Shown here: positions 1 to 64,000 of the stretch, piece by piece
Layout of the letters: every line of letters begins with the position of its first letter
Numbering within the stretch: the first letter of the stretch is position 1
Source of the DNA: Aneurinibacillus soli
GTDB lineage: Bacteria > Bacillota > Bacilli > Aneurinibacillales > Aneurinibacillaceae
Length of the DNA stretch: 64,000 bases
Reading direction: 5' to 3'
NCBI RefSeq assembly: GCF_002355375.1
Contig: NZ_AP017312.1
Span: 2,683,001 to 2,747,000, forward strand
The notes under the pieces: model-generated
What the model was told of the DNA's origin: nothing
Databases searched by the model: none
Seen by the model: only the letters and a program-made list of their open reading frames with translations
Made by a program: the position numbers and the translations under genes

Positions 1-254
1 AAGCCTTGCATGTTTTTTATCGCTTCGGGATTTCCCCAATGCTTTTTATTTGCATGGTTACAATAGCCAATCGTATACCCTTGCTCAATTAAATGTTGCA
101 ACAGCTCTCGTTTTTCATCAATTTCATGAAAATCACTCGAATTCTCCGATACATAACCAGTACTACCACCTGCGATTATGATGCCATATCCATTTGGGAC
201 TTCCGGCCTCATAATCACGCTATGATTTCCGTTTATCTTGCTAAATATTTGCAT
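1..254 (-). CDS. alpha/beta-hydrolase-like protein, N-terminal part (cut by window edge)
   Basis: The gene opens at an ATG at 254 behind an AGAGGTGG ribosome site and runs off the left edge, so only about 84 N-terminal residues are visible. They read as a soluble protein with a glycine-rich strand-turn segment (GYGIIIAGGSTGYV) followed by a helix and the segment IGYCNHANKKHWGNPEAI. This resembles the start of alpha/beta-hydrolase-like proteins of Bacillaceae, but the catalytic residues would lie outside the window. The frame is open throughout and the start is well supported; the family assignment is a weak recollection. Confidence 0.5.
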   Translation of the reverse strand, partial: MQIFSKINGNHSVIMRPEVPNGYGIIIAGGSTGYVSENSSDFHEIDEKRELLQHLIEQGYTIGYCNHANKKHWGNPEAIKNMQG

Positions 255-281
255 GTCTTTACCACCTCTTCGTTACAGCAG

Positions 282-340
282 AAGGTATATCCTTCCTTTT
301 CTATATGTTTTACTAGACTTAATTTCAAAGAATATACCTT
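282..340. repeat. 9-bp inverted repeat AAGGTATAT / ATATACCTT upstream of the hydrolase-like gene
   Basis: AAGGTATAT at 282-290 is matched by ATATACCTT at 332-340, with 41 bp between the arms. It lies directly upstream of the leftward gene starting at 254. It could be a widely spaced operator or part of a looped regulatory site; no T-tract follows, so it is not an obvious terminator. Confidence 0.3.
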
Positions 341-390
341 TTATTTGAGTTTGTAAACACAAGCGCTGTATTTCTTTATCGCTTTAACAA

Positions 391-1677
391 TCAAGAGGTC
401 GTGCGCAGCAAACGATTAATTTCTAACAATACAATGTTTACACTCAGCCATACGCCCCCAAAAGCATACCCCGCTATGATATCGCTCGGATACTTTAATT
501 CAAAATACAAATGACTGATCCCGACAAGAACCTCAATAAGAAAGAAGCTAGTTCCAATCATCATTCTTACGATTGGATTTTCAAGATGGCGAATCAATAA
601 GAATGTCGCAAATCCATAAACAACCGTCACCATCAATGTATGCTCACTTGGAAAATTGTACAAAGGATGTTCCACATGCGATAAAGCGAGTGATAGATGA
701 TGGAAAATACGCTGTAGCCCTTCTTCAAAAAGTTTCGCGCCAAAAAAAGTGAAGCAAAGAAAAAAAGCTTCCAGGCTTCGGTTTTGTTTCACAACGATAA
801 TCCATCCAAGCGAAAGGACAGCAACTGAAATCAGAGCTGGCCACGATGCCGCATAAGCAAACAACCGCATCCAACCTGCCCAATCTGAGGTAAACACCAA
901 CGGAACAAGCACGTTTACAACCTCATCGAACTGCTTAAATTCGTTTGTCAGAAAATCTTCAGTAAGACTGATCATGAAAATGAAGAGAATAACACCAATT
1001 GCGGCTATTGTCGCAACAAGAAACCGGACACGTCCGAGAGAATGAAACGTATGGACGATCCTGGTAAGTATCGTTGTCGTGATCGCTTTTAGTCGTGCTT
1101 TGTTGTTTTTGTACAATAAGTAAAGAACAATCGCCACCGCAATGACAATACCTGCAATAATGAGATACTTTTTTATGGCAAGGTGGAAATGTTCCCATTG
1201 CGGCCCCAAAATTTTGCCAAGTGAAATAACAGTCCCTGCCCAAATCAAAGCGCCCGTATACGCATAAAGCGCAAATGTCCGAAAAGGTAAGCGATTAATA
1301 CCCGAAAAGTATCCTGTAAAATGTCGAACACCCGGAATAAAGTAGGCAATCACTAATAGCTTGTTTCCATATCGATTGAACCATTGAGAAACCTTTTCCA
1401 GTCTTTCGGGTCCTAGATGAATATAATGACCATATTTATGAAAAAACGGAGCGCCAAGCGCAAAACCGATCCAGTAAGCGAGTGTCATCCCTATTATGCT
1501 TCCACTGCAAGCTACTAATATGCTGAGTCCCCAATTCATTTTTCCCTGAAAAACAAGAAGTCCCACATAACCCATAAGGGGTTCCCCAGGAATCGGAAGG
1601 GCGATCAATTCCAGCAAAAGTGACAAAAATAAAATAATATATCCATAATGATTCATCCAGGGTACTATATGTTCCAC
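391..1677 (-). CDS. DedA-PAP2 fusion membrane protein
   Basis: About 428 residues. The N-terminal half (roughly 5-190) is a DedA/SNARE-associated domain with the acidic-proline segment LIALPIPGEP and the FIPGVRHFTGYFSG motif typical of DedA lipid scramblase/transporter proteins. The C-terminal half (roughly 215-428) is a PAP2-type phosphatase domain: PSEH replaces the usual PSGH and H-LYFELKYPSD carries the last catalytic motif. Known members of the two families act on undecaprenyl phosphate or other membrane lipids, so recycling of a lipid carrier is a reasonable inference. The GTG at 1677 has a strong GGAAGGAAG site; a TTG at 1740 would add 21 residues but has no clear ribosome site. Confidence 0.85.
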   Translation of the reverse strand: MEHIVPWMNHYGYIILFLSLLLELIALPIPGEPLMGYVGLLVFQGKMNWGLSILVACSGSIIGMTLAYWIGFALGAPFFHKYGHYIHLGPERLEKVSQWFNRYGNKLLVIAYFIPGVRHFTGYFSGINRLPFRTFALYAYTGALIWAGTVISLGKILGPQWEHFHLAIKKYLIIAGIVIAVAIVLYLLYKNNKARLKAITTTILTRIVHTFHSLGRVRFLVATIAAIGVILFIFMISLTEDFLTNEFKQFDEVVNVLVPLVFTSDWAGWMRLFAYAASWPALISVAVLSLGWIIVVKQNRSLEAFFLCFTFFGAKLFEEGLQRIFHHLSLALSHVEHPLYNFPSEHTLMVTVVYGFATFLLIRHLENPIVRMMIGTSFFLIEVLVGISHLYFELKYPSDIIAGYAFGGVWLSVNIVLLEINRLLRTTS

Positions 1678-1846
1678 AAGTTCTCTTCCTTCCCATCCAT
1701 CCTGTAAAATGGCTCTGTTTCTTCTCTTTATATTTCCCAAAATCCATCTCAGTACTATTCTTGAACTTCAAGTAAAAGGACGTAAGGTTCACTGAAAAAG
1801 TTCATCTAGAAATGTCTATTTAGTACGGTAAGCTACCCGGCGCACG

Positions 1847-1871
1847 AAAAAAGCCGCCCGGTATGAGCGAC
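1847..1871 (-). terminator. terminator of the chemoreceptor gene
   Basis: Read leftward, GTCGCTC pairs with GGGCGGC (with G-U pairs) across a short loop, followed directly by TTTTTTC. It sits about 50 bp past the stop of the chemoreceptor gene. Confidence 0.6.
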
Positions 1872-1921
1872 TTATGTAAAGAATCTATGCTGCCTGGCAG
1901 ATTTATCCCTACTATATCCTG

Positions 1922-3916
1922 CTACATTTTGAATTTGCCGGCCAGCTTTAATAACTCCTCAGACAACAATGCTAAATCATCAGCCATCTGTACTAACCCT
2001 TGTGCTACATTCACTTGCTGACCTGCAATCTGATTCATCTCTTCCGATGCTGCTGCTGATTCTTCTGTAATCGCGGTCGCGTGCTGTAGCTCTTGTGTCA
2101 TCCGCGTATTTTGCTCATTCAACTGGCTGACCGAACGCATAATATTAGTAGAACGAGTCGAAATATGCTCTACGTCATGAGCAATCTCACTGAATGAATC
2201 ATTCACATGTTGCATCATCTTACCGCTATCATCCACGATGGTGTTTCCTACTGTAATAACTTGGATTGCCTTTCCGATTTGTTGACGTGTCTCCCCGACA
2301 ATATCGGCGATGCGTGTCGCGGCAGCATTGGACTGATCCGCTAACTTGCGCACTTCATCCGCTACAACGGAGAAGCCCCGTCCTTCCTCACCTGCCCGTG
2401 CTGCTTCAATCGCAGCATTAAGTGCCAACAAGTTCGTTTGCTCGGTAATCTCCCGGATAAGTACGACCATTTCTTCAATTTTTTGCGCATCTTCCCCCAA
2501 CTGAACGATGACATCGGTGGATGTTTTCATCGTTTGTTGTAGCTCATCCATTCGCTCAACGGCCTGCTCCCCAAGCAATCGACCACTGTGCGCCGAATTT
2601 GCTGATTTGCTGGCTGATTCAGTCATTACCTGACTGTCATGAACAAGTGACTCAACATTCTGTGCCACATCCCCCATATAGTGTGTGACATTAGAAATGA
2701 GTGTCGCGATCTCATTCGCCCCTGTCGCGATATCCTCAATTGTTGTTCCGATGTCTTTGAGTCCGGCTTCTGATTCGGCACTACGTTCATACAAATCACG
2801 CGATGCCACGGTTACACTATCCGATGTACGTGTAATCTCGTGAATCATGGTGCGCAAGTTCTCCCGCATGTGATTGACCTGCACACTCAAGTCACCCAGC
2901 TCATCTTTTGAAAGCACTGGTACTTCTTTCGTCAAATCATTACCGGCAATCGACAGTACGCTTTGTCGTAATCCAGCAATTGGGCGCGTAACTCGGAACA
3001 CGAGCACAAGTGTAATGATGATCGCTGCGGCTAATGCAACAAGAGAAATCAACATCGTCCAGTGCAGTGCTTGCCCAGTAATTGCTGTGACAGCTTTCTC
3101 AGATACTTCAGACACAAACACCCAGTTCGATCCTTTCACTCGCTGGAAAAATACAAAATGCGAACCTTGTTCATCCGTGTATTTTGCATTACCCTTTTCC
3201 TGTTTCAGTGCCTGTTCCGTCAAAATCTTTTTCAAATCAGCGTTCTTTTCATCACGCGTTACATTATGCTTTAAGATGTACTCTTTATTCGGATGAGTAA
3301 TGACCGTTCCATCCGCTGTGAGCATATAATACATACTATTCTCACCAAGCGGAGAATTACCAACAAGTGTAAACATATCCTTCAATAACACCGTACCACC
3401 GATCGAGCCAATTACACGCTTATTCTCATCCAGTATCGGCTGGACGATGAGGACGATTTGTGTCGTACCATCTCCACGTGCTACAAGCGGATCAGAAATA
3501 ACGGTTTCTCCGGCCATAACTTTAGGAAAGTATGATCTGTCTGCAATACTCACAATCTGGTTATTGAGCGTCGTCCATGCGTTCCCTTTCGCGTCAGCTA
3601 CGAAAAAACCAAGCATCGATCGTTGCCAGTTATCTTTCTGCTGTGCAATATAAGCTCGCTGTGCGGCGATATTGCCTGTCTTAAGCGCGGTAATCAGTTC
3701 GCTATTCGTACTGTATAAGCGAACATCCGATTTCCTTGCCTCCATCCACGTATCTAATGATGTCACGACTCGGTTTTCCAACTCTATCGAGATCGTCTGA
3801 AAATTCTTCTCTAAGAGACCCGATGTAATCGTGTAGCTCCCCCAGGATGTACCAAGCAGCGCTATGATAAATAGCGGAATGATAGCCCCCAATATTTTGG
3901 AACGAATAGACTGCAT
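1922..3916 (-). CDS. methyl-accepting chemotaxis protein (dCache type)
   Basis: 664 residues with the full transmembrane chemoreceptor layout: TM1 at about 9-30, an extracytoplasmic double-Cache sensor (about 35-280, with [18 protein letters not shown] typical of dCache_1), TM2 at about 285-310, a HAMP domain (about 311-365) and a long cytoplasmic coiled coil with the conserved signalling tip [20 protein letters not shown]. It should bind a small ligand (many dCache_1 domains bind amino acids) and control CheA. The ATG at 3916 follows AGAGAGGGAG. It is monocistronic, with hairpins on both sides. Ligand unknown. Confidence 0.95.
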
Positions 3917-4002
3917 CTCAAAAACTCCCTCTCTGTTATAACTTTTACATTATTGTAATATATTATATACTACACCATTGTAATGTAGGATGAGAACATA
4001 AA

Positions 4003-4049
4003 AGAGCAGCTTATCCTATAGCTAGTAAGCTATAAGATAAGCCCGCTCT
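4003..4049 (-). terminator. hairpin terminator of the patatin-like gene
   Basis: Arms AGAGC-GCTTATC-ATAGCT and AGCTAT-GATAAGC-GCTCT form a long interrupted stem about 30 bp past the stop of the patatin-like gene. Reading leftward, the stem is followed by TTTATG, a short U-rich tail. Confidence 0.55.
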
Positions 4050-4077
4050 GGTCTCCGCATACATTTCTTTTATATGT

Positions 4078-5073
4078 TTATGTAGTTGCTGGTATGCTAA
4101 GAAACTCCTCTGCCCGTGCTTTTCCATTCGCAAAAAAAGTCGGTGTCTCCACAAAATAGTCGAAATATCCACGGTACTCATTCGGCTGAATCATCGAAAC
4201 TTGAATCGACTTATATTCTGAATCGACTAACTTCCCATCCTTAATCAATCGGTTAATTAACTCAATATTGTTCAATTCCGCATAGATTGCATTTTTGAAC
4301 AGCATTTTTAACTTGAAATCTTCCACATCGAAATATGTTGTAATAGGCTTTAAGGATTTTTCGATCGTTTCGACTGTAACGAGAATGATATGATCCGCAA
4401 CCGTGAGTGGGCTCAGCACCGGGTTATACTGGTACGCTCCGTCATACTCCCCGTTGTATTCTCCATATTGTATAAGCTGTAAGCAGCTTTTAATACCATC
4501 AGCAGACATATCTTTTACGATATAATTGTCATCCTCGCCAATTGATAGTTCTGTTTTTTCGCGTGCGGCACGATTCGTATACAATACAGCCTTGTCTTTG
4601 GCAAAATGATAGGCATTCGCAATAATTCCGATATCTGATGTGGCAAATCGAGTCGCGATCTCTTCAAAAAATGAATCGGGACGAATGGATTCATACGTTT
4701 TAGCAGGAAAACAGAACGATAACCAATCATTCCAGGTTAATAACGGAAAGCTCTTCATATACCGCTCCCACGGTGAAACCATGCGAAATACATCAGGCAT
4801 TCCTGTAAGTGCGTACTGCATGAACTTTATTTCATCCGGTATTCCATCTTCACTCGTCTCTTGGAAATATTTATCATAAAAATCCGCAAGTGCCTGCGGA
4901 TTTTGTTCATCTAAATAGTAATAAGCAGATAAGATTGCTCCACTCGTCACTGACAAAATATCTGGACGTACCCCACGCTCACGAAATGTCTGCAATACAC
5001 CTGCGTTAAATGCATTCATTCCGCCAATTCCCTGCACCGCTATTGCGAGCATATTTTCTGTACGATCTGCCAT
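4078..5073 (-). CDS. patatin-like phospholipase-family protein
   Basis: 331 residues. The start QGIGGMNAFNAGVLQ fits the patatin oxyanion-hole segment (a glycine-rich loop then a helix), SVTSGAILSAYYY fits the nucleophile elbow and EYDGAYQYNPV fits the DGA segment bearing the catalytic Asp. The elbow normally reads G-x-S-x-G; here the first glycine is Ser (S-V-T-S-G), and the candidate nucleophile is the Ser before Gly. The family hydrolyses lipid acyl esters; activity here is inferred. No signal peptide is seen, so it is likely cytoplasmic. ATG at 5073 behind GGGGAGG. Confidence 0.75.
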   Translation of the reverse strand: MADRTENMLAIAVQGIGGMNAFNAGVLQTFRERGVRPDILSVTSGAILSAYYYLDEQNPQALADFYDKYFQETSEDGIPDEIKFMQYALTGMPDVFRMVSPWERYMKSFPLLTWNDWLSFCFPAKTYESIRPDSFFEEIATRFATSDIGIIANAYHFAKDKAVLYTNRAAREKTELSIGEDDNYIVKDMSADGIKSCLQLIQYGEYNGEYDGAYQYNPVLSPLTVADHIILVTVETIEKSLKPITTYFDVEDFKLKMLFKNAIYAELNNIELINRLIKDGKLVDSEYKSIQVSMIQPNEYRGYFDYFVETPTFFANGKARAEEFLSIPATT

Positions 5074-5190
5074 ATTTATTCCTCCCCATTAGTAGATTAC
5101 GTTTAATTTTCTTATGATAAATAATTGTAATACATGGATAAGGTGTTCCTGTACTATATATGTGCAGAATTTGTTAATTTTTCTTAATTA

Positions 5191-5560
5191 TCAGTCCATT
5201 AGGATATATGCTAACTCTGATGAGTGGTTACCTCTTTCTTCTGCTGTCTCTTCTTCCACCACTGTATATCCGTTTGGAACAGACAATTCTGTTAGCTTCT
5301 GCATGACTTCTTTGCCCGCCGTCCCAATATCAGAGCCAATGAGTTCAGCACTTATGGTGGCTACGCGATCTCCGTCTTTGTGTGTAATCGTTGTCAGTGA
5401 TTTTCCGTATTTCCAGTCAACGAGTTCTGACAAAGGTACCTGTATTCCTTTTGGTGTCGTAATCATGATCGTGCGTAATTGTTCGGGATGTGTCAGCAAA
5501 CTCTCAGGATAGCGAGCGATTACATTGAAGCGATGGAAATTTTCTTTTTTCTTACCTGAT
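5191..5560 (-). pseudogene. RND/HAE1-type efflux pump fragment
   Basis: Translating leftward from about 5560 gives RFNVIARYPESLLTHPEQLR followed by a stretch ending PNGYTV, which matches an internal periplasmic-domain segment of AcrB/HAE1-like RND transporters. A functional pump is over 1000 residues; only about 115 codons remain, without any membrane segment. The reading ends in TAG at 5191 after EERGNHSSELAYILMD, which no longer resembles the family. It is a relic next to the kinase fragment, suggesting a former kinase-pump locus. Confidence 0.7.
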
Positions 5561-5620
5561 TCTTACGGAAATCTTACGTGTTTTGCTATCACATAATAGA
5601 GGGCAAAAAAATAACCCGCA

Positions 5621-5943
5621 TCAACGGGTGTAGTTCATTTTGTTCAACTGAGCAGTAAATGTTGTTTTTTCATACGGCTTACTTACGAGCGAAATGGTTC
5701 CGCCTAATCGTTCAACAAGCCTTTTTGTAATCGCAAGACCGAGTCCACTGCCTTGATACAATTTATTTCGCGAATCTTCGAGTGTATACAGTCTTTCAAA
5801 AATCCGATCTTTATACAGCTCATGAATTCCTTTTCCTTTGTTCCACGCGTCAATATATACATGCTGCTCATCATGTCGTAACGTTAAGCCGATGACCCGA
5901 CCATCACTCCCGTAGCGAATCGCATTGGAAAGTGAACTACCCA
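5621..5943 (-). pseudogene. histidine kinase C-terminal fragment (HATPase domain only)
   Basis: About 105 codons covering the ATP-binding half of a sensor kinase: the N box (SLSNAIRYGSDG), the DAWNKGKGI G1 region, the F box and the G2 box GSGLGLAITKRL. The sensor, membrane and phosphoacceptor His regions are missing because the reading begins exactly where the IS605-type hairpin starts (about 5941). Deletion linked to the insertion sequence probably removed the 5' part. No intact partner response regulator is nearby. Confidence 0.8.
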
Positions 5944-6195
5944 CCACTTAAAACCTAACGGTTTTTGAAGTGGGGGCTTCTCGACTTATCGTTGCTTTTA
6001 GTAGCCAACGAAAACTGACCGAGCTATCCCTCTCGTTCCAAGAGTTCTTTTTGCTATGCCAGCGCTAATAAGCGTAATCCTTCATGTTTGATGTTGATAG
6101 AAGCGTTCCAGTCTCTGTCTGCTACAAAACCACAGATTGCTCTTTGAAAATGGAGCGTTCAGCACAGGAATCACGCGACTTTAGTCGTGTGCGTG
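5941..6195 (-). mobile_element. IS200/IS605-family remnant with TnpB C-terminal scrap and both end hairpins
   Basis: One end carries a hairpin (5941-5975, CCACTTAAAACC paired with GGTTTTTGAAGTGG). The other carries a second hairpin (6172-6191, CACGCGACT paired with AGTCGTGTG). Both look like the subterminal palindromes of IS605-type elements. Between them, leftward from about 6134 to the TAG at 6054-6056, lies CGFVADRDWNASINIKHEGL, the C-terminal zinc/RuvC segment of TnpB. The element is internally deleted to about 250 bp and cannot encode a transposase. It abuts the truncated kinase. Confidence 0.75.
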
Positions 6196-6219
6196 TTCAA
6201 GCTGCATCAATCATTCCCC

Positions 6220-7038
6220 TTACTCAATATGCAGTGCTTCATAGTAACGAACTAATTCGATTACCATTGCGCCCATTCGCTCAATCTCTGGCACAACAAT
6301 ACGTGTAATACCTTCTTCTTCTAATGCCTCTGCCGTCAGCTTCCCAACAGCCACTGCAAGCGACGACTGTTCGAATGCATGCTTAGTCTGATCTACACGA
6401 CCAGCTTGACGGGCATATTCAAACAGAAAGCGTACCTGTACAGCAGATGTGAAACATACAGCATCGATTTGTTCAGCACTCAGTTCCTGGCACACTTGTT
6501 CGACCGCTTCAGCTGATGGCGCGATATGGCGGTACGGAAGAAGATACGTGACCGATGCGCCTTTCTCTGCAAAAAAACGCGCCAGTGCCGGAGCTGTTTC
6601 CCCATGAAGCTGAATCACCACTCGCTGACCTGTAAAATCAAACGATTCCAGTGCCCGAACTAGCCCTCTTGTCGTACCGTCATCATCAACTGCGACAGGT
6701 TTGATGTCGAGCTTTTTTAAAGCGGCGTATGTTTTATAACCACGAGCCGCTACGTTTGCTTGTTGGAGTAAACGTATAAACGGAGCATGAAGATCGCATT
6801 CTTCCGCGAGTCGAACAAGGGCATCAAGCCCCATGCCTGTCGTAAAAATCGCCCAGTCAACGCCTTCTGTTATGAGATTTTTTAGCTCATTTTTGCTCTC
6901 TTCTTCTGCTAAAAATACCGTGCCCTGCAAGGAGCGGACAAGCGGAATGCCTCCTTGCTTCTCAATAAGCGCTCCCCATTCTTCTGTCTTGCGCGAAGCG
7001 CCTGTCGCAATCTTTTTTCCTGCCAGTACTTTTTCCAT
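6220..7038 (-). CDS. uroporphyrinogen-III synthase family protein
   Basis: 272 residues in the two-domain HemD fold: an N-terminal half beginning KVLAGKKIATGASRKTEEW, a hinge, and the family's conserved middle and late segments (VDWAIFTTGMGLDALVR, DAVCFTSAVQVRFLF, AVAVGKLTAEALEEEGI). HemD closes hydroxymethylbilane to uroporphyrinogen III in tetrapyrrole synthesis. The gene stands alone rather than in a hemAXCDBL cluster, so it may be a second HemD or a HemD-like protein. ATG at 7038 follows AGAGGGAG. Confidence 0.85.
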   Translation of the reverse strand: MEKVLAGKKIATGASRKTEEWGALIEKQGGIPLVRSLQGTVFLAEEESKNELKNLITEGVDWAIFTTGMGLDALVRLAEECDLHAPFIRLLQQANVAARGYKTYAALKKLDIKPVAVDDDGTTRGLVRALESFDFTGQRVVIQLHGETAPALARFFAEKGASVTYLLPYRHIAPSAEAVEQVCQELSAEQIDAVCFTSAVQVRFLFEYARQAGRVDQTKHAFEQSSLAVAVGKLTAEALEEEGITRIVVPEIERMGAMVIELVRYYEALHIE

Positions 7039-7242
7039 CTCAATACTCCCTCTCTGCTGATCGAATATGTATAATGGCTCGTTCTCATCATAAGCTTAGA
7101 CTTTTAGTGTATTATTTTTGGCAATTTTGAGCAATAGAGCCATCTGTACTTTATGCCCGACAAATCTCATGAATGGGCACGCTTCTTGCCAGTTACACTC
7201 ATAAGATGTGATTGTATACGGATACGAAGGGGAGGAGAAGCG

Positions 7243-8070
7243 ATGATTCAAATTTTAGATTCATCCGTAACGAGCAGAACAAGGAAACCGGAATGGCTGC
7301 TTGACTATGACCAGCTGCGTATCATGGAGTATCTGGCACGAAGTCCGGATGTATATACGTATCCATCTCTTGACCAGTTAAAATTCGAAAGCAAGCTGCG
7401 GAGCAACATTGTCGCAGCCGCCAAAAAGTTGGACCGGAGTGGCACACAGTTTGCCGTATTTAAAGATTCCAGGTGCAATCCTCGCTACTGGACGCTCACT
7501 GACGAGGGCGGGTTTCGCTTGAACAAAGATGTGGAACCATCTGAGGCGATACGAGATATTTTTATCAATGGCGATATGTATGCGTTTGAATGCGCAACCG
7601 CCGTTGTAATCGTTTATTACAAGGGGGTTCTCGAATCCATTGGCAGCGAGAATTTTAATCGTCTGTTCCCGTCGATTCTCCTGTTTGATGGCGTTTATGA
7701 CGAGAAACTAGGAATAACTTGGAGTGAAAACGTGGAGTATCTACCTGGAGATGTTCAGTATTTCAAAAATCCTGAATACAATCCGAAAACTCCTGAATGG
7801 CAGGGAGAAAACGTTGTGCTGCTAGAAAACCACCTTTACTTCGCTTATGGAATCGGTATCACAACCAAAAAACAAATCATCGCGCATTTAAATAAAGAAC
7901 GCATACCAGGTGCAACAACATCTGCCTATCTCCTCGATAAAGCAGCTCGCCCTGACTTTGCGTATTTGTCGCAGTATGATAAGAAGAGTAATCCTCTCGC
8001 AGAGCGTACAGTTTCAGAGCGTTCTTTTACCATTGCACACATCGGTACAACGCTCTATGTCTGTAGATGA
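7243..8070 (+). CDS. tgl: protein-glutamine gamma-glutamyltransferase (spore coat transglutaminase)
   Basis: 275 residues from the ATG at 7243, which sits behind GGGGAGGAG; a longer frame reaches back to 7153 but has no ribosome site. The sequence follows Bacillus subtilis Tgl closely: KLRSNIVAAAKKLDRSG, AIRDIFINGDMYAFECATA with the catalytic Cys, YFKNPEYNPKTPEWQGENVV, YFAYGIGI and GATTSAYLLDKAARPD. The enzyme makes epsilon-(gamma-glutamyl)lysine crosslinks in spore coat proteins such as GerQ. Expression is therefore expected in the mother cell late in sporulation (family knowledge). The C-terminus is about 30 residues longer than in B. subtilis. Confidence 0.93.
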   Translation: MIQILDSSVTSRTRKPEWLLDYDQLRIMEYLARSPDVYTYPSLDQLKFESKLRSNIVAAAKKLDRSGTQFAVFKDSRCNPRYWTLTDEGGFRLNKDVEPSEAIRDIFINGDMYAFECATAVVIVYYKGVLESIGSENFNRLFPSILLFDGVYDEKLGITWSENVEYLPGDVQYFKNPEYNPKTPEWQGENVVLLENHLYFAYGIGITTKKQIIAHLNKERIPGATTSAYLLDKAARPDFAYLSQYDKKSNPLAERTVSERSFTIAHIGTTLYVCR

Positions 8071-8093
8071 GGTGCTGCGCTTGGTGGAGAAAT

Positions 8094-8127
8094 AAATTAA
8101 ACCGTCTCGTTCCAGACGGTTTAATTT
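8094..8127. terminator. bidirectional terminator between tgl and the LOG gene
   Basis: A perfect 14-bp inverted repeat, AAATTAAACCGTCT and AGACGGTTTAATTT, with a 6-base loop. A/T-rich arms give U-tracts in both directions, and the flanking genes converge here. Confidence 0.85.
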
Positions 8128-8165
8128 ATTGAGATGCATTCTTATATGTACTGGGATTAATATTA

Positions 8166-8741
8166 TTACTTGCCTGTGGTATACGTCTTAACTGTGGGAG
8201 ATGTATAAGCTTTAAATTTCTCAAGTAAACGTTCTGGATTAGAATCAACTAGAGCCATTGAACGATACTTGTCCTGGAGAAATTGCTGCTCATTCATATG
8301 ATCGAAAAAGGAAATGATCAGATCATAGTAGTGATTAATGTTCAAAATGCCACAAGGTTTTTGGTGTAATCCTAATTGCGCCCACGTAAAAACTTCGAAA
8401 AATTCTTCTAACGTTCCTGGTCCTCCAGGTAGGGCAATAAATCCATCCGCTAAGTCTACCATTTTATGTTTTCGCTCGTGCATCGAATTTACAACAATGA
8501 GTTCCGTTAAATTACGATGTGAAATTTCTCGTTCTTCTAACAGTGTTGGGATCACTCCAATGACCTGTCCTCCTGATTCCAAGACAGTATCTGCAAGTGT
8601 ACCCATAATGCCCACACTTGCTCCACCATATACAAGTGTGATGCCTTGCTTTGCTAATTCTTTACCGAGTAGAATCGCTCCTTCTTTATATGCTTCCGAA
8701 GCTCCGTTACTTGAACCGCAAAAAACAGCTAATCGTTTCAT
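8166..8741 (-). CDS. LOG-family protein (TIGR00730 Rossmann fold)
   Basis: 191 residues, the usual size for the lysine decarboxylase-like/LOG family. The N-terminal strand KRLAVFCGSS and the motif GGPGTLEEFFEVFTW, which holds the PGGxGTxxE nucleotide-phosphoribohydrolase signature, are both present. Characterised members cleave cytokinin or other nucleoside 5'-monophosphates to base and ribose 5-phosphate. The physiological role in Bacillota is uncertain. ATG at 8741 behind GAGGGG. Confidence 0.9.
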   Translation of the reverse strand: MKRLAVFCGSSNGASEAYKEGAILLGKELAKQGITLVYGGASVGIMGTLADTVLESGGQVIGVIPTLLEEREISHRNLTELIVVNSMHERKHKMVDLADGFIALPGGPGTLEEFFEVFTWAQLGLHQKPCGILNINHYYDLIISFFDHMNEQQFLQDKYRSMALVDSNPERLLEKFKAYTSPTVKTYTTGK

Positions 8742-8841
8742 AGTTATAGATGTCCCCTCGCTATAAACTTTATAGAACTACCTTTACAAGTATAAAGAAA
8801 ATTATGTTACAGTAAAAGAGAACAGGTAGGAGGAATACATA

Positions 8842-9168
8842 ATGGATGTTAATGAATTTCAAAAATGGGTGAAAGAATATTACGAAATAAGAGGATGGTC
8901 AGAACTTGATATCTTTATTCGTATTGGATTTCTAGCTGAAGAAACTGGAGAAGTAGCTCGGGCAATCAGGGCATTAGAGATTGGACGGGATAGACCTGAT
9001 GAATACATAGGCTCGCCTTCCGAACTAAAGCAAGAGCTTGTTGAGGAATTAGGCGATGTTTTAGGCAATATTATTGTAATTGCCAATAAATACGACATCC
9101 ATCTTGAAGATATTTTTAAATCGCACCAAATGAAATTAGATAAGCGTTATTCTTCGATCGAAAAATAA
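8842..9168 (+). CDS. MazG-like nucleotide pyrophosphohydrolase
   Basis: 108 residues forming a single all-alpha NTP pyrophosphatase domain: EETGEVARA supplies the EExxE pair and EELGDVLGNI the following ExxD, which together bind the Mg ions. Such short proteins hydrolyse (d)NTPs, often non-canonical ones, to NMP and pyrophosphate. Ribosome site GTAGGAGG lies 8 bases before ATG. Followed by a clear terminator. Confidence 0.88.
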   Translation: MDVNEFQKWVKEYYEIRGWSELDIFIRIGFLAEETGEVARAIRALEIGRDRPDEYIGSPSELKQELVEELGDVLGNIIVIANKYDIHLEDIFKSHQMKLDKRYSSIEK

Positions 9169-9170
9169 AT

Positions 9171-9218
9171 ACAGGGGAACACATAGTATACATGACTGCC
9201 TACTACGTGTTCCCCTGT
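9171..9218 (+). terminator. terminator after the MazG-like gene
   Basis: ACAGGGGAACAC (9171-9182) and GTGTTCCCCTGT (9207-9218) form a 12-bp stem followed by AGTTTTTAG. It lies 3 bp past the stop codon. Confidence 0.8.
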
Positions 9219-9239
9219 AGTTTTTAGAGTCCTTTACGA

Positions 9240-9452
9240 TTATTCCCACATATCATTCGTAAGATCCTGGATGTACTTCTTTCTTTTTTTCGTTCCTTCC
9301 AGATCAATATAGCTTCTTCCCTCTTCAAAAATAACTACATCCCCTGCTTTAACGTGTTTGGGAAGCTGATCTACTTCTATATCAATCATACTTTTATCCG
9401 CTTTCTCACAAACTGCGACCTTTCCTTCAATTCGATCAATGATGACCTTCAT
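9240..9452 (-). CDS. DUF3006 domain protein
   Basis: 70 residues from the ATG at 9452, behind AAGGAGG. The beta-rich sequence MKVIIDRIEGKVAVCE and the GDVVIFEEGR segment fit DUF3006, a small domain usually encoded next to a ComEC-type MBL hydrolase. That arrangement holds here: the upstream gene ends 10 bp before this start, so the two are almost certainly co-transcribed. Molecular function unknown. Confidence 0.85.
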   Translation of the reverse strand: MKVIIDRIEGKVAVCEKADKSMIDIEVDQLPKHVKAGDVVIFEEGRSYIDLEGTKKRKKYIQDLTNDMWE

Positions 9453-9462
9453 ATAAACCTCC

Positions 9463-10338
9463 TTATTGTGGCGCAAGAGACGGCACTTTAGTAAACATAA
9501 TATTTTTACCGTCACTCGTAGAAAGGATCGTGCCTAGTTCATCCGTTCGGTAAATCTTAATACCATTTGCTTGTAATCGCTTGATAATTTCAGCTTTCGG
9601 ATGTCCATATTTATTCCCTTTCCCAGCCGAAATGACCGCATACTCTGGTTGAACAGCCGATAAAAACGCCTGGCTAGTAGACGTATTGGCTCCGTGGTGC
9701 CCGACCTTCAGAACATTGGAGCGGATATTTTGACCTGCGGCGATCATATCTTTTTCTGATTTAACCGGTGCATCTCCAGTAAACAAAAAGGAATTGTCCC
9801 CATACGTTACTTTTACTACGGCGCTCCATGCATTCAGATCATCGCCATATGACTTCACAGGAGCGACAAATACAGCATCCGCTCCACTTAGACCGAGCGA
9901 TACCCCTGCCTTTGCTTCTTTCAGCTTCAATCCTTTTCGTTTTACTGCTTTCACAAAATCTTCGTATGTAATGGTCGTATGCGTAACTTTTGGCGTGTAG
10001 ACAGCGTGTACTTTCATGTTATCAATCACCGTATCCAATCCGCCTATGTGATCAGCATCAGGATGAGTGCCAATAACGGCATCAAGCGTATCAATATGTA
10101 ACGCTTGAAGATAACGAACCACTTGCTCCCCCTTGTCGTTATTTCCTCCATCTATCAAAACATTTTCGCCTTTATTTGTTCGAATGAGGATGCTATCTCC
10201 CTGACCTACATCAAAATAATAAACGTTCAAGTTCCCGGTAGTTGAAACTTCTTGCGACGTTTGTTGCGTTCCTTCACATCCTACTAGCCCCAAAATGAGG
10301 AACAAAGTTAAGCCAAGCTTCATGAGTCTATTTTTCAT
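9463..10338 (-). CDS. ComEC/Rec2-like MBL-fold metallohydrolase, lipoprotein
   Basis: 291 residues. The N-terminus is a lipoprotein signal with lipobox LVGC (Cys at about 21), so the enzyme is anchored outside the membrane. The metallo-beta-lactamase domain shows THPDADHIGG (the HxHxDH motif), GDAPVKSEKD (metal-binding Asp) and KVGHHGANTSTS. It corresponds to the ComEC C-terminal hydrolase domain without the channel part. The family degrades nucleic acid or phosphodiester substrates; the substrate here is not known. Paired with the DUF3006 gene. Confidence 0.9.
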   Translation of the reverse strand: MKNRLMKLGLTLFLILGLVGCEGTQQTSQEVSTTGNLNVYYFDVGQGDSILIRTNKGENVLIDGGNNDKGEQVVRYLQALHIDTLDAVIGTHPDADHIGGLDTVIDNMKVHAVYTPKVTHTTITYEDFVKAVKRKGLKLKEAKAGVSLGLSGADAVFVAPVKSYGDDLNAWSAVVKVTYGDNSFLFTGDAPVKSEKDMIAAGQNIRSNVLKVGHHGANTSTSQAFLSAVQPEYAVISAGKGNKYGHPKAEIIKRLQANGIKIYRTDELGTILSTSDGKNIMFTKVPSLAPQ

Positions 10339-10417
10339 CTGCTATTCTTCCCCTATGTTCTTTTATGTTTCGGATTGTTTCTTCTCCATAATCTTACCTC
10401 ATTTTCCTGGAAAGAGT

Positions 10418-10450
10418 GAAAAAACCAGGCTACATGTTATCGTAACCTGG
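10418..10450 (-). terminator. terminator of the AGCS symporter gene
   Basis: Read leftward, CCAGGTTAC and GTAGCCTGG form a stem with one mismatched pair, followed by TTTTTTC. It begins 11 bp after the symporter stop codon. Confidence 0.75.
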
Positions 10451-10460
10451 CTTTCTCCCT

Positions 10461-11834
10461 TTAGCTTGCTATTCTTTTCTCAGAAGCAGTTTCTTTCTCC
10501 TCCTGTAGAAAACGTCTTGTTTCCATGACAATGACCCCGCTTAATCCAATCAATCCGATTAAGTTCGGAATTGCCATCAATCCATTCGCAATATCAGCGA
10601 ATGTCCACACCATCCCAAGTTTTAAATTCGCGCCCACCGTAATCATGACCACAAAAATATACCGATAATAGCGAACAGCTTTTGGACCGAACAAATACTG
10701 GACACACTTCTCTCCATAATAAGACCAGCCAAGCATCGTAGAATACGCAAACAACACGATGGCAATGCCAAGAATCATACCGCCTGTACTGCCGAATACA
10801 GATTGAAACGCGAGTGTTGTTGCTTCTACCCCTGTTTTACCTGAATCCCAGGCACCGGTAGTAATTAATACGAGAGATGTAATAGTGCATATGACAAACG
10901 TATCAAGAAACGTTCCTGTCATTGATACAAGTGCTTGCTTGGCCGGCACATCCGTTCTTGCGGCTGCGGCTGCAATCGGTGCACTTCCGAGTCCGGCTTC
11001 ATTGGCAAATACACCACGTGCCACCCCGATTTGGATCGCGGCGGCCACACCTGCCCCAACAAATCCACCGACAGCTGCTGTACCGTTAAAAGCTCCAGAG
11101 AAAATAAGTCCAAACGCTGTTGGAATTTGATCAATATGATAAAAAATAATAATTAACCCGGCAATCACATAAAACAGAGCTTTTACCGGAACGAAATAGC
11201 CAGTTACTCTCCCGATTTTCTTAACCCCGCCCAGAATAACGAGCGCCGTAAATATAGACATCAGGATGCCGCTTGCAAGCGGAGGGATCGAAAAGTTAAT
11301 TCGCATCGCCTCTGCAACCGAGTTGCTTTGTACCATGTTCCCAATCCCGAAAGAAGCAGTAGCACCAAAAATCGCGAATAAGACAGCCAGCCATTTTTTC
11401 TTGAGGCCGTACTCCAGATAATACATCGGACCGCCAGAGTATTCCCCGTTTTCCCCTTTAATTCGATATTTTACCGCAAGAATGGCCTCGGAATATTTCG
11501 TAGCCATCCCGAACAAAGCCGTCATCCACATCCAAAATACCGCACCCGGGCCACCAATCGATACGGCTGTAGCAACCCCGGCGATGTTCCCCGTCCCAAT
11601 CGTTGCAGCCATGGCGGTCATCAGTGCCTGAAAGTGACTGATGTCCCCAGCCGTAGACCCGTCCTGTGATTTCCCAAACGCCAGCTTATGGGCGGCCCAT
11701 AGCTTGACGAATTGCAGTCCGCGCAAACGCACAGTAAGCAGGATGCCTGTGCCTACCAGAAGTACCAGTGTAGGCAATCCCCATACGTAATGATTAATTA
11801 CTTCTAAAGCTTTACTTACCGTCTCCATCTCCAT
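10461..11834 (-). CDS. sodium:alanine/glycine symporter (AGCS family)
   Basis: 457 residues with about 11 hydrophobic segments. Family signatures include TAMAATIGTGNIAGVATA, GGPGAVFWMW, EYSGGPMYYLEYGL and GVFANEAGLGSAPIAAAAA. AGCS proteins import alanine or glycine with Na+. The upstream tandem glycine riboswitch points to glycine as substrate, with uptake induced to feed glycine use or export excess. Start at the first ATG, behind AAAGGGG; an internal ATG two codons on is also possible. Confidence 0.93.
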   Translation of the reverse strand: MEMETVSKALEVINHYVWGLPTLVLLVGTGILLTVRLRGLQFVKLWAAHKLAFGKSQDGSTAGDISHFQALMTAMAATIGTGNIAGVATAVSIGGPGAVFWMWMTALFGMATKYSEAILAVKYRIKGENGEYSGGPMYYLEYGLKKKWLAVLFAIFGATASFGIGNMVQSNSVAEAMRINFSIPPLASGILMSIFTALVILGGVKKIGRVTGYFVPVKALFYVIAGLIIIFYHIDQIPTAFGLIFSGAFNGTAAVGGFVGAGVAAAIQIGVARGVFANEAGLGSAPIAAAAARTDVPAKQALVSMTGTFLDTFVICTITSLVLITTGAWDSGKTGVEATTLAFQSVFGSTGGMILGIAIVLFAYSTMLGWSYYGEKCVQYLFGPKAVRYYRYIFVVMITVGANLKLGMVWTFADIANGLMAIPNLIGLIGLSGVIVMETRRFLQEEKETASEKRIAS

Positions 11835-11846
11835 TCCCCTTTACAG

Positions 11847-11882
11847 AAAAAATAAAAAACCATTTCATTCATATGAAATGGT
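11847..11882 (-). terminator. second intrinsic terminator in the symporter leader
   Basis: Read leftward, ACCATTTCAT and ATGAAATGGT (11859-11882) form a 10-bp stem with a small loop, followed by TTTTTTATTTTTT. It stands between the riboswitch terminator and the symporter ribosome site, so transcripts must pass two terminators. Confidence 0.8.
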
Positions 11883-11909
11883 CTCTGGAGATACAAGGGA
11901 TAGAAAAAT

Positions 11910-11930
11910 AAACCGATTCGGCATCGGTTT
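11910..11930 (-). terminator. riboswitch expression-platform terminator
   Basis: AAACCGA and TCGGTTT with loop TGCCGAA, followed leftward by TATTTTTC. It directly follows the last glycine aptamer helix, as expected for a transcription-terminating expression platform. Confidence 0.8.
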
Positions 11931-12155
11931 TTCCTGTCGCTTGTCTCTGTCCTTTTACCTGAGAGATTATCTGCTATGGCGCAGATTTGCTCCTTCGGTG
12001 CTCTGTATCCTCCACGCCACTTGCGGGGCAGGAGGGAGTCTCTCCAGAGATTCGTCCCCATGCAGTTCTACTTGTTATCCAAGACCTGAGAGTTTCAAAG
12101 CTGTCCGACCAGCTTCTTGCCCCATCGGTAGATCAATTGATCTTCTCCTGTATGG
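11925..12155 (-). ncRNA. tandem glycine riboswitch
   Basis: Read leftward, the second aptamer shows the hallmark segments GGAGAGACTCCCTCC, ACCGAAGGAGCAAATC, AATCTCTCAGGTAAAAGGAC and AGAG at the end. A first, less canonical aptamer precedes it (about 12155-12060) with ACCGATGGGGCAAG and AACTCTCAGGT. This is the gcvT-type glycine riboswitch in cooperative tandem form. It ends in a terminator and lies upstream of an AGCS amino-acid symporter, a known genetic context for this RNA. Confidence 0.93.
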
Positions 12156-12233
12156 TTCATCCGAATGCTATATGATTAATAAAGAATAGTATAGACACTG
12201 ATAAAGAAATAAATCAAGATGTATTTTATATTC

Positions 12234-12262
12234 TTGCTCGATTTCGTTAAAAATGATAAAAT
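12234..12262 (+). promoter_or_regulatory. sigma-A promoter of the CPA2 antiporter leader
   Basis: TTGCTC (-35, 12234-12239) and TAAAAT (-10, 12257-12262) are separated by 17 bp. Initiation is predicted around 12269, giving a leader of roughly 135 nt before the antiporter start. Confidence 0.55.
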
Positions 12263-12268
12263 AATTAC

Positions 12269-12356
12269 ATAATTTAATGCATGGACCTCGGAGGAGCCTG
12301 TCAAACACGGGATTGTTCTATTCTTTTTTAGAGCCTGTGTTTCACAGGCTTTTTTT
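12269..12356 (+). ncRNA. unidentified leader RNA with terminator and competing pairing
   Basis: AGCCTGTG (12332-12339) and CACAGGCT (12343-12350) form an 8-bp stem with a 3-base loop followed by TTTTTTT, a strong terminator. An upstream copy of GAGCCTGT (12294-12301) could pair with the same 3' arm, and can also pair locally (CCTGT with ACGGG). That gives mutually exclusive structures, as in attenuators and riboswitches. I do not recognise it as a known class. A 16-codon reading frame starts at the ATG at 12281 and includes two Cys codons, but it has no ribosome site. Confidence 0.6.
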
Positions 12357-12406
12357 GTGTTTTTTTAGCTTACTTTCACAAACTATAACTGAAAGGTGGA
12401 AAACGA

Positions 12407-13561
12407 ATGCTTATTTTAACATTAGCACTTATTTTAATCGCTTCCAAAATCGCCGGAGATGTAAGTGTACGGCTTGGCCAACCGTCTGTATTAGGGAAGT
12501 TAGTCATCGGAATTGTGTTAGGGCCCGCTGTGTTAGGCTGGATACACGATACGGAAATACTGCATGAGATAAGCCAGATCGGCGTAATCTTACTTATGTT
12601 TATCGCTGGATTGGAAACCGATGTAGAGGAATTTAAGCGATCTGGCAAAGCATCGACGTATGTTGGAATGGCAGGGATTCTGCTGCCACTTGGGGCGGGT
12701 TATCTTGCAGGGTTATTTATGAACTATTCTTCTTTACAAGCTCTGTTTCTTGGATTATTGTTATCTGCTACTAGTGTAAGCATTTCCGTTCAAGCACTGA
12801 AGGAAATGGGGAAATTGAATACCAAAGAAGGGGTGACAATTCTCGGGGCAGCTGTAATTGATGATATTGTCGTGATTATTGCGCTGGCTTTCCTGATGAG
12901 CCTGGCGGGTGGCGAAGTCAGTCTGAGCATGATTATTGGCAAAAAGGTCGCATTCTTTGCCATTGCGATTCTCGCAGGCTGGAAGATCGTGCCGTGGGTG
13001 CTGAAGAAGTTTGCTCCGCTGCGCGTGACGGAATCGGTTGTGTCGGCAGGGTTAATCATTTGCTTTACGTTTGCCTATATGGCGGAATATGCAGGTGTTG
13101 CCGCAATTATTGGAGCTTACATTGCCGGGGTTGCCATTAGTGTAACAGACTACAAGCATGAAGTTTTTGAGAAAGTGGAGACGATTAGTTATTCGATTTT
13201 TGTCCCTGTGTTTTTTACGTCGATTGGCATTGCAGTGGAATTCAATGGCCTTGGGAATCAGATTGGACTTATCGTAGGGTTAAGTGTACTGGCGATTGTG
13301 ACAAAGCTATTGGGTGGAGCGCTTGGGGCCAGATTGGGTGGTTTTCACTGGCGAAGTTCAATGGGAATTGGGTCCGCGATGGTATCACGCGGTGAGGTGG
13401 CATTAATTATCGCAGGGATCGGACTGGAAGCAAACCTTTTAAATACGGAGTTGTTTTCGATTCTCGTGGTCGTTGTGTTGATTACAACGATTGTGACCCC
13501 TCCAATGATGAAGTTGTTTTTCGCAGATAAAATGGGTCAGGAACAGCAGTCTTTTGACTAG
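12407..13561 (+). CDS. monovalent cation:proton antiporter (CPA2 family)
   Basis: 384 residues with about 12 membrane segments. It carries CPA2 hallmarks: LGKLVIGIVLGPAVLGW near the start, LSATSVSISVQALKEMGKL, AAVIDDIVVIIALAFL (the ion-binding DD-type motif) and MVSRGEVALIIAGIGLE near the end. It lacks the cytoplasmic TrkA-N/RCK domain of KefB/KefC, so it resembles GerN/NapA-like Na+(K+)/H+ antiporters. Ribosome site GAAAGGTGG. The attenuator-like leader suggests ion- or metabolite-controlled expression. Confidence 0.92.
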   Translation: MLILTLALILIASKIAGDVSVRLGQPSVLGKLVIGIVLGPAVLGWIHDTEILHEISQIGVILLMFIAGLETDVEEFKRSGKASTYVGMAGILLPLGAGYLAGLFMNYSSLQALFLGLLLSATSVSISVQALKEMGKLNTKEGVTILGAAVIDDIVVIIALAFLMSLAGGEVSLSMIIGKKVAFFAIAILAGWKIVPWVLKKFAPLRVTESVVSAGLIICFTFAYMAEYAGVAAIIGAYIAGVAISVTDYKHEVFEKVETISYSIFVPVFFTSIGIAVEFNGLGNQIGLIVGLSVLAIVTKLLGGALGARLGGFHWRSSMGIGSAMVSRGEVALIIAGIGLEANLLNTELFSILVVVVLITTIVTPPMMKLFFADKMGQEQQSFD

Positions 13562-13575
13562 TTCTACACTAATAA

Positions 13576-13602
13576 CAAAGGACGGCTATGTGCCGTCCTT
13601 TG
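13576..13602. terminator. terminator between antiporter and HsmA-like gene
   Basis: CAAAGGACGGC and GCCGTCCTTTG make an 11-bp stem with loop TATGT; A/T-rich outer pairs allow use from either side by the two convergent genes. Confidence 0.8.
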
Positions 13603-13637
13603 ATTCATTAAATTTCCGTTTATCGTACATCAAGTAA

Positions 13638-14009
13638 CTAGTAGCTCTTCACAAAGCTTAATCCTACTCCGATGAGATAAGGAACAAGCCAGAGACCCCA
13701 GACTGATAAGCTAAAGGCATGGAATCGAGTGATTCGTTCTTTGTTTTTTGTGAAGTAAACAACTGTAGCCCACAAAGCGTGAATCAGCATTAAGACAAGG
13801 GCTGTCATTCCGGTCACTGCATGCAAGTTCAGAGAATGAGCGGTGCTTAACTTTTCCATAAATGTTGTACCAAGTGTATCAAATACTAAGCCACCCCAGA
13901 AAAAGATAAGATGTTTTCCTTTTAGCTGTCCGGCTCTCCGTTCACTCCACACACCGATTGTATACAAAACTAACGCCACATTAATAAAAATAACCGCAAA
14001 TGCTAACAT
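13638..14009 (-). CDS. HsmA-family (TIGR03987-like) membrane protein
   Basis: 123 residues with four predicted membrane segments (about 2-20, 33-52, 65-85, 97-118). The stretches KGKHLIFFWGGLVFDTLGT and LNLHAVTGMTALVLMLIHA match a small conserved family annotated HsmA/TIGR03987. The histidines and the four-helix layout suggest a heme- or quinone-associated protein, but this is conjecture. ATG at 14009 behind TAGGAGAGG. Confidence 0.7.
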   Translation of the reverse strand: MLAFAVIFINVALVLYTIGVWSERRAGQLKGKHLIFFWGGLVFDTLGTTFMEKLSTAHSLNLHAVTGMTALVLMLIHALWATVVYFTKNKERITRFHAFSLSVWGLWLVPYLIGVGLSFVKSY

Positions 14010-14059
14010 GTTTTCCTCTCCTATTCATCATCTTTGTTGATAAAGGATATCTGATTGAG

Positions 14060-14422
14060 ATCATTATAAGCTCTCAATATGAATGGAAGATGAACGGCGT
14101 ATGGTGGATGCCAAACACTTTTGAACCTATTTTGGGACATGACTTCATACTCCAAACAGGTCATTTTGGTGATTCACCGTGTAAAGTAACTGAGCTTGAC
14201 CCTCCGAACCGTGTCGGTTTTGATTGGGGTAAAGATTGGCATCTTACTTTTGAATTGAAAAAGTTGGAAGATAGAAAAACAGAGTTCACACTGATCCATT
14301 CTGGCTGGGATGCGGAAAAAGTCACAGAGTTTGGACAACCTCACTCGGTTGTTCGTGGCATTATGGATGGCGGATGGGAAAAAATCGTCAAAGAGAATCT
14401 TCCCGCATATATCGAGGCTTAA
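14060..14422 (+). pseudogene. SRPBCC/AHSA1-family protein, 5'-truncated
   Basis: From about 14075 the frame reads a C-terminal SRPBCC domain: CKVTELDPPNRVGFDWGKDW, then a strand-rich stretch and MDGGWEKIVKENLPAYIEA. Family members are about 140-160 residues and begin with a helix-strand segment that is absent here. The best internal ATG (14090) leaves 110 residues and has no good ribosome site. The break falls in the upstream region of the divergent HsmA-like gene, so a deletion joined the two. The next gene, an ArsR regulator, is a usual partner of this family. Confidence 0.65.
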
Positions 14423-14423
14423 A

Positions 14424-14750
14424 TTGCTTGCATCTCCGTCCAAGCACGATGTATTTCAAGCAATCGCTGACCCTACTCGTAGAAAGCTGTTAAAATTGCT
14501 CGTTGACAAGGAAATGCCGATTACTGCAATTACGGAATACTTCCCGATAACTCGTACTGCTGTTAATAAGCATTTGCATGTTCTTTCCGATGCAGGTCTT
14601 GTCAGTAGTCAGAAGGTTGGACGGGAAACTCGGTATAGACTTCAGCCAGAACCCCTTGTCGAACTAAAACAATGGCTTTCTTTTTTTGAACAATATTGGG
14701 ATGACAAGATGTCTGCTCTTAAAGAATTTGTAGAGACTGATAACGATTAG
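14424..14750 (+). CDS. ArsR-family transcriptional regulator
   Basis: 108 residues from a TTG at 14424, placed 6 bases after GAGG and one base past the SRPBCC stop. KHDVFQAIADPTRRKLLKLL and the recognition region TRTAVNKHLHVLSDAGLVSSQK are typical of winged-helix ArsR proteins of the SRPBCC-associated type, which lack metal-binding cysteines. The C-terminal LKQWLSFFEQYWDDKMSALKE helix would dimerise. Translationally coupled to the broken SRPBCC gene. Its operator is not evident. Confidence 0.88.
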   Translation: MLASPSKHDVFQAIADPTRRKLLKLLVDKEMPITAITEYFPITRTAVNKHLHVLSDAGLVSSQKVGRETRYRLQPEPLVELKQWLSFFEQYWDDKMSALKEFVETDND

Positions 14751-14757
14751 TGGTTAT

Positions 14758-14793
14758 AAAACCGAGATGGGCGGGTTAGCGCTCTCGGTTTTT
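14758..14793 (+). terminator. terminator after the ArsR gene
   Basis: AAACCGAGA and TCTCGGTTT form a stem followed by a T-run, 7 bp past the stop codon. Confidence 0.8.
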
Positions 14794-14981
14794 TTATTTT
14801 GTTGATGATAGTGATTTTTTTGGTGTTTGATAGGTTTTTATACGCAGTATTTTAAAACTATAGTTACTTAACTAGATGAGGTATCGCCATATGCCCATCA
14901 AGCTAAAAGGATAAAATTCTAAAAGGCCGGTAATGTTAGGGGTCACGAAACGAAAAAATCGTACGTTAAGGAAGAAATGAA

Positions 14982-15016
14982 AAGCCGGATTCCATTTTAC
15001 AAGGAATTCCGGCCTT
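14982..15016 (-). terminator. terminator of the VOC gene
   Basis: GGCCGGAATTCC and GGAATCCGGC pair with one bulge; reading leftward the stem is followed by TTTTCATTTC. About 60 bp past the VOC stop. Between 14800 and 14980 I see no gene. Confidence 0.55.
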
Positions 15017-15073
15017 CTCCATGTCAGCGTCTTATTGCACTAACGATACCCGTTACTTATATAAAACGTACAA

Positions 15074-15427
15074 TTACTTAAGCTCAATCAAGTAAAGAGG
15101 ATTACCATCAGGGTCACTGAAGTGTGCGAGTCGGGCTGTATTTTCTTCCATAAAATGTTGAAATTCAACACCACGGGATTTCAGTATCTCGATTGCTAAC
15201 TCTAATTTTTGTACTTCAAATCCAATAGACATGCTCCCTGATTTCCCCTGTTGTGAACTTTGTTCTCCGGCAGGATATAGTAGCGAAATTGTCAATCCCG
15301 GTGCTTCGACCACCGCCAAATGCCCTTCCACTTGGTGTGTCAGCTTTAATCCAAGGGTTTCGACGTAAAATTGTACTGCTTTTTTAAAATCTGCTACCAT
15401 GACACTTACATTGCCACTCTTGAACAT
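15074..15427 (-). CDS. VOC-superfamily (glyoxalase-fold) protein
   Basis: 117 residues from the ATG at 15427, behind CGGAGG; the longer frame extends into the ISL3-type remnant and is rejected. Two beta-alpha-beta-beta-beta repeats are seen: NVSVMVADFKKAVQFYVETLGLK and ELAIEILKSRGVEFQHF, ending in HFSDPDGNPLYLIEL. VOC proteins bind a metal or ligand in the cup between modules; members include glyoxalases and drug-binding proteins. The substrate cannot be told. A mobile-element remnant lies just upstream and may have displaced or supplied its promoter. Confidence 0.85.
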   Translation of the reverse strand: MFKSGNVSVMVADFKKAVQFYVETLGLKLTHQVEGHLAVVEAPGLTISLLYPAGEQSSQQGKSGSMSIGFEVQKLELAIEILKSRGVEFQHFMEENTARLAHFSDPDGNPLYLIELK

Positions 15428-15482
15428 TGTATATTTCCTCCGTTTTTCAATCTTATTTTTAATTATATTCAATATTAGTTTT

Positions 15483-15646
15483 GGCTCTACACCAAAGTCT
15501 GTTCTTGACACATGTTAATAGGAAATAATGACATTTTGAAGATGATGCACCAGCGGTTTTTCTCAATGAATCCAAGTCTTCAAGGCATGCAATATGAACA
15601 GCATAATCTTCATTGTCTTGTCAAGAATATGTTTTGGTGTAGAGCC
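15483..15646. mobile_element. ISL3-type element remnant or MITE (164 bp)
   Basis: The ends are inverted: GGCTCTACACCAAA at 15483-15496 and its complement TTTGGTGTAGAGCC ending at 15646. Both are followed inward by a TTCTTGACA segment, so the imperfect terminal repeats are about 28 bp. The GGCTCTACACCAAA end is typical of ISL3-family elements. No transposase is left between them, and no 8-bp target duplication is visible. Confidence 0.7.
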
Positions 15647-15671
15647 AAAAAACACTCCCATTAAGAGAGTG

Positions 15672-15694
15672 TCGAATATGGTATAATCTTGTCA
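15672..15694 (+). promoter_or_regulatory. extended -10 promoter of the BsrG-like toxin mRNA
   Basis: TATGG immediately precedes TATAAT (15682-15687), giving an extended -10 (TGnTATAAT) that needs little -35 contact. The start of transcription is expected near 15694, about 65 nt before the toxin ATG. Confidence 0.65.
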
Positions 15695-15714
15695 TTGTAC
15701 ATAGATACGGCTCT

Positions 15715-15877
15715 CTCAAGGGTGTTGGCTCATCCCCTAATGAAAGGGGGTGAGGCCCATGACAGTATATGAAGCATTATCTTTGATGATTGGTGGTGGC
15801 ATGCTTGTCGCTACGATCTTCATTGCAGTATTTACGGCTATTACTGTCATGAATAAAGAAAAATAGACACCCTTGAG
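15715..15877 (+). promoter_or_regulatory. long-range 5'-3' complementary arms in the toxin mRNA
   Basis: CTCAAGGGTGT (15715-15725, 5' leader) is perfectly complementary to ACACCCTTGAG (15867-15877, starting right after the stop codon). In type I toxin mRNAs such as bsrG and txpA, pairing of the 5' and 3' ends helps hide the ribosome site; the same is likely here. The leader also contains CCCCTAATGAAAGGGG around the ribosome site. Confidence 0.6.
15759..15866 (+). CDS. BsrG-like small membrane toxin (type I toxin)
   Basis: 35 residues. The start MTVYEALSLMIGGGMLVA and the end VMNKEK match the size, hydrophobic core and basic tail of the putative holin-like toxins; B. subtilis BsrG also begins MTVYE. 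One membrane helix spans about residues 7-31. The ribosome site AAAGGGGGTGAGG precedes the ATG. Such peptides depolarise or disturb the envelope when the antisense RNA antitoxin is absent. The locus is flanked by an ISL3-type remnant, which fits acquisition by transfer. BsrG itself is prophage-borne; no prophage genes are seen here. Confidence 0.85.
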   Translation: MTVYEALSLMIGGGMLVATIFIAVFTAITVMNKEK

Positions 15878-15956
15878 TGTTTGGGAGAACAACAGGGAGT
15901 CTATTTTCTGTAACTAATCCATATTGAGCCGCCCATTTAGAGGGAAGGTCTATTGT
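15870..15956 (-). ncRNA. candidate antisense antitoxin RNA (3'-overlapping)
   Basis: On the minus strand TACAAT (complement of 15950-15955) could be a -10, giving an RNA that starts near 15945 and overlaps the toxin 3' region and coding end. This is the usual arrangement for type I antitoxins such as SR4. The -35 is weak and the antisense terminator was not located, so the RNA is an inference from context. Confidence 0.4.
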
Positions 15957-15960
15957 ACAT

Positions 15961-15998
15961 GACCGCTTTGGTGTTACCAGCACCAGGCGGTCTTTTTT
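15961..15998 (+). terminator. terminator of the toxin mRNA
   Basis: GACCGC and GCGGTC close a stem with inner pairs GGTG and CACC, followed by TTTTTTAG. It ends a predicted mRNA of about 300 nt, in line with type I toxin messages. Confidence 0.75.
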
Positions 15999-16136
15999 AG
16001 TTTACACAAATTTGATGACTTAATTACTTCGGAAATGAAGAAGTTTCTTTTCGTTTATTATACATTATATTTTTGATTTATATCAAAATACAAATGAAAT
16101 TTAAAAATAATTGCAGGAAGTACTTTATATGAAAAT

Positions 16137-16460
16137 TCATGGGAACGTATTCAATACGAAGTACATATAACTAAATACGACGGTTAGCGAAATAATATAG
16201 TTGTATGGCGACTTTACAATTTTGAAGCTATATTTACCTAGAATCCAAAAAACAGCATCTTCTGTCTTGTAGCCCAAGAAAATGATAATAACCAGGAAAA
16301 GAAAAAATACCGTCCATTCGTAATTATGAGTAATTAACTTGGTTAAAGTCATAACTAGAGGAAGGAAAATACAGGTATGGAGTAATCGACCGAGAGTGTC
16401 CTTCCTAATCTCATCTTTCTCTTTGGTAGTTTTACGCCACTTTTTTATTGTGTGGATCAC
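16137..16460 (-). CDS. small membrane protein, possible paralogue of the next gene upstream
   Basis: 107 residues from a GTG at 16460 behind GGAGGCGG. A basic N-terminus (KKWRKTTKEKDEIRKDTLG) precedes membrane segments at about 28-44, 48-65 and 85-104. The layout parallels the neighbouring 107-residue protein: basic head, a hydrophobic pair, then a basic linker with I-K-x-P-Y (IVKSPYNYI here, IIKQPYYFL there) and a last helix. I do not recognise the family. It is the last gene of a three-gene unit starting with a lipoprotein. Confidence 0.65.
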   Translation of the reverse strand: MIHTIKKWRKTTKEKDEIRKDTLGRLLHTCIFLPLVMTLTKLITHNYEWTVFFLFLVIIIFLGYKTEDAVFWILGKYSFKIVKSPYNYIISLTVVFSYMYFVLNTFP

Positions 16461-16483
16461 TTCACCGCCTCCTATCCATTTCC

Positions 16484-16807
16484 CTAATCAAAGACGCCAA
16501 ATATATACAACCATGTAAGAAGTATGGAAATAGTTGCTAAAAAGTAATATGGTTGTTTAATTATCTTTAGACCGAGTCTTCCTGAAAAACGCAAGGCAAG
16601 CTCGCTTATGATGGCATTAAAAATGAAAAAGACCATAATAAAAATAATCTTCCATTCGACCTGCCCATAACCATAACGACTTTGAAGAAATTTTATAAAT
16701 AGTAGCGTTACTGGTATACCTATCAGCGGCTCCATTAGACTAGCCAGTGTAGTCTTTCTCGCTCTTTCTTGTCTCTTTGAATACCATTGTTTTAGCTCTT
16801 TAAACAA
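16484..16807 (-). CDS. small membrane protein of the lipoprotein operon
   Basis: 107 residues if started at the TTG at 16807, five bases past GGAGGGG; the long frame back to 16924 would run antisense-free through the upstream gene's end and is less likely. A charged start (KELKQWYSKRQERARK) is followed by membrane segments at about 27-43, 50-68 and 88-104. The motif IIKQPYYFL echoes IVKSPYNYI in the downstream gene. Function unknown; context suggests a small envelope complex with the lipoprotein. Confidence 0.6.
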   Translation of the reverse strand: MFKELKQWYSKRQERARKTTLASLMEPLIGIPVTLLFIKFLQSRYGYGQVEWKIIFIMVFFIFNAIISELALRFSGRLGLKIIKQPYYFLATISILLTWLYIFGVFD

Positions 16808-16829
16808 CCGCTCCCCTCCTATGCCATAG

Positions 16830-17345
16830 TTAGTTTTTTGTCGTACCCAAAACGATATATCTGAAATACGCTTTAGCAGTACCACCATCTGAGGTTGCAA
16901 TTGTAACTTTACCGTTACCGTCACATAAATCTCGTCCTAATTCTGATTGTAAAAAATGAAGTGTAGCATTTTTACCTGGTTGCAAATCTTCTTCATGAAC
17001 CAATTTTCCAGATGCGGTATAGGTTTTATACGTAAACTCTCTATTTCCTACATTTTTAATATAAGCTCGTCCATCATATTTAAAGTTACCGTAATGTGAA
17101 TATTCAACACTACCTATGCCGCCGACTGCTTGTGATGCAGAAATATAATTATCTTGTGTAATGTTAGATACGGTTTTCCTGCCATTTGAGCTACTGTCTT
17201 CTGACATTGAGTCTACTTTGTGCAGTGTAGCTTCACTAGTTGTAACTTGTTTTTCTGGTCCTTGTGTATGTATAATTTCTTTTTGATCGCAGCCGGTAAA
17301 AAACGACATACATACTAAGCTAAATAAGAGCATGTATTTTTTCAT
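16830..17345 (-). CDS. lipoprotein of unknown function
   Basis: 171 residues from the ATG at 17345 behind AAGGGGCGG. The signal KKYMLLFSLVCMSFFTGC ends in a lipobox-like FTGC, so the mature protein would be tethered to the outer membrane leaflet by a lipid-modified Cys. The mature part has a polar Ser/Thr-rich linker (about 20-65) and then a compact strand-rich domain (NFKYDGRAYIKNVGNREFTY onward). No family recognised. First gene of the unit with the two small membrane proteins. Confidence 0.75.
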   Translation of the reverse strand: MKKYMLLFSLVCMSFFTGCDQKEIIHTQGPEKQVTTSEATLHKVDSMSEDSSSNGRKTVSNITQDNYISASQAVGGIGSVEYSHYGNFKYDGRAYIKNVGNREFTYKTYTASGKLVHEEDLQPGKNATLHFLQSELGRDLCDGNGKVTIATSDGGTAKAYFRYIVLGTTKN

Positions 17346-17436
17346 TCCGCCCCTTCTCATCCCTTTATTTTACATTATATCACTTATATTACAATTATCA
17401 TTTCCATACTTTTTCAAATAACCGAGTAAGCGGATG

Positions 17437-17500
17437 CCTGAAAAAGCATAGAAAGGTACTCCCTTCCTGTCTATAGAATTACAGGAATAGGAAGGGAATA
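17437..17500. repeat. inverted repeat CCCTTCCTGT / ACAGG-GGAAGGG before the small ORF
   Basis: CCCTTCCTGT (about 17461-17470) faces ACAGGAATAGGAAGGG (about 17482-17497) across 11 bases. The right arm contains the ribosome site of the small ORF at 17506, so the hairpin could hide it. The spacer between 17361 and 17436 shows nothing else. Confidence 0.4.
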
Positions 17501-17505
17501 AAACT

Positions 17506-17715
17506 ATGCGTGTAACAAGAGCCTACTGTAACTTATTTAAAATGCCTGTGACAATCACTTATGAACCAGCATTTTATCAGACAATGAATCAACGCACGCC
17601 AGACGAACTCGAAGGGGATAGCGAGTGTTCAGGTCGCGGCATCGACAATCAAGAAGAATGCAGAAGTTGTCGCGCGTTCGAACCGAATGGCAACGCAAAT
17701 TTTAAAGTTAAATGA
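17506..17715 (+). CDS. hypothetical small protein, 69 aa, possibly degraded
   Basis: ATG at 17506 follows GGAAGGG. The protein has four cysteines, three in the C-terminal part (SECSGRG, EECRSCRAF). The second half may be out of frame: the +1 frame over 17610-17710 reads AASTIKKNAEVVARSNRMA and continues ILKLND, which looks more protein-like. The gene could therefore be frameshifted. No family recognised. Confidence 0.35.
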   Translation: MRVTRAYCNLFKMPVTITYEPAFYQTMNQRTPDELEGDSECSGRGIDNQEECRSCRAFEPNGNANFKVK

Positions 17716-17794
17716 CCAATGCAGAGAGTGGCGAACACCAAGATCATTTCTAACAAGTGTTTTTTCGATAGAACTTTCATTACAGAGCAGAAAC

Positions 17795-18026
17795 AGAGGA
17801 AATTTTCCTGAAAGCTCGTTCCGTCGCTTCTGAACTTGGTTTCCAATTAGAAGAAGCTTCTGTTGGCGGGGGAAGCGACGGAAATTTCACCGCTGCACTG
17901 GGCATCCCTACGTTAGATGGGCTTGGTGCTGAAGGCAAAGGACTTCATGCGGAACATGAGCACATCCTTATTGATTCCCTGCCAAAACGGGCAGCGTTAT
18001 TTGCAAATTTATTATTGAGACTATAA
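17795..18026 (+). pseudogene. M20 family (carboxypeptidase G2-like) peptidase, C-terminal fragment
   Basis: In frame to the TAA at 18024-18026 the sequence reads [20 protein letters not shown], then [20 protein letters not shown] and GLHAEHEHI, the conserved C-terminal metal-binding part of M20 exopeptidases. Only about 77 codons of a roughly 380-codon gene are left, with no start. The upstream flank carries unrelated small reading frames. Confidence 0.8.
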
Positions 18027-18088
18027 TGATATAAGCAAAAGCCGATTTTTCCTACGCTAAGGAAGAATCGGCTTTTGCTTATATCATT
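18025..18088. terminator. long near-perfect palindrome, bidirectional terminator
   Basis: The left arm begins AATGATATAAGCAAAAGCCG and mirrors the right arm ending TATATCATT; about 29 pairs with a single G-T wobble around the loop ACGCTA. The outer A/T-rich half gives U-runs both ways. It begins at the stop codon of the M20 fragment and lies just past the stop of the leftward membrane-protein gene. Confidence 0.75.
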
Positions 18089-18094
18089 TGCGCA

Positions 18095-18307
18095 TTATTT
18101 AATTATAAAGGATACAATCCCTAAAATTATACACAGGATACCACCCAATAATTGCCCTAGTCCAGAAGCCTCCCCAAGCAGGAATAAATTAAAAATATTT
18201 TTTCTTGTTTGTGTCTTTCCTACGAGTGCATCATCCGTTTTCATTCTATAGATACCCCATAATACTAAGACCACTCCAAAAAGTATAATAAATAATTTTA
18301 AAGCCAT
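18095..18307 (-). CDS. small two-helix membrane protein
   Basis: 70 residues with a hydrophobic N-terminal helix (about 3-20), a polar centre (KTDDALVGKTQTRKN) and a C-terminal glycine-rich helix (LLGGILCIILGIVSFI). The start at 18307 is preceded by a GGAGG-like site. Third gene of a unit with the XRE regulator 33 bp upstream. Unknown function. Confidence 0.6.
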   Translation of the reverse strand: MALKLFIILFGVVLVLWGIYRMKTDDALVGKTQTRKNIFNLFLLGEASGLGQLLGGILCIILGIVSFIIK

Positions 18308-18340
18308 GTCTTTACCTCCGTCTAGTAGTTCTATGTTGAA

Positions 18341-18541
18341 TTAATCATCTTGCTCAAATATAAAAACCTCTTCAATTGATAAGTTAAAAACTGAAGATAT
18401 TCTATATGCGAGTAAAACAGATGGATTATACTGCTGTTTTTCTAAAGAAATAATGGTTCTTGAAGATACACATACTTTATCAGCTAGTTCTTGTTGTGTG
18501 ATACCAAGTTTTAAACGTAGCTCTTTTATTCTATTTTTCAT
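18341..18541 (-). CDS. XRE-family helix-turn-helix regulator
   Basis: 66 residues, a minimal Cro/CI-type domain: MKNRIKELRLKLGITQQELA, then VSSRTIISLEKQQYNPSVLL and the LSIEEVFIF tail. Short XRE proteins of this type (YozG-like) are typically encoded beside a DUF2178-like membrane protein, as here. It probably binds the perfect palindrome at 19006-19021 upstream of the operon and controls its own unit. Confidence 0.9.
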   Translation of the reverse strand: MKNRIKELRLKLGITQQELADKVCVSSRTIISLEKQQYNPSVLLAYRISSVFNLSIEEVFIFEQDD

Positions 18542-18554
18542 AGCCCGCTCCTAA

Positions 18555-18947
18555 TTAAAGAACGTGATTATAGTATTTCTTAGCTAATACGCTGATCATT
18601 GAGGAAAATAGTAGCATGATAAATAAAGCAGTGTTTGTTGGAATTGCAATCCACTTTGAAAGAAACATCATAAGGAAAATCGCGATCATTAAAATTTTCA
18701 AGGTAACGTGCGCAGCTTTTCCTTCTATTACGTCATCTCTTTCATCATACTCTTTTGACAGCTCTCTTTCTAACTGCTTGCGATTGATATTGTATTTAAC
18801 ATGGGAAGTTATCGCGAAAACTAAAAATATTGCTCCTACGGATAACTTTATGACACCAGAATAAAATCCCTCTGTAGTACTTTCAAAAATCCCCATTGTA
18901 AGAATGGCTAATGAGACTAAATAAAGCTCTGTCAATCTATTTTTCAA
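18555..18947 (-). CDS. DUF2178/DUF3796-like membrane protein
   Basis: 130 residues from a TTG at 18947 behind GGGGGTG; the ATG at 18962 is within that ribosome site. Two helices at about 8-45, then the polar segment RELSKEYDERDDVIEGKAAH, which is the hallmark of small XRE-associated membrane proteins, then two more helices. Its stop is 13 bp before the regulator start. Such proteins may sense membrane state and act on the cognate XRE protein (inference). Confidence 0.7.
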   Translation of the reverse strand: MKNRLTELYLVSLAILTMGIFESTTEGFYSGVIKLSVGAIFLVFAITSHVKYNINRKQLERELSKEYDERDDVIEGKAAHVTLKILMIAIFLMMFLSKWIAIPTNTALFIMLLFSSMISVLAKKYYNHVL

Positions 18948-19005
18948 ATAAATCACCCCCAATATAGCACCATGTGAGGTTTGTTCCGTATGAAGTTTAT
19001 TTCAC

Positions 19006-19021
19006 ATGAAGTTAACTTCAT
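19006..19021. promoter_or_regulatory. palindromic operator of the XRE operon
   Basis: ATGAAGTTAACTTCAT is a perfect 16-bp palindrome about 60 bp upstream of the DUF2178-like gene. A further half-site, ATGAAGTT, lies at 18990-18997. The regulator encoded in the operon is the obvious candidate ligand. Confidence 0.6.
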
Positions 19022-19206
19022 ATTAGACTGTGTTAAAAAGGATGTCAATGGTTAATTTATGGTTAATTTATCCTTAAAAAAATTACCAATATACATAAAA
19101 AAGATGACCCCGAACCAATATCGGAGTCATCTTCTTCGTGCATACATTTTCACAACGCCAAAAAAATGTGAATTTCTCCATCTAATTTATGTTCCTCCTC
19201 TGCAAA

Positions 19207-19857
19207 CTATTTTTGCACTTCCACCCGTAGCCCATCTGGAAAAATAAGCACATAGGAGCCAAAATCAAGTGCCTGTTTGCAGCAACGGCTCGTAAGCTTC
19301 TTGCGGTTTTTCTTTTCGAGCCCAGTGAATGTACCACAAGCCGAGCAGTACGTTTCATAGCCTTCTTGCATCGCCAATGCGTATAAAGGAGCACCAATCC
19401 GCCTGCATTCTTCTTTAAAAGCAACGTCTTCATCCCGAAACGGCTTACCTTCGATAAACAAATGATAATGAGCCAGCTCATGTTTCAATGTACCAATCAC
19501 ATGCCGGGCACCAAACTGGTTGTACTGCCACATACTCTGAATAATACGCAGCGGTTTATGGGCTCGCGGATCAAACATGAAATAACCGGCCGCATTTTTC
19601 AACGATTTATCCCACTCAATCGGGATTTTGCATGGACGTCCATAGTAGGTAAGACTAAGCTGATTGCCGATCTGGGCCAGTTCTTTGTGATCGCTTGTAT
19701 CAATCGTCTGTCTCGTTACGAGTCGTTTGAGCCGATTGATGTTTTCGAACGCTTCCTCGTACGAAAGCTGAGCTAACAAATCCGGCTTCTCCCCCGCTTC
19801 AAGAATAAGAGAGTATAAGTATTTCATCATAAGTGCAGTAGGTTTCATATCGCTCAT
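19207..19857 (-). CDS. SprT-like zinc metalloprotease-fold protein
   Basis: About 216 residues from the ATG at 19857, chosen because translation upstream runs into the divergent gene; the 5' end is uncertain. HVIGTLKHELAHYHLFIEGK holds the HExxH zinc motif in the SprT context. The C-terminal YETYCSACGTFTGLEKK plus SRCCKQAL supplies a zinc-ribbon. SprT-like proteins are related to the eukaryotic DNA-protein crosslink protease Spartan; the bacterial role is unsettled. The N-terminal 75 residues are helical and not recognised. Confidence 0.8.
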   Translation of the reverse strand: MSDMKPTALMMKYLYSLILEAGEKPDLLAQLSYEEAFENINRLKRLVTRQTIDTSDHKELAQIGNQLSLTYYGRPCKIPIEWDKSLKNAAGYFMFDPRAHKPLRIIQSMWQYNQFGARHVIGTLKHELAHYHLFIEGKPFRDEDVAFKEECRRIGAPLYALAMQEGYETYCSACGTFTGLEKKNRKKLTSRCCKQALDFGSYVLIFPDGLRVEVQK

Positions 19858-19955
19858 GCTTATCATTGTAGAAGACTGATGTAATTCTCGCAACAGATTT
19901 ACGGTGTATGGTATAATCGGAAAACGCAAGTAATCCAACTGAAATGGAGATATCC

Positions 19956-20420
19956 ATGTTACCATTTGAAGAAAAGCTCGCAGTTATCGAATCATTCCCC
20001 GAATTACAACGGAAAAACGTCTCGCTCGGACGAGTGAATTTTCATTATGAGGAAAGCTCGTTTGACAAAAAAATCGTCGTATATCATCTGCATCCGAATG
20101 GAAATGGATTTGTTTACACCGGGCATCTACCTGGCTATGACTCAGATGATCGAGGCTTAACGAATATTCGGGACTATTCAGCAGATGACCTCCGCTCCTT
20201 GATTCACTCATCCATTGACTCCTTATCTTCGGATGGGAAATCATCCGCTACGGGAGATGGACAAGAAGAACGCTGGCTAGGGCCAGATAACCACACACTT
20301 GTGCTTATATATGAGAACGAACTGTGGAATGTATACACCGGATTGAATCTGGAAGCTTCTTTTGAGTCCTATGAAGAAGCAAAAGAGTATATGCAGGAAG
20401 AAGGCTTTCACCGCCTGTAG
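19956..20420 (+). CDS. conserved-looking hypothetical protein
   Basis: 154 residues from the ATG at 19956, which follows a TGGAGAT site. A mixed alpha/beta protein: helix with the segment FEEKLAVIESFPELQRKNVS, a strand region (RVNFHYEESSFDKKIVVYHL), an acidic central part and the end SYEEAKEYMQEEGFHRL. I do not recognise the family. It is divergent from the SprT-like gene, whose promoter region it overlaps, and ends in a large terminator. Confidence 0.65.
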   Translation: MLPFEEKLAVIESFPELQRKNVSLGRVNFHYEESSFDKKIVVYHLHPNGNGFVYTGHLPGYDSDDRGLTNIRDYSADDLRSLIHSSIDSLSSDGKSSATGDGQEERWLGPDNHTLVLIYENELWNVYTGLNLEASFESYEEAKEYMQEEGFHRL

Positions 20421-20426
20421 ACAATA

Positions 20427-20493
20427 AAAAATCCACCTGTTAGGAAAAATGGTGCAGGCTGTATCAGCCTCATTTCCAAGCAGGTGGATTTTT
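20427..20493 (+). terminator. branched terminator hairpin
   Basis: AAAAATCCACCTG and CAGGTGGATTTTT close a 13-bp stem; inside, GGAAA with TTTCC and AGGCT with AGCCT add two more helices on the same axis. A T-run follows on the plus strand and an A-run precedes it, so it may also serve the leftward direction. Confidence 0.75.
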
Positions 20494-20500
20494 GTTATCA

Positions 20501-20658
20501 TTATACGGTTTTCTGCATGAGCTGCAGCAACTTATCGGACGTATACGAAATCGTATCAAAAGTTGCTTTCATTTCTTCCGATGTTGCCGCATTCTCTTGC
20601 GCATGGGCAGCAATTCGCTGAATGGATTCATTTATATATGTGATAGAATCAATGTAGT
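20501..20658 (-). pseudogene. chemoreceptor C-terminal fragment
   Basis: The minus strand reads SIQRIAAHAQENAATSEEMK and on to KLLQLMQKTV and a TAA at 20501-20503, the C-terminal helix of a methyl-accepting chemotaxis protein (compare [13 protein letters not shown] in the intact receptor at 1.9 kb). About 52 codons remain and no start or sensory part is present. Confidence 0.75.
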
Positions 20659-20730
20659 TTCAGAATAGGTTTGTGTAATATCCAAAGTAAAAAAGGAGAA
20701 TGTAAACAATTTGAATAAGGAGTCACAGCT

Positions 20731-21840
20731 ATGAACACAACGAATACGATTATTCGCTTTGAACATGTTACGAAGCAATATGATGAAGACGCACCGGTGC
20801 TTGATAATGTCAGTTTTGAAATTGAGCGCGGGAAGTTTTACACACTCCTCGGCCCTTCCGGCTGCGGAAAAACGACGATTCTCCGACTGATTGCTGGTTT
20901 TACCGAACCATCACACGGAAACATTTATTTTAACGGCACGGTGATCAATCACGTTCCAGCCAATGAGCGCCAGGTAAATACCGTCTTTCAGGACTATGCT
21001 CTTTTCCCACATCTAAACGTCTTTGAAAATGTGGCGTTCGGTCTGCGCATTAAGAAGATGAAAGAAGCTGCGATTCAGGCGAAAGTAAAAGAAGCGCTTC
21101 GTTTCGTTAACCTGGACGGCTATGAAAAACGGGAAATTAGCGAAATGTCCGGTGGGCAGCGGCAGCGGGTTGCGATTGCCCGGGCGATTGTAAACGAACC
21201 GGAAGTTATTCTGCTTGATGAGCCACTGTCTGCACTCGACTTGAAGCTGCGCACCGAGATGCAATATGAGCTGCGCGAGTTACAGCAGCGCCTTGGCATT
21301 ACGTTTATTTTTGTTACACACGATCAAGAAGAAGCCCTTGCGATGTCGGATGAGATTTTTGTGCTGAACCAAGGGAAAATCCAGCAAAGCGGTACACCAA
21401 CCGATATTTATGATGAGCCGATCAACCGCTTTGTCGCTGATTTTATTGGGGAATCGAATATTGTTCCGGGTAAAATGATTGCAGATTTCCGGGTGCAATT
21501 CGGTGGGCAGCAGTTCGACTGTGTGGATCAAGGCTTCAATCAGGATGAACCGATTGAAATCGTGATTCGTCCGGAAGATTTAGAAATTACAATGCGTGAG
21601 AACGGAAAGCTTCAAGTGCGTGTCGACTCCCAGCTGTTCCGAGGTGTTCACTACGAGATTTGTTGCTACGATGAAGGCGGCAATGAATGGCTCGTCCACT
21701 CCACCCGTCAGGCCGTTGTCGGTGATACGATCGGTCTCTACTTCGATCCAGAAGCTATCCACGTTATGCGTTTCGGGGAAACAGAAGAAGAATTCGATAA
21801 ACGTCTTGAATCGTACGATGAGGCTCATCATGCAAAATAG
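20731..21840 (+). CDS. potA: spermidine/putrescine ABC transporter ATPase
   Basis: 369 residues. ABC domain with Walker [10 protein letters not shown], signature [14 protein letters not shown], Walker [13 protein letters not shown] and the switch His in [10 protein letters not shown], followed by a C-terminal TOBE-type regulatory region (about 245-355). It powers polyamine import through PotBC. First gene of a tight potABCD operon; the next start overlaps its end. Start ATG behind AAGGAG. Confidence 0.96.
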
Positions 21841-22621
21841 AATTCGCAACGTGTATCTCGCTCCGTATTTGCTGTGGATCGTGCTGTTTGTCATTGCTCC
21901 CCTTCTGCTTGTCCTCTACTATTCGTTTTTTGACATTGAGGGGCATTTTACGCTGGAGAATTACGAGAAGTTTTTTACACCTGTTTATTTAAAAATGACA
22001 CTTAGCTCGTTCTGGTATGCGTTTCTCATTACGGCATTCTCGCTTCTGATTGCCTATCCGACCGCATATTTCCTGACGAAGACGAAGCATAAGCAGCTGT
22101 GGCTTCTGCTTATTATTTTACCGACATGGATTAACTTGCTCCTTAAGACATACGCATTTCTCGGGATTTTCGGTACATACGGAACGGCGAACGCACTTTT
22201 AGAAGTGCTTGGCATCGGCAAAAAACAAATCTTGTTTACCGATTTTAGTTTTTTATTTGTGTCGGTCTATATTTTTATTCCTTTTATGATTCTACCGATT
22301 TTTAATGCTCTGGAGAAGCTGAATCCATCGTTTGTAGACGCGGCCCGCGATCTCGGTGCATCTTCCTGGACAACGTTTCGCCGGGTGATTTTTCCACTGA
22401 CGCTTGACGGTGTAAAGTCAGGCTGCCAGGCAGTATTTATTCCGGCGCTGTCGCTCTTTATGATTACTCGTCTTGTTGCGGGCAACCGGGTCATTACGCT
22501 CGGGACCGCCATCGAGCAGCACTTCCTGGTAACACAAGACTGGGGAATGGGTGCAACCATTGCAGTGTTTCTCATACTTGCCATGGTTATTATTATGATC
22601 GCAACTGGAAAGCGGAAGTGA
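21830..22621 (+). CDS. potB: spermidine/putrescine ABC transporter permease
   Basis: 263 residues from the ATG at 21830, overlapping the last 11 bases of potA; an in-frame ATG at 21818 is an alternative. Six membrane segments and the EAA-type loop [20 protein letters not shown] that contacts PotA. The segment [20 protein letters not shown] is a typical PotB start. Co-transcribed with potC ten bases later. Confidence 0.94.
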
Positions 22622-22631
22622 GGGCGGGTCG

Positions 22632-23441
22632 ATGATGAAGCTAAAACGAAATCTATCAAATTTGTATTTATGTATCGTATTTGTCATTTTGTATGCACCG
22701 ATCTTTTATTTGACATATTATTCGTTTAACAGCGGCGGGTCGATGCATGAGTTTGAAAACTTTACGCTGAAATGGTACACGGAAGTATTCCACGATACAC
22801 GATTGCTCATTATTGTACTGAATACACTTGTGATCGCCCTTCTCTCCGCAGCAATCTCGACGATACTTGGGGTAGCCGGAGCGTTGGCCATTCATCATGT
22901 CAGGCGGCATCAGACAAAGAACTTGCTTCTCTCTCTGAATAATGTACTTATTGTAAGCCCGGATATTATTATTGGTGCGTCGTTCCTCATTCTATTTACA
23001 ATTGCGGGTATTAAGCTTGGCTTTACGTCCGTATTGCTCTCACATATTGCATTTAGCGTGCCGATTGTCGTCATTATGGTACTGCCGAAGCTACAGGATA
23101 TGAGTCCAACACTGATCGATGCAGCCCGTGATCTTGGTGCAAGCCAGTGGGATGTGTTAACCAAAGTAGTACTTCCGTTCATTACACCGGGAATTTTCGC
23201 TGGATTTTTTATGGCGTTAACGTATTCACTTGATGATTTTGCGGTTACATTCTTTGTCACCGGGAATGGATTCTCGACGCTATCAGTTGAGATTTATTCC
23301 CGGGCACGCCAGGGCATCGCTCTTAACATTAACGCGCTGTCCACGCTTATTTTCCTGTTTACAATTGTACTGGTCATCGGCTATTACTTCATTACTAAGC
23401 GGAGCAACAGTCGAGCGAAGGGAGCGGGATTACGTCCATGA
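22632..23441 (+). CDS. potC: spermidine/putrescine ABC transporter permease
   Basis: 269 residues, six membrane segments, EAA loop [20 protein letters not shown]. The stretch ALTYSLDDFAVTFFVTG is diagnostic of PotC. ATG behind GAGGGCGGG. Its last four bases overlap the potD start (ATGA), consistent with translational coupling. Confidence 0.94.
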   Translation: MMKLKRNLSNLYLCIVFVILYAPIFYLTYYSFNSGGSMHEFENFTLKWYTEVFHDTRLLIIVLNTLVIALLSAAISTILGVAGALAIHHVRRHQTKNLLLSLNNVLIVSPDIIIGASFLILFTIAGIKLGFTSVLLSHIAFSVPIVVIMVLPKLQDMSPTLIDAARDLGASQWDVLTKVVLPFITPGIFAGFFMALTYSLDDFAVTFFVTGNGFSTLSVEIYSRARQGIALNINALSTLIFLFTIVLVIGYYFITKRSNSRAKGAGLRP

Positions 23442-24511
23442 AGCAGCTAACACGTATGTTTATCCTTTTGTTTGCCGTTGCATTTGCCCTGATGTTTATA
23501 ACATCTCGCCTCAATTCAACCCAGGGCTACACCGGGGCCAATACGCTGACGGTGTATAACTGGGGCGATTATATCGATCCAGAACTCATAACAGAATTTG
23601 AGAAAGAAACCGGGATTAAAGTCATCTATCAGACGTTTGATTCAAATGAAGCGATGATCACGAAAATCGCCCAGGGCGGTACGACGTTCGATATCGCCGT
23701 TCCGTCTGAATATACGATCAGCAAGATGAAGGAAGAAAAGCTTCTCCTTCCGATCGATCACACTAAAATTCCGAATCTGAAAAATATTAACCCGCGCTTC
23801 CTTAATTTATCGTTCGATAAGAATAATGAATACTCCGTCCCCTACTTCTGGGGAACGGTTGGGATTGTATACAATCCCAAGATGCTCGGGGGTAAAAAGA
23901 TTACGAAGTGGAACGACTTATGGAGTCCGGATTTACGCAACCAGATTTTGCTTGTAGACGGTGCGCGTGAAGTGATGGGCATGGGACTAAATAGCCTGCA
24001 CTACTCCTTAAATGACACGAATGAGGCACATCTTCAGGAAGCGAAGCAGAAGCTGACGACTCTGATGCCGAACGTAAAAGCGATTGTCGGAGATGAGATT
24101 AAGATGCTACTTGCGAACGAAGAAGCAGCTGTCGGTGTTGTGTGGTCCGGAGACGCACATGAAATTATGGGCCAGAATAAAAAGCTCGATTACGTTGTGC
24201 CAGAGGAAGGCTCAAACTTGTGGTTTGATAACATGGTCATTCCGAAAACGGCCAAAAACATTGACGGTGCTCATAAATTCATTAACTTCATGCTTGATCC
24301 GAAGCATGCCGCACAAAACGCTAAGTATGTTGGCTATTCGACACCAAATGAAAAAGCATTAGCCTTCTTACCAAAAGATATCGCGGGAGATGAACGATTC
24401 TATCCAGCTACGAACGTAACGGAAAAGCTCGAAGTATATGAAAACCTTGGCAAGCGGATGCTCGCCCATTATAATGAGCTGTTCCTAGAGTTTAAGATGC
24501 ATACGAAATAA
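23438..24511 (+). CDS. potD: spermidine/putrescine-binding protein
   Basis: 357 residues with an N-terminal hydrophobic export segment (MFILLFAVAFALMF) without a lipobox Cys, so it is held by an uncleaved anchor or released. The mature domain begins NTLTVYNWGDYIDPELITEF, the PotD/PotF signature, and carries GTTFDIAVPSEYTI and SVPYFWGTVGIVYN, which line the polyamine pocket. Delivers ligand to PotBC. Last gene before a terminator. Confidence 0.95.
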   Translation: MKQLTRMFILLFAVAFALMFITSRLNSTQGYTGANTLTVYNWGDYIDPELITEFEKETGIKVIYQTFDSNEAMITKIAQGGTTFDIAVPSEYTISKMKEEKLLLPIDHTKIPNLKNINPRFLNLSFDKNNEYSVPYFWGTVGIVYNPKMLGGKKITKWNDLWSPDLRNQILLVDGAREVMGMGLNSLHYSLNDTNEAHLQEAKQKLTTLMPNVKAIVGDEIKMLLANEEAAVGVVWSGDAHEIMGQNKKLDYVVPEEGSNLWFDNMVIPKTAKNIDGAHKFINFMLDPKHAAQNAKYVGYSTPNEKALAFLPKDIAGDERFYPATNVTEKLEVYENLGKRMLAHYNELFLEFKMHTK

Positions 24512-24517
24512 AGATTT

Positions 24518-24550
24518 GAGGGGAACCATACACTTTGTACGGTTCCCCTC
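24518..24550 (+). terminator. terminator of potABCD
   Basis: GAGGGGAACC and GGTTCCCCTC form a 10-bp stem followed by TTCTGTGTT, 6 bp past the potD stop. Confidence 0.75.
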
Positions 24551-24591
24551 TTCTGTGTTAATTGGTCGCCAACCATGCTGTATCTTCTCAT

Positions 24592-26733
24592 TTACGATTT
24601 TTTCAAGGCTTTGCATTCATCATTTTCTAGTATAATCTCAATGTTTTTCACGCCCTCTTCTTCGATGAGGAGATCCGCGATGCGGTCTTCAATCTCCTGC
24701 TGGATGATCCGGCGCAGTGGACGAGCACCGAATGCAGGATGATAGCCGCGATCTGCTAACAGCTTCTTCACTTCTTCTGCAACCGTGACGGTAATCCCCT
24801 GCTCATGCAGCTCACTTACGCTATCTGCGAGCATCAAATCCACAATCTGCAGGAGATCCTGTTTCTCTAGTTGATTAAAGGAAACAACGGCATCAAAGCG
24901 GTTTAAGAACTCCGGTTTAAAGTACGCGGTAAGTGAGTCCGTAACATTCACGGGTTCCACAGTGCTGTCAGTATCAAATCCAACCGTAATTTTCCGCTCG
25001 GCCACCCCAGCATTGCTTGTAGCAATCACAACCGTGTCTTTAAAATTTACGGTACGACCCTGGCTATCGGTCAGACGTCCATCCTCCAGAATTTGTAGGA
25101 ACAAATTTAACACGTCAGGATGCGCTTTTTCAATCTCGTCAAGCAAAATGATGCTGTACGGATTGCGGCGCACGCGTTCAGTCAATTGCCCCGCTTCTTC
25201 ATGTCCGACATAGCCTGGAGGTGAGCCGATCAGTTTGGAAACGGAATGCTTCTCCATGTATTCGCTCATATCGAGGCGAATCATTGATTCTTTCGTGCCA
25301 AGTAGTTCTTCGGCAAGCACGCGGGTAAGTTCGGTTTTGCCGACGCCTGTCGGGCCGACAAACAGGAACGAAGCGATTGGCCGATTTTTCGGCTTCAATC
25401 CGGTACGGCTGCGGCGAATGGCTTTTGTCACCTGAGTAACGGCAGCTGGCTGGCCAATGACTCTTGCTTCGAGCTGTGCTCCTAAGTTTTTCATTTTAGT
25501 CTGTTCAGCACTCTGTAACTTTTTAACCGGGATGCCCGTTTTACGTTCAATAATGTCTTGAATGTCTTCTACGGTTACATCGGCACGTACTTCTTCACCT
25601 TCAAGACGATCAAGCTGTTCGAGAATACGCATTTCTTCATCGCGAAGTCTAGCGGCGCGTTCGTACTCTTCTTGAGCCGTAGCCGCCTGCTTCTCCTGTG
25701 CGATCTCGCGTAAACGTACATGCTGCGCTTCTGTATCGTGTCCGGCTGTGCGCAAGTTCACTTTGGAGCCAGCTTCATCAAGCAGGTCAATCGCTTTATC
25801 CGGCAAGAAGCGGTCCTGAATGTAGCGATGCGATAGTTCCACACAAGCGCGAATAACATCATCCGAATAGGTCACTTCATGATACGCTTCGTATTTCGGA
25901 CGAAGACCTTGCAGGATCTCGATGGCTTCCTTGGCAGTCGGCTCTTTAACTATGACCGGCTGGAAGCGGCGTTCTAAAGCTGCATCCTTTTCAATCTGGC
26001 GGTATTCTTTTAGTGTCGTTGCTCCGATCACTTGCAGTTTGCCCCGAGCAAGCGCCGGTTTCAGAATGTTGCCCGCATCCATTGAACCTTCTGCTGAACC
26101 GGCACCGACAAGCAAATGAATTTCATCGATAAACAAAATGACGTTTTGACGCGCCTGTAATTCTGCAATAATCTGCTTCATTTTTTCTTCAAATTGGCCC
26201 CGGATGCCCGTGCCTGCAACAAGCGAAGCGACATCGAGCGTATACACGATTTTATTACGAAGTTTGGTCGGAACGTGTCCTTCGACAATTTTGATGGCCA
26301 GACCTTCAGCGATAGCGGTTTTCCCGACCCCTGGTTCGCCAAGTAACACTGGATTGTTTTTCGTACGGCGGTTTAGGATTTCAATAATGCGGTCAATCTC
26401 ATTGTCTCGGCCAATCACCGGATCAATCAGTCCCGCTTTTGCCGCTTCGCTCAGGTTGCGACCTGTGCTATCGAGAATGCCTCCCTGTTGCGGTACGGTC
26501 GCCGATGACTGTTCGGCTGACATCCCTTCCTCAGCAGATGGCATCGGGAATTCTTTTAAAAATGCATCCAGTCTAGAGAAATGCGGGAACGATCCCGCTC
26601 CTGCTGGCATGCCCATTTTATTTACAAGTGTTGTATAGCAATCACGGCAGAGATGCACTTTTTGCGTGTGATTTTGACGTTGAATGCTAACAAATACGTG
26701 CGCCTGTTTTTGGTTGCAATTTTGACAAAGCAT
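24592..26733 (-). CDS. clpE: ClpE, AAA+ unfoldase of the Clp protease
   Basis: 713 residues, typical for ClpE. N-terminal zinc finger [10 protein letters not shown]...CRDC (1-36), first AAA+ domain with [15 protein letters not shown] and VILFIDEIH, a UVR coiled coil (about 340-375), second AAA+ domain with [17 protein letters not shown] and [10 protein letters not shown], and the C-terminal D2-small domain. The N-terminal zinc domain replaces the ClpC N-domain. Works with ClpP in heat stress and in clearing CtsR; regulated by CtsR at the operators upstream. Confidence 0.97.
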
Positions 26734-26763
26734 ATGTCTGCCTCCTTCAAAGTATGTGTTTTA

Positions 26764-26825
26764 TTTGACTTTGACTTTCTTTGACTTTATGGTTTGATTA
26801 TACACTGACCTTTCCTGACTTTCAA
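26764..26825 (-). promoter_or_regulatory. clpE promoter with two CtsR operator boxes
   Basis: On the minus strand TTGAAA (complement of 26820-26825) and TATAAT (complement of 26797-26802) are 17 bp apart. Just downstream, AGTCAAA repeats at 26780-26786 and 26770-26776 with 3 bp between them, exactly the CtsR heptad spacing; a third heptad lies at 26764-26770. A weaker pair, AGTCAGG and GGTCAGT with 3 bp between, lies inside the promoter spacer. Confidence 0.85.
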
Positions 26826-26852
26826 GGGGAGCTACAGAAATAATTCGAAATT

Positions 26853-26901
26853 GAAAAACGGAGCTGCCCCATCGTCATGATACGACGTGTGAGACAGCTC
26901 C
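26853..26901 (-). terminator. terminator of the 24-aa peptide gene
   Basis: Read leftward, GGAGCTG and CAGCTCC close a stem with further inner pairing, followed by GTTTTTC. It ends a compact unit whose only visible frame is the small peptide gene. Confidence 0.75.
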
Positions 26902-26911
26902 GCTACAACGT

Positions 26912-26986
26912 TTAGAAGCGTTTTACAATTTGGAATATAATTGTTGTGACAACAAGAGCTCCAACGGTGATAATCACAAATTCCAT
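26912..26986 (-). CDS. 24-residue membrane peptide
   Basis: ATG at 26986 follows AGGAAGAAGGG at a proper distance. The peptide has a single hydrophobic helix (FVIITVGALVVTTIIF) and a basic end (QIVKRF). It has its own terminator, so it is probably a free-standing transcription unit rather than an accident of the clpE promoter. The overall style recalls regulatory or toxin-like micropeptides. No homologue recalled. Confidence 0.6.
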   Translation of the reverse strand: MEFVIITVGALVVTTIIFQIVKRF

Positions 26987-27173
26987 AAGTGTCCCTTCTT
27001 CCTGGTAATACTCTGTTCCGCTCTTAGTTTACCACATAAAATATTTTGACTGTTAGATTTGAGTTTGTCAGTATCGGTAAAGCTTTTAAGCATATGGTTT
27101 CCTTGCAATCTATCATATATTGTCATAATATTTTATATATTGATAAGAAAATTAGGTTAGGGGGTAGGCACTT

Positions 27174-28493
27174 TTGAATCCGTTCCGAAAGCTGTCTGTT
27201 CATTATGGCTGGCTTGTGCTTATTATGATGACGCTTACAATTCTGGCAAGCATGGGACTTGGTCGCTTTTCTTTTGGTATTATGATTCCATTTATCCGCA
27301 GCGATATGCAGCTTTCCTACACTTCGGTTGGCTATTTAACAACTGCACTTTTCTCGGGCTATCTTGTCGGCTCTTTGCAGGCTGGATCGTTTATTCGCCG
27401 GTATCAGCATCGTCGGACGATTATATGCGGATTGTTCGTATTTTCCTCCGTGCTATTTATTTTTTCACACATGTCCAGCTTAGTCTGGATGTTTGTGCTC
27501 GTGTTCACATTGGGCGTCTTGATTGGCATCCTGAATATTTCAGCACTCGGTCTTTTATTTAACTGGTTTGCAGACGGCAAAAAAGGGATGGCGCTTGGCA
27601 TTGCCAATGCCGGCGGCGGAGGCGGCATGGTATTTAGCGGGATGTTTGTGCCGTATATGGTAAGTTACTACCAGGCAGATAGTGGTTGGCGGGAAGCGAC
27701 ACTGTTATTTTTCGGATTTTCGGCTACAATCTGGCTGTTCTGTATCTTATTTTTGCGGAATAATCCTGCTGAGCTCGCGCTTGATAAAATCGGGGCGAAT
27801 CATGGGGTACATACAGAACCACACAAGCAGGAACGTGACCGCGAAAATAATGAATCTGGATTTCGATCTTTGCTTGGTAATCCTGTATTCATGGGGCTTG
27901 GAATTAGCTATTTTTTGTGGGGCTTTAGTTATCTGATCTTTACAACATTCCTTGTCGATTATTTAATGGAAGGGCTTGATTATTCGAAGACACAGGCAGG
28001 CGGACTGTTCTCCCTTGCTGGAATCACCAGTATCGCAAGCGGATTCATCTGTGGTTCGTTATCAGATCGGTTTGGACGAGTGCGGGTTTTGACCTGGGTA
28101 TATAGTATACAAAGTGTGCTACTCCTACTTCTCCTTCTCCCTCATCCAATTACGATAACAGGGTCAGTATTTTTGTATGCGCTTACGTTATGGGGCGTTC
28201 CCACCTTAATGATGGCAAGTGCAGGTGACTTCTTGCCACCGCGAGCTGTACCGACTGGGATGGGATTTCTGACCTTGTTTTTCAGTATCGGTCAGGCTCT
28301 CTCCCCGCTTTGTACCGGCTGGGTGGTGTCTGCCACTCATTCATATACGATTTCATTTTTGATCTCGGCTGCCTGCTGTGCAGTCGGTGCTGTATTGCTG
28401 ATGGGAGTGGCGCGAAAACAGGCTCTCGCAGCTAAAAATGAGCCGCTGTCTACATTTGTCCCGGAAGGATACGAAGAAAAAGCAGGAGTCTGA
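27174..28493 (+). CDS. MFS transporter, YbfB/YjiJ or OFA-like
   Basis: 439 residues from a TTG at 27174 behind TAGGGGG. Twelve membrane segments in two halves separated by a charged loop (about 205-225). LGRFSFGIMIPFIRSDMQL is the family's first-helix signature and NAGGGGGMVFSGMFVPYMV its helix-5 motif. GSLSDRFGRVRVL is the conserved loop of the second half. The substrate is unknown; relatives include oxalate/formate and aromatic-acid carriers. Ends in a terminator. Confidence 0.88.
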   Translation: MNPFRKLSVHYGWLVLIMMTLTILASMGLGRFSFGIMIPFIRSDMQLSYTSVGYLTTALFSGYLVGSLQAGSFIRRYQHRRTIICGLFVFSSVLFIFSHMSSLVWMFVLVFTLGVLIGILNISALGLLFNWFADGKKGMALGIANAGGGGGMVFSGMFVPYMVSYYQADSGWREATLLFFGFSATIWLFCILFLRNNPAELALDKIGANHGVHTEPHKQERDRENNESGFRSLLGNPVFMGLGISYFLWGFSYLIFTTFLVDYLMEGLDYSKTQAGGLFSLAGITSIASGFICGSLSDRFGRVRVLTWVYSIQSVLLLLLLLPHPITITGSVFLYALTLWGVPTLMMASAGDFLPPRAVPTGMGFLTLFFSIGQALSPLCTGWVVSATHSYTISFLISAACCAVGAVLLMGVARKQALAAKNEPLSTFVPEGYEEKAGV

Positions 28494-28517
28494 TTGTTTG
28501 TCAGCTCCTGCTTTTTT
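28478..28517 (+). terminator. terminator of the MFS gene
   Basis: AAAAGCAGGAG and CTCCTGCTTTT stem with a T-run; its 5' arm overlaps the last codons of the transporter gene. Confidence 0.8.
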
Positions 28518-28547
28518 CTTCATTTCTTCGTATAAAATCATGTTAGA

Positions 28548-31500
28548 TCATGGATGATTTACGATTCGAACGGTAACAAGCTTGCTTCCTACCTTTAGTT
28601 GCTCCCCTGTCGCTAACTCATCACATACTTGCAAGGAATTCATAAGTAGATTTTCTTGCAACAGGCTTTCATAGCGTACTACGATCTGCTTCATTTCCTC
28701 ATCCATACTCATCTCAAGATCAATTCGTAAGTTAACCGGTAAATTTAATTTCTTTCGATACTCCTGAATCGCACGAAGTAATTCACGAGCTACTCCTTCC
28801 TGGATTAACTCCTCTGTTAACGTTGTATCCAGGATAACAGTATACGGTCCGTTTGATGCGATGGCAAATCCTTCATTGGGCACCTTTTCAATCTGTACGT
28901 CTTCTGCTGTGATAAGTAGTGATGTATCATCGGACATTCGCCACTGTACGTTGCCTTTTTCCACAAGCTCTTTCGCTTCTGTATTCGTTACACTTTGTAA
29001 CCACTGATGTACCTGATTGGTCTTGTTCCCAAACTTCGGGCCGGCTTTTTTGAAATCCAATTTTAGCTTATACGACACGAAGTTCTCGTCGTTTTGTGTA
29101 ACATGGAATGCTTTTACGTTTAATTCTTCTTTAATAATAGTGCGATAGGCGTTCCATTGAATATCCTGATGGTTAGGTACGAGTAGCGACAAACTGGCTA
29201 ACGGTTGCTTTACTTTTAAGGAAGCGGTGTTTCGGATACTGCGCCCTACTTCTACAACCTGCAATACCGCATTCATCTCTTCTTCAAGCTTCTTATTGAT
29301 TTTTGTTTCATTATAGTCTGGATAGTCAGTTAGATGAACACTTCCGCCTTCAAGATTGGAATATATATCTTCGGCCACAAAAGGCGTAAGGGGTGCTAAC
29401 AACTGGCTTGTTTTCACGATTACTTCGTGTAACGTTGCATACGCAGCCGCTTTCTCCTCACTCATCCCTTGCGACCAGAAACGATCCCGTGAGCGACGAA
29501 CATACCAGTTACTCAGCTCCTCCACGAATGTCGCGATTTCACGTGCCGCATTCGTGAATTGATAATCGTCCAGGCTTTGTCTGACTCGTTTGATCGTGCT
29601 GTGTAAACGGGACAAAATCCACTCATCCAGCTTTGTCTGCTTTCCTTTATATTCCTGGTTTGGTTGATACCCATCCAAATTCGCATATAACACATAAAAT
29701 CCGTATACGTTTACGAATGTATCAATGACTTTAGACTTTGCTTCCTGCACAACACGCTCAGAAAAGCGCTTTGGATTCCACGGTGCGCTATCTGCCAGAA
29801 GCGCCCATCGTAAGGCGTCCGCGCCAAACTTCTGGATTAAGTCAACGGGATCTAGTGCATTTCCTTTACTCTTGGACATTTTCTGGCCGTTCTCATCTAA
29901 AATATGACCAAGCGATAGCACGCGCTTATACGGAGCTTTTCCGGTAAAGAGCGTGGATACAGCCAGCAGACTATAAAACCAGCCGCGTGTCTGGTCAATT
30001 CCTTCGATCACAACATCAGCCGGAAATTGTTTTTCGAATTGCGTTTTGTTCGCAAATGGATAATGATACTGCGCAAACGGCATCGATCCGCTATCAAACC
30101 ACACGTCAATCACTTCCGGGGTACGCGTCATCGCAGCACCGCACTTCGTACAGCACAGTTTGACTTCATCGACGTATGGCTTGTGCAATTCAATGGACTC
30201 CGGGACCAGATGAGTCGCATGCTCTTTTAACTCCTGTATGCTTTTCGGGGCGTATTGATGATCACACGCCTGGCACTGCCACACATTAAGCGGTGTTCCC
30301 CAGTATCTATTTCGACTAATGTTCCAGTCGACCATGTTTTCCAGGAAGTTTCCGAATCGTCCATGCTTAATATGATCGGGATACCATGTTACGCCTTCGT
30401 TATTTTGGATGAATTGCTCTTTTACAGCGGTTGTTTGAATGAACCAGCTTTCATTTGCATAGTACAGCAATGGCGCATCACAGCGCCAGCAATGTGGGTA
30501 GCTATGCTCGTGTTTTTCTTTATGATATAGCAAACCTTTATCCGCTAAATAACGAATGATATCGACATCACAGTCTTTTACAAATCGGCCCTGAAATACA
30601 GGAACCTCACTCGTATACTGCCCCTTTCCATCCACTACATTTACGAAAGAAAAGCCATTCTCGCGGATCACTTTGTAGTCATCTTCTCCGTATGCCGGCG
30701 CAATATGCACGATGCCTGTGCCGCTTTGCTCCGTCACATAATCAGCGGTTACCACTTGGTGCCCTTTTTCCACATTTACAAAGTCAAATGGGGATACATA
30801 AGAAAGACCTGCTAGTTCTTTTCCTTTGTGCTCGGATAATACCGTATATTCCTGCTGTAGAACGTGTTCAGTTCGTGCTTTCGCAACAATGTAAATGCAG
30901 TCTCCTTCTTTGACTCGTACGTATTCCATATCCGGATGAACCGCTAACGCTACGTTTGCCGGAAGCGTCCATGGTGTTGTCGTCCAGCCTAAGAAATACT
31001 CATTCTCGCGATCTTTCACTTTAAATTTAGCAGTAGCTGTTAAGTCTTTTACATTTTTATATCCTTGCGCTACTTCATGAGAGCTAAGGGAAGTCTGGCA
31101 GCTCGGGCAATACGGTGATACACGGTGCCCTTTATATAGTAAGCCCCGCTCATGCAAGGTTCCAAGGATGTTCCATACACTTTCGATATAGGAATTATCC
31201 AACGTAATATATGGGCTATCCATATCTACCCAATACCCGATTTGCTCGGTGAAGTCACGCCATTGCTTCTCATACGTAAATACGCTCTCCTTGCATTTCG
31301 CAATAAACGCCTCGACTCCATACTTCTCAATCTCATGTTTACCCGAGATACCCAGTTGTTTTTCTACACCAAGCTCAACAGGTAATCCATGCGTATCCCA
31401 TCCGGCTTTGCGGATGACTTGATGACCTGTCATCGTTTTATATCGTGCTACTACGTCTTTAATGGTACGCCCTAGTGCATGCCCGACATGAGGAAGTCCG

Positions 31501-31649
31501 TTTGCCGTTGGCGGCCCTTCATAAAATACAAAAGATGGGTTTCCTTCTCGATTTTGAATCGATTGTTGAAAAGTATTTTGTTCCTTCCATCGCTCATGAA
31601 TCCGCTGTTCTCGTCGTACAGCCAATTCTTTTACATTAACTTCTTCCAT
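28548..31649 (-). CDS. ileS: isoleucine-tRNA ligase, type 2-like
   Basis: 1033 residues from the ATG at 31649, behind AAGGAGTGG. Class I signatures: [15 protein letters not shown] (HIGH) and [12 protein letters not shown] (KMSKS). An editing domain is inserted between them, with [20 protein letters not shown]. It is about 110 residues longer than the usual bacterial IleS (about 920) and lacks the C-terminal CxxC zinc module, both traits of the eukaryote-like IleRS2, which is known to tolerate mupirocin. Regulated by the T-box upstream. Whether a second, type 1 ileS exists lies outside the window. Confidence 0.93.
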
Positions 31650-31683
31650 GTGATACCACTCCTTATATGGATTCCAAAGCACA

Positions 31684-31960
31684 CAAAAAACCCGCCCCTA
31701 TGACTAGGGACGGGTTCACCCGCGGTACCACCCTGGCTTCTATCGATGACAAACCGTTCATCAATAGCACTCAGCAACGTACAATCATACGCGTTCTTTT
31801 TAACGGCAGAAACCCGTTCAAGCTTACTCGTATTCAGCTTGACTTCTCGGAGAGGATATTCGGCTGTGAACTGAACACCGGCTTTCAGCAACGACCGGCT
31901 CTCTGGGGAACAGACTCACAACGTACTTGTTCTCGTCATCGAATTTGTGTGCTTTTGTTA
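31684..31960 (-). ncRNA. T-box riboswitch (isoleucine)
   Basis: The 14-nt T-box core AGGGTGGTACCGCG is at the complement of 31721-31734, followed by a terminator stem (AACCCGTCCCT with AGGGGCGGGTT) and TTTTTT at 31685-31716. In Stem I the sequence GAATATCCTC holds an ATC (complement of 31855-31857) that suits an isoleucine specifier. Uncharged tRNA-Ile should pair at both sites and allow read-through into ileS. Confidence 0.92.
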
Positions 31961-31966
31961 TAGGAC

Positions 31967-31995
31967 ATTGTATTCGGTATAGAACCACTTGTCAA
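31967..31995 (-). promoter_or_regulatory. ileS T-box promoter
   Basis: TTGACA (complement of 31990-31995) and TACAAT (complement of 31967-31972) are spaced 17 bp, a near-consensus sigma-A promoter that places the start at the 5' edge of the T-box. Confidence 0.8.
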
Positions 31996-32147
31996 ATCCC
32001 AAATAAAAAAACAATCACAAAATTGATCCAACTATAATTCACAAGTATAATCATTATGTATAAATAAGTTAATAATCATAAAAAATCCTGAAAATACCTT
32101 TCTAATTTGGTCATATCACGTGTTGAATCAAAAATGGAGGCTTACCT

Positions 32148-32921
32148 ATGGACTTAAAGTTATCTGGAAAAAAAGCACTTATTACAGGAGGAAGCCGTGG
32201 GATTGGTAAAGCTATTGCCCGTCAGCTAGCTCTGGAAGGTGTAGATTGTACGATTTGTTCTAGAAACGAATCCTCGCTAAAGATCGCTGCAGAGGAATTA
32301 GCCCAAGAAACAAAAAGAAATATCTATCCGATCGTGGCAGATACTTCGAATCCTGACTCTATCCTAAACTTAGTTGAAAAATCAGCAGCAGCGATGGGTA
32401 GTATTGATATTCTGATCAACAATGGAGCCCGTGTTGGTGGTGGAGAGCCCGAAGATTTTAACCACATTAAAGATGAGCTTATTTTGAAAGATTTTGAAGA
32501 AAAATATATGGGCTATTTTCGTTGTATGCGAGCGGTTGCTCCTTATATGATAAAAAATAATTGGGGGCGGATCATTAATATAAGTGGTCTGGCTGCTAGG
32601 ATAGGCGGCAATTATTTTAGTTCCGGTCCGCGTAATGCATCTATTGTCCATTTAACAAAATCCGCATCATTAGAATTAGGGAAGCATGGAATTAACGTGA
32701 ATGCTATTTATCCAGGGATTGCCGACACGGAAACGATTAGAGAGCGATTCCCTAATGAGGAGGCTTTACGCAAGGTAGCAGAACTAAATCCGCTCGGTCG
32801 CCTGATTACAGCGGAGGAAATTGCTTATGTCGTTACCTTCCTAGCTTCACCTTTGTCAGCATCGATTACTGGCGATGTCATTTCAGTAACCGGTGGTATA
32901 GGGAATACCGTTTATTATTAA
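32148..32921 (+). CDS. short-chain dehydrogenase/reductase-fold protein lacking YxxxK
   Basis: 257 residues. The Rossmann start KKALITGGSRGIGKAIARQL has the TGxxxGIG dinucleotide motif, and INNGARVGG the NNAG-like motif. The catalytic Ser is present in GRIINISGLAARIGG. Where Y-x-x-x-K is expected the sequence is SSGPRNASIVHLTKSAS, so both Tyr and Lys are replaced. Other SDR-like proteins with an RNA segment here exist; the reaction may be altered or lost. ATG behind ATGGAGG. Monocistronic. Confidence 0.88.
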   Translation: MDLKLSGKKALITGGSRGIGKAIARQLALEGVDCTICSRNESSLKIAAEELAQETKRNIYPIVADTSNPDSILNLVEKSAAAMGSIDILINNGARVGGGEPEDFNHIKDELILKDFEEKYMGYFRCMRAVAPYMIKNNWGRIINISGLAARIGGNYFSSGPRNASIVHLTKSASLELGKHGINVNAIYPGIADTETIRERFPNEEALRKVAELNPLGRLITAEEIAYVVTFLASPLSASITGDVISVTGGIGNTVYY

Positions 32922-33048
32922 AAACCTAGGACAAGTTAAATACGAAAGCTATACTAGAGTTGGACAATAGCCGCAATTGGATTAGTCCCTATTCTTTCAG
33001 TCGAAGCAGAGTCCCAAACTCTCCAGGACCCATCTTAACGTAACAAGG

Positions 33049-33088
33049 AGCTGTCTCATCATTCGTACTGTGACGAATAGAGACAGCT
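33049..33088. terminator. hairpin between SDR and kinase genes
   Basis: AGCTGTCT and AGACAGCT with an inner ATTCGT and ACGAAT helix. T-tracts are weak on both sides (TCTATTATG on the plus strand). It is placed where the two genes converge. The stretch 32922-33048 holds no gene I can identify. Confidence 0.5.
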
Positions 33089-33098
33089 TCTATTATGA

Positions 33099-34421
33099 TT
33101 ACAATTCGTTTCGTTTTGCTTTATCTATAGTTGTCGGCAAAAGCACGGTAAACGTACTCCCGACTCCCACCGTACTTTGCAAGTGAATGGTCCCCCCATG
33201 TGCCTGTACAATCCACTCCGCAATCGCAAGTCCGAGTCCGGTGCCGCCCATCTGCCGCGAGCGCCCTTTATCTATCCGGTAAAAGCGGCCAAAAATGCGG
33301 GCTTGCTGCTCAGGGGGAATGCCAATGCCGGTATCCTGTACCGCAAGCCGAATATGCTCTTCTTTCCCTTTCCGTTCCATACCGATTTCCAGCGTAATGC
33401 ATCCGCCATCCGGTGTGTATTTGCCCGCATTCTCAAGTAGAATGTAGAGCAACTGCTTAATGCGCTCTGCATCCGCATATACAGGCAATGTTTCCGGGAC
33501 ATGCAGCGTAAAAGATTGATTACGCTGGGCCAGCACAGGCTGGAACGTACGAGCAAGCTGATGTGATAGGTCAACCAGGTCAAAAGACTGCCGATTTACT
33601 TCCAGCACGCCCGAGTCGGCCCGGGCGAGTGTAAGCAGATCACCGACAAGGCTGGTCATCATCTGCACCTCATCTTTCGCATCATGCAAAATCTGCCGGG
33701 AAAACTCAGACAGACGCTCCTCTTCCTCCGACTCGACTACTTCAATTGAGGAATGAAGCACACTGAGCGGTGTACGCAACTCATGAGATGCATCGGCAAC
33801 AAATTCACGCTGCCGGGCAAATGAGCGCATAATGGGACGCATGGCCCGGTTTGCCATATAGTAAGCAAGCACCGATGATAAGACAAGAAAAACGACAGCT
33901 GCCGCGACCTGAATCACCATAATACGTTCAAGTGCGTCATGCTGCTGTGTAATATCAATGCCCGCATAAATCGTCTGGATATTCGACTTTTTCTCATCAA
34001 ACATCTGTCCGGCAAGCATCAGACGCACAGGTTTGTGATTTTGGATATAAAATATTTCCGTTCGAGTTTCCCCGGGGCGTGGGTTCCATCCTTTTACGCG
34101 TTCGAGAATGGCCGCACGCAGCTCCGGAAATGACTCATGCCCATCTATTACTTGTCCGTTCCGGCCCACAATGTAATAAAAGGCTTCATCATGCTGATTG
34201 TGCTCGGTGTCCTTTTCAGCTTGCTCATGTAGTGGTGGACGTTTGATATCACCCCGATGGTCTTCCCATTCATGTGCGATTACACTCTGCACCATCGTTT
34301 TACTGTCTTGATACACGGCTAACGACAGCAAAAAATAGCTAGTGACGATAAACAAAAGTAAAAATAGCATCATACATATACTGAACAGCAGCGTCAGACG
34401 GTTGCGGATTTTCGTAAACAT
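33099..34421 (-). CDS. sensor histidine kinase
   Basis: 440 residues from the ATG at 34421. Two membrane helices (about 8-30 and 168-190) bracket an extracytoplasmic sensor of about 135 residues rich in charged and His residues. Then come the phosphoacceptor motif [12 protein letters not shown], the N box LLENAGKYTPDGG, the G1 box DTGIGIPPEQ and the G2 box GGTGLGLAIAEWI. Start and stop of the two genes are almost contiguous with the regulator (2 bp). The His-rich sensor part hints at a metal or cation signal, which is not proven. Confidence 0.93.
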   Translation of the reverse strand: MFTKIRNRLTLLFSICMMLFLLLFIVTSYFLLSLAVYQDSKTMVQSVIAHEWEDHRGDIKRPPLHEQAEKDTEHNQHDEAFYYIVGRNGQVIDGHESFPELRAAILERVKGWNPRPGETRTEIFYIQNHKPVRLMLAGQMFDEKKSNIQTIYAGIDITQQHDALERIMVIQVAAAVVFLVLSSVLAYYMANRAMRPIMRSFARQREFVADASHELRTPLSVLHSSIEVVESEEEERLSEFSRQILHDAKDEVQMMTSLVGDLLTLARADSGVLEVNRQSFDLVDLSHQLARTFQPVLAQRNQSFTLHVPETLPVYADAERIKQLLYILLENAGKYTPDGGCITLEIGMERKGKEEHIRLAVQDTGIGIPPEQQARIFGRFYRIDKGRSRQMGGTGLGLAIAEWIVQAHGGTIHLQSTVGVGSTFTVLLPTTIDKAKRNEL

Positions 34422-34422
34422 G

Positions 34423-35094
34423 TTATACCTCAAGCCGATAGCCAATGCCGCGTACGTTCTGAATCAACATGTGACTACCGGATGTGTCAATTTTTTTGCG
34501 GAGCAGGCGGACAAATGCATCGAGCGTATTACTGCTAATGTCTGCGTCATACCCCCATATACGCTCAAGAATCACTTCGCGCGGTACAACCTGTCCCCGG
34601 TTACGCAGCAAAAGCTCCAGCAACTGAAACTCACGCGGCGTAAGCTGAATAACGGTATCATTTTGTCTTAACGTATGCTCCGTGCAGTGAAGAACGAAAT
34701 CGCCTGCCTCGATTGTGTCAGATACCAGCGGTGTGCGCGTGCGCCGGGCCAGCGCCCGAACTCGGGCGAGAAGTTCCGCAAATTCAAACGGCTTTACCAG
34801 ATAGTCGTCCGCTCCGGCATCAAGCCCGCACACCCGGTCATCGAGTGCATCCCGTGCAGTTAACAGTAAAATCCCGCCCGCATAGCCGGCTTCCCGCAAG
34901 CGGCGGCAGATGCTGACGCCATCCTCGCCCGGCATCATCCAGTCAAGAATAACCGCATCATACGCAGAAGCCTGAACACTTTCTACGACATCGTGGCCGG
35001 ACTCGAACCAGTCGACGGTGTGTGCTTCTTTTTTAAGCATATGCGTGATCAGTTTGCCCAGCTTCTGATCGTCCTCTGCAACAAGTACGTACAT
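34423..35094 (-). CDS. OmpR/PhoB-family response regulator
   Basis: 223 residues: receiver domain with the phosphoacceptor Asp in AVILDWMMPGEDG, the conserved KPF of DYLVKPFEFAELLARV, and a C-terminal winged helix (about 128-220, LTPREFQLLELLLRNRGQVV). Cognate of the kinase directly downstream. The ATG at 35094 follows GAAGGGTAAGAG. Targets unknown; CopC-like and hypothetical genes lie upstream. Confidence 0.95.
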   Translation of the reverse strand: MYVLVAEDDQKLGKLITHMLKKEAHTVDWFESGHDVVESVQASAYDAVILDWMMPGEDGVSICRRLREAGYAGGILLLTARDALDDRVCGLDAGADDYLVKPFEFAELLARVRALARRTRTPLVSDTIEAGDFVLHCTEHTLRQNDTVIQLTPREFQLLELLLRNRGQVVPREVILERIWGYDADISSNTLDAFVRLLRKKIDTSGSHMLIQNVRGIGYRLEV

Positions 35095-35128
35095 CTCTTA
35101 CCCTTCTTTCGTTCCATGCGGTTTCTTC

Positions 35129-35350
35129 CTATTGTCTATCACGGGGCGGGAAAAAGAAAGGGGACGTATCGAAACCATCAGGCGAATGATGAAAAGTGCA
35201 ATCGCGGTAATATGAAGCAAGCTCCAGATTTTCCGGTTGACGTACTTCCGCCAATCTGAGCTGGCCATGATGAGCAGTCAGCCCGGCCCCCCGTACCGTA
35301 TGCCAGACAGAGAAAAAGGACTGAATCGAATCTAGTAGAGTTGCCATCAT
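35129..35350 (-). CDS. hypothetical protein, 73 aa
   Basis: The ATG pair at 35350-35345 follows GGGGGGAGATGA. The protein starts MMATLLDSIQSFFSVWH and has several His and Pro residues near the end (TFHHSPDGFDTSPFFFPP). No family recognised. It precedes the two-component genes by 34 bp and could be part of that unit. Confidence 0.4.
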   Translation of the reverse strand: MMATLLDSIQSFFSVWHTVRGAGLTAHHGQLRLAEVRQPENLELASYYRDCTFHHSPDGFDTSPFFFPPRDRQ

Positions 35351-35543
35351 TTCATCTCCCCCCATTCGTCAATGTATGCTTTGCCATACCTTTATTCTTC
35401 CTTTCAGATTTGTTTTTCTCTGAGACCTATCGTAACGTGTTTTCCTGAAAACAAAATGAAAAAGGCAGAAACTATCTCTATACCTCCCATCGTGATACAA
35501 TATAGAAATGACTACATAGGATAACGTACAAAGGAGATTGTAT

Positions 35544-36032
35544 ATGCGGTACTTCACAGTTCTACTCATGACCATTTTCCTGTTAGCCAGACCGCTCCCT
35601 GCTTTTGCGCTTACCGAGCTGCAAACATCAGAACCTGCTAATGGCAGTATGGTTCAGCAGGACCGACAGGACATTCGGCTGACATTTACATCGGAGATTA
35701 AAGAAGGTAGTTATTTCCGAATTCAGGATGATACCGGCAATCGAATTAACGTGCAGGATCTGAAAGTGAATGGCAAAGAAATGACCGGACGCACAGCTGC
35801 TCCGCTGCCAAATGGCATTATTGTCATAACGTGGGCAATTATAGATAAAAACGACAATCATAATCAGGGTGGAATTACGTTTCACGTGAAGACAAGCCAC
35901 TCTTCTACGCCGAATGCATTCCAGCCCCAGCAAAAAATCAGCGCAGTTACCTTCCTTCCACTTGTGCTAGGCGGAATCGGCATCCTCGTACTAGCGGGCG
36001 TAATCTGGCTGTTAAAAAAACGAACCACTTAA
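35544..36032 (+). CDS. CopC-domain protein with C-terminal anchor
   Basis: 162 residues from the ATG at 35544 behind AAAGGAG. A signal peptide (to about residue 22), a CopC-type beta-sandwich of about 95 residues (SEPANGSMVQQDRQDIRLTF, ITWAIIDKNDN), a Ser/Pro linker and a C-terminal membrane helix (about 132-155). CopC and YcnJ-type domains bind Cu(II) through an N-terminal His right after the signal peptide. Here the mature protein would start with TELQTSEP and lacks it, so classical copper binding is doubtful. Confidence 0.85.
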   Translation: MRYFTVLLMTIFLLARPLPAFALTELQTSEPANGSMVQQDRQDIRLTFTSEIKEGSYFRIQDDTGNRINVQDLKVNGKEMTGRTAAPLPNGIIVITWAIIDKNDNHNQGGITFHVKTSHSSTPNAFQPQQKISAVTFLPLVLGGIGILVLAGVIWLLKKRTT

Positions 36033-36036
36033 ATGT

Positions 36037-36086
36037 AAAAACCGCCGCATTCCTCCTGTGCATAACGAAGGAATGCGGCGGTTTTT
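36037..36086 (+). terminator. terminator of the CopC-like gene
   Basis: AAAACCGCCGCATTCCT and AGGAATGCGGCGGTTTT form a 17-bp stem followed by TTTCG. One of the strongest hairpins of the window. Confidence 0.85.
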
Positions 36087-36153
36087 CGTATATATGTTAC
36101 TGACGACAGAGCAGGCCAGATGATACAATGAAACAACGTGAGGAGGAGTAAGG

Positions 36154-36549
36154 ATGCTATACATATGGGTAGGAATCGCCGGAGTAGCAGGAGCTCTCTT
36201 ACGCTATCTGCTTGGAATGTGGATACAGGGTGTCGGCACTGGTTTTCCATTTCCGACTCTTCTCATTAATCTTACAGGTTCGTTTCTGCTTGCCTTCTTT
36301 TATACATGGACAGCTCAGCGCTTCCCTGTACATCCATACGTGCGAACTGCCATAGGAACAGGATTTGTCGGATCGTTTACAACGTTTTCGACATTTAGCT
36401 ATGAAACGCTGCATCTGATACAACACGGACAGATCGCTTCTGCGGCGGGCTATGTGATCATCAGTCTACTCGGTGGCTACGTGGCAGCTGTGTTGGGCAT
36501 CCGACTTGCGGCACGTCCACAAGAAACCAAGCAGGAAAGGCAGGGATGA
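36154..36549 (+). CDS. crcB: fluoride channel subunit CrcB/Fluc (1)
   Basis: 131 residues, four membrane helices. GAVVG-type start with GALLRYLLGMWIQG, the NLTGSFLLAFFYT helix and GFVGSFTTFSTFSYET, the conserved phenylalanine/threonine track of fluoride channels. Forms a dual-topology dimer; two adjacent paralogues as here usually make a heterodimer. ATG behind GAGGAGG. No fluoride riboswitch was found upstream. Confidence 0.95.
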   Translation: MLYIWVGIAGVAGALLRYLLGMWIQGVGTGFPFPTLLINLTGSFLLAFFYTWTAQRFPVHPYVRTAIGTGFVGSFTTFSTFSYETLHLIQHGQIASAAGYVIISLLGGYVAAVLGIRLAARPQETKQERQG

Positions 36550-36911
36550 GCATGGAGATCGTCTGGGTAGCAACAGGTGGGGGCCTCGGGGCAATCAGCC
36601 GCTTTGCGGTTACCTCCTTTATAAGCCGGGTCGTTTCCTCTCCGATGCCGTATGGAACATTAGTAGTAAATTTGCTTGGCTCGTTTTTACTTGGGCTTTT
36701 GTATGGCATAGAAGCAAGCCTACCGCAGCTTCTGTTTGCGGGTGTCGGGTTTCTTGGGTCGTTTACGACGTTTTCTACGTTTCAGTTTGATATCATAGGA
36801 CTCCGTGGCACACAGCAAAACGGGGTTGCATTCCGTTACATAACCCTTAGCCTTCTAGGTGGCATTATACTGGTCGCGCTTGGATTCGAACTTGGCCGCC
36901 TGTTTAACTGA
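36546..36911 (+). CDS. crcB: fluoride channel subunit CrcB/Fluc (2)
   Basis: 121 residues, four helices, GGGLGAISRFAVTSFI, VNLLGSFLLGLLYG and GFLGSFTTFSTFQFD motifs. The ATG overlaps the first subunit's stop (ATGA). Paired with the preceding gene as a probable heterodimer exporting fluoride. Confidence 0.95.
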   Translation: MSMEIVWVATGGGLGAISRFAVTSFISRVVSSPMPYGTLVVNLLGSFLLGLLYGIEASLPQLLFAGVGFLGSFTTFSTFQFDIIGLRGTQQNGVAFRYITLSLLGGIILVALGFELGRLFN

Positions 36912-36916
36912 AATAG

Positions 36917-36959
36917 AAAAAAGCTCCTCGTGCAGTTCAAAGCAACGAGGAGCTTTTTT
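36917..36959. terminator. terminator after the crcB pair
   Basis: AAAAAAGCTCCTCGT and ACGAGGAGCTTTTTT form a 15-bp stem with T-runs on both strands; serves both the crcB genes and the leftward membrane-protein gene. Confidence 0.85.
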
Positions 36960-36966
36960 CTGTATC

Positions 36967-37311
36967 TTACGATCGTACATAATACATAATGACTGTAAAG
37001 AGTGGCATCAGAACCGTCACAATAAGCGCCGGGCAAGATAGACTGAGGCCGAGTGACGCGAGCTTCTTATTCTGTACTGTATAACGAGACAGAAGCCCAA
37101 GTATGAAGCCGAACAGCGCGAGCAGGACAGATAACATCAGCCACAACATCGCCATCTGAGCCGCAACGAGCCCACTTCCTTCTGCACGAATAATCATACT
37201 GGAGAAAAATAAAAGCAAAAGAACAAGGCTAATCGTGCCGCATATGAAGGAAATCAATGCTTGCGTCGGCTTGTTGACTGGCTGCTCCTGTGTATCGCCA
37301 TGTGTTTGTGT
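36967..37311 (-). CDS. small three-helix membrane protein
   Basis: 114 residues from the ATG at 37311, behind GAAAGGG. A polar head (TQTHGDTQEQPVNKPTQ) is followed by three membrane segments at about 19-40, 50-77 and 90-110. The overall style recalls DUF4190-type proteins, without a firm match. Function unknown. Confidence 0.6.
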   Translation of the reverse strand, partial: TQTHGDTQEQPVNKPTQALISFICGTISLVLLLLFFSSMIIRAEGSGLVAAQMAMLWLMLSVLLALFGFILGLLSRYTVQNKKLASLGLSLSCPALIVTVLMPLFTVIMYYVRS

Positions 37312-37570
37312 CATACGAACAACCCTTTCCGTATTGTGCATACCCGTAAGGATATATGCTTACGTATAACTGTAGACGAAAACAGGGCAAGATTCAAGAC
37401 AACAGCTACAATCACCTGCGGCAAATGTGAAGGAATTCTGACATTTACGTGATGCGAACAAAATAGAATCAGGCGCTAAAAGCGGCGGTTGTCCACAGAT
37501 GTTTGTCCATACGTATTCAGCTGTGCTCTCATATGATGAGAGTATACCAAAACATAGGAGGTGCTAAAAT

Positions 37571-37789
37571 ATGTGCAACCGTGGATTCGATCCGTTCTTC
37601 AACAATATCGATTTTAGATTCCCATCATTTGACCCCTGCGATGGCTTTTTTGATGGCTGCCGTCGTGATTGTGACTGTGACTGCGACTGTCGCCGTGTAG
37701 TAATTCGCCGTCGTCGTCGCCGTGTCATCCATCGTCATATCCATCGTCATATCCATCGTCACGTCACCCGCCGCCGTCGTGTATTCTAG
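37571..37789 (+). CDS. Cys/Arg/His-rich low-complexity protein (spore-coat-like)
   Basis: 72 residues. The N-terminal 30 are aromatic/Asp-rich (NRGFDPFFNNIDFRFPSFDP), the middle has CRRDCDCDCDCRR, and the tail has RRRRRR then HRHIHRHIHRHV and RRRR. Ribosome site ATAGGAGG at a proper distance and a strong terminator after the stop support a real gene. The composition fits small coat or crust proteins and metal-binding peptides of spore formers, but no homologue is recognised. A CATACGTAT-like element upstream could be a sporulation -10, which is weak. Confidence 0.7.
   Translation: MCNRGFDPFFNNIDFRFPSFDPCDGFFDGCRRDCDCDCDCRRVVIRRRRRRVIHRHIHRHIHRHVTRRRRVF
37736..37765 (+). repeat. 12-bp tandem repeat coding His-Arg-His-Ile
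   Basis: CATCGTCATATC is repeated about two and a half times in frame, producing HRHIHRHIHRH. It arises by slippage-prone codons, so length variants are likely between strains. Confidence 0.7.
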
Positions 37790-37795
37790 TTAAAC

Positions 37796-37834
37796 AAAAA
37801 CAGCCGACTTAGCTAGACGAGTCGGCTGTTTTTT
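37796..37834. terminator. terminator after the Cys/Arg/His-rich gene
   Basis: AAAAACAGCCGACT and AGTCGGCTGTTTTT form a 14-bp stem, shared by convergent genes. Confidence 0.85.
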
Positions 37835-37836
37835 CT

Positions 37837-39075
37837 TTATGATACGTCTTCAATACGCATAGAGCGTGTATGGGAGGTATGGCTCCATTCTGTATTGTTA
37901 CTTGTAAAGAAAGCGACCACAGTTACGGGAATCCACGTAAGCAAAAACACCGGATACGCTAATAACCCAAGATACGCTTTAAGCGGCGTGCGCTCGATTA
38001 TCATCGCAAGCGGCGTTTGTGCGTACAGGGCAATGTTAATGGCCCACCAGAACCAGTTCGGCAGTGTTTTCGTCAGCCCAAGCTGGTCATACAGCGGAGT
38101 CGCTACCTGCAAATACAGCATAAGCGTTGTCATCGCGACAATTAAAAGACGCATTGGCTGGAACAAATAAAGGGCCGCGTCGAACTGGGAAAGATTACGG
38201 GTACGGACGGATTTGAACAAAAGCGGCCAGAAATAATGACGGGCGCAATAAAAATGCCCCTGCATCCAGCGCAAGCGCTGTTTCATCGAACTGGCGAGCG
38301 TCAGCGGTTTTTCATCGTATACAATTGCATTGTGCGCCCAGGACGGATAAATCTCCCGCTCTACACAGCGGGCAGTGAATTCGACATCTTCCGTAAGCGA
38401 TGTAGCGTTCCAGCCCATTTCTTTGAGCAGGTCGGTGTCTACACAGATACCCGTTCCGCCGAGTGAATTGGCCATTTTGAGATTATAGCGGGCAAGCTGC
38501 CACATCCGGTTCATGAACCAGTAGGTCACCGCATACGAAATCGTCACCCAAGAATCATATGGATTTTTTGTATCCAGATACGCCTGTACGACTTTCGAAC
38601 CACCGACAAGTTTTTCATTCATTTCACGCAGGAAATTGCGACTGACAAGATTATCCGCATCAAAAATAACGACTGCATCATACTGGCGCTTGCGCTTCCA
38701 TAGTTGCTCAAACATCCATTCCAGGGCATGGCCCTTGCCTCGCTTCTCACTATTAAATCTTTCCATCGCATACAAATCGTGCGCTCGTACGATATCTGCG
38801 GTACGATCCGTACAATTATCACAAATGACAAAAATATCGAACATCTCTTTTGGATAATCAAGCCGTTTTAAGTTTTCGAGAAGCGGCGCAATCACCAGCT
38901 CTTCATTATGCGCCGCTACAATTACAGCAAACGACTTCTCCGGTGCGTGCACACACCGTTCATGCTTACGAAAAAAGCCTGCAAGTCCGATCGTAATTTG
39001 ATAGGTACTAATTGCCCCAGTAATTACTTGCAGTATGATAAATAGATCATCTAGCAAAATTGCCAACATCGTCAT
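37837..39075 (-). CDS. family 2 glycosyltransferase, membrane-bound
   Basis: 412 residues. An N-terminal helix (about 9-30), a GT-A catalytic domain with IVAAHNEELVI, VICDNCTDRTADI, FDADNLVSRNF (DxD), SLTEDVEFTARC and the KQRLRWMQGHF (QxxRW) motif of processive GTs, and at least three C-terminal membrane helices (about 300-400). These traits fit polymerising synthases (hyaluronan, poly-GlcNAc, cellulose). The gene ends a two-gene unit with a DUF2334/FG-GAP protein 23 bp upstream. Confidence 0.9.
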   Translation of the reverse strand: MTMLAILLDDLFIILQVITGAISTYQITIGLAGFFRKHERCVHAPEKSFAVIVAAHNEELVIAPLLENLKRLDYPKEMFDIFVICDNCTDRTADIVRAHDLYAMERFNSEKRGKGHALEWMFEQLWKRKRQYDAVVIFDADNLVSRNFLREMNEKLVGGSKVVQAYLDTKNPYDSWVTISYAVTYWFMNRMWQLARYNLKMANSLGGTGICVDTDLLKEMGWNATSLTEDVEFTARCVEREIYPSWAHNAIVYDEKPLTLASSMKQRLRWMQGHFYCARHYFWPLLFKSVRTRNLSQFDAALYLFQPMRLLIVAMTTLMLYLQVATPLYDQLGLTKTLPNWFWWAINIALYAQTPLAMIIERTPLKAYLGLLAYPVFLLTWIPVTVVAFFTSNNTEWSHTSHTRSMRIEDVS

Positions 39076-39098
39076 AAACGAGCATCCCCCTAATCCTT

Positions 39099-40973
39099 TT
39101 ACCGCTTGTTTGGTTCAAAAGAAAGACTGATGTCTACACCCTGATGTTTTGTCTCCCAGACGCCGATATCGGCACGGCCATTGCCGTCAAAATCCGCACA
39201 CAGCGCCATTCTTCCCCCGCGTGCCCATGGCCCGTATGTCGGAAGAAATTTCATAAACGAAGAACCTGTACTCTGCCATACATCCCAGAGGCCGCTTGCG
39301 GGGTCATATGCGATCAGATCACATTTCCCATCTCCGTTCGTATCTCCAGCCAGCCATTGCATATTCTTCCACTGATCACGAGAGTTTAGAACGATAGCAT
39401 TTGTTTTGCCATCTCTCCTATCTCGAAAAATATGCACCATATGAGAAGATGATGATACTTCTATCCATTCATCGGCTCCATCCCCGTCAACATCTCCGGT
39501 CAAAAGGACAGCACCTGCTGCTAAACGGCCAGTACGCGCGACCGTAAATCGCCCGTCCTCATTACGCATAAGCTTCCAGCCTGTATCATTCTGCCAAAGT
39601 ACGTCCTCATCGCCATCCCCATCAAAGTCGCCCACCTGCAAAGCTGATCCACCCGGCGGAAGTTGACCATACGCACGCGCCTTAGCAAAAGAAGTTCCGG
39701 TCGATTCAAAAACAGCTACACGACCAGATTTGCGATCATACGAAAGCAAATCTTTTCGCCCATCTCCGTTTATATCCGCCAGTGTAAGAATGTCATCCGG
39801 TCCAAATGTGTGCGTCAGAAAACGGCGCCCCTCCGGCTGACTTCGATTACGCGGCCAGCGGAAGTCTCCCATCTGTACATAAATCGCTGATCCATCGTCT
39901 ATGACAAGCGAAGCGGACCCGCTCCCCGTGACATCTCCAGTCATCAGGTGTACAGACGCATCCGACAGCGACAGGCGGTGCGCTGGCGTGAATGGCACAA
40001 CCTCATGAAGCGACATCCAGGTAAACCCGCTTTTTCGCACACCAGCTACAAGTTGCTGCAGGTCGGATGTTTCCCCGATGCGGTATCGGTACAATGGCAG
40101 ACCATCCTGCATCACCTGTGTGCCATCTGGACGATGAATCGGCTCCATATGTTCGAATTCAAGATATGGATGATAAAACACAGACGCAAGTCCTTTATAC
40201 GTCTGAAGTTTTCTGACGATAGCCGCAGACGAATGACCGTCATGCACATACGAGAGAGGAGCAGGTACATACACAGAACCGGACGTTACCTTGCGATATG
40301 TATTATTTGTTTCATACACATTCATGTCCCGTAACGAGACGAGCGAACGAAAGTCAGGCTGGTATAAAATCCCCATGTACGAGCGAAACACCTCTTCCTG
40401 CGCGCGCGTATCTGTGTAATGAGGAGATTCCCAGAATGCCGGTACAAGTCCGACACGATCAAATGCCCGCAAACTTTTTTCGATTCGTTCCGCGGCATAC
40501 GATGTTGTTTTTGTATCCGGTACACCCGCTACGTTAAACTCAAAACCAACGCCTGTATTCTGTGTTCCATCTTGGAGTGGTTTGTCGCCGTATTGATGCG
40601 TATAGCCGTGCATGCCAAGCACCGCACCCTTCCCCTGCGCATCCCGAAGCAGGCGTGCTAACTGGCGAACATTCTCCGCTGGCTTCTCATCGTCAAACCC
40701 GCGATCATAACGCGAACCGTCCCTTCCAATGAATATCGCTCGTGGAATGACCGCTACGGAAAATGGGACGTGCTGTTCCTGCAAATACGTAAATACTGCG
40801 CGCAGGCGTCCCAGCTCATCGGGTGATCGATACGGACTTCCAGGCGCGATATCCTCTAGCCTAAGCAATGCAGCTCCTTTATTGTAGTTTGGCAGTTCAT
40901 TCGTCCGCCCGATTGTTGGGAACGGGCTTGCTAGGACTGCGATAAGCAGCAGAATAAGCCCCCATCTTTTCAT
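39099..40973 (-). CDS. DUF2334 deacetylase-like protein with FG-GAP propeller
   Basis: 624 residues from the ATG at 40973 behind GGGGGAG. A signal peptide (1-22), a DUF2334 polysaccharide deacetylase-like domain (about 35-330: LLRLEDIAPGSP, FSVAVIPRAIF, VLGMHGYTHQYGD, PAFWESPHY), then about six FG-GAP/VCBS repeats (about 350-620) with calcium-type loops such as DINGDGRKDLL, DFDGDGDEDVLW, DVDGDGADEWI and DTNGDGKCDLIAYD. The repeats would form a beta-propeller. Coupled to a GT2 gene, it probably trims or deacetylates the polysaccharide on the cell surface. Confidence 0.87.
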   Translation of the reverse strand: MKRWGLILLLIAVLASPFPTIGRTNELPNYNKGAALLRLEDIAPGSPYRSPDELGRLRAVFTYLQEQHVPFSVAVIPRAIFIGRDGSRYDRGFDDEKPAENVRQLARLLRDAQGKGAVLGMHGYTHQYGDKPLQDGTQNTGVGFEFNVAGVPDTKTTSYAAERIEKSLRAFDRVGLVPAFWESPHYTDTRAQEEVFRSYMGILYQPDFRSLVSLRDMNVYETNNTYRKVTSGSVYVPAPLSYVHDGHSSAAIVRKLQTYKGLASVFYHPYLEFEHMEPIHRPDGTQVMQDGLPLYRYRIGETSDLQQLVAGVRKSGFTWMSLHEVVPFTPAHRLSLSDASVHLMTGDVTGSGSASLVIDDGSAIYVQMGDFRWPRNRSQPEGRRFLTHTFGPDDILTLADINGDGRKDLLSYDRKSGRVAVFESTGTSFAKARAYGQLPPGGSALQVGDFDGDGDEDVLWQNDTGWKLMRNEDGRFTVARTGRLAAGAVLLTGDVDGDGADEWIEVSSSSHMVHIFRDRRDGKTNAIVLNSRDQWKNMQWLAGDTNGDGKCDLIAYDPASGLWDVWQSTGSSFMKFLPTYGPWARGGRMALCADFDGNGRADIGVWETKHQGVDISLSFEPNKR

Positions 40974-40992
40974 ACACTCCCCCAGTTTTGGA

Positions 40993-41928
40993 CTACCCAA
41001 GCTTTGCAGCCGGACAGATTTGGCGATAGTTGCACATGACACATGTAGACGGCTCTCCTATACCATGGAAGGAATCTTCCGGGAGTGGGCGATTGTAGTA
41101 GTCATCTGCACTATACTGCTTCATACTTTCTGTACTGACACGAATCTTGTGTGCGATTACATCGAGTTCTTCTCCTATCGGCACCGTTCGGTCGCATATT
41201 CCATCAAGCAAATATTCGGTTCGTACTTCGATCTGCTCGAGCGGAACCCCATAGCATTCATGCACATATAGGGCATACAATGAAAGCTGCTCCCGATTTC
41301 TTTCACTGATCCGGCCCGTTTTCCAGTCCGCGATTACCCAGATGTCATCCGGGCGGCGATACAAGGCGTCCAGCTTGACGTATACTTTCGTATCATGAAT
41401 CGTAATATGGTTGAGCTGCTCTACTTCTACAACCGTGCACGTATGATCCCTCGCAAGCTCCTGCCATGTGTCACTTACCAGTAAGCTGCGCGCGCATACT
41501 GGCATTCGGGCAGCGACTGTCTCCACACGAGCGGGAGAAAGCTCTCCCTCATAGTACATCTCATGCAGCATCGTATACTGCTTCGGATACGCCCACCAAT
41601 CATCTTGTTTTTTTGATTCCAGGTACGCATTGTTTAGCGACTGACGCAGAAAACGGGTTACGGCTGCTTCATCTGGATACGCTTGTTGCGTCTCTCGCAA
41701 ATCAAGGAGCTTCTGGGCAGCTGTATGGACTGCATCTCCCAGTAGTATGTACAAATTTTTCAGCTGTTTAAGCCGGTAAGCGGTTCGGGCAGTATCAGAT
41801 GCTGTCATCAGCCACCCGCCATGCGCTCCGTAATAATGATAGTAGTACTGACGCTTGCACGTATGAAACATATGATCGCGCGACAGCGACCATGACCATT
41901 CTGGATAAGGTGAAGTCTGGTATGCCAT
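40993..41928 (-). CDS. Cas4-like PD-(D/E)XK nuclease with Fe-S cysteines
   Basis: 311 residues from the ATG at 41928 behind AGGAGAG. The core VIADWKTGRISERNREQLSL carries the DxK pair and QLSLY helix of RecB-type nucleases. One Cys near the start (HTCKRQYYY) and three at the end (CVMCNYRQIC) give the four-Cys arrangement that holds a 4Fe-4S cluster in Cas4 and AddB. No CRISPR locus or other cas genes are nearby, so it is a free-standing member. Its role may be in DNA repair or defence. Confidence 0.85.
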   Translation of the reverse strand: MAYQTSPYPEWSWSLSRDHMFHTCKRQYYYHYYGAHGGWLMTASDTARTAYRLKQLKNLYILLGDAVHTAAQKLLDLRETQQAYPDEAAVTRFLRQSLNNAYLESKKQDDWWAYPKQYTMLHEMYYEGELSPARVETVAARMPVCARSLLVSDTWQELARDHTCTVVEVEQLNHITIHDTKVYVKLDALYRRPDDIWVIADWKTGRISERNREQLSLYALYVHECYGVPLEQIEVRTEYLLDGICDRTVPIGEELDVIAHKIRVSTESMKQYSADDYYNRPLPEDSFHGIGEPSTCVMCNYRQICPAAKLG

Positions 41929-42123
41929 GTACTCTCTCCTTTCTGCTGGAGCATCCGGTTTCTTGTACAGAGCCAAAAAGCCGGTATAATAATCATATAG
42001 AATATAGGATCGGGCATACACGGATGAATCTCACTAGTATGTATTTGTCAGTGATCCCCATATTTCCTCTATTTTTGCATAATCTATTGTACTTGATTTT
42101 CTAGAATATACGAGGATACATGT

Positions 42124-42666
42124 ATGACACCAAAAGCTTTGTTAGACTATCTTGTTTATTTTCATGCAGAACGTGATTATTTTGAATGTCATGAGGTATT
42201 GGAAGAATACTGGAAGAGCCTTTCATCCGAGCAAAATCGCGATGTATGGGTCGGGCTTATTCAAATTGCGGTCGGACTGTATCATCAACGGCGCGGTAAT
42301 ATTACAGGCGCAAAAAAAATACTCGCTGCGTCTCTTACTCGGCTTACGCCCGCTGAACTAGACTGGCTTGGTTTTGCGGGAGATCTACTTCGTGATGCGA
42401 TCATCGAGCGGTTACATGACATAGAAGCAGGGCTTCCGTATGCGGATTTGAATCTTCCGCTGCGCCCGAAGTTGGCCGCACAATGTGAAATGCAGTGCGC
42501 GATGGAAGGCCGTCATTGGCTGTCTCCTACTAATTTTGCCGATCCATTTCTCATCCATAAACACAAGCTGCGCGATCGTAGTGCTGTCATCGCAGAACGG
42601 GAACGCCGCCTTTCAGAACGCACCCCAAACAATCAGTCCCGCATAGATAAACCCTCCCACATGTAA
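42124..42666 (+). CDS. DUF309 protein
   Basis: 180 residues. YFHAERDYFECHEVLEEYWK and WVGLIQIAVGLYHQRRGN are the two conserved helices of DUF309, whose His and Glu residues may bind a metal. The C-terminal 50 residues beyond the domain are charged and unconserved. ATG behind ACGAGG. Biological role unknown. Confidence 0.9.
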   Translation: MTPKALLDYLVYFHAERDYFECHEVLEEYWKSLSSEQNRDVWVGLIQIAVGLYHQRRGNITGAKKILAASLTRLTPAELDWLGFAGDLLRDAIIERLHDIEAGLPYADLNLPLRPKLAAQCEMQCAMEGRHWLSPTNFADPFLIHKHKLRDRSAVIAERERRLSERTPNNQSRIDKPSHM

Positions 42667-42683
42667 GCTGGGAGGGTTTATCT
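42645..42683. terminator. terminator overlapping the DUF309 3' end
   Basis: AGATAAACCCTCCCA and TGGGAGGGTTTATCT form a perfect 15-bp stem. The 5' arm is coding for the DUF309 protein. Shared with the convergent YqkE gene. Confidence 0.85.
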
Positions 42684-42700
42684 ATATAACACAGAGGTTT

Positions 42701-42952
42701 TTATTTGAATTTCTTCCAATCAAGATGACTTTCATCCAGCAACTCAGAAAATGATTTGTTTTTCTCGCGCTCCTTCTGTTCCGCACGTTGCTGCTCCAGT
42801 GCTGCTACACGTTTTTTTTCCTCTTCTTCCTTCATCGTACGAGACATATTTTTTAATTTATCGAGCGTTCCTTCTCCAAGCAAGTCTTTCAGGGTTGATC
42901 CTTCTTCAGCAGGCTTTGGCACCTGTCCGCCTGTTCGTTTTTGTTTCGCCAT
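42701..42952 (-). CDS. yqkE: YqkE-like protein (DUF3886)
   Basis: 83 residues, highly charged. Starts MAKQKRTGGQ, a coiled-coil centre (KEEEEKKRVAALEQQRAEQK) and the tail SFSELLDESHLDWKKFK characteristic of YqkE/DUF3886. No function is established. ATG behind AAAGGGATG. Confidence 0.85.
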   Translation of the reverse strand: MAKQKRTGGQVPKPAEEGSTLKDLLGEGTLDKLKNMSRTMKEEEEKKRVAALEQQRAEQKEREKNKSFSELLDESHLDWKKFK

Positions 42953-43104
42953 TATATATTCATCCCTTTCTATTTTGTCAGGCCAGAGTGGCTACATGAA
43001 TTCTGTTGTTCTATTAGCCTCGTCCACACATATACATATATATAATCGCCGGCGAAATCCAAATCGACTCTGTAGCGTTGTATGCAGACGAAAGGAGATA
43101 GAAA

Positions 43105-43821
43105 ATGTCTACTTTTTTTGCGAGACTTGTGTCGTACTGGGTCATAATGCTAACTATACTGGTGTGTATTCCACTTATTGGACATAATACAACCTCTCTA
43201 TCGTATGTCCAATCGCGTGAAAAACTTCAGGTAGCCCTGCCGCCAACTGCCTTCCTTCTACTCAATCCGTTTTCCGCTCAGTCACTCGCTCCCCCCACAC
43301 CGGCTCCTCTTATTGTGCCAAAAGAGGAGCAGTCAAAAGTCCCTCCGGCTTCCGTGCCCAAACGAACCGATTCAGTAGCTGTCCAAAAGAAAAACAGGAG
43401 TAACTCTCCCACAGTAACCGCTCTTCCCGCGTCCGTAAATAGCACGCAGGAACGCGTTGTTACAGCCAATTGCAAAAGCCCCAAACAGTATGTGCAAAAA
43501 TTCCGGGGGAACATCTCTGCGTATACGAATGGACTAAGTGAAACTGGAAAAACGTCGCGCCATCCGGACTATGGAATTACAGCAAGCGGACACCGCACAA
43601 AAGCGGGGGTCACGGTTGCAGCAGGTCGCCATATTCCGTATGGAACGGTGTTATACATTGAAGGCATCGGCTACCGGACCGTTCATGACCGGGGTGGAGC
43701 CATCAAGGGAAATAAAATCGACGTATTCATGTCCAATATGAAGCAAGTGAATGCATTCGGTCGTCGCCATCTTGATGTATATATCGTCAAATGGGGGGAC
43801 GGCAAGCGAAAACATCGCTAG
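43105..43821 (+). CDS. 3D-domain protein with membrane anchor
   Basis: 238 residues. One N-terminal membrane helix (about 10-30), a Pro/Ser/Lys-rich linker to about 130, then a 3D (three-Asp) domain: DYGITASGHRTKAGVTVAAG, IPYGTVLYIEGIGYR, VHDRGGAIKGNKIDVFM. The three aspartates form the MltA-like lytic-transglycosylase site seen in Rpf/YuiC (Sps) proteins. It probably cuts peptidoglycan glycan strands outside the membrane. Ribosome site GAAAGGAG. Confidence 0.9.
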   Translation: MSTFFARLVSYWVIMLTILVCIPLIGHNTTSLSYVQSREKLQVALPPTAFLLLNPFSAQSLAPPTPAPLIVPKEEQSKVPPASVPKRTDSVAVQKKNRSNSPTVTALPASVNSTQERVVTANCKSPKQYVQKFRGNISAYTNGLSETGKTSRHPDYGITASGHRTKAGVTVAAGRHIPYGTVLYIEGIGYRTVHDRGGAIKGNKIDVFMSNMKQVNAFGRRHLDVYIVKWGDGKRKHR

Positions 43822-43850
43822 CTACCCTGACTGATTGTTCGCTTGCATCC

Positions 43851-46800
43851 TTATAGCACTTCGTGGTGTACCGTGCTTCCATGCCCGGACGGTTCTGCTG
43901 GCGTAACAATCAAGCGTTGCGGCAAACGGGCGCGCAGCTCGGGCACATGACTGATAATGCCGACAGACAGCCGATCTGTATGAAGCTTCTCCAGTGCAGT
44001 AATAACCGTATCAAGCAGTTCCTGATCTAGTGTCCCGAATCCTTCATCCAGGAAGAAAAATTCCAGCGGGTATTCGCCGCGCAGCTGGATTTGGGCAGAC
44101 AGCGCGAGCGCAAGTGATAAGGACGTCAGGAAGGTTTCTCCGCCGGACAATGTTGTCACCGGACGTCGTACCCCACCGTTCGCATCATCCCGCATGACAA
44201 ACCCGCTGCTCGAATCGACTTCAATCGCGTAGCGGCGGCGTGTCAGTTTGCCAAGACGGACCGATGCTTCCTGACTGACTTGCATGAGCTGTTCCTCTGC
44301 GATGAACTCTACGAATCCGTTACCACGGAATACAGTCTGAAGGGCATTCAGACGGTTCAGCGTTTCTTGCAGACGTATGCGCTCCTCTTCAAGTGTCTGC
44401 CAGCGTGTGTGGCGCTGCTCCACATCTTCGAGATCCCGCACAGCACGTGCCTGCTCCCGGGCGGCTTCTGCTACCTGGGCTCGGGTGTTCTGAAGCGCTT
44501 CTTGCAGCTGTTTCCATTCCTCTTCTGTCATGCAACGTCCGTCAAGAAGCCTCTCCAGCCGGTGTCGCTCATTGACGAGCTGCTTTTCTGTATCCCGATA
44601 AGCTGCAAGTTGCTGTGTCCAGTCAATACGCTTCTCTTCCGACGTAAACGCTTCTGCTACCTCCGCTTCACTTGCAAATGGGGTACGTAAACGGGCAGCC
44701 TCCCATTTCTGTTTGGCTTCCGCCTTACGCGCAGTCGCAAGTTGCTCGGCTTGTTGTGCCGCGCTGCTTCGTTTTTCGGCCTCACGCAGGCTGGATTGTT
44801 GTTCTGTCGCACGCTCGTCGGCAATTCGTACAGTTTCTCGCAGGTGATGCAGCTCCTGTTCTGTTTCTTGACGCTGTGTAATCGCCTGCACACCACCTGT
44901 AATCTGATGCAGACGGTTGCTTTTTTCATCCCAGTTCGCCTTCATCCCAGCCGTCTCTGTCTCCAGTCGGATCAGTTCCAGGTCGCATTCCGTAAGCTTC
45001 TCTTGCCCTGCTTTGATTTCTCGTTCTTTCTCTTCAATAAATGGCACGCTGCGTGCCAGACGTTCGCGCAACTGTTCGACTTCTGCATCCCACGCCGCGA
45101 TTTGTGCTGCTTCCGGCTCAACGGTCTCCGGTGTCCATTCACCGAATCGCTCAATCCATCGCAGACGGGATACTTCTACCTGTTTGTGAAGCTCCTGTTC
45201 TTTGACTTGAAGCTCAGCTGTTTGCTGGACGCTTACGTCGTATGCAGTCTTCGCTTGCACGATCTGTTCCTTGAGACGGGAGCGCTGGCTGGCGAGTTGT
45301 TTCCCGTCTGCTTCACACGTTTCTGCCTGTGCTTTCGCCTGTGCAAGCTTCTCCTCTGTCCGGGTAAGTGCCACAAGCAGCTGCTCCACATTCGCACTTG
45401 CATCGGCCTGCGGTTCAAGCTTCATCCCCGTATGGTTCTGCGATTGTCGAGCACAAGCCATTTCACTGTCAGCTTCCCCTGTTTCTTGCAAACTTTCAGC
45501 CAGTTGTTCTAATCGATACATAAAGGTATGACTTTCGTGTTGTACCGTACGGGCACGCAAAAGCGCGTCTTCCAGCTCCATAATCAGTTTTTCGGTATTC
45601 ACCGTTCTCGTTTCTGTTGCTGGCTGGATAGGGTGAAGGTGATGCGATGATCCACATACCGGACATGCCTCTCCCTCTTTCAGCTCTGTCGCAAGCTGTA
45701 TTGCAAGAGTACGTCTGGTTTCCCGCACAGCGGCGCTGCGAAGTTCGGATGTAAGTTGCATAAGGAGCGACTCGATATATCGCACATCCTGATGCGTACT
45801 ATAGATGTCATTGTACAGCGTCTGAACATCGAGCAGCACCTCCCGGGAGCGTAGCTGCAAATCGCCCCAGGCACTGTGAACTCGCTCTGCTCGGCCATGT
45901 GCTTCTGCCGTGCGCTTTTCACTGTCTTTATGCTTCTGTTGTGCGACCGTATGCTGATCTTGTAGCGTTTGCAGCATATATTTTTCCTGGACAGCCTGCA
46001 TAATTTGCTGACGTTTTTCATGTTTAACTGTTTTTTCTTGGATTTGTTTTTGTATATTGGATTGTTTGGTTATTGCTTTAGTGCGCAGTATTTCCGAACT
46101 GTTTATTAATTCTTTTGCTTTTACATGCTGTTGCTGTAGCTCGATGCGCGCGGCATCTGCTTTTTGCATTCCCGTCTGCAAGCGGATAACCTCTTCTTCC
46201 AGTTCTTCAGCCTGCTTCAATTGTTCGATGCGAACCATATAGCCCGGCTCTTCGGCCTGCTGGCGCTCTCTCGCTGCCTGTGCCTCTACTTCTGCTTGTC
46301 TGCATACCACTTCTCGTTCTGTCAGGGTAATCCGGGCATGCTTCGCTTCTGCCTGCGCCACTTCCGCATCGCGTGTCGCACGAATACGCTCCTCATAGTA
46401 CGGACGCACCCGCTCTGCCTGTTCGGCTCGCGTGAGCTGTTCCGCCAGTTGATCCATTCGTTCTGCATCCGCTTCATGCAATACGATACGGCGTTTCACC
46501 TCATTGTATTCGGCCTGCTGCCCCCAGACCCGCTTGCCTTCTTCATGCGCGGCGTCTGCGGCTGTGTTCGCTTCTTCGGCCTGCACGAGGGCGACTTCAG
46601 CCTGCTTGCTTCGTTCTGCTGCTGCCTGTACGGCTTCCGAAGAGGCGTCGCCTAATCCCTGCTGTTCAGCGGCCAGCTCAGCTGTCTTCCCGCGTGATTC
46701 CGCAATTCGTCGTTTCAGCTTCGCATTCAGTCCGTCCCCGTACTGCTCCAGATGAAACAGGCGCTGCAGCATCTGCCGCCGCTCACTGCCTTTAAGGGAA

Positions 46801-47279
46801 AGGAACTCGGCAAATTTCCCCTGTGGCAGCACGACTGCGCGGGTAAAATCATCCACCGTCAAACCGAGAACGTCTTCGACACACTGAGTGACGTCCCGTT
46901 CTTTCCCGGCGAGTACTTTTTCCCCGTCCTCCTCAATCTTGATGAAACGGCAGGTCGCGGTCCGCAGCTTCACATCATCCGTCCGCTTATAGCGGCGCTC
47001 CACTCGATACCGCGCAGCGCCCTCCGCACTCCTAAGTTCGAACGTAAACGCAACACTTAGCTGGTCTTCTGCCTGATTCATAATCCCCTGTGTACCACCC
47101 AGGGCACGTTCTACTTTTCCGTACAAGGCGAGGGTGATGGCATCTAGGAGCGAAGACTTACCGCTTCCGGTTGGGCCAAAAATCCCGAACACGCCACCTT
47201 CGCACAGCGTAGCAAAATCAACTTCCTGCTCGTCCCGGAAGCTGTTAATACCGGCCAGCTTTAAATGAATCGGACGCAT
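43851..47279 (-). CDS. sbcC: SbcC nuclease/ATPase subunit
   Basis: 1142 residues. Walker A GPTGSGKSSLLDAIT (about 36-44), two long coiled coils rich in Glu, Gln and Ala, the zinc-hook CPVCGSSHH at about 560, and the C-terminal lobe with signature LSGGETFLTSLSLALALS and Walker B FFFLDEGFGTLD. With SbcD it opens hairpins and trims DNA ends. Last gene of addB-addA-sbcD-sbcC; its start is 4 bp past the sbcD stop. Confidence 0.96.
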   Translation of the reverse strand: MRPIHLKLAGINSFRDEQEVDFATLCEGGVFGIFGPTGSGKSSLLDAITLALYGKVERALGGTQGIMNQAEDQLSVAFTFELRSAEGAARYRVERRYKRTDDVKLRTATCRFIKIEEDGEKVLAGKERDVTQCVEDVLGLTVDDFTRAVVLPQGKFAEFLSLKGSERRQMLQRLFHLEQYGDGLNAKLKRRIAESRGKTAELAAEQQGLGDASSEAVQAAAERSKQAEVALVQAEEANTAADAAHEEGKRVWGQQAEYNEVKRRIVLHEADAERMDQLAEQLTRAEQAERVRPYYEERIRATRDAEVAQAEAKHARITLTEREVVCRQAEVEAQAARERQQAEEPGYMVRIEQLKQAEELEEEVIRLQTGMQKADAARIELQQQHVKAKELINSSEILRTKAITKQSNIQKQIQEKTVKHEKRQQIMQAVQEKYMLQTLQDQHTVAQQKHKDSEKRTAEAHGRAERVHSAWGDLQLRSREVLLDVQTLYNDIYSTHQDVRYIESLLMQLTSELRSAAVRETRRTLAIQLATELKEGEACPVCGSSHHLHPIQPATETRTVNTEKLIMELEDALLRARTVQHESHTFMYRLEQLAESLQETGEADSEMACARQSQNHTGMKLEPQADASANVEQLLVALTRTEEKLAQAKAQAETCEADGKQLASQRSRLKEQIVQAKTAYDVSVQQTAELQVKEQELHKQVEVSRLRWIERFGEWTPETVEPEAAQIAAWDAEVEQLRERLARSVPFIEEKEREIKAGQEKLTECDLELIRLETETAGMKANWDEKSNRLHQITGGVQAITQRQETEQELHHLRETVRIADERATEQQSSLREAEKRSSAAQQAEQLATARKAEAKQKWEAARLRTPFASEAEVAEAFTSEEKRIDWTQQLAAYRDTEKQLVNERHRLERLLDGRCMTEEEWKQLQEALQNTRAQVAEAAREQARAVRDLEDVEQRHTRWQTLEEERIRLQETLNRLNALQTVFRGNGFVEFIAEEQLMQVSQEASVRLGKLTRRRYAIEVDSSSGFVMRDDANGGVRRPVTTLSGGETFLTSLSLALALSAQIQLRGEYPLEFFFLDEGFGTLDQELLDTVITALEKLHTDRLSVGIISHVPELRARLPQRLIVTPAEPSGHGSTVHHEVL

Positions 47280-47283
47280 GGAC

Positions 47284-48450
47284 TTACCCCTCCTTCTCCT
47301 CCAGTACTTCCATAAACAGCTTCACCGTCTCCTCGTCCGGCACCGCACCACCCGTCTGCCGGCTATAAAAACGGCGGAACAACTCATCAATCGGCAGACT
47401 GGCGCGTCGCTCCATGGCTTCTGCCGCTTCCAACATATCCGGATAAACCGGGCGGATGCCAATAATTCCTCCGTGCAGGCGACGCAGCTTCTGAATGTCT
47501 TCTAACGGAATCGTATCTGGCACATGCACCTCTAGATCAATCCATGCATTCGCATCCCGTCCCTCATCAATAAAGCGGTATACCTCCGCAATCCCATCCC
47601 GTGCCTTCCACTTCACAAGCGGGCGCCCGCTTGACAGGAACAACTCTTTCACTTCGGCCGGAACGCCTGGTGTAGCGTCTATAATCGTTACCGACTTCGC
47701 CTGTCCCGCTTCCGAGAAGCTGTAGGCAAGCGGCGAGCCAGAGTAACGGGCACGAGTTGGCGCTTTTGCCACATCCTGCGGACGGTGCAAGTGACCAAGC
47801 GCTACATACTGAGCCGCTGCTGGAAGTGTCGTAGCCGATACCGTATACGCCCCCCCCACCTGGATCGGACGCTCGGATTCACTTTCAAAACTACCGAGCA
47901 CATACAGATGACTCATCGCCAGATTAACAGTATGCGGTGTGAAGTACGCACTTTGCCTCGCAAACAAATGCGCCAAACGCTCATCATACGCCTGACGTAG
48001 TACTTCCTCTTCATTACTCTCAGCAAGAAGCACTTGCAGGCGTGATTCAGACGGATACGGCAGGGCAAACACGCGAGCCTCCTCTCCCGTGCGTGGCACG
48101 GCTACCGTCAGCATCTCCGCTGTCGGTAGCCCAAGCAGCGTAATGCCGTGCCGCTCTGCCAGTGGATGTGAAGCAGCAAGCCGGTCTGGATTGTCATGAT
48201 TGCCCGCAATCACAATCACCCTGCGCTTCCCCCCATCCGCAAGACGTGCCATACTGTCGTAAAACAGTTGCTCAGCCGCAGATGGCGGGTTAACCGTATC
48301 AAATACGTCCCCCGCCAGCAGCAGTACATCAATGCGTTCTTCTTCGACAATGCCGCACAGCTCATCAATGAACGCTTCCTGTTCTGGCAGGCGACTGCGT
48401 CCCTCCAACGTTTTGCCGAGATGCCAGTCGGCTGTATGCAGTATTCTCAT
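47284..48450 (-). CDS. sbcD: SbcD exonuclease subunit
   Basis: 388 residues. Calcineurin-type phosphoesterase motifs in order: HTADWHLGKTL, LLLAGDVFDTV, VIAGNHDNPDR, MSHLYVLGSF and YVALGHLHRPQ, binding two Mn ions. The C-terminal part holds the capping domain that contacts SbcC. ATG 15 bp downstream of the addA stop. Confidence 0.96.
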   Translation of the reverse strand: MRILHTADWHLGKTLEGRSRLPEQEAFIDELCGIVEEERIDVLLLAGDVFDTVNPPSAAEQLFYDSMARLADGGKRRVIVIAGNHDNPDRLAASHPLAERHGITLLGLPTAEMLTVAVPRTGEEARVFALPYPSESRLQVLLAESNEEEVLRQAYDERLAHLFARQSAYFTPHTVNLAMSHLYVLGSFESESERPIQVGGAYTVSATTLPAAAQYVALGHLHRPQDVAKAPTRARYSGSPLAYSFSEAGQAKSVTIIDATPGVPAEVKELFLSSGRPLVKWKARDGIAEVYRFIDEGRDANAWIDLEVHVPDTIPLEDIQKLRRLHGGIIGIRPVYPDMLEAAEAMERRASLPIDELFRRFYSRQTGGAVPDEETVKLFMEVLEEKEG

Positions 48451-48464
48451 GTTCTCCCCCTTCC

Positions 48465-51400
48465 CTATGGCACGTACAACATACGACCGCCATCTAAAAA
48501 GTACAAAATCTTTTCTTTTACCGTACCGCCCGTAATCTGTTCAACCGCCCGAGCGTAGTAAACCAGCTGCTCCTCATAACGCGCCAGCAACAACGCATCC
48601 GTAAGCCCCTCGGTGCGGTCCGTCTTATAATCAAGCACAATCCAGCCATCTCCATCATCAATCAAACAGTCAATGACGCCTTGCACAAGCACCGTTTCCT
48701 CTTCTGTTTCCAGCCATTCTTCGCCATACGCTTCCCGCGCCGGGAGTGAAAGTGTAAATATTTGCTCGCGATATACGCGTGCCGGATCATGGGTGCGTAG
48801 CTTCTGTCCGATCTCACTCGCAAGAAACGAAGCGATCAGTTCAGCATCAACTATGCTCGCTTCTGCCTCTGTCAGCAACTCACGTCCGACAAGTCGGTCA
48901 ATAAATTCTTGAATCAGCACGCTATCCGGCTCCATTCCGGGCGGCAGTTGCTGGAGCACCGTATGCATCGCCGTTCCGCGTTCGGCGGCGTTCAGTTCTT
49001 TTCTCGTAAGAAACTGCGGACGAGGTGCGACATCACTTTTGAACAGGCCTGGCATCCACGCAGGTGCCTGCCAGCCGTCTTCCTGCTGCTCAAGTTCGGC
49101 CTGCTTGCGCCGCTTCAGTTCCGATACCGACTGCTTCGGCAAAAACACAGTGGCAGCCGTATGGTCGTATTTCCATGTAAGACGTGCGGCGATTTCAGCG
49201 GCACGTCCACCTGATACGGGTACACGCTCACCATTCTGCACCGCACGCGCAAGCTCTGTCCGTTCTTCCTGTTCCGCCGATATTCCTGACAGAAGAGACG
49301 AGGCCGTACGACATGTAATCGTCCAGCGAGATGGATGAGTTGCTGTATGCACTGGCGGACGTTCCGTACAATCAATTGCATCACGGAGTATATCTGCCGC
49401 ACCGTGACGCACGAGGGCAGGCCCGATCCAGTCGAGATATGTTTTGCCAGCCACCAGCTCATACGCTGGTAGATTCCAGTGCGGCGTATCCATCAGCTGC
49501 ACCCATTTTTCAATCGATGCCTGCAAATTTTTGGCCGTTCCGATCAGAATGAGCTTTTCTTTTGCACGTGTTAGCGCCACGTACAGCACCCGCATCTCTT
49601 CGGCCAACTGTTCCATCCGCATCCGGCGACGCAACGCCGCATACGGCAGAGACGGGAAGCTAATGCGTCGGTCAGGATCAATATATTTCGGACCGAAGCC
49701 TAAGTCCTTATGCAGCAGGAACGCTCGGTTCAAGTCCATAAAGTTATGCTGTTTAGAAAGACCAGCCACAAACACAACCGGGAATTCCAGCCCTTTACTT
49801 TTATGAATCGTCATGATGCGTACTACGTCTTCCTGCTCGCCGAGCGAACGCGCCGTTCCGAGGTCGCCGCCCTGCTCCTGCATGCGCTCCATGAATCGGA
49901 GGAAGCGAAACAAGCCACGGAATGAAGTCGCTTCATACTGGCATGCCCGATCATACAGCGCTCGCAGATTGGCCTGCCGCTGCTTGCCGCCTGGAAGCCC
50001 TCCAGCAAAATCGTAAAAGCCAGTATCCCGGAACACATCCCAGATCAAAGTCGAAAGTGCTCCCTGCCGCGCTTTCGTCCGCCAGTCTTCCAGCTTTTGA
50101 AGAAATGACGTAAGCCGTGTGCGAAGCGTCGGATCGGCTTCTTCCATCTGTACATACGTGAGCAGCGCATCATAATACGCGCCATTTTTGTCTGCGAGTC
50201 GGATGTTCGATAATTCTTCCGCTGTCAGCTGGACAAGCGGCGAACGCAGTACACCAGCAAGCGGAATGTCCTGGTATGGATTGTCGATGACATGCAGAAG
50301 CGAGGTCATCACTTCGATCTCTGTGGCCGTAAAATAGCCGGTCGCAAGTTCCGCATACGCAGGAATGCCCAGCCCTTTGAACTCATCAGTCATAATAGGC
50401 GCCCACTGGCTTGTCGCTCGCAGGAGCACGACAACATCCCGGTACTGCATCGCCCGCATTGCTTTTGTCTGCTTGTCATACACCTGATGGCCGGATGCGA
50501 TCATGCTTTTGATCTTCTCGGCGATCAATCTTGTTTCGAGCTGGACATTCTCAAGCTCGGCTGTATCAAGCACATCGACAGCTGTCTCTTCTGCATCCAA
50601 TTCTGCATCGTCCGTCCATGACACCTCATCCGCATCCGCTTCATGTCGGTCAATCAGCATCACTTCCACTGATGTATCCAGTCCGTCAATCTCGGGATAA
50701 TTCTCAAATCCGAACACAAGTGCAGCGTTCGTATCGTAATCAATCTCTGCCGCGTCTTCACTCATAATCTGATGAAACACAAAATTCGCGCCATCAAGCA
50801 CTTCCCGACGACTGCGGAAGTTTTTCGCCAGATCAATCCGCCGTCCGCCCCCGGTTCCATCTGGCTGGAATGATTTGTACTTCGACAGAAACAAATCCGG
50901 TTCCGCCAAGCGGAAACGATAAATGCTCTGCTTGGGGTCCCCAACCATGAACAAATTCCCCACTTCCCCGTCTCCACTGCGTGAGACGAGACGTACAATC
51001 GTTTCCTGTACCCCGTTCGTATCTTGGTATTCATCGACCAGCACTTCCCCGAACTGTGCCCGGTAATCAAGCGCTGCCGCCGATGGCATAAGTTCACCTG
51101 GCTTGGCATCCGGAGCACGCAAAATCTGAAGGCAGTAATGCTCCAGATCCGAAAAATCAACCAGCCCTTTTTCTTTTTTCAATGCCGTATACCGCGCACC
51201 GAATGTCTGTACGATCTCGACGAGTTTGCCGATCAATGGTGCCAACTCCTGATTCGTCGCAAATTGCTCATCTGGCGTCATCGCAAACAATTCGCTGCGT
51301 AACTTCTCCAGCCGCTTCTTTGCCAGATCACGTACATCCTTCGCCTTCTGCACAAGAGTGGCATCATATTGATCGCCTCGGCATGCCTTCAAGCGGCCAA

Positions 51401-52265
51401 ACGCTGCATCAGAAAACGCATCTGCCAGCTCGGTCCACGACCGCTCACTTGCTGCGATCAGCCCCTGAACCATCGACAGCTCCGGTGTAAGATTGGCTAG
51501 ATACGGAGTCGGCCCACCACTCTCCTGTGCCAGACCCACCGCTCGCACAAGCAGCGCCTCAATGCCTGCAAGCTCAAGCTGTACATCACGTGTAAGCGCC
51601 CTAAACCATGTCTGCTCATAAAATTCGTCCGGTGTTCTCGCCTCATACATCGCTGCCATATCATGAAGCCACTGATCTGGGTCAGGGTGGCTGCGCGCAA
51701 AATCATACAGCCGCTGCACGAGCGCCTGTAGCGCCTCATCCCCCCGATCGCTCGCATAGCTATCCACCAGCCGAAAAAATAGTGGATCTTCCGCGATATA
51801 CTGCTCATCAAACAGCCCGTCGAGCGCTTCCTGCCGCAGCAGCTGCGCTTCCGTCTCATCCGCGATACGGAACGATGGGTCCAGATCAATAAAATAGTAA
51901 TATCGCTGCAACACTTCCATACAGAATGAGTGCAAGGTCATAATTGATGCACGCGGCAGGAGAGCAAGCTGACGTCGCAAGTAGAGAGACGATTGACCTC
52001 GTACCGCTTCTTCCAGCTTCTCGCCGATCCGCTGCCGCATCTCGGCTGCTGCCGCTTTCGTAAACGTCACAACCAGCAAATTGTCGACATTAATTGGGTC
52101 ACTTTCATCCGCAATCCGGCGAATGATGCGCTCTACTAGCACCGCTGTTTTCCCCGACCCCGCCGCTGCCGCAACGAGAATATGTGAGCCGCGTGCCGCA
52201 ATTGCGGACCACTGCTCATCCGTCCAGGTGCTTCCGATCGGTTTCTCCATCTCCATACGATTCAT
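48465..52265 (-). CDS. addA: AddA helicase-nuclease subunit
   Basis: 1266 residues, a UvrD/SF1 helicase with GAAGSGKTAVLVERII Walker A-like start, GDPKQSIYRFRLAEP, VVFVAGLSKQHN and VALTRAKEKL, and a C-terminal RecB-type nuclease with VLDYKTDRTEG. In the AddAB complex it unwinds DSB ends in the 3'-5' direction and cuts at Chi. Start overlaps the addB end by 4 bp. Confidence 0.97.
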   Translation of the reverse strand: MNRMEMEKPIGSTWTDEQWSAIAARGSHILVAAAAGSGKTAVLVERIIRRIADESDPINVDNLLVVTFTKAAAAEMRQRIGEKLEEAVRGQSSLYLRRQLALLPRASIMTLHSFCMEVLQRYYYFIDLDPSFRIADETEAQLLRQEALDGLFDEQYIAEDPLFFRLVDSYASDRGDEALQALVQRLYDFARSHPDPDQWLHDMAAMYEARTPDEFYEQTWFRALTRDVQLELAGIEALLVRAVGLAQESGGPTPYLANLTPELSMVQGLIAASERSWTELADAFSDAAFGRLKACRGDQYDATLVQKAKDVRDLAKKRLEKLRSELFAMTPDEQFATNQELAPLIGKLVEIVQTFGARYTALKKEKGLVDFSDLEHYCLQILRAPDAKPGELMPSAAALDYRAQFGEVLVDEYQDTNGVQETIVRLVSRSGDGEVGNLFMVGDPKQSIYRFRLAEPDLFLSKYKSFQPDGTGGGRRIDLAKNFRSRREVLDGANFVFHQIMSEDAAEIDYDTNAALVFGFENYPEIDGLDTSVEVMLIDRHEADADEVSWTDDAELDAEETAVDVLDTAELENVQLETRLIAEKIKSMIASGHQVYDKQTKAMRAMQYRDVVVLLRATSQWAPIMTDEFKGLGIPAYAELATGYFTATEIEVMTSLLHVIDNPYQDIPLAGVLRSPLVQLTAEELSNIRLADKNGAYYDALLTYVQMEEADPTLRTRLTSFLQKLEDWRTKARQGALSTLIWDVFRDTGFYDFAGGLPGGKQRQANLRALYDRACQYEATSFRGLFRFLRFMERMQEQGGDLGTARSLGEQEDVVRIMTIHKSKGLEFPVVFVAGLSKQHNFMDLNRAFLLHKDLGFGPKYIDPDRRISFPSLPYAALRRRMRMEQLAEEMRVLYVALTRAKEKLILIGTAKNLQASIEKWVQLMDTPHWNLPAYELVAGKTYLDWIGPALVRHGAADILRDAIDCTERPPVHTATHPSRWTITCRTASSLLSGISAEQEERTELARAVQNGERVPVSGGRAAEIAARLTWKYDHTAATVFLPKQSVSELKRRKQAELEQQEDGWQAPAWMPGLFKSDVAPRPQFLTRKELNAAERGTAMHTVLQQLPPGMEPDSVLIQEFIDRLVGRELLTEAEASIVDAELIASFLASEIGQKLRTHDPARVYREQIFTLSLPAREAYGEEWLETEEETVLVQGVIDCLIDDGDGWIVLDYKTDRTEGLTDALLLARYEEQLVYYARAVEQITGGTVKEKILYFLDGGRMLYVP

Positions 52266-55200
52266 CTCTCTCCCCCTCTGCGCTCCATTTCACTCCACAT
52301 AACATCGCTTTCCGGATCGCGTAGCACCTTGTATTCCCCCGGTTCGATCAACGGGTCGAACTGACAAACCGGCTTAAAGGAACAGTACGTACAAGCCGTA
52401 CGCTTCCTTCTCCAGTACGGTGCAATCGTAACGTCTCCGGTCGTAATTTCTGTACCAATCTCGCGCATCAGCGTCCGCACATACCCACGCAGATGCGTGA
52501 ACTGCTCCGCTGTCGCCACTCTGGCACTGCTGTAAAACGATCCGTCCTTTTTAAGTGCGACTGGCAGCATATCAGAATAGCCAGTGTCAAGCTGATTGTC
52601 CATCATGCGCACCACATCCGGGTCGGCAAGCACAAGTCCTTTCATTTTGAATTGCTTATGCAGCTCCGCTTCAATCGCGTCATCCGCAAGCGGACGACTG
52701 GCAGCAAGCATTGGATTGTGGACGTGGAAATACAGCACCCCAGCAGCCTCTGCAGATTGTCCGAAAAACGCCTCCGCATTTTCCAGCACGACATCCAGAT
52801 ACACAAGCATTTGCAGCGACAGGCCAAAATACACATCTTCAAGCGCCAACCCCTTCGCACTTGACTTGTAATCCAGCACACGTAGCAGAAGTCCACCTGG
52901 CCCATCCGCACCGTCTACCCGGTCAATGCGCCCGATTAGCTGCATACGAGTTCCGTCCGCCAACTCGACTTCGAGTGCAGGCAGTCCGCCATCTCCCATG
53001 CCAAATGCTACTTCCAGCGCCCGTGGTGTGAATGCGCTGCGCCGCGCCTGAACAGCAAGCACAGCCGCAGCTCGCCCCACAACATTCGTCAACTTATGGG
53101 ACAAATACTCATTGCGCCGTGAGCTAAGCAATATATTTTTCTGCAGCTTCGGCGTCAGCTCTGCTACCATTTCTTTCGCCAGAGCATGCGCCTGATCTGC
53201 TTCTAGGCTACTCCATTCCCGGTTCTGCTCCACCAGTCGATCCCCGACCATCTTAAGTGCGGCGTGAAACAACTGACCAATGTCTGGAGCTTCGAGCCGA
53301 TACAACTCCCGTTCTTTTAACTTCAACCCATACGTAGCGAAATGGGAGAACGGGCACGACTTGTATTTCTCCATCCGCGACACGCTTGCCCGAATGGTCT
53401 CCCCATACAGCCGCTTGCTAATCGGTGCGGGCAGACGCGCTTCTTCATTGCGGTAGAACAGCCCGCGCGTAAGCAACAGAAGCTCATCCCGGTTCCGGTC
53501 ATACAGCGCGTTATACACATCCCACCAGAGTGGCGCAAGCGCATATCCTTTGTTCCACTGCCCAAGCAGTCCAATCAGGCGGGATAATGCCCGCGCAGGC
53601 CCGGTTATAAACGAAAGCTGTTCTTCTTCTGGCACATCTCCCGGTTCATCCGCAGCAAATGCTTGATCAGCACGTGGAACCATCTCGGCAAGGCGCTTCA
53701 AGGCCGGGGCCGGAAGAAGTGCCTTGCCCTCTTCATCCGCGAGTGGGCAACTCACCCACAACCGTTCACGCGGAGAAGCAAGCGCCCTGTACAACATCAG
53801 CTCTTCATCCAGAATACGGCGGCGTCCACCCGGTGCAAGTTCAATCCCGGTCGCTGTCAGTGCCTCCCGCTCCGCATCCGACAACATCCCACTCTCCGGG
53901 GGACGTGCCGGAATAACACCATCGTTCACGCCGAGAATAAACACACACGGCACATTCGCAAACCGACTGCGCTCTAGTTGTCCGATTAGCACCTGGTCAA
54001 ACGAAGGCGGCACTAAAGAAAACTTCAAATCTTCTAATCCGGCATCGACCACATCTGCAAATAGATCAAGTGTCAGTTTCTCATCTCCAAGCACTTCCAC
54101 CAGCTGATCCATCAGTGTAATGACCGCCTGCCATACTTGCCCATGCCCCCGTGCCTGCTCCGGCTGCCCGTTCACCCGTGCTTCTTCACTCCATGTCTCA
54201 AGGCGGCCCGGAATCTCACAGGCTAGTAAAAAGTCATACAATGCTTCGCACATCGCCCGCACCGTTTTCGCTTTTCCGAGATCCTCTTCCAGGCGAGCCA
54301 GTGGTTTCGCAACCCGATGGCGCAGGGTGTTCAATTCACGTTCTACGCGGGCTTCGTCCGTCGACTGATCACCTGCTTCCAGTTCCGCGTCCAGCCCACG
54401 GTAGATGCGGTACGTCCACGAATCCGACTGTGTCCAGCGGTAGCCCTCGATGCCGTGAGCCAGCACATAATTCTCAAGCCGATCCAGGCTATGGCGCAGG
54501 ACAGGTAGCTCTTCCTTCTCCTGCGGCACCAGCAGCAAGTCCGTCTTCACGCAGCGGAATACTGCATCGTATTTCCACCCATAGCGCACTGCTTCTAGCG
54601 CCGAACGAATGAGTTCGGTCAGCGGATGATGCATCATGGGACGCTTCTCATCGAGGAAGAACGGCAGATCATAATCGGCGAACACCGTCGTAAACACATG
54701 CTCATATGCGTCAAAATTGCGCACCACAACTGCAATATCCCGGAAGCGATAGCCTTCTTCTCGTACAAGCGCCACAATGCGGCGGGCTGTGGCATCCACT
54801 TCTGCACGTCGATTCGCAGCTGTGCGCAGCATAATCACCGATGCATCTCCCTCATACTGAGGAGCCGGGCGCTCCGACCAGTGCGCTTCTATGTGAGCAA
54901 GCGCCTGATTACTACCATAGCGTGGCGGCAAGGCAGGTGACAGCAGAACCGGGTCTTCCACCCGTACGCCACTCTCCCGCGCCAATCGAACAAGACGTTC
55001 ATACGCCACAGCCGGTGTATAAAACAAATCCAGCTCATTCGGCCCGTCTGCTTCTCCATATATCCGGTCAAGCGGCAGGGTAACCGTAACCCGGTTCACC
55101 GTACGCAAAAGCGAAGCAATGACAAGCATCTCTTGCGGTGTAAACGTCTCGAACCCATCAATCCATACATTCGCCCCTTCGAGAGTTCGAACATCCGACA

Positions 55201-55777
55201 AGCGAGAGGCAAGAAGCGGCAGGTAGTGTTCACTGTCCAAATACCGTCCGGCAAGCATCTGCTCAAGCTCTCCAAAAATGAGCTGCATATCATGTAGCTT
55301 ATCCGGCAGAAATCCCGCCCCTTCCAGCGATTCAGCTGCTTCGATAAGTGCAGCTCGGCGTGCTTCCAAGTCATCTGCGCCTACGTTATAGCGCATAAGC
55401 TCGCAGTACATGCCTTCTAGCTGCTCGACGAATCCCGCGCGCGAGGCGGCCCGTCCGAACACTTTCAGCTCGCCCGCGTGATTCGCCAGAATACGGCGCA
55501 GCGCCATTCGAATGCCTGTACTATCAATATGAATGCGCGCAAGTCCCCCTGCTTCGCGCAGTACATTCCAGGCAAGACGCCGGAAGCTAAGCACTTGCGC
55601 CCGCATCATCCCTTGCTGCCCGGCAAGTGTCTGCTCAGCCTGAAAGCTCATCTGCGGCGGCACCATATAAATAAGCGGGCTGCCGAGCGGTGAAGTCGCA
55701 AGCTGATCCCGAATTTCTGTGAGGCACTGCGCACTTTTGCCACTGCCAGCCCGGCCTGCTATGATTCGTAAACTCAC
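52262..55777 (-). CDS. addB: AddB nuclease subunit
   Basis: 1171 residues. N-terminal GRAGSGKSAQCLTEI ATP loop, inactivated helicase core, and a C-terminal nuclease with RIDRVDG and VLDYKSS. Fe-S cysteines: CPFSHF near residue 795 plus CTYCSFKPVC near 1120-1135, the cluster that clamps the nuclease. Partner of AddA in recombination repair. First gene of the repair unit. Confidence 0.97.
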   Translation of the reverse strand: MSLRIIAGRAGSGKSAQCLTEIRDQLATSPLGSPLIYMVPPQMSFQAEQTLAGQQGMMRAQVLSFRRLAWNVLREAGGLARIHIDSTGIRMALRRILANHAGELKVFGRAASRAGFVEQLEGMYCELMRYNVGADDLEARRAALIEAAESLEGAGFLPDKLHDMQLIFGELEQMLAGRYLDSEHYLPLLASRLSDVRTLEGANVWIDGFETFTPQEMLVIASLLRTVNRVTVTLPLDRIYGEADGPNELDLFYTPAVAYERLVRLARESGVRVEDPVLLSPALPPRYGSNQALAHIEAHWSERPAPQYEGDASVIMLRTAANRRAEVDATARRIVALVREEGYRFRDIAVVVRNFDAYEHVFTTVFADYDLPFFLDEKRPMMHHPLTELIRSALEAVRYGWKYDAVFRCVKTDLLLVPQEKEELPVLRHSLDRLENYVLAHGIEGYRWTQSDSWTYRIYRGLDAELEAGDQSTDEARVERELNTLRHRVAKPLARLEEDLGKAKTVRAMCEALYDFLLACEIPGRLETWSEEARVNGQPEQARGHGQVWQAVITLMDQLVEVLGDEKLTLDLFADVVDAGLEDLKFSLVPPSFDQVLIGQLERSRFANVPCVFILGVNDGVIPARPPESGMLSDAEREALTATGIELAPGGRRRILDEELMLYRALASPRERLWVSCPLADEEGKALLPAPALKRLAEMVPRADQAFAADEPGDVPEEEQLSFITGPARALSRLIGLLGQWNKGYALAPLWWDVYNALYDRNRDELLLLTRGLFYRNEEARLPAPISKRLYGETIRASVSRMEKYKSCPFSHFATYGLKLKERELYRLEAPDIGQLFHAALKMVGDRLVEQNREWSSLEADQAHALAKEMVAELTPKLQKNILLSSRRNEYLSHKLTNVVGRAAAVLAVQARRSAFTPRALEVAFGMGDGGLPALEVELADGTRMQLIGRIDRVDGADGPGGLLLRVLDYKSSAKGLALEDVYFGLSLQMLVYLDVVLENAEAFFGQSAEAAGVLYFHVHNPMLAASRPLADDAIEAELHKQFKMKGLVLADPDVVRMMDNQLDTGYSDMLPVALKKDGSFYSSARVATAEQFTHLRGYVRTLMREIGTEITTGDVTIAPYWRRKRTACTYCSFKPVCQFDPLIEPGEYKVLRDPESDVMWSEMERRGGER

Positions 55778-55831
55778 ATTCTTCCCCTCCCCTTCTTTAC
55801 GTTTTATGTCATTCTATCATTGTAAAACAGA

Positions 55832-55936
55832 TCATTCGTTCGTACAAATCATTTTGTTCGCTTCTGCCAGCACCTCTCCAATCTTCCGCTCATGCACGAC
55901 TAGATCGGCCAGATAGTCAAGCTCTGTCAGTTCCAT
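55832..55936 (-). CDS. possible 34-residue peptide gene upstream of addB
   Basis: ATG at 55936 opens MELTELDYLADLVVHERKIG, continuing to TGA at 55832-55834. The peptide is acidic-amphipathic and helical. No Shine-Dalgarno is evident before the ATG, so translation is doubtful. The frame is antisense-free and fills the space between the nitroreductase terminator and addB. Confidence 0.25.
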   Translation of the reverse strand: MELTELDYLADLVVHERKIGEVLAEANKMICTNE

Positions 55937-55976
55937 GTTAACAATGACAAGCTTTTCTATTATCCTACCACGAAAA

Positions 55977-56010
55977 AGAGCCTGCTGCTCTACAAGAAGC
56001 AACAGGCTCT
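55977..56010 (-). terminator. terminator of the nitroreductase gene
   Basis: AGAGCCTG and CAGGCTCT with inner TGCT and AGCA pairs; followed leftward by TTTTCG. Confidence 0.75.
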
Positions 56011-56025
56011 CAAACTGAAAATTAC

Positions 56026-56673
56026 TTACAAAACGTACTTCACAATTTCACTAACTTCCTTGCGCGGTAACTTCTTAGGCTGGTCTTTTGGATACCCCAG
56101 AGCAACGACCATGTTGATTTGCTTTTCTGGATCGACTTGCAAATACTCCGCCATTTTATCTTGCGCGAGTAGAATCGGTCCTGTCATCGCACAAGTCCCG
56201 AGTCCTCGTACATGAGCCGCTAACATCAGGTTCTGAATCGCTAAACAACTGCTTTTAATCCCTTCTTCATCCCAGATCGCTGGGGGTACGAATTGCACCG
56301 GATCAAAAATTTTCTCACGGAACTTAGAACGATACGGAGTAGCCAGACAGACAATCAAGACAGGGGCATCAGCAAAAGCAGTCGCATACGGGCCGAACGA
56401 GCGAGTAAGCAGCTTGCCTTCCTTTTCAAATCCTCTCTGTCCTGCCTCTTCCGCTTTTTTATGTAAAGCATCCCATGTCATTTGTTCAATCGCTTTAATC
56501 GTATCTTTGTTTTTGATCACAATAAATTCCCACGTTTGCGAATTCGTGTCACTCGGCGCATACCGGGCACAGTCCATAATTTCGTCAATTTCTTCTATAG
56601 GAACATCTTGTTCGGTAAATTTACGAACGCTCCGTCTTCCATGAATAATGTCTTTGAATGCAGTATAATCCAA
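56026..56673 (-). CDS. nitroreductase family protein
   Basis: 215 residues from a TTG at 56673 placed 7 bases after GAGG; an ATG at 56694 would add 7 residues. FMN-binding motifs: HGRRSVRKFTEQ at the start, CARYAPSDTNSQTWEFIVI, HVRGLGTCAMTGP and MVVALGYPKDQPKK. The family reduces nitro-compounds, quinones or enones with NAD(P)H; the substrate cannot be told. Confidence 0.92.
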   Translation of the reverse strand: MDYTAFKDIIHGRRSVRKFTEQDVPIEEIDEIMDCARYAPSDTNSQTWEFIVIKNKDTIKAIEQMTWDALHKKAEEAGQRGFEKEGKLLTRSFGPYATAFADAPVLIVCLATPYRSKFREKIFDPVQFVPPAIWDEEGIKSSCLAIQNLMLAAHVRGLGTCAMTGPILLAQDKMAEYLQVDPEKQINMVVALGYPKDQPKKLPRKEVSEIVKYVL

Positions 56674-56821
56674 ATTTAAAACCTCGCTTCTCATTTTCTT
56701 AAAGATAATACGTCAACAATAGTATTATAGAACAAAACTTGGCCTCATTCGAATACAGTTTCTCCTGTCCTTGTATTATCATCGTATTGGAATAATTTTC
56801 AGGGTATGAATAAACCACTCT

Positions 56822-56846
56822 TTCCTTACCCATTCTAGGTAAGGAA
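56822..56846 (+). promoter_or_regulatory. palindrome in the 5' region of the 54-aa gene
   Basis: TTCCTTACC and GGTAAGGAA, perfect 9-bp arms with a 7-base spacer, end about 15 bp before the ribosome site of the small gene. No T-run follows. It could be an operator or an mRNA-stabilising hairpin. Confidence 0.45.
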
Positions 56847-56874
56847 CCTAAACCAATGAAGGAGGATGCATACG

Positions 56875-57039
56875 ATGAGCAGCCGTCAATCCCGACCAAT
56901 CGAACGTCCGCATAAGTTGTCCAAAACACAGGAAGTGCTGTATAACCACGAGTTCAAAATGGCCGATCAGGTCGGTGGGTACCGCAATCAGACACGTTCC
57001 CGCAGCCAGAATACAAACACGTCCGAAAAACACTCGTAA
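56875..57039 (+). CDS. small hydrophilic protein, 54 aa
   Basis: ATG at 56875 behind AAGGAGG. The protein is polar and basic (SRQSRPIERPHKLSKTQEVL, then KMADQVGGYRNQTRSRSQNT) with no Cys and few hydrophobic residues, like many small proteins of spore formers. It has its own terminator. I do not recognise the family. Confidence 0.65.
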   Translation: MSSRQSRPIERPHKLSKTQEVLYNHEFKMADQVGGYRNQTRSRSQNTNTSEKHS

Positions 57040-57046
57040 TCAGAAA

Positions 57047-57081
57047 AAAGCCTGCTGATTCTACTACGTCAGCAGGCTTTC
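57047..57081. terminator. terminator between the 54-aa gene and topB
   Basis: AAAGCCTGCTGA and TCAGCAGGCTTT form a 12-bp stem; the two genes converge here. Confidence 0.85.
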
Positions 57082-57104
57082 TATTTTCACAAGCAAACCA
57101 GCTT

Positions 57105-59246
57105 CTATTCGTTCTTCCCTTGCTTCTCAAGCGCTGCTTTCAGCAAATCGCCGAGACTCGATGAGAACGTTTCATCCTTCGCATATTTCTGCACGAGCTG
57201 CTTCTCCTCACGCTTTGTTACCTTCTTGCCGCCGCCTTTTACATCCTCTAGCTTTTCAACAATGCCGCACGGCTTACATTGGAAGAACTTGCCCGCTTTT
57301 CCGGTTCGAATCTCCATCTTCTTATGACACTGTGGACAGCGATGATTCGATACTTGGGCTTCGGCAGCGCGACGGTAGCCGCACTCACGATCCGGACAGA
57401 TCAGCTGCTTGCCTCGCTTGCCCTTGAATTCCTGCAAATTCTTGCCGCATTCCGGGCATTTCGAGCCTGTCACGTTGTGTGGCTTGTATTCCACATCGCT
57501 TGTACGGATTTCCTTGACGAGCTTGCCTGTCTGCTCGCGGATACTTGAAAGGAATTGACTGGCATTGCCGCGACCACGCGCGATGTTTTCGAGTTCCTGT
57601 TCCCATTTCGCTGTTAACTCCGGAGAGCGCAGTTCACGGGCGACGAGCTTAATAAGCTGCTGACCTTTTTTCGTCGGGTGCAGGCGCGTACCCTGCCGCT
57701 CTATCGTATCAGACTTCACGAGCTTCTCAATAATATCGGCGCGCGTCGCCGGGGTACCCAGATTGTGCTTCTCCATACGAGTAAGCAGATCAGACTCTGT
57801 AAAACGAAGCGGCGGCTTCGTCATCTGGCTGCGCATCTCACATCGTGTCACCGCAAGCACAGCCCCTTCTGTCAGTGTCGGAAGTGACTGGTCTGCCAGC
57901 TCGTCGCTGTTCGCCTCATCCCCTGGTACAGCTTCCATGCCGTATACTGTTTTCCAGCCCGCATCGGTCACCGTCCGGCCATTCGCGTACAACATCTCAC
58001 TCGCCACATCAACGGTCACCTGGAGACTATCATATTTATATACCGGATAGAAAAGTGCGATAAATCGGCGCACAATCAAGTCATATAGCTTACGCTCGTC
58101 GTTCGTCAATTCACCTAATCGCACCGGCTCTTCTGTCGGGATGATCGCATGGTGGTCCGTGACTTTCGTATCATCGACAATCCGCTTCGTGATCGGTAGC
58201 TTCGATAACTTCAAAAGCGGGCGCACAAGCGGCGCATATGGGCCCACTTCGATACGGTCAAGTCGGCTTTTGAGCGTATCGACCATATCACTTGTCAAGT
58301 GGCGTGAATCGGTACGCGGATACGTGACAAGCTTGTACTGCTCATATAACCGCTGCAGCACATTTGACGTCTGCTTCGCAGAAAATCCATACTTTTTATT
58401 CGCGTCCCGCTGCAGCTCGGTCAAATCGTAGGCAAGCGGTTGCGGCTCGGTTTTTTCTATTGTTTTGACACGAACGACTTTACCCTGCCCATTCTCCACC
58501 CGCTCACGTATCGCTTCTGCCCGACTTTTGTCAAATAGGCGACTATCCTGATTCGCAGCGTCGCGCCACATGCCTTTAAACGCACCGAAGTTCGCTTCAA
58601 TGGTCCAGTATTCGAGTGGCTTGAATGATTCAATTTCTTTCTCGCGGTCCATCATCATCGCAAGCGTCGGCGTTTGCACACGTCCCGCCGCTAGCTGGGC
58701 GTTGTACTTGCTTGTAAGCGCCCGCGTACTATTCAGCCCGATCAGCCAGTCCGCTTCCGCCCGGCAGACCGCCGACTGATACAAGTTGTCATAGTCATGC
58801 CCGGGCTTCAGATGCGCAAATCCGTCCCGAATCGCCTTATCGGTCTGCGAGGAAATCCATAGGCGGTAGAACGGCTTCTTCCACTTCACAAGCTCCATAA
58901 TCCAGCGAGCAACAAGCTCACCTTCCCGGCCCGCATCGGTTGCGATGATCAGATCCTTTAGGTCATTCCGCTTCACAAGCTGTGAAACCGCGCGGAACTG
59001 GTGCGATGTTTCCCGAATGGTTTTCAGCCGCATTTTGTCCGGGATGATCGGCAAATCCTCAAGCTTCCACGTCTTGTATTTCGGATCGTAGTCTTCTGGC
59101 TCCGCCAGTTCGACGAGATGACCAAGCGCCCAGGTCACCACATATTTTGGACCTTCAAAATGGCTTTTATTTTTCTGCGTGCAGCCGAGCACACGGGCGA
59201 TTTCTTTCGCCACGCTCGGCTTTTCCGCCAGTACGAGTGATTTCAT
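57105..59246 (-). CDS. topB: DNA topoisomerase III
   Basis: 713 residues, type IA. TOPRIM start LVLAEKPSVAKEIARVLG and IIATDAGREGELVARWIM, the active-site Tyr in YKLVTYPRTDSRHLTSDM, RVQTPTLAMMMDRE, and a C-terminal zinc-ribbon pair (CPECGKNLQEFKGKRGKQ, then a ribbon with CPQCHKKM and CKPCG). Relaxes negatively supercoiled DNA and decatenates recombination intermediates. ATG behind ACAGGAG. Confidence 0.96.
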   Translation of the reverse strand: MKSLVLAEKPSVAKEIARVLGCTQKNKSHFEGPKYVVTWALGHLVELAEPEDYDPKYKTWKLEDLPIIPDKMRLKTIRETSHQFRAVSQLVKRNDLKDLIIATDAGREGELVARWIMELVKWKKPFYRLWISSQTDKAIRDGFAHLKPGHDYDNLYQSAVCRAEADWLIGLNSTRALTSKYNAQLAAGRVQTPTLAMMMDREKEIESFKPLEYWTIEANFGAFKGMWRDAANQDSRLFDKSRAEAIRERVENGQGKVVRVKTIEKTEPQPLAYDLTELQRDANKKYGFSAKQTSNVLQRLYEQYKLVTYPRTDSRHLTSDMVDTLKSRLDRIEVGPYAPLVRPLLKLSKLPITKRIVDDTKVTDHHAIIPTEEPVRLGELTNDERKLYDLIVRRFIALFYPVYKYDSLQVTVDVASEMLYANGRTVTDAGWKTVYGMEAVPGDEANSDELADQSLPTLTEGAVLAVTRCEMRSQMTKPPLRFTESDLLTRMEKHNLGTPATRADIIEKLVKSDTIERQGTRLHPTKKGQQLIKLVARELRSPELTAKWEQELENIARGRGNASQFLSSIREQTGKLVKEIRTSDVEYKPHNVTGSKCPECGKNLQEFKGKRGKQLICPDRECGYRRAAEAQVSNHRCPQCHKKMEIRTGKAGKFFQCKPCGIVEKLEDVKGGGKKVTKREEKQLVQKYAKDETFSSSLGDLLKAALEKQGKNE

Positions 59247-59429
59247 CTATGTAATCTCCTGTTTCTCTAGTTTCGGTTTTAATTGTAGCGGGTTTAACAA
59301 AACCGAGCAAGAAGTGCATCCAGGAGCTTTCCATTCTCATCATCAAAAATAAACCATCCTCTTCCTATATTCCTCGAGATAGGGTATCTTAAAAATACTT
59401 GTATAATCGAAAAGGAGTGCAATCCCCCT

Positions 59430-60254
59430 ATGACAGAAATAGAAATTTTACATAAAGAGGCCATGGATATGCTGTTAGCAACCAGCCGAACGTTCTTTAT
59501 CCCCATTCACCATTTACCATCCGGACTACAAGAAGCTATTGCAGCCGCCTATCTTTGTATGAGAGCGATTGATGAGATAGAAGATCATCCGACACTTCCT
59601 TCCGATATCAAAATTCACCTGCTGCGCTCTATTAGTTTACTTTTAGAGGAATCCGCCGAAGAAACTGAACTAGCACAATTATTGCAGCCTTATCACGCTC
59701 TATTACCAGACGTCACCTTGCGATTGGCAGATTGGATCAAGCTCAGCCCGTCCACCATTACCCCTAATATTTTGAAATCAACCGCCATCATGTCAACCGG
59801 AATGGCCGACTGGGTTGCAAAAGAGTGGAAGATTACAAGCCAAGAAGATCTGGATGACTATACATTCTATGTCGCAGGTTTAGTCGGTATCTTACTCTCG
59901 GAAGTATGGAAATGGTTCAATAGTCATGTGGAAACCGATCAAAAATTGGCTGTAGCCTTTGGCCGTGGTTTACAAGCGGTTAATATTATTCGCAATCGTG
60001 ACGAAGATCTCGCCCGAGGAACCGATTTTTTTCCTGATGGATGGACGAAAGACGACATGTTTGCGTATGCAAGGCGCAATCTGGAATTAGCCAATCAATA
60101 TGTGGGCGATATTGAATCGGGTCCGGTTCTTACCTTTTGCCGTATCCCCCTTCTGCTTGCTCACGGCACGCTCGATGCGTTAGCCAGAGGCGAGGAAAAA
60201 CTAAGTCGGGCTGCTGTCGAAAGTCTCGTAAATCAGGTGACCGAAGGAAAATAG
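59430..60254 (+). CDS. squalene/phytoene synthase family protein
   Basis: 274 residues. All-alpha prenyl-transferase fold with the two Asp-rich motifs: AIDEIEDHP (first) and NIIRNRDEDLARGTDFFP (second), plus SRTFFIPIHHLP at the start. Family members condense two farnesyl or geranylgeranyl diphosphates to squalene or phytoene. No desaturase, cyclase or other terpene gene accompanies it here, so the product is unknown. ATG behind AAAAGGAG. Confidence 0.9.
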   Translation: MTEIEILHKEAMDMLLATSRTFFIPIHHLPSGLQEAIAAAYLCMRAIDEIEDHPTLPSDIKIHLLRSISLLLEESAEETELAQLLQPYHALLPDVTLRLADWIKLSPSTITPNILKSTAIMSTGMADWVAKEWKITSQEDLDDYTFYVAGLVGILLSEVWKWFNSHVETDQKLAVAFGRGLQAVNIIRNRDEDLARGTDFFPDGWTKDDMFAYARRNLELANQYVGDIESGPVLTFCRIPLLLAHGTLDALARGEEKLSRAAVESLVNQVTEGK

Positions 60255-60267
60255 TCATCTAACCTAG

Positions 60268-60299
60268 AAAACCGACCTGAGCCTACGGTCGGTTTTTTC
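60268..60299 (+). terminator. terminator of the squalene/phytoene synthase gene
   Basis: AAACCGAC and GTCGGTTT stem with TTTCT following, 13 bp past the stop. Confidence 0.8.
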
Positions 60300-60313
60300 T
60301 ACGTTTTTCTCCC

Positions 60314-61423
60314 TTATAAAAAACGAGAGGCTTGTATATATAAATCTCTTATTTTTGGCCCAGGCTCCTCCCGCAACTCTCTAGCCAGCAGTTTTTCGAA
60401 ATCATGATACACGGATAGCGCCTGAGGAATATCTCCTGCACTTATATAATGATTCATCAACCTATAACAATATTCATCTCGATAGGGCTCCATTATAACC
60501 AATTGGTATAATAGCCGCTCTTTTGTCTTCTTATCCTGACAGCGTTTTGTATTCGCGTCCAGCCAGCTACTATACATTTCCCGTACTTGCTTTCGGTATC
60601 CACTCGCCCAGTGAAAAGCTTCTTCGCCCATATAATCACCTTTATATGTGGTCAACATCATTTCTAACGAGGCGTCGCTTACATTTTCGATACTCTCTTT
60701 TATTCGTTGCTCTATTTCTTCCACATCACTCACCAACTCTTGTACGTTCAACGCATACTTCTCATCTGAGAAAAGAACCGGCTTCGCAAATCTCATCTTT
60801 TTTAATGTACTTCGTAGATGATACATACTCGTATGAAGGAGAGAAGATGCCTTTTCCCCTTCCAGATCTGACCATAAATCGACCATAATTTTATCCCGAT
60901 GGACTGCCTGACCACGATGATGCCATAAATAAGCAAATAGCTCTTTTGTCTTTCTCGTTCGCCATTTTACCTGCTGCCCGTCTTTATCATATAGCACAAA
61001 CGTCCCCAGGCAACAAACCCTGGCCTGATGGGATTCCTTTTCTTTATGTAGTCCTGTTTGGACAATCCGAGTGTGGTGAAGTCTCTCTATGGTTTTTTTC
61101 AACCGTTCTTTTCGTACAGGCTTCAATAAGTAATCGATCGCGTTAATCTCAAAAGCTTCCACCGCATATTGATTATACGCTGTCACAAAAACGATATGTA
61201 CATGATCATCGAGGCGCATCATTTTTTCCGCTGTTTGCAATCCATTGATGCCTGGCATTTCAACATCAAGAAATACAACATCGACCTCTTGTGTTTGTAC
61301 TGCCTCCACTGCATCAAAAGGGTTGCGGTATTTGCCGATAACGGTTACTCCCCCAATTTCCTTACACAGTATTTCCAGTACATCCAATGCCATCTCTTCA
61401 TCATCTACCAGCATTGCCCTCAT
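60314..61423 (-). CDS. response regulator with SARP/BTAD activator domain
   Basis: 369 residues: receiver domain (1-120, phosphoacceptor Asp in [14 protein letters not shown], Lys in [10 protein letters not shown]), a winged-helix DNA-binding domain (about 145-215, [20 protein letters not shown]) and a bacterial transcriptional activator (BTAD) tetratricopeptide domain (about 240-369). The same combination occurs in antibiotic-regulatory (SARP) proteins. The stop-start overlap with the upstream kinase (ATGA) marks it as its partner regulator. Confidence 0.9.
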
Positions 61424-64000
61424 AGCACAACTCCTTCGTTTAAGGCCACAATTATTTTTGTACCTGTTTCACTTGAACTTTCAATTTGTAATTGACAATT
61501 ATAGATCGTCTGTAGACGTTTATTTACGTTACGGAACCCTACTCCGTTGTATTGACCGCCGAGGATTTGTTGGATGCGTGCTTCAGGAATCCCACTCCCG
61601 TCATCCTCTACGATAATTTGAACCGTATTCTCCACTTGACGAACAGATATTTTCACTGTCCCCCCGGAAATTTTGGGTGAAATCCCATGCTGGATCGCAT
61701 TTTCTACGAGCGGTTGAATGGTAAGCGGCGGAAGCAAGCATTCGACATTCTCATCAATATCAAACAGAACCTGAAGTCGATGAGAATATCGTACTTTTTC
61801 AATCTCTAAATAAGCACGAACCAATTCGAGTTCTTGTTGTATCGGAATGACTCGATCCATACGATTAAAATCAAATTTTGCACGTAAATAGTACACTAAG
61901 TCATGAATGATTCCACGCATTTTTTCAGCATCCTTATACGAGAGAGACACGACTGTATTTAATGCGTTATATAAAAAATGCGGAGTAATTTGAGCTTGTA
62001 AGAAGTCTAGCTCATGCTGAACGGCATCTTGCGCTGATTTTTTCATAAGAAGAAGAGACGCCACTCTGGCCTTTAATTCCGCAAGTTCGACAGGTTTTGG
62101 TAAAAAATCATTGGCACCTGCTTCAAAAGAGGCGAGAATATCCCCCACTTGTCCGGCTGCCGTCAACATAAGAATCGGTATTTCACTTAAGCTGGCGGTT
62201 TTTCGAATGTGTTTACACACTTCTAGACCGGATATTCGCGGCATCATAAGATCAAGAATAACCAGATCAATAGTTGGATGATTGTATAACGCGTCAAAAG
62301 CTTCCGCGCCATTTTTTACAGCAATCACAGAATGTCCCATAGCATCAATCGCATTGATGACTACGTTTAAATTAGAATATTCATCATCTACTACTAATAC
62401 CGTGCTCGTTCCTTCCTTCATCCTTTTATAAGGGGTAGTAAAAGACATAACGTGCACATTTGTATCTGTTATAGAAAATTTCTTTTCCTCTCTTTGTCTT
62501 TCGTTTTTCACCACTGGCAGGGTAAATCGAAAACGAGATCCCCTCCCTACCTGTGACTCCACATCAATCCTGCCTCCGTGTAATTCTACTAATTGTTTCG
62601 TGATGTTCAAACCAAGGCCAATCCCGTTATTTTCTCGAGTCATATGCGCTTCTAGTTGATGGAATGATTGAAAAATTTCATCATATTTGTCTTCAGGTAT
62701 TCCTGCTCCCGTATCCTTCACAACAATCTCCAAAAACTCCCCGCGTACTTGTGCAAAAATTTCAACCGTTCCACTTGTGGTGTATTTCATCGCATTATCG
62801 ATTAAGTTGTAAAAAATTTGATGCAACCGATTTTCATCAACATAAACACTCGGTAAATCTTCCGGAATACGATTGCATAGTGTGATTTCTTTCTCTTGCT
62901 GTAGAATTGAGAACGTGGCGAGAACGGTATGAGCACTTGTTCGCACATCAACAAAAGATGGATAGAGGGTCAATTCTCCCTGCTTCATTTTCGAAACATC
63001 GATAATATCATTAATCAGGTTAGACAAGCGCTTGCCAATCGAATGAATCAAGTACAGGCTCTCCTTTTGCCTTGCATTGATTTTGTCTGCTATTTCCTCT
63101 AGCAATATTTGCGTCATATTAATAATCCCATGCAACGGTGTTCGTAATTCATGCGAGGTTTTCGCCAGAAATTCATCCTTTAGTTTATCAACCGTCAACA
63201 ATTTCGTGGATAGCTCTTCATTTTTCTTGAACGCATTATACGAACGAAGTGACATCAATAAGGAATGCATTAACATAAATAAAAGAGGTTCAAAAGGGGG
63301 GAGAATATTCGTAGATGAATATCCCCTTATATTAAGCGTAGTATCAACCATATACATCATGAAAGAAAAAGCACCGACCGTAAGATAGATGGCCCCTTCC
63401 ATTCCTCTAATCGCTGCCAGTACAGAAATATAAATCATATAAAAGTACGGCACACTTGCAAAAAGGGAGAAAGGCAGCTCCAGATGTGTATAAATGCTCA
63501 TCGGAAAAACAAAGGATGCTATGATTAATGCGCTGCCGACAAAAACGCTTATCTGTACAAACCACAAAAAACAGAGTGTAGAAAAGAAAAAATACGTATA
63601 CAAAATAAGACTTACATTCGAAATAATGCCTGATATCACTTGTAGCTTTTGAAATAAAAAATAATCAATCTGAGGAAATAACGTATACAGCACTTTTTCT
63701 CCATGCGTCACTACATATAATCCTGAAAAAAAACAAAACACAGCAAAAGACAGCAAAGAAAAGTCTTTCCTTCTCTGCATATATAATCCTAAAAAGTAAA
63801 TGCCCATAACAACAATCCCCGTAAGCATAATCCAGTCAAATGCAAGGGCCTGTTCTCTCAAGGAAGAAATCGTCTGCTGATCCCCGAAATAGATCGAGTG
63901 AAAAATCCCGCCACCAGGAGCGTACACATAATTCGAAACGTGAACAATCACATCAACTTTATCCCCTGATACATTCACATAACGTACATACGGTGTATTT
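61420..64000 (-). CDS. 7TMR-DISM hybrid kinase with two kinase modules (cut by window edge)
   Basis: At least 859 residues, open past the right edge (the in-frame codons to 64000 read [20 protein letters not shown]). Order: extracytoplasmic 7TMR-DISMED2 carbohydrate-like sensor, seven membrane helices (about 45-250), HisKA with [14 protein letters not shown], HATPase with [18 protein letters not shown], a receiver with [12 protein letters not shown], and a second kinase unit of the LytS type with [14 protein letters not shown] and a second HATPase ([16 protein letters not shown]). Two phosphoacceptor systems and a receiver in one chain imply a phosphorelay. Partner of the SARP-type regulator. 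Confidence 0.93.

What the first reader, a model, noticed from the sequence alone, without database searches (positions are those of the whole stretch)
12234..12406. Possible new riboswitch or attenuator controlling a CPA2 antiporter
A 17-bp-spaced promoter is followed by a leader of about 85 nt that ends in a perfect 8-bp terminator. The sequence GAGCCTGT occurs twice, so the 3' arm ACAGGCT can pair with either copy; the two pairings exclude each other. The 5' part GACCTCGGAGGAGCC is compact and could be a ligand-binding fold. I cannot match it to a known RNA class. An alternative is a short leader peptide (ATG at 12281) with two Cys codons.
Basis: partly seen in the sequence, partly recalled or inferred. 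Interest (0 to 1): 0.75.

Follow-up and report, generated by a model that had tools for sequence, protein, structure and literature searches.

The report
Widespread leader RNA of sodium-pump genes
The short stretch before this sodium/proton antiporter gene belongs to an uncatalogued family of RNA switches, found in front of sodium-exporting transporters in many Gram-positive bacteria, that probably turns them on when sodium or alkaline stress builds up.

Summary
The leader is real, and it is one member of a large RNA family that Rfam 15 does not hold. A 14-nt core, GGAGGAGYCUGUCA (window 12290-12303), forms the 5' arm of an intrinsic terminator. The same core plus terminator occurs in 164 non-redundant leaders, mostly from Bacilli, with some from Heliobacteria and Negativicutes and one Chloroflexota MAG. 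About 94% of 178 downstream genes are cation transporters: CPA2/NapA, NhaD-like, CPA1, MrpA, DUF1646, NhaA, TrkH. These are the gene classes of the Na+ and Li+ riboswitches, yet no Rfam model hits the leaders and the Na+ model RF03071 is rare in Bacilli. A covariance model built without the window finds the window leader at 46 bits. Best reading: a transcription attenuator (ON switch). The invariant 5' arm is sequestered, by direct ion sensing or by an unknown factor, which blocks the terminator. However, both of its mutually exclusive pairings end at the same U-run, so they are two terminator shapes, not an on/off pair. The leader peptide is not supported. The RNA family is well supported by comparison; signal (Na+, Li+, H+) and sensor (RNA or protein) are inferred and untested.

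The parts
12234..12262 (+). candidate promoter: TTGCTC (12234-12239), 17 nt, TAAAAT (12257-12262); start of transcription inferred near 12269
   Evidence: Sequence; weak -35, 8/12; promoter block conserved in sister species G006; -10-like box in 102 of 163 family leaders
12290..12303 (+). invariant core GGAGGAGCCTGTCA = 5' arm of the terminator and presumed sensor site
   Evidence: 13 hits in 15 genomes of the order vs 2 for the reversed control; 115 of 399 Bacilli genomes; 5' arm invariant while its 3' partner varies; orthologues vary only at core positions 3, 8 and 12
12290..12355 (+). long terminator hairpin: 12290-12301 with 12344-12355 and 12303-12311 with 12334-12342
   Evidence: MFE -30.7, z -4.5; covariance model not built from this sequence hits 12290-12357 at 46.4 bits, E 2.7e-13 in the window
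12297..12311 (+). alternative small 5' hairpin CCTGT-CAAAC-ACGGG that leaves the local terminator free to form
   Evidence: Sequence; not tested alone
12332..12356 (+). local terminator AGCCTGTG-TTT-CACAGGCT + T7, exclusive with the long hairpin
   Evidence: second copies of the arm also in L014, L019, L021, L088
12407..13561 (+). NapA-like CPA2 Na+/H+ antiporter controlled by the leader
   Evidence: PF00999 E 6e-74; TIGR00932 CPA2 above cut-off; best solved relatives 5BZ3/4BWZ Na+/H+ antiporter E 2e-53 vs KefC 1e-22; DD motif in all 61 CPA2 proteins behind such leaders

Best explanation
The leader is a cis-acting transcription attenuator that keeps Na+/H+ antiporter genes off by default and works as an ON switch. 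Without the signal, GGAGGAGYC pairs with a downstream GGYUYYUUUU arm and RNA polymerase stops after about 40-90 nt. When the signal is present, GGAGGAGYCUGUCA(CC) and the hairpin behind it (AAGGG-NNNN-UWUG-YCUUU) are held in another fold, so the 5' arm cannot complete the terminator and the antiporter is transcribed. The most likely signal is raised cytoplasmic Na+ (or Li+/alkaline pH), most likely sensed by the RNA itself in the manner of terminator-embedded riboswitches. Shown here by comparison: family, terminator pairing, gene set, conservation. Inferred: ON direction, signal, and direct sensing.
For: Core plus terminator recurs in 164 non-redundant leaders; about 94% of 178 downstream genes are cation transporters (77 NhaD-like, 69 CPA2/CPA1, 18 MrpA, 2 DUF1646, 1 NhaA, 1 TrkH). 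The same gene classes sit behind proven Na+ and Li+ riboswitches (PMC9337991, PMC9646797). Arm pairs are kept in about 98% of cells over 162 leaders; core position 8 U pairs with A in 5 and C never does. Inner stem sequences differ between leaders but stay complementary: own -19.2 vs swapped -10.9 kcal/mol. The 5' arm is invariant in paired and unpaired contexts while the 3' arm drifts by wobble, as expected if the single-stranded 5' arm is read by a sensor. A hairpin at core positions 17-22/31-36 appears in both leader types and excludes the compact terminator.
Against: No stable antiterminator helix could be found in the compact type: the P2 hairpin is weak there (pair probability about 0.2, z about -3 without correction for relatedness). 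No ligand or expression data exist. The invariance of the core could equally reflect a protein or other factor. The covariation statistics on the type B alignment are modest. Some leaders carry a second, unrelated strong terminator (L107, L212) that such a switch would not open.
Confidence: 0.55

Rival explanations
1. Protein-dependent attenuator: an unidentified RNA-binding antiterminator (or terminator-stabilising protein) recognises GGAGGAGYCUGUCA in single-stranded RNA and responds to Na+/alkaline stress, in the manner of LicT, HutP or PyrR.
For: A short linear invariant site of 14 nt on one arm only is typical of a protein footprint; the core is invariant across structural contexts; an extra upstream element TG[AC]ATA in 48 of 164 leaders vs 2.7 expected could be a second contact.
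Against: No candidate gene was seen linked to the few loci read in full; the site would have to be kept with its protein over Bacilli, Heliobacteria, Negativicutes and one Chloroflexota MAG.
Confidence: 0.3
2. DNA operator: the 14-mer is a binding site for a transcription factor just downstream of the promoter; the hairpin is secondary.
For: Strict sequence conservation of a non-palindromic site near the start of transcription.
Against: The site is the 5' arm of a hairpin followed by a U-run in all 164 leaders (automatic in 156, by eye in 8), and pairing partners co-vary.
Confidence: 0.06
3. Leader peptide attenuation from an ATG at 12281 (MDLGGACQTRDCSILF).
For: The ORF exists; present as well in the sister species' near-identical leader.
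Against: No conserved frame, start or codon pattern: 66 of 164 leaders, all three frames.
Confidence: 0.02
4. Plain terminator or repeat that merely insulates the gene from upstream transcription.
For: The element is a good intrinsic terminator.
Against: A 14-nt sequence constraint and the transporter specificity are not needed for insulation; copies per genome are 1-3, so it is not a dispersed repeat.
Confidence: 0.05

Closest known systems
Na+-I riboswitch (DUF1646 motif; Rfam RF03071 'Sodium')
   Same: Leader of kefB/napA-type, DUF1646 and other Na+-linked genes; transcription terminator in the leader; ON switch (PMC9337991).
   Different: No similarity in sequence or model: its examples begin GGTTGGG...TTTCAAG; the Rfam scan finds none in the leaders; found in 6 of 300 Bacilli genomes against 115 of 399 for the new core.
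Li+-I/Li+-II riboswitches (nhaA-I, nhaA-II) and the Na+-II variant
   Same: Control nhaA, nhaD and related antiporter genes (PMC9646797).
   Different: No Rfam match to any family in the leaders at E <= 1.
Terminator-embedded riboswitches: HMP-PP (thiS motif) and guanidine-IV
   Same: A single terminator hairpin whose conserved nucleotides are thought to form the aptamer; ligand binding blocks the terminator; ON switch (PMC8632094).
   Different: Different genes and sequences; ligand here unknown; conserved nucleotides lie mainly on the 5' arm.
Protein-controlled terminators (LicT/SacY RAT, HutP, PyrR)
   Same: A conserved RNA site overlapping the 5' arm of a leader terminator (general knowledge).
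   Different: No Rfam match of any kind to the leaders; comparison otherwise from general knowledge.

Membership tests
The new leader family described here (model R1) | Score against a covariance model built without the window sequence | tested here: met
   46.4 bits, E 2.7e-13 in the window; 1.7e-11 for the genome
The new leader family described here (model R1) | Core GGAGGAGYCTGTCA as 5' arm of an intrinsic terminator upstream of a monovalent cation transporter | tested here: met
Na+-I riboswitch (RF03071) | Match to the Rfam covariance model | tested here: not met
   No hit in the window leader, in 20 leader loci, or in the genome G000
Na+-I riboswitch (RF03071) | Selective Na+ binding | not testable with these tools
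   Needs in-line probing
Li+ riboswitches (nhaA-I, nhaA-II) | Match to an Rfam covariance model | tested here: not met
   No Rfam family at E <= 1 matches the leaders; the two models were not run one by one
Riboswitch (any class) | Direct ligand-dependent change of the RNA | not testable with these tools
   No experiment available
Terminator-embedded riboswitch architecture | Conserved nucleotides within a terminator hairpin itself | tested here: met
   architecture described in PMC8632094
Leader-peptide attenuator | Conserved short ORF overlapping the terminator | tested here: not met
   66 of 164 leaders, three frames

The most novel reading that the evidence does not exclude
A new class of alkali-ion (Na+ or Li+) riboswitch with a terminator-embedded aptamer of about 40-55 nt, the main Na+-responsive RNA of Bacilli and many times more common there than the Na+-I class.
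Probability: 0.4. Interest if true: 0.9.

Novelty: new variant of a known kind. Interest (0 to 1): 0.78.

Why it matters
How Gram-positive bacteria sense cytoplasmic Na+ is largely unknown: the Na+-I paper states that only a single bacterial protein had been shown to sense Na+ selectively and regulate genes, and expects many additional Na+-sensing control factors to await discovery (PMC9337991). This family supplies a concrete, widespread candidate before the main Na+ exporters of Bacilli (NapA, NhaD-like, Mrp), small enough to be tested by in vitro transcription in one experiment. If it senses ions directly it adds a minimal Na+ aptamer; if not, it leads to an unknown RNA-binding regulator of salt and alkali tolerance.

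Tried and rejected
Rfam at gathering and at permissive thresholds: only chance microRNA/sRNA hits. Leader peptide: no conserved frame. Perfect-complement small RNA: the 14-mer and its complement occur once in the genome, in this leader; at up to 2 mismatches 56 places against 25 for the control, none examined further. G-quadruplex: fewer than four regular GG tracts in most leaders, by eye. Processive antitermination through tandem terminators: only 4 of 153 leaders scored two terminators with a strict scan, so not general. Viral scan with the 16-mer gave 24 stretches, not followed. A stable antiterminator in the compact type was looked for and found only as a weak hairpin. Literature: no paper in the library holds the 14-mer; searches on riboswitch plus antiporter terms returned only the known Na+/Li+ classes.

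Full report
Observation. The leader reads as described. GAGCCTGT lies at 12294-12301 and 12331-12338, and ACAGGCT closes the stem at 12344-12350. The strand 12269-12360 folds as one long hairpin (12290-12301 with 12344-12355, 12303-12311 with 12334-12342), -30.7 kcal/mol, z -4.5, none of 200 shuffles as stable. The alternative is the local 8-bp terminator 12332-12350. Both end at the same T-run (12350-12356), so both are terminator shapes. The -35 box is poor; the promoter was not listed at 9 of 12 matches. Rfam has no family here.

Discovery of the family. A 92%-identical leader lies in the sister species; orthologues with about 75% protein identity keep only GGAGGAGYCTGTCA and a terminator. 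A leader hit in another genus stood before a different transporter (L012). The 14-mer gave 13 hits in 15 genomes of the order against 2 for the reversed control, each of them a leader with a terminator, and was present in 115 of 399 Bacilli genomes. A scan of about 85,000 species with core plus terminator arm gave 105 stretches: Paenibacillus, Cohnella, Bacillus and relatives, Kurthia, Alicyclobacillus, Sporolactobacillus, Salinicoccus, and outside Bacilli Heliobacterium, Pelosinus, Sporomusa and one Chloroflexota MAG. By a rough estimate of mine fewer than one chance match is expected for that pattern. 27 of 111 bare 14-mer hits lacked the terminator or lay in genes; I removed them by eye.

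Unbiased check. Of the 48 closest CPA2 orthologues, found by protein, 34 have the exact core 88-189 nt upstream and 7 a core with one or two changes. The changes fall at core positions 3, 8 and 12, so the invariance is not an artefact of the exact search. A covariance model from 28 type B leaders, window not included, finds the window leader at 46.4 bits and gives hits in 93 of 200 Bacilli genomes; the weak ones (below about 32 bits) were not checked and will include ordinary terminators.

Structure. In 162 non-redundant leaders the nine 5' arm positions pair with the 3' arm in about 98% of cells; the 3' arm varies between C and U opposite G at two positions (U in 59 and 51 of 162), core position 8 is U-A in 5 and never C-A. 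118 leaders are compact (type A); 44 have the arm further down (types B, C). In the latter the inner stems are rebuilt: own arms -19.2 kcal/mol against -10.9 with arms of other leaders. Type B has a consensus GGAGGAGYCUGUCACCAAGGGAUNNNUAUGYCCUUGGURACAGGCUCYUUUUU with 90% of cells paired; the covariation counts there are modest because the core hardly varies. A hairpin over core positions 17-22/31-36 is strong in type B and weak in type A; in type A it excludes the terminator. An upstream TG[AC]ATA is enriched, 48 of 164 against 2.7.

Genes. 178 downstream genes cluster into 77 NhaD-like (PF03600), 69 CPA2/CPA1 (PF00999), 18 MrpA, 2 DUF1646, single NhaA and TrkH, and a few others, among them UbiB genes (one read on, and followed by a CPA gene) and one AI-2E/UPF0118 protein; a member of that last family is a reported Na+(Li+)/H+ antiporter (PMC7221264). 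Gene calls are mechanical longest ORFs, and Pfam was run on representatives only. All 61 CPA2 proteins carry the DD motif, and the window protein is closest to the NapA-type Na+/H+ antiporter structures. By general knowledge DD marks Na+-type, electrogenic exchangers. Na+, Li+ or alkaline stress is therefore the likely signal.

Comparison with the known. Na+-I, Na+-II and the Li+ riboswitches control the same gene classes (PMC9337991, PMC9646797) but are different RNAs: no Rfam match and unlike sequences. RF03071 is found in 6 of 300 Bacilli genomes. The closest architecture is the terminator-embedded riboswitch (HMP-PP, guanidine-IV; PMC8632094): one terminator hairpin carrying conserved nucleotides. 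It works like these by anatomy; whether it is a riboswitch at all is not testable here.

Mechanism and limits. The 5' arm is kept letter by letter, whether its inner part is in the loop (type A) or in a stem (type B), while its partner only has to pair. That asymmetry is what an arm read in single-stranded form by a sensor would show. I take direct ion sensing as somewhat more likely than a protein because of the depth of conservation, the shared gene set with ion riboswitches and the shared second hairpin; this is inference. The novelty claim rests on Rfam 15 and on an open-access library only; work in other journals could exist.

Noticed in passing
window 11937-12057 (-): Glycine riboswitch aptamer upstream of a Na+:alanine/glycine symporter gene (10461-11834, -), divergent from the antiporter; 60 bits.
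   Followed up: partly
window 15698-15990 (+): BsrG-like RNA (type I toxin-antitoxin transcript family), 102 bits.
   Followed up: no
window 31703-31948 (-): T-box leader, 130 bits.
   Followed up: no
L243, oriented position 5105 (reverse strand): Core plus terminator right before nhaA in a Chloroflexota (Oscillochloris) MAG; horizontal transfer, wrong binning or an ancient element.
   Followed up: partly
L013, L015 from position 1501: Three terminators in a row between promoter and antiporter gene (two further GGAGCC..GGCTCC hairpins), as if duplicated.
   Followed up: partly
L025 (1501), L106, L214, L216: Leaders before genes that are not transporters (sigma-factor-like, hydrolase-like, dehydrogenase-like, glycoside-hydrolase-like); named from the translated start only.
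   Followed up: no
164 leaders, about 17-20 nt upstream of the core: Enriched TG[AC]ATA of unknown role between the start of transcription and the core.
   Followed up: partly
type A leaders, after the terminator stem: The U-run is interrupted in a conserved way (UUUUUGYCUUUUUU).
   Followed up: partly
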